Positions 1 through 20,344 of a DNA stretch of 20,344 nt are shown piece by piece. The number at the start of each line of letters is the position of its first letter. Position 1 is the first letter of the stretch. The position numbers and the translations under genes were made by a program. The notes beneath the pieces were generated by a model, which worked only from the letters and a program-made list of their open reading frames with translations, searched no databases and was not told the origin of the DNA. The DNA is from a virus: IMG/VR virus record IMGVR_UViG_3300030099_000821, positions 1-20,344 of that record; one strand, given 5' to 3'.

Positions 1-1125
1 AAAACCTATTCCATCATCAGCATCTTGAATGTCGCCTGTAAAACTATCGTCAGTTTCTACTGTTACTACTGCTCCACTTACTCCTGTTACATGTAGGGGT
101 ACATTTTTATGGTTTGCAGCCTCTGTGCTTATTCCTTTTATACAAATAAAATCTTCTCCTGCCGTAGTAGAGAATGTTGCTGCATCGCTACTAGAATCAA
201 AAGTTATTTGTACTACATTTGCACTTGTTCTTTGTATTCTATCTATCTTGAACATACTTCCAACAGGTCTTTCATATTCAACATAGTCATTTACAGCATA
301 GCTTTTACCTAAGTATAAATTTGTAGTTCTATTACTAGAAACATCTTGTCTGCCCCAGTATGTATATTCGTTTGTACTTGCACTTGCTAAGTTACTTGCC
401 TCTGTAATTTGAGTATCGTCTTTATCAAAGTATAAAGTATGTTCTGTACCACTAATAGTAAATCTATTGTCTTTTGGCCAGTCACAACCGCCTTGGTCTG
501 TATCTTTATACTTCCAGGGACAGCGTGCTGCAATAATAGTTCTTCTAGGTAGTTTTACTCCTTGAACATCAAATGCACTTGTTAGTTCGAACTCTACTAA
601 CTGTGGAGTTTCTTTTGTCTTTCTTTCTATATAGTAGCAATCTCTATTAAATTCTACAGGAGGGCAGTTAGGGTCATTTGCTACAGTTTTACCACTAGTT
701 GCTAGATACTTTTCTAAAGTTCTTCTTCGAATTACTTTTGCTCCAACTAAATCATCATAGTCTGAAAGAAAAGCATTCCAATACTGATTAACATTTGCAA
801 ATCTTACAAGAGGTCTTGGAAGAGTTCCTGTCCCCCTAGTTTCGAACCCCTCTGCTTCTACAGGAAATGCTGTATATGTTGCAGCACTATAATCTGTTCT
901 AGTTGTAGAACCATAGTTGTCTAGATTTATAGGACTATACCAACTAATGTCTGAAGTTCCTGTTGCTCCATTGTGAAAGTATAATCTATCTATACCATGT
1001 CCACCAATATTACTATCAGGTAGTTCTATTTCGAATACAATAATAAACCCACTAGCAATCGCTTGGCTTTGTATATCTTGTACCAAGTTGCCACCAGAAT
1101 TACCTGTATATATTGTATCACTCAT
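1..1125 (-). CDS. L: Minor tail protein L (tail tip, Fe-S type), 3' end cut by window
   Basis: Lambda gpL-like tail-tip protein that joins the tape-measure/tube initiator complex to the central fibre. The reading frame is open from ATG at 1125 to the window edge (375 codons visible). Matches to lambda gpL that I recognise are EGFETRGTGTLPRP at about residues 91-104 (lambda SGFELNGKGTSTRP), DDLVGAKVIRRRTLEKYL at 124-141, and RRTIIAARCPWKYKDTDQGG at 194-213, with Cys202 and Cys214 at the places of the first two cluster-binding cysteines of gpL. The visible part is already far longer than lambda gpL (about 230 residues), and the second Cys pair is not reached. At least 130 residues follow LYFDKDDTQI, apparently an insertion. 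The start overlaps the stop of gpM (ATGA), so translation is probably coupled; no strong ribosome site is seen. The family call is from remembered sequence similarity. Confidence 0.85.
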   Translation of the reverse strand, partial: MSDTIYTGNSGGNLVQDIQSQAIASGFIIVFEIELPDSNIGGHGIDRLYFHNGATGTSDISWYSPINLDNYGSTTRTDYSAATYTAFPVEAEGFETRGTGTLPRPLVRFANVNQYWNAFLSDYDDLVGAKVIRRRTLEKYLATSGKTVANDPNCPPVEFNRDCYYIERKTKETPQLVEFELTSAFDVQGVKLPRRTIIAARCPWKYKDTDQGGCDWPKDNRFTISGTEHTLYFDKDDTQITEASNLASASTNEYTYWGRQDVSSNRTTNLYLGKSYAVNDYVEYERPVGSMFKIDRIQRTSANVVQITFDSSSDAATFSTTAGEDFICIKGISTEAANHKNVPLHVTGVSGAVVTVETDDSFTGDIQDADDGIGF

Positions 1126-1541
1126 GCTTCAAATACTTCTTCCGCTTCACAGGTAAGACTATAAAATTCGTCGTACGCATATTGTTTATTATAGTTGCTA
1201 ATTACAACTTTTACAGTCTCTTCCCCATCAACAGAATTAGGTATTGTTAGTTGACAAGTGCTGACACTTGCTAAAGTATTGAAAAATTTATAAAGTTTAT
1301 CTATATCATCATTTGTTCTATTGGCAAATGAAAGTGCCCATTTTCTAGGGGTATTGTTTATTCCATCAACCATTCTTAGTTGATAGCCGTCTCCAAACTG
1401 AGCTTTAATAACTCTTGGAGCTGCACTTTGTTGAGCACCCTTATCAAACATTACAGGAGCACTAAATCCTGTTATATTTGTACCTGCGGATACTGTGCCT
1501 CCACCTGTTTGTACTGTGTTTGTTGTTATTCCTGTTGCCAT
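1122..1541 (-). CDS. M: Minor tail protein M (tail tip)
   Basis: A 139-residue protein of the lambda gpM family, a tail-tip component added between tape measure and gpL. The diagnostic stretch is RVIKAQFGDGYQLRM (about residues 43-57), matching the family pattern R.V.FGDGY.QR, followed by a beta-rich body with W.L.F at 68-72 and a C-terminal SLTCEAEEVFE resembling the lambda end (FSAEFEQV). The N-terminal 35 residues are Gly/Thr-rich and extra compared with lambda gpM (109 residues). The start ATG shares a base with the tape-measure stop (TAATG) and the stop overlaps the gpL start (ATGA), so the three genes are translationally coupled. The gene order tape measure-M-L is the same as in lambda. 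Confidence 0.88.
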   Translation of the reverse strand: MATGITTNTVQTGGGTVSAGTNITGFSAPVMFDKGAQQSAAPRVIKAQFGDGYQLRMVDGINNTPRKWALSFANRTNDDIDKLYKFFNTLASVSTCQLTIPNSVDGEETVKVVISNYNKQYAYDEFYSLTCEAEEVFEA

Positions 1542-4500
1542 TAGCCTCTACCTCTACCACCACTAGAATTTAATATTCCACCTGGTCTCATTTCTTCTTG
1601 TAATTTTTGTTGTACTAAGTTTCCAATCTGTCTACCCATTCCTGCTAGTGCTCCGTCGCCTACTGTATTTGTTTGAGCGCCTCCACCTTGCATATTTACT
1701 GTGACATTTACAATATTAGTACCACCTTCTCCCATCATCTTTACAGGTATGCTTCTATCATTTCCAAGAGGAACAACAGCTTCTCTTCCGTGTAGCTTTG
1801 CCATATAACCAGACTCAGGGCCGTCTGCTACACCTCCATGAGCATAAGATCTTTCTCCACCATACCTATCTCCGCTTCCTAATCCCATTAAGTCTGTGAA
1901 GCCTCCGCCTGACCCCATGCCAGGGAAGAAAGCCATCATAGCTTTTAGGGCTGCAGCTCTCATAAACATAGAGGCTAAGTCCATAAGTACTTGTTTTGTT
2001 AAATCTTTCATAGAATCTTTAAAAGATTTAGTTCCGTCTATCATAGCTTGGAACATATTTTGGAAACCATTTGAAAGAGTATCTTTTATACCATTCATAA
2101 GTTCAGTTTCTATTTTAAGCAATTCCATTGTTTCAAACTGCTTTTGAAGACCCTCAAGTTCTTTTTCAGTAAACTCAACTCCTAACTTTTTCTGTTCTGA
2201 TACAAATTGATGGTAAGCAGCTGAAGCAGGATTTATAGAGCCTATGTGCTCTCTTGCTATCTCTAACTCCTCTTGCATAATCTTGAGTTTTTGTCTAGCA
2301 ACATCTCCGCTTTCAATATCCTCTAGCATGACTTTCTTTACGGTCTCCATGTTTATTTGCTGTGTGAGACTGAGTTCTGTTTGTTTTAATTGGTTAAATT
2401 TCTTTTGTGTTTCTGTTAAGTCACCTGTAAACATACCGGTGGCTGCATTAAAATTACTTGCAGTTGTATCTGCTTTAAGATTAGTTATTTGACTTCCTAT
2501 ATTCTCCTTTTGAAGTTCAAGATTGCTAATAGTACTTTTGTGCCTACCTATTTGATTTCGTCTTTGTGTTGCTACTATTCCACCTGCTCCAAATTGAGAC
2601 ATTCCTGCAAATTGGCCTCCACCTACAGCTGCATCTCTTTTTTCTTGTAATCTTGCAAGTGCCATTTCATCTTTTAAAACTTTTTCTTGTTGTTTTAAAA
2701 CTTCCATCTTAGGCTCTAATTCAAAAAGTTTTTCTTTTATATCAAGTTTTTCTCTAAGCAAATCGTTTTGGAATTTTATAATATCTGCTTCAGTGTTTGC
2801 GTTCTCTACTGCTGCCGCTGAGGCTTCTACTTCAGTAGTACTAAGATTATTTTTTACTAAAGCGTCCTTAAGAGCTTCTTTATCCATATTTAAAACATCT
2901 TGTTTCTTAAATAATAACTTTCCTTGCTCATCTTCTAACGCTATTAAAATACCTCTTTGTTTTTCTAAAACAGCTTTTTCAGCAAGCTCTGCTGCCATGA
3001 TATCACTTTTAGCTTTATTTTCTTTATCTGTAAGCATAAGCCTATCATTTGCTATTCCCTGTTTTGTTCTCTCTAGTCCTACCTCTTCTACAAGTATTCT
3101 TTGTTGTTCTTTTCTATTATTAAGAGTATCCTGTACATTTTTTAGACCAAATTGTTGTAAAGCATTTACATCACTTTCTAATGCTTTTTGCTGTCTTAGT
3201 GTTTCCTCTTTAAATGCAATAACTTTTTCATCATCTTCAGTTTGTTTTTGAATAGCTGCAATGTCTTCTCGAATCTTTTTCTCTTCATGGTACTGCCCCA
3301 TCATTCTTTCATAAATTCTAGAGCCTTCTTTATGACCGCTTGCAATAATAGCGTTAATCATTTCTACTTCGCTAAGTAGTTCTCCTGCTTGGTTTTCCAT
3401 GCTTAAGACTGTGTTACTAAATTGAGCACCTGACGAAGAGCTATAGACTTGCTTACTACTATCTAGTCGTAACTTAGCTATTTGCGCTCCTCTAATCTTT
3501 CTTTGTTCAGCAAGTTGTCCTTTTAATCCGAATCGGTCAATTGTTTGATTTCCTTTTTCATCTACACCTAAACCTAGTTCTGCTTCTAAATCTGAGATAC
3601 TTGCTGAAAAAGCTGTTTTTAAGTCTTGGAAAGGAAGCTGTTTAAATTTACGTATTTGTTTATCAAGTGTTTTATTTAATGTTTCTTGGTTTTGAGAGAA
3701 TCTTTTTGAAGCTGCAGCAGCATTTTGATATCCATTAGCAAGACTAGTAAATTCTGATACCATAGCCGCTGTAATTGGTAATCCCTCTTGTATTCTACTA
3801 TTTAATTTGGCTAGGCCGGGAGCAACAATTTCTAAACTATCTCCCATTTTTCTAGCTTCCTTCATAAAGTCGCTATTCTTATCTGTACCTTTTGCAATTT
3901 CTTTATTATATTGTTGGATTCTTTTATTTAAGTCAGCACTACTGAGAGCATTACCAGATTGTTCTACCATTTGACTAATACCTAGTAACCCTGGAGCTTC
4001 TCTGACTTCTGCCATTTTGCTTAGTTCACTATTTAGTTGTTGAAACTCTTCTGTAGATTTCTTTGTTTCTTCTCTAAGTTTTTTAGCAGTCTCATCTAAG
4101 TCTCTAAAAAAGTTTATTAACGATGCAACTGCCTGTATTATCATAAAGACAATACCAATAATACCAGCTGCCATCATAGCTCTATTCATTGCTTTGGCTG
4201 CAAAAGCTGTGGCTCTAGTCATAGCTGTCATGGTAGCTTGATAAACCATTTGTGTACCTTTATAAGCAGCTCTCTTCATATTTTCAGTAGCCTGTACAAT
4301 AGATCTCTGCTTTGTACTAGAGCCTTGTAACATTGCGTCTTGTGCATTTAAGTGGTTTCTAAACGCTCTTCTTTCTTGAGCGTTCATCTTCATGTAGATA
4401 CCTTTCTTTTCACGCATCATACGTCTGTATGCGGCTACTTGTCGTTTACTGAGAGTTTCTTCGTTTTTTCCACTAAATTTCTTTACGCCTAAATCTTGGA

Positions 4501-5575
4501 GTCCTTTCTTAGAACTTGCTGCATCTACTGGGCCTCCTGCAAAGGCATCTCCTACTCCTTGTATAGATGCTTTAAATTCAGAGGCATCTGCTATAGCTTG
4601 TTTCTTATGGTCTTTAAACTTTGAAAGTGAATCAGCGGCTGCCTTGTTCATATCTGGCAGTAGTGATTTAATAATTGGAGTAACAAATAAACCTACAGCA
4701 GCTATAAGTGCCATAGAGTTTTCTTTGAAAAAGTTGATAATTGGAATTAGTCCTTCAATGATGAACTTTTGGAATCCCATGAGTAGGTCGTCCATCTCTT
4801 TTTGGAACTGACCTAATGCGAATGCATCTGGATCCATTATTTTTTGGATTGCTCCAAATTTAACTTCTGCCTGCCCTACAACATCATTTAAAACAGCTTG
4901 TGTTCTCTCAAACGCATTTAATTGTTCTCTTGTTTTTCCGATAGAAACAGCATACTTTGTAGTTGCATTTTCTAATCTCAAAACAATACCAAGTTCGTCC
5001 AAGAGTTCTGGCTCTGCTTTCGTAACACCACGAACAAGCCTGTTAAAAGAGTCTGTCAAGTCTCTACCAAGAGCAAGTGAAGCATCAGTTGCCGCTTTAC
5101 CTAATTGTTCCATTTGACTAGCACTTAGTCCAGAAGCGATACCAATAGCAGCTCCCTGTGCGGCAGTTTTAAAGTCTAGCATACCTTGAGTAGCGTCTTG
5201 AATATTAGTTGTCAAAGTTCTATATGCAGTACCCGTAACTGCTCCAAAAGCTTCTTGTGCAGCCATAAGGTTACGGGTCTCCATTGAAGACTTTAAGAAT
5301 TGGAATGCGGCAGTAAGCGCAAAGACCTGCGCTGCGATAGTTGCATAGACTTGAACAAGACCACCTTGCATGGTCGCCATCTTTGCAAATTCTTTAGTAC
5401 TGTTTGATGACTGCTGGGTTACACCTTTTATCGCACGGTCAGTATTTTGAGCAGCTCGACCAGTCTTATTTAAATTCTTCGCTAGTTTTTCTGCTTCTTT
5501 ACCTGTGACTTTAAAAGAACCACCATCGGTGGTTTTGATAATAATCTCAGCAGCTTGTATTTTCTTTTTTGCCAT
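1541..5575 (-). CDS. H: Tail length tape measure protein
   Basis: A 1344-residue tape measure, the longest gene in the window, which sets tail length and is expelled during DNA injection. Evidence: size, position directly after the G/GT chaperones and before M, long stretches of charged alpha-helix, and hydrophobic segments at about 73-92, 271-305 and 467-490. The C-terminal part has the pattern typical of lambda-like tape measures: a helical hydrophobic stretch (LTKQVLMDLASMFMRAAALK), a Gly-rich patch, then AHGGVADGPESG and LHGREAVVPLGNDRSIPV. At the usual rough ratio of about 1.5 angstrom per residue the tail would be about 200 nm, implying a siphovirus. No peptidase or lysozyme motif was found. 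The stop of the upstream T frame directly abuts this ATG (TAAATG), so initiation probably relies on coupling; the upstream AAAGG is a poor ribosome site. Confidence 0.95.
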   Translation of the reverse strand: MAKKKIQAAEIIIKTTDGGSFKVTGKEAEKLAKNLNKTGRAAQNTDRAIKGVTQQSSNSTKEFAKMATMQGGLVQVYATIAAQVFALTAAFQFLKSSMETRNLMAAQEAFGAVTGTAYRTLTTNIQDATQGMLDFKTAAQGAAIGIASGLSASQMEQLGKAATDASLALGRDLTDSFNRLVRGVTKAEPELLDELGIVLRLENATTKYAVSIGKTREQLNAFERTQAVLNDVVGQAEVKFGAIQKIMDPDAFALGQFQKEMDDLLMGFQKFIIEGLIPIINFFKENSMALIAAVGLFVTPIIKSLLPDMNKAAADSLSKFKDHKKQAIADASEFKASIQGVGDAFAGGPVDAASSKKGLQDLGVKKFSGKNEETLSKRQVAAYRRMMREKKGIYMKMNAQERRAFRNHLNAQDAMLQGSSTKQRSIVQATENMKRAAYKGTQMVYQATMTAMTRATAFAAKAMNRAMMAAGIIGIVFMIIQAVASLINFFRDLDETAKKLREETKKSTEEFQQLNSELSKMAEVREAPGLLGISQMVEQSGNALSSADLNKRIQQYNKEIAKGTDKNSDFMKEARKMGDSLEIVAPGLAKLNSRIQEGLPITAAMVSEFTSLANGYQNAAAASKRFSQNQETLNKTLDKQIRKFKQLPFQDLKTAFSASISDLEAELGLGVDEKGNQTIDRFGLKGQLAEQRKIRGAQIAKLRLDSSKQVYSSSSGAQFSNTVLSMENQAGELLSEVEMINAIIASGHKEGSRIYERMMGQYHEEKKIREDIAAIQKQTEDDEKVIAFKEETLRQQKALESDVNALQQFGLKNVQDTLNNRKEQQRILVEEVGLERTKQGIANDRLMLTDKENKAKSDIMAAELAEKAVLEKQRGILIALEDEQGKLLFKKQDVLNMDKEALKDALVKNNLSTTEVEASAAAVENANTEADIIKFQNDLLREKLDIKEKLFELEPKMEVLKQQEKVLKDEMALARLQEKRDAAVGGGQFAGMSQFGAGGIVATQRRNQIGRHKSTISNLELQKENIGSQITNLKADTTASNFNAATGMFTGDLTETQKKFNQLKQTELSLTQQINMETVKKVMLEDIESGDVARQKLKIMQEELEIAREHIGSINPASAAYHQFVSEQKKLGVEFTEKELEGLQKQFETMELLKIETELMNGIKDTLSNGFQNMFQAMIDGTKSFKDSMKDLTKQVLMDLASMFMRAAALKAMMAFFPGMGSGGGFTDLMGLGSGDRYGGERSYAHGGVADGPESGYMAKLHGREAVVPLGNDRSIPVKMMGEGGTNIVNVTVNMQGGGAQTNTVGDGALAGMGRQIGNLVQQKLQEEMRPGGILNSSGGRGRG

Positions 5576-6396
5576 TTACCTTTTTGCTTTTGCTCGCCTT
5601 GCTGAGGCGTCTTGCTTACGTTTAAGCTCTGCGTTGATACTCATCGTCGAGTAGCTTTCAATGTTTTTTAAGAAAAAGCAAACAGTCTTTTTGTCGTCCA
5701 CGCCTTGTATTTTTAATAAGGCTTCAAGAGCAGACCAGTCTTTTCCCATGTATGACCCACTCATTCCGTCCCATCTATCAGGAAGCATAGCGTGAACTAC
5801 AAACGCCTCCTGTATCTCTAAAGGAAAGTCCCCCATTTCTGGAGGCATTTCTTCTAGTTTAGGTTCTTGACCTAATTGCTCGCACATCATTAGATATGCA
5901 TCTAAACTTATGTTATCTGAGTAATATCTTTCAATTAGAGCAAGAGCCCACGCTACTTGCTCTGTGTAAAATTTTCGAGGTCACCTACCATTTCCGTTAC
6001 CCAACTATCAAAATCAGTAGAGTTTTTCATAAGAACTTCAACATTCTCTTGTGTAAAGTCTAGTTCTTTTTCTTCCTCTTCTGGAGTTAAATCTCCAAGT
6101 AGTAACATATTCTTAGCATATGCAAGTTTAAATCCTGTCCACCCTTTAATTACTGCTTTGGTGTACTCTTCTAAAAACTTATCATCGTCCATTACTTCTT
6201 CATAACTTCTTGTTTTTCTATTAAAGTTTTGAGTAACGCAACGTCCTCTTAATTTTACGAGTTCTTCTCTCGCCAAGTAACAAAGTTTTACTTTAAATCC
6301 TTCACTACCTGGATAGTCAAATTCTACAGTTTTGCTTGGAGTCATAAGACTTTTTAACGAGACTGCTTTGACTGGTTGTTTTACTGTGTCGTTCAT
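5576..6396 (-). CDS. Tail assembly chaperone, -1 frameshift fusion (gpGT-like)
   Basis: Predicted long form made by -1 ribosomal frameshifting: 143 residues from the G frame up to codon TTT (5970-5968), then 130 residues in the -1 frame to TAA at 5578-5576, 273 in all. After the slip the frame reads YTEQVAWALALIERYYSDN and runs without interruption into MMCEQLGQEPKLEEM at 5890. The T part on its own has an ATG at 5890 but no ribosome site before it, and its most natural beginning is 26 codons further upstream, which supports a fused product rather than a separate gene. In lambda the GT form recruits tail tube subunits to the tape measure; the same role is inferred here. The T part ends in a Lys/Arg-rich tail, ASARRAKAKR. 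Confidence 0.8.
5953..6396 (-). CDS. Tail assembly chaperone, short form (gpG-like)
   Basis: A 147-residue product of the 0 frame, the abundant short form of the tail assembly chaperone that coats the tape measure before tube polymerisation. Evidence: location between the major tail protein and tape measure, size close to lambda gpG (140), an acidic C-terminal half, and the presence of a -1 frame that continues without a stop into the downstream T-like region. The start has AGGA five bases upstream. It ends at TAG 5955-5953, fifteen bases beyond the predicted slippery heptamer. Sequence identity with gpG is not obvious; the call rests on synteny and the frameshift. Confidence 0.78.
   Translation of the reverse strand: MNDTVKQPVKAVSLKSLMTPSKTVEFDYPGSEGFKVKLCYLAREELVKLRGRCVTQNFNRKTRSYEEVMDDDKFLEEYTKAVIKGWTGFKLAYAKNMLLLGDLTPEEEEKELDFTQENVEVLMKNSTDFDSWVTEMVGDLENFTQSK
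5968..5974 (-). promoter_or_regulatory. Slippery heptamer A AAT TTT for -1 frameshift
   Basis: In the G frame the codons are GAA AAT TTT ACA; the heptamer A AAT TTT fits X XXY YYZ, so both tRNAs can re-pair in the -1 frame (AAA TTT). It lies just before the G stop (TAG 5955-5953), in the region where the two frames overlap, as expected for tail chaperone frameshifts. I did not model a downstream pseudoknot or stem. Confidence 0.72.
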
Positions 6397-6416
6397 ATAT
6401 TCCTGTCCCTGTAAGG

Positions 6417-6436
6417 AGGGGCGGCGAACCGCCCCT
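6417..6436 (-). terminator. UUCG-tetraloop GC hairpin after major tail protein
   Basis: On the transcribed strand AGGGGCGG-TTCG-CCGCCCCT forms a perfect 8-bp stem closed by a UUCG tetraloop, 15 bp after the major tail protein stop and 20 bp before the gpG start. It is strikingly GC-rich for this AT-rich region. It is followed by CCTTAC rather than a T run, so it is more likely a partial terminator or an mRNA 3'-end stabilising/processing hairpin than a strong intrinsic terminator. Confidence 0.7.
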
Positions 6437-6450
6437 ATATTGTTAAATTA

Positions 6451-7683
6451 TTAAGATACGTATGTTAAACTTATCTCATTTGCTGAACTACTTGCTGTTG
6501 AAGAAGAGAGGTCAGATGGTAAGCCATGGAAGGCTACATCTAAACTTACTACATCTTCTATACTATGTGTAGGTAGTTCAAGGTGTGCTTTAGGCACAGA
6601 TACACTTACTCTTGGTGTTTGTCCAGCTCCCCCAATGTGGAAGTCTAAATCAAACGCAGGAGATATCTGTCCTGTAGCTTCAATGAGGTTCTCAAACAAT
6701 TCTGCTGAGCCATCATTTACTGTATTTAAGTAACAAGTAAAGTTACCACTTACAGATCTAGTACCCATTACATGCCCTAGTGGTTGATTAACAACACCTA
6801 GAGTTTCTGGTGTTAGATATGTAAGATTGTTTTCGATAGTGATGTTTCCACCTGTTAACACCAAGTTATATGATGTTGGGTGTGTCCCATCAGTACCTGT
6901 TGACGCACTTGCATCAAATGCTAACGTCATACTTGTTAATTTTTGTCTAACGAAGTTGCTAGTACTACTAATTCCTTCGTTAATTAGACCTTTTGTTGTT
7001 GTTCCTCCAGCAGCTGTATTTAGCTGTGCAACTTCAGTAATGAGTTTACCCTGTCCAGACCAGTTAACTTGTGCTAATCCTTCAATATCGAAGTCAATAG
7101 ATGCTGAGCCTACTGAACAATCTGAAATTTTGTAAATAGTAACGTCTCCACCTGCTGATGTATCATACGTTGAAACATCGTCATCTTTAGCCGCTCCCAT
7201 TACAAAGAATAAGTCAAATACTCCTAATGCAACTTTGTTGGAGTTTTGAAAGTTAAACACGTTTGGTTCAAAAGAAGCCAACGTAGGTGCTCCTGTTCCG
7301 CCAACTGCTAAATTATAAGTAGTAGCAGACATAGCGCCCCATAATGGGCCTTCAACTGCAAATTTCTTTTCGTTACCTGCGTGAGAACCTTCTCCACCAG
7401 CGATAGTATAAGTATCACTAGAGTCTGAGGTAGACGGTCTCATGTATGTACTGAAACTCCACTCCGCTGGAGCGTAAGAATCGTTAAACATAGCTCTACC
7501 CCTTTTACTATTTAGGTTACTTCCGTCAGCTGCTTCACTTAAAGTAATCTCTGAAGTGTTTGTAGCCTGACTGAAAGAAAACCCATCAAGTACTGGTATT
7601 TCATAAAGTGCATCATCTGTACCAGAAGCACTAGCGTGCCACTTCATGAATACTTTGGTATCTCTACTAAAATGAAATGCCAT
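6451..7683 (-). CDS. Major tail (tube) protein
   Basis: A 410-residue protein placed between the tail terminator and the tail chaperones, where the tube protein lies in lambda-like phages. It is Ser/Thr/Gly-rich and beta-rich with few Lys and few Cys. It starts MAFHFSRDTKVFMKWHA and includes DGFSFSQATNTSEITLSEA near residues 33-51, which resembles tube-protein N-termini of marine siphophages. At 410 residues it is longer than lambda gpV (246), so an extra surface domain is possible, for example in the middle (about 200-300) or at the Ser-rich end. An AGGAG sits 8 bases before ATG. The strong UUCG hairpin directly after the gene suits a highly expressed product. The call rests on position and general features. 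Confidence 0.8.
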   Translation of the reverse strand: MAFHFSRDTKVFMKWHASASGTDDALYEIPVLDGFSFSQATNTSEITLSEAADGSNLNSKRGRAMFNDSYAPAEWSFSTYMRPSTSDSSDTYTIAGGEGSHAGNEKKFAVEGPLWGAMSATTYNLAVGGTGAPTLASFEPNVFNFQNSNKVALGVFDLFFVMGAAKDDDVSTYDTSAGGDVTIYKISDCSVGSASIDFDIEGLAQVNWSGQGKLITEVAQLNTAAGGTTTKGLINEGISSTSNFVRQKLTSMTLAFDASASTGTDGTHPTSYNLVLTGGNITIENNLTYLTPETLGVVNQPLGHVMGTRSVSGNFTCYLNTVNDGSAELFENLIEATGQISPAFDLDFHIGGAGQTPRVSVSVPKAHLELPTHSIEDVVSLDVAFHGLPSDLSSSTASSSANEISLTYVS

Positions 7684-7741
7684 TTTATTCTCCTATCTCT
7701 CTGAAAGAGCTTTGCCAAGTATTTACTCGGCGTAACTTTTT

Positions 7742-8206
7742 CTAGTATTGAATCTCTGCGACGACTTCTCCGACACCGAGAGGTTCTAATACACCTTCGT
7801 CTGTATCCACAGAAAGAATTGTAGTCTTTACTGTCGTTTGAGACGTACCTGTTGAATCTGTATACGTTAAAGGATCGTTATCTTCAAGTACAGTTTCAAC
7901 ATCTTCTAGTAACTCTTCTAATGCTAGTATTACATCATCTTCATCATGTATATAACATCTAACAGTTACTCGTAAAAATCTAAATCGAAACCCGCCACCT
8001 TCATATTCGCGAGTTTCTTGTCCTGCTCCAACTTGGATTGCGGGAAAGTCTGTGACTTCGTCCCAAAATCTAAGTCTTGGCTCAACGCTTTGAACCGCTG
8101 TTCTAAAAGGAGGATTGCCGTCCAAACTTTGGTTTAGTTTCTCGGCTATTGCTCCTACTATGGCTCGTCTACGCGTTGAATATTTTCTTGCTGTAGTTGA
8201 GTCCAT
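7742..8206 (-). CDS. Tail terminator-like protein
   Basis: A 154-residue protein, probably the tail terminator that caps the tube and joins it to the head (the gpU/gp17 role). Supporting features: position directly before the tube protein gene, size, an N-terminal basic helix (ARKYSTRRRAIVGAIAEKL), a central strand run (DFPAIQVGAG, FRFRFLRVTVRCYI), a helix ALEELLEDVETVLEDN, and a terminal strand GEVVAEIQY, the alpha/beta pattern of this family. Its ATG shares a base with the upstream stop (TAATG), preceded by AGGAG at 6 bases. The name rests on synteny and predicted fold. Confidence 0.68.
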   Translation of the reverse strand: MDSTTARKYSTRRRAIVGAIAEKLNQSLDGNPPFRTAVQSVEPRLRFWDEVTDFPAIQVGAGQETREYEGGGFRFRFLRVTVRCYIHDEDDVILALEELLEDVETVLEDNDPLTYTDSTGTSQTTVKTTILSVDTDEGVLEPLGVGEVVAEIQY

Positions 8207-9753
8207 TATTGTCTCCTAAGTGTTGTCGGCTGTCTTCCCAGTATTCCCATAGCAAGTTCTCTAATACTTGCTCCTATTATTTTTCGAGGGTCTCTTAAAG
8301 TACTCCCCTGTTTTCCACCTGGCTCAAAAGTTTCATAAGGATTTCTCATATAAGTATAGTCTATATGCAATCCACCTCTTGAACCTATATTTACATTCTC
8401 AATTCTAGTTGAGTTTGCAAACCTACCAGTTCTATATTGTAGTGCTGGCGGTGTCATTTTACTTGCTACCATTTGTGGTAGTGCTTCATTAAGTATGTTT
8501 CTCAAAGCTATTGGGCTTTCTATTGTTCTTGATACACCTTTTTTATTTGAGTTTGGTCTACCTTTTCGTACTTTTTGCGTTTTAGCTTTAGTACTAGCAA
8601 CAACTGCGGTTTTAATTGCCTCATTTATATCAAAACCACCTTGACCCCTTTTCTTGCCTTTTGCTTTTTTTGCTTGTGCAAGTAGTTTTTTATTAACTTT
8701 TAATCTAAAGTCAGGTCTTGTTCCCTTTACCTTTAGAAGACTTTCAATAAGTTTTCCTTGTACTATTTTTGTTGCTTTAGTATTAAAACTATCGGAACCT
8801 TGTAAAGCTCCTCCTTCTTCTGCAACCTCATCTTTACTAGCCCCTAAAAACTTTATAAACTTGTCTGTTTCGTCTTTTGCAGCTCTTTTTATTCCGTCTG
8901 CATCTGCCCAGTTCATTTCTCTATTTAAACGAGCGTCTCCATATTCAACAGTAACAGAAATCTCTCTAGTTCCTGATGCTGAGGTAAAGTCTTGTATATC
9001 TTTTACCTTATACTTTTTCTTTATTGGATTAAATATCTGAGTTACAGCTTGGTCCATTAACCAACCATCTTCAGGATACTCTTCCCTAAAGTTTCTGTCA
9101 AAGTTTTTTACAGCGTCATCAAAACCAGCTCCTTCTCCTCCACCCTCTGCTAATACTTGTTTGGCAATCGTAGTTTGAAAGCCTCCTTTAGCAGAAGTGT
9201 CTCCATGAAGTCTTGCACCTGCATGAGGTGGAGACCTAAATCTTTCAGGAACCTGGCTACCTACCAAATCTAATCCTAGGTTTCTTCTCTTGCCCATTTC
9301 TGTCTTAATAACAGATATAGCTTCAAACCATAAATCTTGCATCGCCATGTTAGTCTTTGGTATCAAGTTACCTCGTGATGTAGCTACTTTTTCAGCGTAT
9401 TTACCTCGCATGAAAACTACTTGTACCATACCTCCGACACCTTTACTAACAAATATGCCACCACTTTTACCAGTAGAGCCATAGTATCTTCTAAAGGCTC
9501 TTTTAACATTGGGTATAGTATACACCTTGTTCCAAACACTAGTTTTTACTATATTAGCAATTGTAGTCTTACTAGCTGGTGGTAGTCCTGCGTCATGTCT
9601 AGCTTGTATAACTCTGTCGACTATCATATTTACTAAGTTCTTTTGTTTTATTAGGAACTTATGTTCATATGTAGCATCAGAATGAGCTCTAGCCATATCA
9701 ATGTTGGATTTCTCCATCATTCGTTTAAAAAAGTTTTCTACATCTTGAATCAT
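8206..9753 (-). CDS. Neck/tail-completion candidate, unusually long
   Basis: A 515-residue protein between the head-tail adaptor and the tail terminator, where head-closure or HK97 gp10-like tail-completion proteins (usually 100-200 residues) are found. The last 80 residues look like that family: YRTGRFANSTRIENV at about 439-453, then beta strands with HIDYTYMRNPYETFEPGG and a final helix with DPRKIIGASIRELAMGIL. The first 350 residues are not recognised: a helical N-terminus, a Gly-rich piece near 100-120, and a region near 160-280 with many charged residues. Residues about 355-405 are strongly basic (KKAKGKKRGQGG, KAKTQKVRKGRPNSNKK). It overlaps the upstream adaptor stop by four bases (ATGA). 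The extra N-terminal domain could be a fused head-completion protein or an internal/ejected protein; I cannot tell. Confidence 0.5.
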   Translation of the reverse strand: MIQDVENFFKRMMEKSNIDMARAHSDATYEHKFLIKQKNLVNMIVDRVIQARHDAGLPPASKTTIANIVKTSVWNKVYTIPNVKRAFRRYYGSTGKSGGIFVSKGVGGMVQVVFMRGKYAEKVATSRGNLIPKTNMAMQDLWFEAISVIKTEMGKRRNLGLDLVGSQVPERFRSPPHAGARLHGDTSAKGGFQTTIAKQVLAEGGGEGAGFDDAVKNFDRNFREEYPEDGWLMDQAVTQIFNPIKKKYKVKDIQDFTSASGTREISVTVEYGDARLNREMNWADADGIKRAAKDETDKFIKFLGASKDEVAEEGGALQGSDSFNTKATKIVQGKLIESLLKVKGTRPDFRLKVNKKLLAQAKKAKGKKRGQGGFDINEAIKTAVVASTKAKTQKVRKGRPNSNKKGVSRTIESPIALRNILNEALPQMVASKMTPPALQYRTGRFANSTRIENVNIGSRGGLHIDYTYMRNPYETFEPGGKQGSTLRDPRKIIGASIRELAMGILGRQPTTLRRQ

Positions 9754-10346
9754 ATAATTACTCTATGTAAATCAAGCACTCTTTTTATATGGTCAGGAAA
9801 GTCAGTACTATTTCTAACTCCTGCTGTACCCTGGTTTTGCAAAGTTGCTCCACCAAGAGTCTGCCTTTGCTTATGCTCATCTTTTACATAGTATGTAATT
9901 AAGTCAAATATTGCAAGTTGTAAATCTTTTGGACACTCTGCGTAGCCAGCTTTGTAAGTTACTCTTACTGCTCCCATGCCATGAGCCCAATGTTTCTTTC
10001 CACCGTTATCATTAGTTCTAATTATAGAATCTGCGGTAGAGTCAAAGTAATATTCATAATTACTAGTGAGTAGTTCTTTGTAGTCTTCTGAGTAAGAAGT
10101 CCTTTCTTCTACTTTGTTAATACTAACTACTGGACATTCACTTAAAATCACTGTCGTGGTATACTGATCATTTATATTGAATGTTTCAACTTTATTAGTA
10201 GAAAAGAAATCAATAAATGATGTCCCGCAATATCTTTTTACGAGTTCAGAAACTTGAGGAACTATAACATTTAGGCGGTCGTCATTTTTCTCGCCTCTCA
10301 TTCCCTCTGCGTCTTTATATTCATTTACTGTTACTAAGTCTGCCAT
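9750..10346 (-). CDS. Head-tail adaptor (gp6-like connector)
   Basis: A 198-residue protein directly after the capsid gene, the usual place for the HK97 gp6/gp15-like ring that docks under the portal. The N-terminal helical part (VTVNEYKDAEG, DDRLNVIVPQVSELVKRYCG at about 6-41) is typical of these adaptors, as is the later pattern AVRVTYKAGYAECPKDLQLAIFDLITYYVKDE (about 126-157), which matches the strand-helix pattern with the conserved YxAGY...P..L..A. No Shine-Dalgarno is visible before its ATG, which lies just 14 bp beyond the capsid-gene hairpin, so translation may depend on read-through RNA with an A/U-rich leader. Confidence 0.75.
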   Translation of the reverse strand: MADLVTVNEYKDAEGMRGEKNDDRLNVIVPQVSELVKRYCGTSFIDFFSTNKVETFNINDQYTTTVILSECPVVSINKVEERTSYSEDYKELLTSNYEYYFDSTADSIIRTNDNGGKKHWAHGMGAVRVTYKAGYAECPKDLQLAIFDLITYYVKDEHKQRQTLGGATLQNQGTAGVRNSTDFPDHIKRVLDLHRVII

Positions 10347-10360
10347 AATATTTTAAAAGT

Positions 10361-10386
10361 TGTAGTGGGAGCGAACTCCCACTACA
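10361..10386 (-). terminator. Strong UUCG hairpin after capsid gene
   Basis: On the transcribed strand TGTAGTGGGAG-TTCG-CTCCCACTACA is a perfect 11-bp stem with a UUCG loop, followed by ACTTTTAAAATATT. It starts 14 bp after the capsid stop. The short T run makes this a likely intrinsic terminator, perhaps leaky because no consensus promoter is seen before the following adaptor gene. It may also stabilise the 3' end of the abundant capsid mRNA. Confidence 0.8.
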
Positions 10387-10400
10387 TAGTATACTAACTA

Positions 10401-12446
10401 TTAGCTAGCTTTATACATATAACCCCACTTAGAAGTTGCACCATCGATTAGGTCTGTGAAACCTATTCTTTGAGAAGCCACTAGGACTCGTCTTTGGTTA
10501 GCTACTTCGTAGTCTGATTCGATTGTAACACCTCTTAATCTAGGCATTACGAAGTTCATTGGGTTAACAGCTATTGCTGCGAACTTACCAACTGCTGGTG
10601 TAGCGAATTCGTCACATAATAGTACTCTTGATCCGAATACCTGTCCGATTTCACCAGATAGCTTAGTTGCCATGTCGCCAACTAGGTTAGCATCTTGGAA
10701 CTCAGCATCTTCTAGCAATTCAAAGTAAGATCTTTGTGATACGATATAAACCACATCTGCTGGGTTAATACCATATTTACCCATGTTCTTTCTCATTGAA
10801 AGTAATTCAGCAGCTGTCAAAGTATCAGATGCGAAAGCAGTTGTACTTTGTGTGAAGTCTGAATCATTTCTTGCTAGGTGTAATAAACCTTCGAAAGAAG
10901 CACCTGAGGTACCGAAAGCACCATCAGCATCATCACCAGCTAAGATAGCATTTTCTATTGCTCTTGCATGAGATCTAACGATAGATTCTCTGATAAGCGG
11001 TAGAATTGGCATGATTGCATCTTCTTCAGTTTCATTACCTAAGTATGATTGTGAAATAAGTTTTTTGGTTGAAAGAGTTCTTTCAGTTAAATCAACCCCA
11101 CCAAATGGCGAACCATAGGTGTCTCCTCTTTCAGCTAAGTTACCATGTGGTGAAGAACCACTTGCTGTTTGCCCTGAAGCAAACTCAGCGTAACCTGCAT
11201 CTGGAAGGATTGGGATAATCATGTTTGCTGAAGTCATTGGAATTTCTCTGAATAGAGGAGCCAAGACTAGCTCGTTTTGAATATCTCTTTCGACGTTTGT
11301 TGAAACGATTTGCTCGAAGTCAGCAGAAGATACTTGAACACCTGAATGTTCGTTCACTTTTTGCATAACGCCTTTTGCATAATCTGTTTCGTAACCTTTA
11401 CCAGTAGCAAGACCTAGAATCTTAGCATCAAGAATGTCTCCTTGAAATGCTTCTTTCCAGTCTTTGTTGCCTCTGTCTGCAAAGATTCTTTTGGATTCTC
11501 TGATTGACATAATTTCTTCAGATTTTTCTGCTAATTCTTTTTCAAGAGATTTAACAACTGTTTCTAAATCTTCATGCTTCTCATTGACACGTTTTTCAAC
11601 GTCTTCCATAAGTTTCTCAGCACCTGACAACCCACTTGCAACGATTTTCTTTTGTTTTTCCATTTCAGCTTGCTCTTCAGCTTGCTTAGCTTCTGCTTCT
11701 GCTTGTGCCTTTTCGTCGGCTTCAGCTTGTGCTTTTGCTTCAGCAGCTTTTTGCTCAGCTTGTTTCATTGCGATGGAAGCGGCAGTTTTTTCCGCAACTT
11801 CTTTAGCGAATGTTTCCAAGTCGAACTCAGGGCTTGCTTCAGGAGTTTTTACATCTTCTGACATTTTCGTCTCCGTTTTGTCGGCTATTGCCTCGCTTGA
11901 CTGCTCAATCTTAGCGTCTGCTCCAATTGAGTTAGTCTGAATAAAGTCTTGTTTAAACTTGTTGTACTCTTCCATATTGTCAAATGACTTCGCAATAGAG
12001 AAGACAGCGTTTTGGTTACAGGGAACCGAAACTACTGACACTTCGAACAGTTCAGCGTCCTTTATCTTATATCCGTCGGTTTCGGTCATATATTCAGCGT
12101 CCTTGACCTTGAAACCGACACTAAAGGCTCCAAGAACGCCGTCTTTAATAAGATCTTTTATTTCGTTGGCGGATTTAGAAATACGGGCTGTAATATCTAA
12201 ACCGTTTTCACCAACACTAAGTTCTTTTGCACGACCAATAGGTCTGTCATAGTTGTGATTAAACAATATAACTGGATTATTTTTAAAATTTTCTAATCCA
12301 CCTTTTGTCCATGCATCATGTTCAATTATATCGCCAGCTCTGTCGACAGCATTTGTACTAGCACTTCCTTTGATGTCTAGTCCACCGTCGTCGTCTTCGC
12401 CAAGCATTTTGAACGAGTTTGTCCAATGAAATATTTTCTCAGACAT
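10401..12446 (-). CDS. Prohead protease-scaffold-major capsid fusion protein
   Basis: One 681-residue polypeptide with three parts. Residues about 20-155 are an HK97-type prohead protease (S78/U35): IKGSASTNAVDRAGDIIEHD (25-44), NPVILFNHNYDRPIGRAKEL with likely catalytic His64, GAFSVGFKV with likely nucleophile Ser109, and ELFEVSVVSVPCNQNA (132-147). Residues about 205-320 are Ala/Glu/Lys-rich coiled coil, the place of the HK97 delta/scaffold domain. Residues about 325-681 are the HK97-fold capsid: DFEQIVSTNVERDIQNELVL, REIPMTSANMIIPI, a long E-loop region (about 416-465), ENAILAGDDADGAFGTSG and a C-terminal P/A domain. The ribosome site is excellent (AGGAGG, 7 bases upstream). In HK97 protease and capsid are separate genes; here self-cleavage must release mature capsid. 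An internal start at codon 195 may supply protease-free capsid. A strong hairpin follows the gene. Confidence 0.93.
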   Translation of the reverse strand: MSEKIFHWTNSFKMLGEDDDGGLDIKGSASTNAVDRAGDIIEHDAWTKGGLENFKNNPVILFNHNYDRPIGRAKELSVGENGLDITARISKSANEIKDLIKDGVLGAFSVGFKVKDAEYMTETDGYKIKDAELFEVSVVSVPCNQNAVFSIAKSFDNMEEYNKFKQDFIQTNSIGADAKIEQSSEAIADKTETKMSEDVKTPEASPEFDLETFAKEVAEKTAASIAMKQAEQKAAEAKAQAEADEKAQAEAEAKQAEEQAEMEKQKKIVASGLSGAEKLMEDVEKRVNEKHEDLETVVKSLEKELAEKSEEIMSIRESKRIFADRGNKDWKEAFQGDILDAKILGLATGKGYETDYAKGVMQKVNEHSGVQVSSADFEQIVSTNVERDIQNELVLAPLFREIPMTSANMIIPILPDAGYAEFASGQTASGSSPHGNLAERGDTYGSPFGGVDLTERTLSTKKLISQSYLGNETEEDAIMPILPLIRESIVRSHARAIENAILAGDDADGAFGTSGASFEGLLHLARNDSDFTQSTTAFASDTLTAAELLSMRKNMGKYGINPADVVYIVSQRSYFELLEDAEFQDANLVGDMATKLSGEIGQVFGSRVLLCDEFATPAVGKFAAIAVNPMNFVMPRLRGVTIESDYEVANQRRVLVASQRIGFTDLIDGATSKWGYMYKAS
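11862..11874 (-). promoter_or_regulatory. Internal ribosome site and ATG inside protease-capsid gene
   Basis: GGAG (11874-11871), six bases of spacer, then in-frame ATG (11864-11862) = Met195 of the fusion. It lies between the protease and coiled-coil domains; initiation here would give a 487-residue scaffold-capsid product (10401-11864) lacking the protease. The arrangement is like nested scaffold genes (lambda C/Nu3). Spacing and sequence are as good as at many real starts in this window; use in vivo is inferred. Confidence 0.55.
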
Positions 12447-12448
12447 AG

Positions 12449-12700
12449 TTATTCCTCCTTAACTTCTGCCTCAACCTTTTTAGCAGCTTTAGGTTTTGGT
12501 GCAGGAGCTACTTCGACTTCCACAGGAAATCTATGTAGTGCAGCGGCAACAACTCTATTCCAAGAGCCAAACTTTCTCCTTAAAAGATAGTCCCTTACAG
12601 GAGCTTTCTCGTCCGCTTTATAATCTGATAGGCTTACGTAGTCTACATTCTTTGCTGCCATGTATTCTGATAAAGCCTTTAGCATCATGTTTTTTGTCAT
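12449..12700 (-). CDS. Small protein with HNH-associated-repeat-like motif
   Basis: An 83-residue protein between portal and protease-capsid. Residues about 6-55 resemble a single copy of the repeat found beside homing endonuclease domains: a helix (MLKALSEYMAAKNVD), SLSDYKADEKAPVRDYLL and the signature RRKFGSWNRVVAAAL (41-55), compared with the remembered family pattern ..RFGSWNEALRAAGL. That repeat is thought to be a small helical DNA-binding module. The C-terminal third is low complexity Pro/Ala/Lys/Glu (APAPKPKAAKKVEAEVKEE). The start overlaps the portal stop (ATGA). Its function in head assembly is unknown; it might be a DNA-binding helper for packaging, or a remnant of an HNH element. 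Confidence 0.6.
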   Translation of the reverse strand: MTKNMMLKALSEYMAAKNVDYVSLSDYKADEKAPVRDYLLRRKFGSWNRVVAAALHRFPVEVEVAPAPKPKAAKKVEAEVKEE

Positions 12701-13920
12701 AATTCTTCCTCTGCGGGTGGGGTTTCTTGCGGTCTGCCACCTTCCTCTGGATTTGCGGCTGAACCTGCGATATTTGCAGGAACTCGCGGTTGATCAAATC
12801 CGTCAATCTTCTCAAATCTCAACGCCTCCCTTGCCTCATTCGGTGTTAATATTCCCGTATTTACAAGTGTGGCGTAATAAGAAGCCTGATCTTTTAGTTC
12901 GGGCTGAAGTGCAGGCACATTGCTTACATCTTCATTCAGTTTAAAACCGAAGAACCTCTCGAAAGCATACGCTATCTTTCTTGTGATAGGTAGTATGGTT
13001 TCTAAATAATATAGTCGATGATTTGGGCGAATATTCGCATTGTTACCACCGTCCAATATAATGGGTGGTATACCCATTGCTTCTAGGATTATTCTTTCAT
13101 TTGACTTTATTGCCTCTTGAAAGTCTAACTCTTTGAAGCTTACTTCCGTTAAGTTTTCTACTTCAAGTCCGCCATCTAAGAAAAGAGGACGTCTACCACC
13201 AGATTGTGGGTTGTAACGGGCAACCCATGCTTGTAACATTCTTTCTTTAATTTTCTCAGAAAGAGTGTTTGGTGATTTAAGTACTAAGCCTGGTACGGCT
13301 CCGTTCTTGAAGAAGTTATCTTGAAAACGCCTCATACTTAACAATAGTTGCATTGTTCTGAACGCGGGTTTTAATCTAGGAACTCCACGATAAATGGAAT
13401 TAAATGAATTTTCTTTTATGTGAATAATCTCACTAGGAGAATATTCTATGCTGTGGTCATATGTGAACTTTTCTATGTAAGTTCTTTCATTACTTTCGAT
13501 TGTAACTCTGTCTGCTGGTAGATGGTACAAGTGAGCACCATCAAAGTAAACAAAAATGTTACCATCAAGCATTAAATCTGTTACTAAATTTCTTTTGAAA
13601 GTATTTATATCTTGAAAAGGATTTGGTTCTCTATTCAGTAATAAATCTACTTTCGATTTTCTAACATTTTTAAAAATGCTAGTTTGTCCTTTTAAGGTTT
13701 CGCCTACATCAAAAGGTATATCCGATGAGTCGTCCACTATCATGTTGACTGCTCGGTTTACAACTTCTAATTGTTCATAGGCGTGCCTGTAATTCGTGAT
13801 TACTTCACGGGAACTTATTGTTCCACCTTCGTCACCCGCAATAAGATATTGAGAAGGATTTAGTTTTTCCTCCTCATCTATATTAGGTTGTCGACCTATA
13901 AATCTGTCATACCATGCCAT
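12697..13920 (-). CDS. Portal protein (HK97 family)
   Basis: A 407-residue portal, the dodecameric ring at the capsid vertex through which DNA is packaged and to which the adaptor binds. Family marks: N-terminal MAWYDRFIGR, then YRHAYEQLEVVNRAVNMIVD (45-64), YSPSEIIHIKENSFNSIYRG (about 155-174), MLQAWVARYNPQSGGRRPLF, LDFQEAIKSNERIILEAMGI then PPIILDGGNNANIRPNHRLY (the conserved helix-loop before the crown), and ERFFGFKLN. Near the C-terminus, LTPNEAREALRFEKIDG is the usual portal LT.NE.R...GL-like motif. Length is close to the HK97 portal (419). It overlaps the HNH gene by 14 bases at its 5' end and the next gene by four bases at its 3' end. Confidence 0.95.
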   Translation of the reverse strand: MAWYDRFIGRQPNIDEEEKLNPSQYLIAGDEGGTISSREVITNYRHAYEQLEVVNRAVNMIVDDSSDIPFDVGETLKGQTSIFKNVRKSKVDLLLNREPNPFQDINTFKRNLVTDLMLDGNIFVYFDGAHLYHLPADRVTIESNERTYIEKFTYDHSIEYSPSEIIHIKENSFNSIYRGVPRLKPAFRTMQLLLSMRRFQDNFFKNGAVPGLVLKSPNTLSEKIKERMLQAWVARYNPQSGGRRPLFLDGGLEVENLTEVSFKELDFQEAIKSNERIILEAMGIPPIILDGGNNANIRPNHRLYYLETILPITRKIAYAFERFFGFKLNEDVSNVPALQPELKDQASYYATLVNTGILTPNEAREALRFEKIDGFDQPRVPANIAGSAANPEEGGRPQETPPAEEEL

Positions 13921-14278
13921 GTTTTTCTCTCTGTATGCCCACCCATCTCGCTTGTTTTCTTGCTGTTACGACTTTGGGTCTTTTGCCATAGATTGAGTGC
14001 AGTTGTAGATGATGTTCATGACACAAGGTAACAGCCTCGTCGTATAATTCTTTGCTATGCTCTTCGATAAACTTTTCTCGTAGATTGAGTATATCTGCTT
14101 CTTCTGTTATTATCAACTTATTCTTTCTCAACCAAATATCTAGCAACTCTGTTAGACCGTTGAAATGATGAAAGTCCAGGTTTTCTTGACTACCGCAAAT
14201 ATAACATTCAGTATCTTTCTTATATTGAGACTTAGCTTTGTCCCTGACATACTTTACTAAATCTCTCTTAAGAGGCAT
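13907..14278 (-). CDS. HNH endonuclease next to terminase
   Basis: A 123-residue HNH-type nuclease. Zinc-binding and catalytic pattern: CYIC at about 25-28, LDFHHFNG (34-41, the first His pair of the beta-beta-alpha-metal fold), and LCHEHHLQLHSIYG near 84-97 with Cys-x-x-His. The N-terminus is basic (MPLKRDLVKYVRDKAK). HNH proteins beside terminase and portal are known in many phages to work with the large terminase in DNA cleavage/packaging, a likely role here; a free-standing homing endonuclease is the alternative. It lies 72 bp after terminase with its own consensus promoter in that gap, and overlaps portal by 14 bases. A leader of only about 13 bases and a weak GGA ribosome site precede the start. 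Confidence 0.87.
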   Translation of the reverse strand: MPLKRDLVKYVRDKAKSQYKKDTECYICGSQENLDFHHFNGLTELLDIWLRKNKLIITEEADILNLREKFIEEHSKELYDEAVTLCHEHHLQLHSIYGKRPKVVTARKQARWVGIQREKHGMV

Positions 14279-14297
14279 AACTTATTCCATTCTTTTT

Positions 14298-14326
14298 ATT
14301 ATACATAACTTTGGGTTCAATGTCAA
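14298..14326 (-). promoter_or_regulatory. Sigma70-type promoter P2 (before HNH-portal-capsid)
   Basis: TTGACA (14326-14321), 17-bp spacer, TATAAT (14303-14298): both hexamers match the sigma70 consensus exactly. It sits in the 72-bp gap between terminase stop and HNH start. Expected transcription start is near 14291, giving a short leader. The -35 lies within an 18-bp block shared with promoter P1. Confidence 0.87.
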
Positions 14327-14337
14327 GAACTATTTTT
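14320..14337 (-). repeat. 18-bp promoter repeat, copy 2
   Basis: AAAAATAGTTCTTGACAT on the transcribed strand, identical to 19125-19142. It covers the -35 hexamer and eleven A/T-rich bases upstream. Beyond it the two spacers differ, so the shared part is upstream and -35 only. It could be an UP element or a binding site for a phage regulator. Confidence 0.85.
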
Positions 14338-14350
14338 GGTACGGTGGTCA

Positions 14351-15649
14351 TTAGAACGTTGTCGCCGTGGTCTCGAACGAATACAACGCATATCGTAGTG
14401 CGTCTGCCATATGTGATGCATAGTTATGCACTGGTTTCTCTTTCAATAAATTGGGGTTTGGATCCCACTGGTATTGGTCAAGTGAGAGTAGTGATTCTTT
14501 ACACCTTTGATCAACTATAAGTTTATCATTATCACAGATCGCTGCTACATGACCAATGCCATCTAGAACTGATTTCTTTGCGTTGATAGTAGTAATATCA
14601 TAGTTTTGTGCAAAGTCGAACCTCGTTTGTTGTGCAGCAGAATCAATATAAATATAATCAATAGCCCATTTATTGATTAAATCTCTAATTTTTTCTGCGT
14701 GTTGTTCAGTTGTTCTTTCTGCATCTAAGTACTCATCTAGTAAGTAGTATTTATCTGCGTCCCAATCATAACCTATAACACAGAAAGCTGTAGGGTCTTT
14801 ATAACCCACGTCCATTCCTGCGAATATATCCATTTTACTAGTATCTAATTCGACTAAATCAGAAACACATTCTTCATGCTTAAAGCCCCATACCTGGCCT
14901 TCGTAAGTATTGAAGTCTGCCATATACTCTTGATTAAATTCAGCTTCAGACATGGTCTTTCTAGCTTCTTGTATATCTTCTTCAGATATTCTAGGATTCT
15001 CATGATAGGTAGCTTTTACACTTGCCCACTCTGGGAACTGGTCTGAATATCCTCTTTGAAAAAACTCTGCAAACCAATTATTTCTACCACGCGGTGTAGA
15101 AATAAATAATGCTTTTGAGTTGTCTTTATCTAGTGTAGGTCGTAGTGCAACATTAAACGCATCACGTCCGTCGACAAGTGCCGCTTCATCAAAAATGATG
15201 AGGTCATAGGAGCGACCAACGACTGAATCCACTTGATTAACCGAGCCCATACGTATTGTAGAATGGTTCGAAAGTTCAATAACTTTATCTTTTGCATTAT
15301 CTCTAAGTACCTCCAAATCAAAATGTTTAATTAGACTTCTTTGTAAATCAAAAGAAATCTGGGAAAGTGAGTAGTTAGGTGACATAAGTAAAACATTGCT
15401 ATTCGGAACAAGACACACGAGTTGTCCTATCACGTTTGCAATATATGTTTTACCTTGTCTACGAGAAACTGCGGCAGTAACAAAACGATACTTCGGATTG
15501 TTCATGCAGTTTATAATTGAATTTTGAGTTGTGTTAGGTTCGATACCTAATAACTCCATGTATGAATTTATAGGAAGCTTGATGAATCTATCTTCATCAA
15601 AGGTCATGAGAAACTTGCTTTCTACATCAGTTCTACTGGTTTCTAGCAT
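14351..15649 (-). CDS. terL: Terminase large subunit (packaging ATPase-nuclease)
   Basis: A 432-residue large terminase with both domains. ATPase: the deviant Walker A SRRQGKT (62-68) typical of terminases, Walker B LIIFDEAA (150-157, Asp154/Glu155), and the coupling motif STPRGRNNWF (184-193). Nuclease (RNase H fold): GMDVGYKDP with Asp280, YIYIDSAAQQ with Asp336, and HMADALRYALYSF with Asp416, the three metal-binding acidic residues. It pumps DNA into the prohead through the portal and cuts concatemers. The ATG shares a base with the stop of the 74-residue gene upstream (TAATG). No standard small terminase is recognised next to it. The stop TAA is followed after 13 bp by the repeat and promoter P2. 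Confidence 0.96.
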   Translation of the reverse strand: MLETSRTDVESKFLMTFDEDRFIKLPINSYMELLGIEPNTTQNSIINCMNNPKYRFVTAAVSRRQGKTYIANVIGQLVCLVPNSNVLLMSPNYSLSQISFDLQRSLIKHFDLEVLRDNAKDKVIELSNHSTIRMGSVNQVDSVVGRSYDLIIFDEAALVDGRDAFNVALRPTLDKDNSKALFISTPRGRNNWFAEFFQRGYSDQFPEWASVKATYHENPRISEEDIQEARKTMSEAEFNQEYMADFNTYEGQVWGFKHEECVSDLVELDTSKMDIFAGMDVGYKDPTAFCVIGYDWDADKYYLLDEYLDAERTTEQHAEKIRDLINKWAIDYIYIDSAAQQTRFDFAQNYDITTINAKKSVLDGIGHVAAICDNDKLIVDQRCKESLLSLDQYQWDPNPNLLKEKPVHNYASHMADALRYALYSFETTATTF

Positions 15650-15873
15650 TAGTGTACTGTCTCAGGTTCAAATAAATTTTCTACTTCGTTTAGAAGCTCC
15701 TTTTCTTCCACTACGTTGTACAAGTACATAAACGCTGCGGACAGCATTTTCATGTCTTGTTCTTTCGGTGTTAGTTCTCTACGTTTCTCTGCTAAACTAA
15801 GAGCGCCCACAATCGTTGCCGCGTTGAGGGCGTTCTCATCAAGCCATAACTTTCTTCCATCAATCTGTTTCAT
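15649..15873 (-). CDS. Small acidic protein before terminase (terminase small subunit candidate by position)
   Basis: A 74-residue protein (MKQIDGRKLWLDENALNAATIV...) translationally coupled to large terminase (TAATG). It is largely predicted helical, with EKRRELTPKEQDMKMLSAAF in the middle and an acidic C-terminus (EEKELLNEVENLFEPE). Its place is where small terminase usually lies, but it is shorter than most small terminases and I see no clear helix-turn-helix, so the role is only suggested by position. No strong ribosome site precedes the ATG, which is 17 bp after the previous stop. Confidence 0.45.
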   Translation of the reverse strand: MKQIDGRKLWLDENALNAATIVGALSLAEKRRELTPKEQDMKMLSAAFMYLYNVVEEKELLNEVENLFEPETVH

Positions 15874-15890
15874 ACTACTTATTTGGTTGT

Positions 15891-16148
15891 TTATCTACGT
15901 CTCATTATTCTAGAGTGCGATCCTTTGCCGAATCGTGCTCTTTTAGGGCCAGCTGACTTACCATATCTAGGTCCGATGCCTTTTGCCCCAGTAGAGTATC
16001 TAGCATAACTAAAACTGTTAGGGTTCCTGCTATTAACGACAGTTCCTGCTGCAGCGTTCATGTCTCTAGTAACGCCCCTTCTTAGTACATGCTTTCTAAT
16101 CTTTTGTGTGTTGTGAATACCTGTTGGTCCACTTAAGAATTTAGCCAT
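15891..16148 (-). CDS. Small basic Gly/Arg-rich protein
   Basis: An 85-residue basic protein, unknown function. It begins MAKFLSGPTGIHNTQKIRKH and ends with Arg/Lys/Gly-rich sequence (GKSAGPKRARFGKGSHSRIM, then RRR). It has almost no acidic residues. A GGAG stands seven bases before ATG, and the ATG overlaps the stop of the upstream gene. It fits the cationic group described for 16909-18480, but is separated from it by three non-cationic genes. Possible roles, all inferred, are nucleic acid binding or packaging in the head. Confidence 0.65.
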   Translation of the reverse strand: MAKFLSGPTGIHNTQKIRKHVLRRGVTRDMNAAAGTVVNSRNPNSFSYARYSTGAKGIGPRYGKSAGPKRARFGKGSHSRIMRRR

Positions 16149-16350
16149 TGTAATTCTCCAATATTGTCCTCAGCTGTTTGCCTCGACCGAGTCGAGGCTT
16201 AGCTGTTAATTCTTTTATCTGAGAAAGGGTATGCATGTTTTTGGTAACTTTAAAAATAAGCATAGCTGTTGCCTTCTCAACGGAAATAAGCGCTTCAGAG
16301 ATAGCTATCTTTTCTTCGACTTCTTTAATTTTAATGCTGGTATTCAGCAT
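16141..16350 (-). CDS. Small helical protein, unknown
   Basis: A 69-residue protein with an amphipathic helical N-terminal two thirds (IKIKEVEEKIAISEALISVE) and a basic end (KPRLGRGKQLRTILENYNG). No family recognised. Its AGGAG overlaps the stop of the preceding membrane-protein gene and lies six bases before the ATG. It overlaps the next gene by eight bases, so it belongs to the same operon. Confidence 0.6.
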   Translation of the reverse strand: MLNTSIKIKEVEEKIAISEALISVEKATAMLIFKVTKNMHTLSQIKELTAKPRLGRGKQLRTILENYNG

Positions 16351-16359
16351 AATAATCTC

Positions 16360-16551
16360 CTAGTCGAGGAGTGGATTTCTATCCTTCGCTTTTCCGATAT
16401 TCAGAGCAAATCTGTCTATCCATTTATAAACTTTCGCCCATATTTTATCGTCCACAGGAGTATCTGTCATAGCTACTACTGCTGAACATACTGTTATGAG
16501 TATTGGAATAACTTGTATAAGTTTCCATACTACCATTATAAATTCAAACAT
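16360..16551 (-). CDS. Small membrane protein, holin-like candidate
   Basis: A 63-residue protein with one clear N-terminal membrane segment (MFEFIMVVWKLIQVIPILIT through about residue 27) followed by TDTPVDDKIWAKVYKWIDRFAL and NIGKAKDRN. The pattern (membrane helix, Thr-Pro-x-Asp-Asp, then an amphipathic helix ending ALNIGKAK) recalls small proteins of marine phages that are sometimes suggested to be holins; I have no functional evidence. A GGGAG lies seven bases before the ATG. No endolysin is visible in this window, so the lysis link is only by membrane topology. Confidence 0.55.
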   Translation of the reverse strand: MFEFIMVVWKLIQVIPILITVCSAVVAMTDTPVDDKIWAKVYKWIDRFALNIGKAKDRNPLLD

Positions 16552-16584
16552 ACTTTTTCTCCCAGAAGAGTTTGAATCTTCGCT

Positions 16585-16899
16585 TTAAGTAACGCCTGGA
16601 TTATTCCTAGCAGTTTGGGTCGGACTAAATGCCATACCCGGGGTGCCTATAACCTCATTGCTACTTGCCCAAAACTTATGTCTTGTAATTCTTTTCCATA
16701 ACATCAGTCTTTCATTTGGAAGTATTACTACACTCCCTATAACGTCTGAAGGGTCTGCAGAATTACCATGATATATAGTTTGGGTTGCATTACTAGTATT
16801 TACAAATAGTACTACACTAGTAATATCACTAAATGAAGTGGCAGTCTCTGGTGTCGTTGGACACGCTGCGCTATTACCACCTACTGAAAATGCTAACAT
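16585..16899 (-). CDS. Small beta-rich protein, unknown (possible virion surface protein)
   Basis: A 104-residue protein, neutral and beta-strand rich: SFSDITSVVLFVNTSNATQT (about 22-41), GSVVILPNERLMLWKR, KFWASSNEVIGTPGMAFS, and a terminal ARNNPGVT. It has almost no Lys and differs sharply in composition from the cationic genes just upstream. The strand pattern and Thr/Asn/Ser content resemble small decoration or fibre-attached proteins, but no family is recognised. A GGAGA lies upstream of ATG, 9 bp after the preceding stop. Confidence 0.6.
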   Translation of the reverse strand: MLAFSVGGNSAACPTTPETATSFSDITSVVLFVNTSNATQTIYHGNSADPSDVIGSVVILPNERLMLWKRITRHKFWASSNEVIGTPGMAFSPTQTARNNPGVT

Positions 16900-16908
16900 T
16901 TCGTTCTC

Positions 16909-17199
16909 CTACCATTTAACTTTGTTTGCCCAATATGCGGCAGACAATTTTCCCTTTGCTATGTTTCTACGGTGTCTCGCTTTAAAAGAACGTCTTTTTG
17001 CTTTCATTCGCGCTGACTCTCCCTTCTTAGGTTTCCCCGCAGTTTTAGCACCTTGCTGTCCAAATCGGATAGTCTTAATTTTATTTCCTACTTTGGCAAC
17101 GACAATGTGTGACTTTTTAGGGTGATTAGGTGTCCTTTTTGGTTTGTTATAACCTTTAACGCCTGCTCTTTTTAGTCTTGGATCTCTTTTTCTTGGCAT
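16909..17199 (-). CDS. Cationic small protein (RHRRNIAKGKLSAAYWANKVKW type)
   Basis: A 96-residue very basic protein. The N-terminus is MPRKRDPRLKRAGVKGYNKP; the middle has HIVVAKVGNKIKTIRFGQQG, a small beta pair; the end RSFKARHRRNIAKGK, then LSAAYWANKVKW, is a conserved terminus I remember from several marine phages, with no known function. A GGAG is found eight bases before ATG. Its first 44 bases overlap the end of the upstream cationic gene in another frame. With its beta pair and ordered C-terminus it is not just low-complexity sequence, so a folded nucleic-acid- or virion-binding protein is plausible. Confidence 0.72.
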   Translation of the reverse strand: MPRKRDPRLKRAGVKGYNKPKRTPNHPKKSHIVVAKVGNKIKTIRFGQQGAKTAGKPKKGESARMKAKRRSFKARHRRNIAKGKLSAAYWANKVKW

Positions 17200-17485
17200 T
17201 GTTTGCTCTCCGTAAACCTGCTTTTGCAGATTTAAAAATTGATGCGACTGTCTTCTTTCCCATCACTTTTGCTCGTTGTTCTCCAACTGTTAATATTTGT
17301 ATCTTTCTTGCATAAGACTTACGAACCCGTTTTACTTTTCGTACAGTTGCTCTGGCATCTTTTGCAGTAGCAAACTTGATTCTGACAGTATCCTTTGGGT
17401 TTTCGTCAGTATAAAGTCTTCTTCCAGACCCTTTAGGTTTTTTACCTGTTCCTTTTTTTGGATCTCTTCTTTTTCTTCTTACCAT
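17156..17485 (-). CDS. Cationic small protein, beta-alpha core
   Basis: A 109-residue protein with basic tails (MVRRKRRDPKKGTGKKPKGS at the start; KKKRSKTKKSRR at the end) around a core RRLYTDENPKDTVRIKFATA (21-40), DARATVRKVKRVRKSYARKI and QILTVGEQRAKVMGKKTVAS, probably strand-helix-strand-helix. Function unknown. No clear ribosome site; its ATG lies inside the upstream 50-residue gene, with 44 bp of overlap in another frame, so coupling is likely. The overlap encodes basic peptides in both frames because it is a purine-rich run. Confidence 0.68.
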   Translation of the reverse strand: MVRRKRRDPKKGTGKKPKGSGRRLYTDENPKDTVRIKFATAKDARATVRKVKRVRKSYARKIQILTVGEQRAKVMGKKTVASIFKSAKAGLRRANNAKKKRSKTKKSRR

Positions 17486-17594
17486 AGCCTGATGCGTATA
17501 TCGCCCTGCCTTGGCGTTCTGCAGCTTTCTTCGTTTTGTAAATCTTTCCAGACTTACCCCAACGATAACCGCCTTTAACGCGTCTTACGGGCAC
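17442..17594 (-). CDS. Cationic 50-residue protein (GGYRWGKSGK type), GTG start
   Basis: A 50-residue protein read from GTG at 17594 (frame start MPVRRVKGGYRWGKSGKIYK), with AGGAG five bases upstream. A longer frame open from ATG 17660 exists but its extra part (LMFVLLLKEKEEQQ) is unlike the rest and lies inside the upstream gene, so I prefer the GTG. The core GGYRWGKSGK.Y....AAERQG followed by RAIYASGYGKKKKKRSKK is a pattern I remember as widespread in small phage proteins of unknown function. The 5' end overlaps the previous gene by 20 bases. Confidence 0.75.
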   Translation of the reverse strand: MPVRRVKGGYRWGKSGKIYKTKKAAERQGRAIYASGYGKKKKKRSKKRNR

Positions 17595-17874
17595 GACGTC
17601 TCCTTGTTGTTCTTCTTTTTCTTTTAGTAAAAGTACGAACATTAGTTGGTTTACCACCAACTCCTTGTTTCCTTGCTCTCTTCCTACGAACGGCTGAAGC
17701 TATTTGTTTCTTTGACATTCGTCTAGCTTTTGCGGCTGGTACACATTTAGGGTAGCCACCTTTTCCTGCTTTCTTTCTTCCGCATTTGTGGTATCCGCCA
17801 CCTTTTTTAGGTCTTGAGATATCTACCCAGTTCTGCTTAAACCATTTACCTAATCCGCCTCTAGCCTTAGCCAC
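17575..17874 (-). CDS. Cationic small protein with Cys motif (WVDISRPKKGGG...YPKCVP), GTG start
   Basis: A 99-residue protein from GTG (17874-17872), GGGAG eight bases upstream. Residues about 5-50 form a compact motif: GGLGKWFKQNWVDISRPKKG (6-25), GGYHKCGRKKAGKGGYPKCV (26-45) with Cys31 and Cys44, then AAKARRMSKKQIASAVRRKR and KQGVGGKPTNV. I remember this motif in proteins of phages and bacteria that have only a DUF-type name. The last 25 residues are almost pure Arg/Lys/Thr (KRKRRTTRRRRARKTR), protamine-like. It overlaps its neighbours by 8 and 20 bases. Confidence 0.75.
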   Translation of the reverse strand: MAKARGGLGKWFKQNWVDISRPKKGGGYHKCGRKKAGKGGYPKCVPAAKARRMSKKQIASAVRRKRARKQGVGGKPTNVRTFTKRKRRTTRRRRARKTR

Positions 17875-18055
17875 GTCTATATCTCCCGCCTCGCTTCTTG
17901 TATTCTCTTACAAGCCAAGCGTTCGCATACGCTGAAGGATAAACTGCAAACTTTCTTCTAGCAGCAGCTTTGACTCTAGCATATAAAGCTTTATTAGTAG
18001 GAATATTTCTTTTTGCTTTAGTGCTTCTTCGAGCCTTCCTTCTTTTTCTAGCCAT
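17867..18055 (-). CDS. Cationic small protein (YPSAYANAWLVREYKKRGG type)
   Basis: A 62-residue protein. A basic N-terminus (MARKRRKARRSTKAKRN) precedes a likely folded part IPTNKALYARVKAAARRKFA (18-37), VYPSAYANAWLVREYKKRGG (38-57). This latter part is a conserved motif that I remember from phage and bacterial small proteins of unknown function. The ATG shares a base with the upstream stop (TAATG) and AGGTAGGAAG precedes it. Confidence 0.75.
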   Translation of the reverse strand: MARKRRKARRSTKAKRNIPTNKALYARVKAAARRKFAVYPSAYANAWLVREYKKRGGRYRRG

Positions 18056-18237
18056 TATCTTCCTACCTTTCTCTGTGCCGCTTTGTGCGCCTGGGTAAAT
18101 GTTTTACCTTGTAGCATTAGTCGTCTCATCATAGCCATATGCTTTCTAGTATGATGTTTAGCATGACGTCTCATAGTTGCTTGTTGACGTTTAGTAAGAG
18201 TTTTTCTTTTGGTTTTTCTTTTTCGTCTAACAGCCAT
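18055..18237 (-). CDS. Cationic His/Met-rich small protein
   Basis: A 60-residue protein with 22 Lys/Arg, 5 His and 6 Met: MAVRRKRKTKRKTLTKRQQA, TMRRHAKHHTRKHMAMMRRL, MLQGKTFTQAHKAAQRKVGR. The middle is probably a single amphipathic helix, with all His and Met on a limited stretch. Strong ribosome site (AGGAGG, 4 bases before the ATG). Function unknown; the composition suits DNA or RNA binding, and the His cluster could bind metal. Confidence 0.75.
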   Translation of the reverse strand: MAVRRKRKTKRKTLTKRQQATMRRHAKHHTRKHMAMMRRLMLQGKTFTQAHKAAQRKVGR

Positions 18238-18316
18238 GATGCCTCCTCATGCTTTTGCGTTTCTTCCTGCCACCTTTTTTCTTTTTCTTCTTTTTAGGTT
18301 TGTAATGATATGGCAT
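18227..18316 (-). CDS. Very short Lys-rich protein (29 residues)
   Basis: A 29-residue frame, ATG 18316-18314 sharing a base with the upstream stop (TAATG) and ending TAG 18229-18227, overlapping the next start. It reads MPYHYKPKKKKKKKGG and so on, ending MRRHHGC; 11 Lys and 4 Arg out of 29. AGAGG is about eight bases before the ATG. I remember similar MPYHY...KKKK small proteins in marine phages. Short but well coupled and with the same composition as its neighbours, so probably real. Confidence 0.55.
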   Translation of the reverse strand: MPYHYKPKKKKKKKGGRKKRKSMRRHHGC

Positions 18317-18480
18317 TATTTTCTACCTCTCAACTTCCGTAAAATTGCTTGTTGCAATTTCTTTGGCAATCTTTTTTGAGCGGCTGTCAAACCTTTTCTC
18401 TTTTTCTTACCGTTCTTTCTTTTCTTGCTTTTCATCGGACGGCCTCTTCTTTTGCCGTACGTTCCTTTACCTGATGGCAT
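18316..18480 (-). CDS. Cationic 54-residue protein (MPSGKGTYG type)
   Basis: A 54-residue protein, MPSGKGTYGKRRGRPMKSKK then a Lys/Arg run, then LTAAQKRLPKKLQQAILRKL. 24 of 54 residues are Lys or Arg. Both ends are patterned rather than random: the N-terminal GKGTYG.+.GRP and the C-terminal LPKKLQQAIL recall a small protein widespread in marine phages. GGAG lies six bases before the ATG. Function unknown; GRP is reminiscent of AT-hook minor-groove binding (here RGRPM), which would be consistent with DNA condensation but is only an idea. Confidence 0.68.
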   Translation of the reverse strand: MPSGKGTYGKRRGRPMKSKKRKNGKKKRKGLTAAQKRLPKKLQQAILRKLRGRK

Positions 18481-18507
18481 AACGCTCTCCCAATAGACCT
18501 AAGTCTC

Positions 18508-18657
18508 CTATCTAAGCGAACGTGGAAGTTTCCCTCTTTTTTGTCGCTGTAGATTCTTTTTACGAGCCGCTAACATTGCTGCTCGTTTCTCAGCTGCAGT
18601 AATAACTTTTTCTTCTACTGCTTGCTCTTCTTGATTGATTGATTTATCCGTTTGCAT
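18508..18657 (-). CDS. Small charged protein, 49 residues
   Basis: Read from ATG 18657 (MQTDKSINQEEQAVEEKVIT), which has AGAGG nine bases upstream; an ATG at 18708 would run 51 bases further into the upstream gene and has no better ribosome site. Acidic in the first half, basic in the second (KKNLQRQKRGKLPRSLR), mostly helical. No family recognised. It overlaps the previous gene by 14 bases. Confidence 0.55.
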   Translation of the reverse strand: MQTDKSINQEEQAVEEKVITAAEKRAAMLAARKKNLQRQKRGKLPRSLR

Positions 18658-18820
18658 GTTGTAATGCCTCTTTTTCGCTATCAAACTTCCATAGTCTACC
18701 GTTGACATCGCGTAGACACCACTTACCTCTTTTTAAATAAAGGTCATACCCTTTTGGTAATTTTGCTTCTTTTACCTTTGGGCTTTTTGCTACATCTTTT
18801 TTATCGTATTCTAATTCCAT
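18644..18820 (-). CDS. Small protein, 58 residues, unknown
   Basis: Start chosen at ATG 18820 (MELEYDKKDVAKSPKVKEAK) with AGGAG five bases upstream; the frame is also open from 18847, but that start lies within the upstream gene and lacks a ribosome site. The second half, KGYDLYLKRGKWCLRDVNGR then LWKFDSEKEALQHANG, looks like a small two-strand plus helix domain with a WCLRD...G..W.F pattern, perhaps a ligand- or nucleic-acid-binding fold. Family not recognised. Confidence 0.62.
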   Translation of the reverse strand: MELEYDKKDVAKSPKVKEAKLPKGYDLYLKRGKWCLRDVNGRLWKFDSEKEALQHANG

Positions 18821-18828
18821 TATTTCTC

Positions 18829-19059
18829 CTATGGGTGCATTTGCCACATTGAATATATGACCCCAGCACCTCCCACAATGATTGTGCCTGCAACACTTAT
18901 TAGTATTGTCTCAATTCGTGTTATTGATGATTCAACACCGTCAAACCGTTTAGCAGACCTCCCTTCAATACCTTGGAGCTGATTAAATACAGTTTTCCAG
19001 CGCTCTTCACAAATGGCTTCGTGCTTTTTTAACTCGGCACTTAGTTCTTCGACTTCCAT
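18829..19059 (-). CDS. Coiled-coil plus membrane-helix protein, XhlA/holin-like
   Basis: A 76-residue protein, first gene after promoter P1. Residues 1-50 are charged helix (MEVEELSAELKKHEAICEER, WKTVFNQLQGIEGRSAKRFD), then a membrane segment at about 50-72 (ETILISVAGTIIVGGAGVIY), ending SMWQMHP. The layout (soluble coiled coil, C-terminal membrane helix) and the motif KKHEAICEERWK recall XhlA-type hemolysin or holin-accessory proteins. A role in lysis is thus possible but is not shown by the sequence. GGAG precedes the ATG, which lies about 35 bases after the expected transcription start. Confidence 0.6.
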   Translation of the reverse strand: MEVEELSAELKKHEAICEERWKTVFNQLQGIEGRSAKRFDGVESSITRIETILISVAGTIIVGGAGVIYSMWQMHP

Positions 19060-19080
19060 TACCTAGCTCCTGTTTACTTG

Positions 19081-19096
19081 TGTATATTTTTATACA
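19081..19096 (-). promoter_or_regulatory. Palindrome at promoter P1 start site, possible operator
   Basis: TGTATA-TTTT-TATACA is a perfect inverted repeat with 6-bp arms, lying 6-21 bp downstream of the -10, that is around +1 to +16. A dimeric repressor bound there would block initiation. It is AT-rich, so chance cannot be excluded; P2 lacks a similar palindrome. Confidence 0.45.
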
Positions 19097-19102
19097 ACTT
19101 AA

Positions 19103-19131
19103 ATTATACCAAAATTACAGGGTCATGTCAA
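19103..19131 (-). promoter_or_regulatory. Sigma70-type promoter P1 (late operon start)
   Basis: TTGACA (19131-19126), 17-bp spacer, TATAAT (19108-19103), both exact consensus. It is just downstream of the adenylate cyclase stop (TAG 19137-19135) and reads into the small-gene operon and terminase. Expected start near 19096. The upstream 18-bp block is identical to that of P2. Confidence 0.87.
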
Positions 19132-19142
19132 GAACTATTTTT
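19125..19142 (-). repeat. 18-bp promoter repeat, copy 1 (covers cyclase stop codon)
   Basis: AAAAATAGTTCTTGACAT, identical to 14320-14337. Here the block includes the last Lys codon and TAG stop of the adenylate cyclase. Two exact copies with both -35 hexamers in register are unlikely by chance and suggest common origin or shared regulation. Confidence 0.85.
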
Positions 19143-20344
19143 CGATGGTATAAATTTTAACTGGTTCAGACTTTCCTTTCACCGTGACCTCGTCTAAGAA
19201 CTTATAGTCGAATCCGTCGACCATGCTGTACTCTGATATTATAAGATCGGTGTCATAGGTTTTACAAGATGATTCAAGTCTAGCAGCGAGATTAACAGCG
19301 TCGCCGAGAACACTATAATCAAAGCGACTATTACTACCCATATTACCGACAACACACGGTCCTGTATTGATTCCGACTCCAGTATTGATTTCAGGGCTTC
19401 CTTCATTCCTGAGAACATCATTTAACTCCTCTAAAGCTACTCTCATCTCGAGAGCGCACTCTGTGGCTTTTCTTTCTTGGTCTTCGACATCGAGAGGTGC
19501 GTTCCAAAAAGCCATGATGCAGTCTCCCATGTATTTATCTATTGTTCCCTCGTGTTTGAGTATGATATCAGTCTGATTAGTTAAAAAACGATTAACCAGT
19601 TCCACTAATTTTTGTGGGTCAGACTGATAAAATTCTGAAATCGGGGTGAAACCTCGGATATCAGAAAAAAGGAAAGTCATTCGTTTTGTCACCCCACCCA
19701 ATCTCAGTAATTTTGGATTATTTTGGAGTATTTCTACTTGGGCAGGGCTAACATACGTCCCAAATTGTTGTTTAATCTGTAATCTCAACAAATATTGAGT
19801 AATAAAACTATGAAATTGTACAATACTCCAGAATAAAAACAGGATAACTAGCGTGCCAGAAACGTCAAATAAGTAGGAAGACTCAACAAGCTTCCAAGAA
19901 GCGAAGCCAGTACCTCCTAATAGTGCTAAAATGACGGGTAGGCTGAGCCAAATGTTGTTAGCTACAGCCATAATTAGTACCATTCCGATAAGTATGATAC
20001 CAAGTTCTGCTAAAAAGCTCCAAGATGGCTGTGAAAGAGGCTCTCCGCTGATTAAAGTGTTAAGAACTGTTGCCTGAACTTCGTGAGGATACTTTGGACC
20101 GCCTGGAGTTGCTACAAGAGGAGCCACTCCCTCTGCAGTCACACCAAAAATCACAAATGGTGCCGGGATTGGCTCCTTCATGTATTCGGCTGCTGTCTGT
20201 CTGTAAAATTTTGTGTTCCAATTTGCAAATACAAGACCGTTTTCATTAGTAGTCAACTTACCATAAGCTGGTATTCGTACCCACTCGACTCCAGTCTCTT
20301 CAGTTTTTATCTGATAGCTTGGGTCTCCAACCGCAAGTCGTAAC
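19135..20344 (-). CDS. CHASE2-type membrane class III adenylate cyclase, 5' end cut by window
   Basis: About 402 residues visible; the frame stays open to the right edge, so the true start is outside (TTG at 20256 is internal). Order: the end of an extracytoplasmic CHASE2 sensor (GDPSYQIKTEETGVEWVRIP, FVIFGVTAEGVAP, TPGGPKYPHEVQA), three membrane helices at about 108-129, 130-149 and 161-180 of the visible part, a linker, then a class III cyclase domain. Catalytic marks: FSDIRGFT (metal Asp at 19662-19660), DKYMGDCIMAFW (second metal Asp; Lys that reads adenine), and VLGDAVNLAARLES (adenine-reading Asp, transition-state Asn and Arg). The Lys/Asp pair indicates ATP, hence cAMP. All key residues are present. 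C+G and codon use look higher and different from the phage genes, so it is likely a bacterial gene next to a prophage; a phage-carried cyclase is the alternative. Confidence 0.92.
   Translation of the reverse strand, partial: LRLAVGDPSYQIKTEETGVEWVRIPAYGKLTTNENGLVFANWNTKFYRQTAAEYMKEPIPAPFVIFGVTAEGVAPLVATPGGPKYPHEVQATVLNTLISGEPLSQPSWSFLAELGIILIGMVLIMAVANNIWLSLPVILALLGGTGFASWKLVESSYLFDVSGTLVILFLFWSIVQFHSFITQYLLRLQIKQQFGTYVSPAQVEILQNNPKLLRLGGVTKRMTFLFSDIRGFTPISEFYQSDPQKLVELVNRFLTNQTDIILKHEGTIDKYMGDCIMAFWNAPLDVEDQERKATECALEMRVALEELNDVLRNEGSPEINTGVGINTGPCVVGNMGSNSRFDYSVLGDAVNLAARLESSCKTYDTDLIISEYSMVDGFDYKFLDEVTVKGKSEPVKIYTIEK

Follow-up and report, generated by a model that had tools for sequence, protein, structure and literature searches.

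Gene content of the locus

The window analysed here, a virus record of 20,344 bp (IMGVR_UViG_3300030099_000821), is probably a fragment of a genome. Every gene recognised in it is on the minus strand, in the order cyclase-like gene, small genes, a block of basic genes, more small genes, terminase large subunit (TerL), HNH, portal, protease-capsid fusion, connector and tail. Since the window carries tape measure and tail genes, the data point to a long-tailed phage; its TerL is about 48% identical to that of phage T5. The adenylate/guanylate cyclase-like gene that heads the region (19135-20256) is an odd cargo for a phage and is found at the same place in relatives (phrog_35576), while at 10401-12446 a Peptidase_S78 prohead protease and an HK97-type major capsid protein form a single 681-aa ORF.

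The initial annotation had drawn attention to eight consecutive, overlapping frames of 29-109 aa at 16909-18480 (here A to H) and to a related basic gene at 15891-16148 (here I); all nine are present, on the minus strand. It had placed the block just ahead of the terminase, and the block is indeed upstream of TerL, but five other small genes separate H and TerL. The features that concern us are the following:

19103..19131, minus strand: sigma-70 consensus promoter (TTGACA, 17 nt, TATAAT), just past the cyclase stop and ahead of the block and TerL
18316..18480, minus strand: A, 54 aa, net charge +24; core LTAAQKRLPKKLQQAILRK; 64 loci by profile; dN/dS 0.17
18227..18316, minus strand: B, 29 aa, net charge +15, Lys-rich, without apparent folded core
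18055..18237, minus strand: C, 60 aa, net charge +22; core HHTRKHMAMMRRLMLQGKTFTQAHKAAQRKVGR; phrog_31838
17867..18055, minus strand: D, 62 aa, net charge +22; core YPSAYANAWLVREYKKRGG, the N-terminal half of Pfam DUF5872
17575..17874, minus strand: E, 99 aa, net charge +37; core KWFxxxWVDI...CGRK...YPKCVP; phrog_23735 (E-value 6.5e-25); basic C-terminal tail
17442..17594, minus strand: F, 50 aa, GTG start, net charge +20; core VKGGYRWGKSGKIYKTKKAAERQGRAIYASGY; phrog_31267
17156..17485, minus strand: G, 109 aa, net charge +36; core GSGRRLYTDENPKDTVRIKFATAKDARATVRKVKRV...KIQILTVGEQRAKVMGKKTVASIFK; 27 loci; dN/dS 0.09
16909..17199, minus strand: H, 96 aa, net charge +31; phrog_7595 (E-value 3.5e-42, profile 3-96 of 96)
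15891..16148, minus strand: I, 85 aa, net charge +19, Lys+Arg 0.24; core FLSGPTGIHNTQKIRKHVLRRGVTRDMNAAAGTVVNS; dN/dS 0.17
14351..15649, minus strand: TerL, terminase large subunit; phrog_2 (E-value 2.9e-47); downstream of the block

Coding status and composition of the basic genes

The claim that these frames are genes rather than artefacts holds: all seven junctions from A to H overlap (by 1, 11, 1, 8, 20, 44 and 44 nt), hundreds of phages have relatives of them, and pairs of relatives in the families of A, C-H and I give a median dN/dS of 0.08-0.17. Such ratios indicate selection at the protein level, so that, judged by their substitution patterns, A, C-H and I are genuine selected proteins; a by-product of a purine-rich strand or of strand bias is thereby ruled out. 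For F, translation starts at a GTG (17594) behind AAGGAG, an arrangement conserved in relatives, in place of the TTG at 17660 given in the mechanical ORF list. Relatives of B are few (11 loci by profile, and one of 80 loci by blast).

The richness in Lys and Arg is equally clear, at 0.34-0.52 of the residues in each of A-H (34-52%) against 0.05-0.24 in the other genes of the window (at most 24%). Net charge per block protein ranges from +15 to +37 and the hydrophobic share from 17 to 42%, and one copy each of A-I sums to +226.

Conserved cores and family distribution

The four short motifs quoted in the initial annotation each turned out to be the conserved core of a family, and its picture of an ordered motif joined to a basic tail applies to most members. 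Its term "protamine-like" suits the charge but not the architecture. Protamines are short, Arg-dominated and wholly disordered, whereas most of the block consists of short conserved cores with basic tails: the cores of D, F, G and I are conserved and non-basic, H is predicted to be folded and E partly so, and B and the tails come nearest to protamine. In the AlphaFold2 prediction (pLDDT 83, pTM 0.70), H is a compact fold comprising a helix, a beta-hairpin and C-terminal helices that end in SAAYWANKVKW; the prediction for E is less certain (pLDDT 70, pTM 0.52). On the strength of these two models, the families look like small, at least partly folded cores with cationic tails, and not like protamines.

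A search of the PDB with the predicted fold of H gave no match (best E-value 2.0), and at the sequence level none of H, E, D, G, I and the DUF6321-type protein of P-SCSP1u had a significant match there. Among viral models, the fold of H retrieved phage relatives, an XkdF protein, a 1393-aa protein (as long as the CL131 portal), ORF125 of Vibrio phage ICP1 and, more weakly, a Tunisvirus protein (E-value 0.02, TM 0.59). DUF5754 was considered as a homologue of H, and its match is weak (E-value 0.17); homology is not claimed.

Relatives of H were found by tblastn in 48 phage records, from roseobacter, cyanobacterial, Puniceispirillum and Vibrio phages; those of E occur in Pelagibacter phages, and those of F in roseobacter, Aeromonas and Streptomyces phages. 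C, D and E are all present in the T7-like P-SCSP2, and families of the block are found in company with one another across podo-, sipho- and myophages. PF19197 and phrogs 7595, 23735, 31267 and 31838 are already catalogued, without a function. H matches phrog_7595 over its full length and is distinguished by its place in an eight-gene basic block.

D and E as halves of DUF5872

D matches PF19197 (DUF5872) over profile positions 1-39 (E-value 7.7e-9; 36.6 bits against a curated cut-off of 27.5). E itself gave no match to PF19197; its relatives match positions 51-90 below the cut-off—with the exception of the P-SCSP2 protein, which matches 43-112 (E-value 2.6e-15, 52.1 bits)—and by these matches the core of E corresponds to the C-terminal half of the domain. 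In phage CRP-207, two neighbouring stretches match PF19197 at 1-52 and 42-101. Both halves are found in one protein in five of our loci (L115, L119, L124, L140 and L141), and single ORFs of this kind, matching both parts, score E-values of 4e-12 to 3e-16; in the window, by contrast, the halves are separate overlapping genes with extra basic tails. Where D and E both occur, D precedes E in 39/39 cases among loci selected by TerL, in 32/32 among contigs selected by C, and in 64/74 among those selected by D (10 of them fused). C was found alone in 32 of 78 C-selected contigs and is therefore, by itself, weaker evidence of the cassette.

Fusions extend beyond the pair. E and D cores are joined to Peptidase_S78_2 in L141, where one 933-aa protein (3492-6290) unites an XkdF-type protease with the two DUF5872 halves and a zeta-toxin-like domain. 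In T4-like cyanophages, proteins encoded between or beside the terminase genes carry an E-type core, D-type sequence and DUF6321 in one chain. These proteins of the PF19846 (DUF6321) or T4-GC_119 type (ACG-2014f gp131, S-BM3 SBM3_00185 and S-SCSM1 gp29) share with the window genes the two cores, the terminase-adjacent position and an overall basic charge; they differ in being single chains of 300-1000 aa with DUF6321 and further segments, whereas the window genes are split and lack DUF6321 (no match to PF19846 among the ten window proteins scanned). DUF5872 occurs in phages as well as being listed in the gene table of the algal giant virus CpV-BQ1 (PMC12085832). Our full-text search, which covered open-access papers, found DUF6321 named nowhere and DUF5872 only in that giant-virus table, and brought up no paper that describes the cassette, in split or fused form, or connects it with packaging genes.

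A hypervariable slot upstream of TerL

We compared the window with 80 IMG/VR loci whose TerL is 79-92% identical to its own. Across this set, cyclase and TerL are separated by a hypervariable slot 2.0-5.5 kb long. In the 41 records that span the whole interval, the window among them, the slot holds 0-9 strongly basic ORFs with a median summed charge of +94, the ORF counts being lower bounds (the simple automatic caller overlooked E and a section of G in the window). Blast found H in 64 of the 80 loci, I in 50, E in 41, D in 39 and each of the others in a smaller number. Co-occurrence and order, which had been suggested as a check, are therefore conserved only in part: wherever close relatives have both genes D precedes E, but the set is otherwise an accessory mosaic and no fixed block, and no fixed set is essential, given that the number of basic ORFs can fall to zero. 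Other cargo upstream of TerL in three relatives (L022, L043 and L054), judged by eye from sequence, alternates with the basic genes and comprises genes resembling oxygenases and methyltransferases, and small proteins rich in Cys (KICxxCPxY).

The promoter ahead of the block, perfect in the window, is found at the equivalent place in all 41 records, with 12/12 consensus positions in 32 and 11/12 in nine. A second perfect TTGACA-17-TATAAT lies after TerL on the minus strand of the window (14298-14326) and is matched at 11/12 or better in 61/75 records, so that the two promoters flank the run of small genes and TerL and the portal run. We infer that the block and TerL form one transcribed operon. 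The first gene past the promoter (18829-19059), which is kept in relatives, has the look of a small lysis protein, coiled and anchored in the membrane (XhlA-like by eye).

Linkage to head and packaging genes

To describe the neighbours of these families, contigs selected solely by D or C were dereplicated and the nearest same-strand ORF of at least 170 aa was scanned against PHROGs. The commonest neighbour is terminase, with phrog_2 alone accounting for 21/76 downstream and 15/74 upstream neighbours in a raw tally that is not fully independent, as the contigs include relatives of the window (its cyclase family accounts for 7 of the upstream matches). Genes of such size number dozens per genome, and TerL is just one of them. 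Portal, head-tail adaptor, scaffold, minor head and head morphogenesis proteins follow in frequency. Unrelated phages thus have these families in the company of packaging and head genes, as would be looked for in internal head proteins. In P-SCSP2, D, C and E lie in that order between the scaffold and major capsid genes, and in P-SCSP1u a DUF6321-type gene directly follows the major capsid gene; the main text of the P-SCSP1u cryo-EM paper makes no mention of mass spectrometry. Elsewhere, in CRP-207 and CRP-9, lysozyme or endolysin genes lie close to H, and in Aeromonas LAh5 a holin adjoins F.

H-type cores are also fused to head proteins: one precedes an XkdF-like protease (Peptidase_S78_2) in protein 4L372XY_107 of Aeromonas phage 4L372XY, and another sits between the portal and MuF domains of the CL131 portal-MuF protein. 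The CL131 portal protein is reported to be among the virion structural proteins detected by LC-MS/MS (PMC6293099). S-SCSM1 gp29, which combines E-type, D-type and DUF6321 sequence, bears the GenBank label "virion protein". The S-SCSM1 paper reports 45 proteins detected by mass spectrometry, 13 of them of unknown function (PMC9602691), and the label is also carried by other unknown proteins of the record and is absent from its terminase; we infer from the record that it denotes detection by mass spectrometry, which would make gp29 a member of the DUF6321 type present in virions. In S-CREM2, ORF137 gave 4 unique peptides from purified virions (4.1% coverage; PMC10665884); encoded between terminase genes, it has DUF6321 only, without clear D or E cores, and is acidic (net -20).

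Several candidate links were discarded. The 118-aa GR11A protein is labelled Peptidase_S78_2, a label that Pfam does not support (the genuine fusion is 4L372XY_107); a D-core match within a "virion structural protein" of Ruegeria V13 lies on the opposite strand to that gene; and the gene adjoining the block (16585-16899), considered as a relative of the S-SCSM1 virion protein gp38, gave no alignment by blastp. A gene in the slot of one relative (L015:6503-6772) weakly resembles the virion protein gp39 (E-value 6e-6).

Candidate functions of the block

Broadly taken, a role in the head or in packaging is likely. More specifically, with about an even chance of being right, we propose to read the block as a mosaic cassette whose small, basic, head-associated products bind the packaged DNA in the virion. 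The small basic proteins would be made together with the packaging motor, from the TerL run; the small forms would enter the head with the DNA or during its packaging; their Lys/Arg tails would bind packaged DNA, and the conserved cores would give specificity for each other, for the portal or capsid interior, or for a DNA geometry. The proteins would help to order the genome or offset its charge, and may accompany it on ejection. Of the options offered by the initial annotation, internal head proteins gain most from the linkage to terminase, portal, scaffold and capsid genes and from the fused, terminase-adjacent homologues in virions, and binding to the host nucleoid or to ribosomes is less favoured. 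Against our proposal, the relatives detected by mass spectrometry are larger fusions, whose presence in virions could be owed to other domains; the spread from 0 to 9 basic ORFs in one slot and the lysis genes that adjoin H and F in some phages also speak against it. Since one copy each of A-I supplies only +226, neutralising in bulk a genome tens of kb long would take several hundred copies of each (thousands of molecules), and local organisation or a portal-proximal action is as plausible as bulk neutralisation.

Much of the same linkage would also suit factors that act during assembly, either within the procapsid core or alongside the terminase-portal motor, and are absent from the mature virion or present in traces: the genes are co-oriented with terminase, H- and D/E-type cores are fused to prohead proteases and to the portal-MuF protein, and the P-SCSP2 set adjoins scaffold. 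We nevertheless think this unlikely, because two fused relatives were found in purified virions and basic tails suit contact with DNA more than protein scaffolding. A role in host takeover, in which cationic proteins made late or ejected would act on the host nucleoid by coating or condensing it, or would attach to ribosomes or RNA, draws on the high charge, on an accessory and fast-changing gene content typical of host-interaction genes, and on a promoter that fits the sigma-70 consensus; the steady linkage and fusion to packaging and head genes, together with PDB searches in which the proteins used as queries matched no ribosomal or other nucleic-acid-binding structure significantly, make it distinctly unlikely, and its ejected-protein version overlaps with the explanation that we prefer.

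The variable slot itself raises the prospect that there is no single function, and that unrelated accessory genes with basic tails merely gather where insertion is permitted; differing cores, variable number and order, and presence or absence among close relatives all fit this. The strict D-E order in close relatives, the D-E-DUF6321 fusion and the recurrence of the same families together in podo-, sipho- and myophages weigh so far the other way that we regard it as improbable. Most improbable of all are cationic, disruptin-like lysis peptides that break the outer membrane, even though the opening gene of the operon (18829-19059) is small, with a product predicted to end in a hydrophobic segment, and H and F have the lysozyme, endolysin and holin neighbours noted above. 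The classified neighbours in most contigs are terminase and head genes, and phiKT gp28, which we take to be the disruptin, is a 56-aa protein of net charge +7 and 45% hydrophobic residues, against +15 to +37 and 17-42% in the block, to which it is unrelated by profile.

Known systems and implications

The small internal head proteins of T4 (IPI-III and Alt) are made with the head genes, lie inside the head, are ejected with the DNA, and carry a prohead-targeting sequence cleaved by gp21. We propose that the members of the block may resemble them in being made with the head genes, placed inside the head and ejected. Virus-coded basic proteins of eukaryotic dsDNA viruses, namely those of PBCV-1 and the baculovirus P6.9, have been proposed to neutralise or organise packaged DNA (PMC3281028), and we set them beside the block by description. 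By contrast, the common view is that tailed phages pack their DNA with cations and little basic protein, and one paper states that nothing shows basic proteins to contribute much to the neutralisation of phage DNA (PMC3281028), which counts against our proposal.

It is conceivable, though on balance doubtful, that many tailed phages of the ocean carry a chromatin-like kit of interchangeable small basic proteins that coat or organise the packaged genome, a kit partly shared with giant viruses through DUF5872 and the Tunisvirus protein with an H-like fold. If true, such a kit, present as micro-genes in some phages and as single fused virion proteins in others, would question cations-only packaging for a large share of marine phages and would link them to giant viruses, and it offers a testable function for several DUF and PHROG families widespread among ocean viruses.

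Follow-up and report, generated by a model that had tools for sequence, protein, structure and literature searches.

To the best of our knowledge, the closest described counterparts of the gene junctions reported here are the long phase-1 overlaps between same-strand bacterial genes (Sabath et al., 2008, PMC2542354; Fonseca et al., 2013, PMC3887535), and in both papers the phase bias of such overlaps is explained without selection for the overlap itself. Unlike in these bacterial cases, overlaps are found here repeatedly at phage genes for small basic proteins whose neighbours change, and the codons in the shared part look as if they were chosen so that the upstream protein end stays basic. 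Searches of the literature on pelagiphage overlaps, on C-terminal extensions that depend on gene order and on Lys-rich small proteins of marine phages returned no report. Small phage proteins are represented by phrog_7595, phrog_23735, phrog_31267 and DUF5872, which are matched by genes B, D, C and E of our locus, respectively; these matches concern the protein sequence alone, and overlaps and borrowed tails are absent from the models. The locus appears to offer a natural example, open to counting, of overlaps that may go beyond mere tolerance, as a neighbour would write the end of a protein and its synonymous codons appear tuned for that end.

The window is the whole stretch of DNA analysed, a 20,344-base virus record of a marine phage from IMG/VR, whose recognisable genes (terminase, portal, a fused protease-capsid gene and a weak tail-tube match) all lie on the minus strand. 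An array of small ORFs, most of them rich in Lys/Arg, occupies the region between approximately 18.7 and 16.9 kb, and four of its genes are called D, C, A, and B, in order of translation (Table 1). Gene B matches phrog_7595 over the whole profile (E 3.5e-42, profile 3-96 of 96); the A protein of the window gave no match in Pfam and PHROG searches at E 0.01. The mechanical ORF of gene C begins at TTG 17660. Many loci among the best 80 per query carry relatives of these four genes, and the cores of A and B are conserved in alignments that took in 40 of the 112 distinct A proteins and 38 of the 161 distinct B proteins. The sole paper that we found naming DUF5872, the domain matched by gene E, concerns an algal virus.

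Table 1. Array genes and gene overlaps in the window.
Feature	Position	Strand	Description
Gene F	18055..18237	-	60 aa basic ORF, phrog_31838; 1-nt overlap with E
Gene E	17867..18055	-	62 aa, DUF5872 match; 8-nt overlap with D, same phase
Gene D	17575..17874	-	99 aa basic protein, phrog_23735
D/C overlap	17575..17594	-	20 nt, same phase, provided C starts at GTG 17594
Gene C	17442..17594	-	50 aa, GYRWGKSGK..IYASGY plus basic tail, phrog_31267
C/A out-of-frame overlap	17442..17485	-	44 nt; C tail YGKKKKKRSKKRNR, A start MVRRKRRDPKKGTG
Gene A	17156..17485	-	basic, 109 aa, of the RKRRDP..GTGKKPKGSGRRLYTDENP family; helices predicted at the C-terminus
A/B out-of-frame overlap	17156..17199	-	44 nt; A tail NAKKKRSKTKKSRR, B start MPRKRDPRLKRAGV
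Gene B	16909..17199	-	96 aa basic protein, phrog_7595

An earlier note on this DNA had singled out two 44-nt out-of-frame overlaps coding for basic peptides in both frames; both exist, with the same coordinates, lengths and peptides, and the downstream genes A and B do start with RKR..DP. At the C/A junction, C ends in GYGKKKKKRSKKRNR before its stop and A begins with MVRRKRRDPKKGTGK, and at the A/B junction, A ends in NNAKKKRSKTKKSRR before its stop and B begins with MPRKRDPRLKRAGVK. At D/C, C/A, and A/B alike, the downstream start codon begins at base 2 of an upstream codon and the overlap length is 2 mod 3, an arrangement called phase 1 in the literature (PMC2542354), so that the downstream frame is +1 relative to the upstream frame. 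Both 44-nt overlaps are on the same strand, at least 7 nt long and of the NAT-G form (TAT-GGT and AAT-GCC) that defines long phase-1 overlaps.

We surmise that the tails of these proteins arise as follows. The junctions belong to an array of small Lys/Arg-rich genes that have different neighbours in different phages, and each downstream gene begins within the end of the preceding one, in phase 1 and at upstream codons of the form NAT-G. A ribosome ending the upstream gene would read the AAA/AGA-rich first codons of the downstream gene one frame off, and this reading would add a basic tail (e.g., KKKRSK..R) to the upstream protein before halting at the first in-frame stop, which is provided by GGT-AAA in A and by GTT-AAA in B. 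The upstream core would be retained, the tail would come from whichever gene follows, and the codon choice in the shared segment would keep the upstream tail basic. The overlaps, the exchanged neighbours, the source of the tails and the codon bias are seen in the sequences themselves; from these we infer that the upstream and the downstream protein are both produced, that the tail serves a purpose, perhaps in DNA or RNA binding, and that recombination has made the new neighbours.

For a comparison across genomes, the best 80 loci for each of the four queries (A, B, C, and D) were collected, giving 320 IMG/VR loci in addition to the window; the counts therefore lean to close relatives of the window, and a few of the loci may share a contig, since some contigs are represented more than once. 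A fixed rule set the starts (close to that of the query, with preference for ATG), and a reduction at 90% context identity left 375 of 554 junctions, from 231 loci including the window. Junctions between ORFs of at least 120 aa in the same loci, some of which are perhaps not genes, served as controls. Long overlaps are more frequent in the array families than expected by chance: overlaps of at least 20 nt occur at 98 of the 375 kept starts of the A-D families, compared with 38/372 control junctions when the control start closest to the upstream stop is used, which biases the controls towards short overlaps (Fisher p 1.5e-8), and with 49/367 under the first-ATG rule (p 1.3e-5), the control counts varying with the start rule. 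Such overlaps are thus a minority of the array junctions, and among the kept junctions the excess is found at A and B (78/221) and at C (17/54), not at D (3/100). Overlaps of at least 8 nt are present at 157 of the 375 kept junctions, and 154 of them have the phase seen in the window. As 70 of 74 control overlaps of at least 8 nt also have this phase, and such a bias of same-strand overlaps is known in bacteria (PMC2542354), we rejected the phase as a special signal.

The equal length of the two overlaps, to which the earlier note had attached meaning, looks like a coincidence. Given the observed length distributions, equality of the C/A and A/B lengths has a chance of 0.095, and it was seen in 3 of 11 loci (not dereplicated) having both C>A and A>B overlaps. 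The 44/44 loci are the window and its close kin L162 and L179 (terminase 84% and 81% identical), and the remaining loci show 47/38, 44/38, 41/59, and 65/50. From the start of the DP codons to the upstream stop there are 23 nt in A and 29 nt in B, and these distances and the two N-terminal lengths happen to sum to 44. Elsewhere, junctions range from no overlap to 65 nt among the best 80 loci per query, and the close relative L002/L082 keeps the A/B overlap at 44 nt, with no C gene found before A there; variation of this kind among relatives is what the note itself had named as pointing to coincidence.

Comparison of the loci indicated that the neighbours change and that the tails change with them. 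In the window, L162, L179, and L082, A receives the tail KKKRSKTKKSRR from the start of B. From this same start, C receives the tail RNGKKKR(S/P)KTKKSRR in L181, L185, and L206, where it immediately precedes B with an overlap of 44 nt, whereas in the window, L162, and L179 the tail of C is written by A. An 86-aa protein of L083, outside the A-D groups, also carries a near-copy tail written by B, KKKRSTTKKSRR. Altogether, the 78 overlaps of at least 18 nt at A or B starts among the kept junctions involve 14 upstream groups: C accounts for 27 of them, D for 11, A for 9 and a family of 38-86 aa without a name for 15, and the rest belong to ten smaller groups, some single members of which may not be genes. 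Different upstream proteins end alike because the RKRDP codons, (A)AG-AAA-AAG-AGA-TCC, give KKKRS when they are read one frame off. The upstream stop arises from GGT-AAA (Gly-Lys) in the conserved GTGK of A and from GTT-AAA (Val-Lys) in the AGVK of B. If the proposed mechanism is true, the C-terminal tails of small phage proteins may track gene order, not descent.

Other arrangements were also noted in a tabulation of D and A tails in which some stops are misplaced: in L260, L265, L299, and L301, A stands directly before D with a 14-nt overlap and obtains the tail HGKA from the D start MAK(P/R)KGGL, and in L258, L263, L299, and L305, the short basic tail of D is replaced by a long extension made of Lys/Gly repeats (MMKGGTVKKPGG-like).

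The choice between A-ending and G-ending codons in the shared segment is silent for the downstream protein; before another AAR/AGR codon it decides between Lys and Glu in the upstream protein, and neither choice creates a stop. The share of A-ending codons among AAA/AAG/AGA/AGG in codons 2-8 was compared, over 80% clusters, between genes with overlaps of at least 20 nt and those with less than 8 nt, a test which, like all tests in this work, was chosen after the data were seen. In A genes this share was 0.94 (17 clusters) with the overlap against 0.71 (22 clusters) without it (p 0.0006), and in B genes 0.90 (28 clusters) against 0.73 (64 clusters; p 0.007). Body codons showed no difference, with 0.77 and 0.72 in A (p 0.26) and 0.64 and 0.60 in B (p 0.74). 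When only genes with the RKR-D(P/S) start were considered, the contrast was 0.93 against 0.76 in A (14 and 17 clusters, p 0.014) and 0.95 against 0.59 in B (19 and 30 clusters, p 8e-6). Sorted by the upstream gene, the effect was observed for C>A, ?>A, C>B, and A>B (all 0.94-1.0, p 0.003-0.011); D>B was a marginal case (0.94, p 0.06), and no effect was seen for D>A (2 clusters, 0.75, p 1.0) or for B junctions with unassigned upstream genes (?>B, 0.73, p 0.91). Per 8 upstream-frame codons, the number of acidic residues was 0-0.07 in the five pairs with C, A, or D upstream, compared with 1.42 (A) and 0.89 (B) in genes without overlap.

To match openness, a further comparison was confined to genes in which no stop interrupts the upstream frame for at least 26 nt. 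In A, the upstream-frame K/R content was 0.55 with the overlap and 0.41 without it (p 0.0095), and the frame-0 content was 0.54 and 0.51; in B, the corresponding values were 0.51 and 0.27 (p 4e-6) and, for frame 0, 0.52 and 0.38 (0.57 and 0.48 in motif-bearing genes). Since the frame-0 content of B differs between the groups, part of the contrast in B is not synonymous. C and D gave 0.59 against 0.34 (p 0.11, 4 and 4 clusters) and 0.58 against 0.28 (p 0.03, 3 and 19 clusters), respectively. Long control overlaps did not have a raised K/R content (0.13, compared with 0.18 in short ones). The tail of C is basic both with the overlap (K/R 0.67, n=25) and without it (0.74, n=9), in a comparison that omits L210 (long overlap) and L220 (no long overlap), whose tails exceed 25 aa, four rows without a downstream ORF and one with a 17-nt overlap, and skips C genes lacking YASG[YF]. 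A basic tail in either case agrees with a requirement for a basic end, which may be provided by the following gene.

We consider it probable, given these data, that selection for dual-coded basic tails acts in a shuffled array of small phage genes. As proposed in the earlier note, such selection has the synonymous codon choice and the K/R content at matched openness in its favour; the D>A and ?>B junctions, without a codon effect, do not follow it, the minority share of long overlaps and their presence in one of ten isolate regions viewed also count against it, and related sequences may be non-independent even after clustering, so that relatedness may inflate the evidence. A reading to which we give a smaller yet substantial chance is that composition alone is at work, with purine-rich Lys/Arg starts, a tail that is a useless by-product and a codon contrast due to shared ancestry. 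T makes up 0.089 (A) and 0.156 (B) of the first 45 nt, compared with 0.249 in the controls, and few T mean few stops, so that an upstream gene losing its stop would run on for tens of bases; the upstream frame is often equally open in A and B genes that do not overlap, and the phase bias is general, as described above. However, exchanging AAA for AAG or AGA for AGG leaves the stops of the upstream frame unchanged, yet the A-ending forms are commoner where that frame is used, and K/R is higher at matched openness in both A and B. Besides, the median position of the first upstream-frame stop is 29 nt in controls and 23 nt in the array; control stops are therefore not earlier, and openness alone fails to explain the excess of overlaps.

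Translational coupling, in which a ribosome leaving the upstream gene helps the next start and the tail is incidental, strikes us as quite improbable as the main explanation. It would suit genes that lie tightly packed on one strand, and overlaps of 1 and 4 nt are common at other junctions of the A-D families; SD-like 4-mers precede A starts in 10/38 genes with the overlap and 12/47 without it, barely above the background of 0.21. In contrast, B genes have such 4-mers in 31/40 cases at overlaps of at least 18 nt and in 35/83 without (background 0.25), and a choice of Lys over Glu codons is not predicted by coupling. Stops lying 23-65 nt past the start suit simple coupling poorly, which we also count against it. 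If selection for the basic tails holds true, the junctions would allow a direct test of two-frame selection in a same-strand overlap, which compositional models of phase dispense with.

Within the RKR-DP start, neither D nor P varies among the 40 aligned A proteins, and D does not vary among the 38 aligned B proteins. Among all kept junctions, two basic residues followed by D(P/S) within the first 25 residues are found in 32/38 A genes with overlaps of at least 20 nt and in 38/47 with less than 8 nt; in A, the start is therefore independent of the overlap. The corresponding numbers for B genes are 28/40 and 39/83. More distant B genes often have no RKR-DP start (e.g., L003 and L018), it is also missing from L199 and L214 despite their 50-nt overlap, and the isolate HTVC033P has EP in place of DP. 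An N-terminal motif common to many families was considered and rejected, as [KR]2+D[PS] in residues 2-14 is present in just 5 of 3722 other ORFs of at least 45 aa (mechanical ORFs, many surely not genes), and it therefore looks particular to A and B.

The earlier note had also raised the idea of a duplicated junction, that is, of two 44-nt segments that are copies of each other, and this we regard as extremely unlikely. Both segments do contain AAGAAAAAG(AAG)AGATCCAA in the same phase. Nevertheless, the local alignment of the C/A and A/B junctions of the window scores 17, and 29% of cross-locus junction pairs (not dereplicated) score at least as high; comparison of the A and B profiles with hhalign revealed no relation (probability 2.7), and the DP-to-stop distances differ, as given above. 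The segments are thus no more alike than unrelated ones, and A and B show no homology by profile, whereas paralogous junctions would be expected to be alike and to have homologous flanking genes. A rather doubtful alternative is that the RKR-DP start, which resembles AAGAAAAAGAGATCCAA and has one and the same phase at the two junctions, serves as a portable joint, at which a crossover would swap, insert, or remove small basic genes with tail and start kept in frame; if true, protein tails in these phages would be a property of gene order.

Ten regions from isolate phages were viewed as well. In Pelagibacter phage HTVC033P, the annotated gp41 overlaps gp40, the homologue of A, by 23 nt and ends with YGKKKRA, and this is the only annotated overlap of at least 20 nt before A, B, or C in the ten regions. 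The overlap before B is 11 nt in P12053L, 1 nt in HMO-2011, and 4 nt in CRP-603, that before C is 1 nt in CRP-9 and CRP-902, and a gap precedes B, as annotated, in S-CBS2, CRP-1, CRP-345, and C72C1.

The model of gene A (mean pLDDT 77.8) has a low-confidence N-terminus and three C-terminal helices (residues 41-108), and that of gene B is poor (pLDDT 54.2). Sequence searches of the PDB gave no match below E 0.1, and the best PDB structure match to the A model has only E 1.3. In BFVD, its top matches are mostly uncharacterised viral proteins, several of them much larger, and A-like folds are seen in other phage proteins, e.g., a 373-aa protein of P-TIM68. Judging from their charge, we suggest that these proteins may bind nucleic acids. 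Gene B also matches a portion of phrog_220 (minor head protein and DNA pilot) weakly, at E 0.00085, which may hint that the B domain is also present in virion proteins. Finally, a partial minus-strand ORF at 19135-20343 adjoins the phage genes; it contains a guanylate/adenylate cyclase domain and matches CHASE2 weakly, and Pelagibacter phage HTVC008M (39.6% identity) is among the phage records nearest to it.

Follow-up and report, generated by a model that had tools for sequence, protein, structure and literature searches.

A predicted membrane adenylate cyclase closes the curli-export cluster of marine T5-like siphoviruses and overlaps a promoter of the late genes

Where the gene for a membrane-bound adenylate cyclase (AC) abuts the late genes of a phage, two quite different readings of the junction are available: that it marks the edge of a prophage, the cyclase being a flanking host gene, or that the phage itself carries the cyclase, which raises the question of what such an enzyme contributes to infection. 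We report the analysis of one such junction in a stretch of 20,344 bp that is the whole of one linear IMG/VR record (the window). Its relevant features are as follows:

19135 to 20343, minus strand: 3' two-thirds of a gene for a CHASE2 and class III adenylate cyclase (open reading frame, Pfam, phrog_35576)
19125 to 19142, minus strand: 18-bp block AAAAATAGTTCTTGACAT, a conserved motif holding the last Lys codon, the TAG stop, an A-rich upstream element and the -35 box
19103 to 19131, minus strand: promoter TTGACA-N17-TATAAT, with TGn ahead of the -10, directed into the late genes (68/72 junctions)
18829 to 19059, minus strand: first gene past the junction, 76 amino acids with a C-terminal membrane helix (directly after the AC in 20/21 long loci)
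14351 to 15649, minus strand: terminase, large subunit (T5-like, at about 50% identity)
14320 to 14337, minus strand: exact repeat of the 18-bp block, just past the large terminase gene (repeat search)
14298 to 14326, minus strand: second perfect promoter, between the large terminase gene and the gene preceding the portal (motif search)
12697 to 13920, minus strand: portal protein (T5-like, at about 40% identity)
10401 to 12446, minus strand: fused prohead protease and major capsid protein, T5-like (about 39% identity)
8206 to 9753, minus strand: protein whose C-terminal part matches the T5 tail completion protein p143 (similarity)
1541 to 5575, minus strand: tape measure protein of a long-tailed phage, T5-like (similarity)

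An earlier note on this DNA took the cyclase to be intact, which it is not: the reading frame stays open up to the contig end, and the record stops inside the gene with 402 of about 589 amino acids present, the full-length relatives having 589-597. What is present matches the Pfam family Guanylate_cyc (4e-22), the final 100 positions only of CHASE2 (2e-05) and phrog_35576 (1e-118), and ends in a TAG stop codon at 19135-19137 on the minus strand. A scan of viral contigs with this partial protein gave at least 599 relatives, the best among the matches listed being full-length and 93-94% identical to it. The dN/dS of the window AC against relatives is 0.09-0.16 and, by this comparison of sequences, the gene is evolving under purifying selection.

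The genes beyond the junction identify the phage. Terminase, portal, capsid and tape measure genes of T5-like type share one late region and are related to those of the T5-like phages (Demerecviridae), and on this gene content, from which the genes and their promoter are also called late, the phage is an uncultured marine T5-like siphovirus. Genomes of T5-like phages have some 110-130 kb and long terminal repeats; the window is a 20-kb fragment, and the longest related record, which is linear, has 88 kb. No match to the AC was found in the cultured T5-like phages of the collection searched.

What lies upstream of the cyclase was read from relatives 88-94% identical to the window in the AC, using parts of two of them (L002 and L005) as queries and counting a locus as long when over 6.5 kb of it lies upstream of the AC. 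All 21 long loci hold, in the same order, two membrane proteins of about 95 amino acids, CsgF, CsgG, a curlin-like protein, FecR and the AC. Of these loci 16 also have NifU and 17 have IscA, while the small terminase is present in 19 and a second curlin-like protein in 12. The full order is small terminase, NifU, IscA, the two small membrane proteins, CsgF, CsgG, curlin-like protein, FecR, (second curlin-like protein), CHASE2-AC, promoter and late genes. In L002 the corresponding domain matches are CsgG (8e-49), CsgF (1e-12), Curlin_rpt (4e-05) and FecR (9e-09). CsgG, CsgF and a curlin-like protein thus occur together in 21/21 long relatives, as does the arrangement of FecR, then (curlin and) AC at the 3' end, while the record of the window ends before them. 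The AC and a T5-like terminase lie on one strand, 1.3-5.5 kb apart, in 110 loci, and among loci fetched by the terminase alone and having more than 6.2 kb upstream, the AC is present in 16 of 17. Judged from these sequences, the AC is almost certainly the last gene of a phage curli (type VIII secretion) cluster carried by a marine T5-like siphovirus.

One relative lacks the cluster. L239, an 18.9-kb contig of a SAR86-order genome, has a terminase 77%, a portal 65% and a small terminase 64% identical to the queries. In it the small-terminase gene and the start of the gene found elsewhere after the AC overlap, and the curli cluster and AC are missing. This is a natural empty site, and the cluster is thus an optional module set exactly between two late genes; the second promoter may offset its length. 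At the same position, ahead of the first late gene, L091:1-475 holds a protein that is not an AC and looks by eye like one of oxygenase type, which makes the site that separates the small terminase from the late genes a possible hot spot for additional genes.

The alternative that the junction is a prophage edge can therefore be judged by the test which the earlier note had itself proposed, namely what lies beyond the cyclase. In related contigs this is the small terminase and the curli cluster and not host chromosome; phage genes continue beyond the AC in all long relatives, in which it stands between the small terminase and the late genes, so that the proposal of a phage-carried cyclase is borne out and that of a host flank falls. 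In a quick tree with long branches, moreover, 67 phage ACs form a single clade separate from 57 bacterial ACs (SH-aLRT 100). The comparison of base composition and codon use, also proposed in that note, does set the AC somewhat apart, with a GC3 of 0.36 where the late genes have 0.22-0.30 and a codon correlation of 0.77 where they have 0.82-0.90, and is the one observation in favour of a host gene, but the host-gene reading still fails and we regard it as practically eliminated.

That the stop codon of the cyclase sits in the same 18-bp block as the -35 box, as had been noticed, holds on inspection of the sequence at 19125-19142. The block reads ATGTCAAGAACTATTTTT on the plus strand and occurs in identical copies at 19125-19142 and 14320-14337; perfect TTGACA-N17-TATAAT promoters are found twice in the window against 0.02 expected from shuffles. 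In 68 of 72 distinct related junctions the -35 begins exactly 3 nt past the AC stop, with 11-12 of 12 consensus positions, and the stop itself is TAG as well as TAA. A chimeric assembly is ruled out, since the junction recurs in 72 distinct sequences from many metagenomes. As far as sequence can tell, the coincidence of stop codon and promoter is far beyond chance, and the promoter is predicted to be a strong one of sigma70 type. The motif AAAAATA.TTC followed by TTGACa-N17-TATAAT is also found ahead of the small terminase and past the large terminase, with 269 occurrences in the sense orientation and 39 in the opposite one. Its A-rich part is thus also present where a promoter lies clear of any stop codon, which suggests that the promoter constrains the last codons and stop of the AC rather than the reverse.

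The catalytic residues of the cyclase are well preserved. In an alignment of 51 sequences (41 ACs from viral contigs and 10 from bacteria) the residues D415, D461, K457, N538 and R542, in the numbering of L002, are invariant, and the window AC has the same catalytic motifs when aligned with its full-length relatives. We take Asp415 and Asp461 to bind metal, Lys457 to specify adenine and Asn538 and Arg542 to act on the transition state, which is the complete set expected of a class III adenylate cyclase. The phage AC, keeping all of these, probably makes cAMP from ATP during infection. In the full-length L002 protein CHASE2 extends over residues 11-310 (5e-29), and a structure model (pLDDT 89) has helices at residues 2-17, 296-314, 318-341 and 349-381, giving a layout in which a transmembrane helix is followed by a domain of CHASE2 size, three more helices and then a cyclase domain that resembles CyaB and CyaC, in sequence as well as in fold. 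An N-terminal helix, an extracytoplasmic CHASE2 domain and further helices are the components of a CHASE2 receptor.

What such a receptor might sense is suggested by its neighbour. The model of the phage FecR has modest confidence (pLDDT 69) and gives weak fold matches, the best being the PupR cell-surface signalling domain (5.8e-4), with a resemblance over 61 columns to a cell-surface anchoring domain. Bacterial loci, of Alphaproteobacteria such as Bradyrhizobium and Afipia and of some marine MAGs, encode a CHASE2-AC about 35% identical to that of the phage over its full length, and here too a gene with a FecR domain often lies directly upstream: it ends no more than 600 nt before the AC in 26 of 76 loci, while more than half of the loci tested gave no FecR match. 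These loci differ from the phage cluster in that, in several, FecR is fused to cadherin, RTX or Ig repeats, and in that no CsgG, CsgF or curlin was found near the bacterial FecR-AC loci. The shared pairing suggests that FecR and CHASE2 together act as a sensor in the periplasm that is coupled to surface-fibre export.

We propose the following sequence of events. During infection CsgG and CsgF would export the curlin-like subunits; FecR and the CHASE2 domain of the AC, both periplasmic, would sense this export, or the state of the envelope; the AC, as a membrane-anchored homodimer, would then turn ATP into cAMP. This cAMP would act through host receptors, as no phage-encoded cAMP receptor (PF00027) was found in 14 long related phage records, mostly incomplete, and a cNMP-binding protein is present in 8 of 8 marine genomes tested, among them five from the SAR86 group; a change in host cAMP control by the phage AC is plausible. 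Finally, the promoter fused to the AC stop would restore full transcription of the head and tail genes past the inserted cluster of about 7-8 kb. To this explanation as a whole we give a probability of roughly two in three; the particular step from FecR to the AC is tentative, and we would not put it at even odds.

Three other explanations of the cyclase compete with this one. The AC could be mainly an auxiliary metabolic gene, whose constitutive cAMP drives CRP-type regulators of the host and hence its carbon and energy metabolism, with FecR and curli as co-inherited neighbours; the intact catalytic residues agree with this, as does the presence of cNMP-binding proteins in candidate hosts and not in the phage records. 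The CHASE2 domain is, however, kept in full, the AC lies inside the curli cluster in every long relative, and FecR precedes the AC not just in phages but also in one in three of the bacterial loci tested, which makes sensing look like a selected property, so that we consider a purely metabolic role possible but unlikely. A catalytically idle cyclase, retained because it serves the curli apparatus as membrane anchor or sensor scaffold, is brought to mind by the homologue in phage Melnitz, which has Ser where the transition-state Asn is expected, and is made highly improbable by the invariance of the five key residues in viral and bacterial sequences alike and by the dN/dS values given above. 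Less credible still is a role in mimicking, flooding or decoying a cyclic-nucleotide defence such as Pycsar, although the earlier note had proposed a response to phage-defence nucleotide signals and models of PycC match the cyclase domain, down to 5e-29. These matches are limited to the class III catalytic core that the two enzymes have in common; the PDB relatives of the phage AC are ordinary adenylate and guanylate cyclases, its adenine-type Lys is kept, it differs from Pycsar in having a CHASE2 sensor, and the neighbours scanned are curli, FecR and iron-sulphur genes, with no effector of Pycsar type (PycTM/PycTIR) among the AC neighbours scanned in relatives. The proposal thus finds no support.

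The host of the curli-bearing phage is possibly SAR86. Relatives of its terminase at 75-76% identity occur in 2 of 203 SAR86-order genomes, on binned contigs, and none was found in the 385 alphaproteobacterial or 369 gammaproteobacterial genomes sampled; the best match of the phage IscU, at 62%, is in a SAR86-order MAG, which is suggestive.

Phage curli clusters ending in FecR and AC have already been published. CsgF and CsgG were described in pelagimyophages (PMC7029224). A later description of the full cluster, FecR and AC included, came from HTVC023P-type podophages and from myophages, and transfer between viral families was proposed for it together with roles in superinfection defence, sibling capture or import (PMC9599517); for the cluster of phage Melnitz a role in lysis was proposed (PMC9004378). 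The environmental hits of the second study were all assigned to myo- or podophages by best match (PMC9599517), and T5-like copies may have been counted among them. Like the T5-like cluster, that of HTVC023P-type podophages and pelagimyophages has CsgF, CsgG, CsgA/B-like protein, FecR, often a second CsgA/B, and AC in conserved order (PMC9599517), and both are without CsgC, CsgD and CsgE. The T5-like cluster differs from these, which are reported from podo- and myophages only, in its siphovirus setting, between the small terminase and the late genes, in being usually fronted by NifU and IscA and in having its end fused to a promoter. Pelagibacter phage HTVC008M (KC465899) and Methylophilales phage Melnitz (MZ577096) have the same gene order (PMC7029224, PMC9004378) and ACs 34-41% identical to the phage AC, but are T4-like kyanoviruses; in these the genes slightly past the AC are reversed and hence there is no promoter junction from AC to late operon, the coupling being a feature of the T5-like lineage. 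We found no report of a curli cluster in T5-like marine phages in the open-access literature, subscription papers lying outside the scope of the search, and nothing in the literature on phage adenylate cyclases as a topic of their own, the AC appearing under curli.

New here are the third phage lineage, the iron-sulphur genes, the fixed overlap of AC stop and promoter, and the FecR-CHASE2-AC pairing found also in bacterial adhesin loci. A T5-like lineage, its possible host SAR86 being abundant and hard to culture, joins the phages with a complete curli-export cluster and a membrane cyclase of their own; relatives that carry the cluster, and others that lack it at the same site, make its role directly testable; the pairing beside bacterial adhesin-like genes suggests what the cyclase senses; and the overlap of stop codon and promoter offers a clear case of a captured cluster being wired into phage late transcription. 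It is conceivable, if doubtful, that FecR and CHASE2-AC form a checkpoint of general use, by which the export of surface fibres or giant adhesins is signalled inward as cAMP. Bacteria would use it with FecR-fused adhesins; several unrelated marine phage lineages would have captured it together with a curli exporter, so as to remodel infected cells in both surface and physiology; and in the T5-like lineage it would be hard-wired to the late genes by the promoter over the AC stop.

Several smaller observations concern the surroundings of the cluster. The two proteins of about 93-97 amino acids ahead of CsgF belong to phrog_18771, have one membrane helix and a coiled-coil-like tail and matched no Pfam family; the pair at L002:2484-3064 and a like pair of membrane proteins in HTVC008M (L154:2332-2894) are 41-43% identical. 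A 'histidine kinase' has been reported at this position (PMC9599517), a label that is doubtful, as about 93-97 amino acids are too few for a kinase. The genes for a NifU-like scaffold and an IscA-like carrier ahead of the cluster (L002:1722-2484, L005:2087-2855) would make up a phage iron-sulphur assembly pair adjoining FecR, possibly with a link to iron supply. Between the junction and the large terminase the window encodes a run of small, very Lys/Arg-rich proteins (16909-18480, minus strand), those tested having no Pfam match; the run is also found in relatives, where some copies precede the AC (e.g. L045:6864-7434). At the small-terminase promoter of relatives, about 15 nt upstream of the -35, there is a palindrome, GCATCAT.ATGATGC (e.g. 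L037:1748-1808, L062:1734-1794, L069:2011-2071), which is absent from the promoter at the AC stop. It has the symmetric variants GCATCGT.ACGATGC and TATCATAATGATA, often has AAAAGACGC in front of it, and is possibly an operator, or a terminator, between early and late genes.
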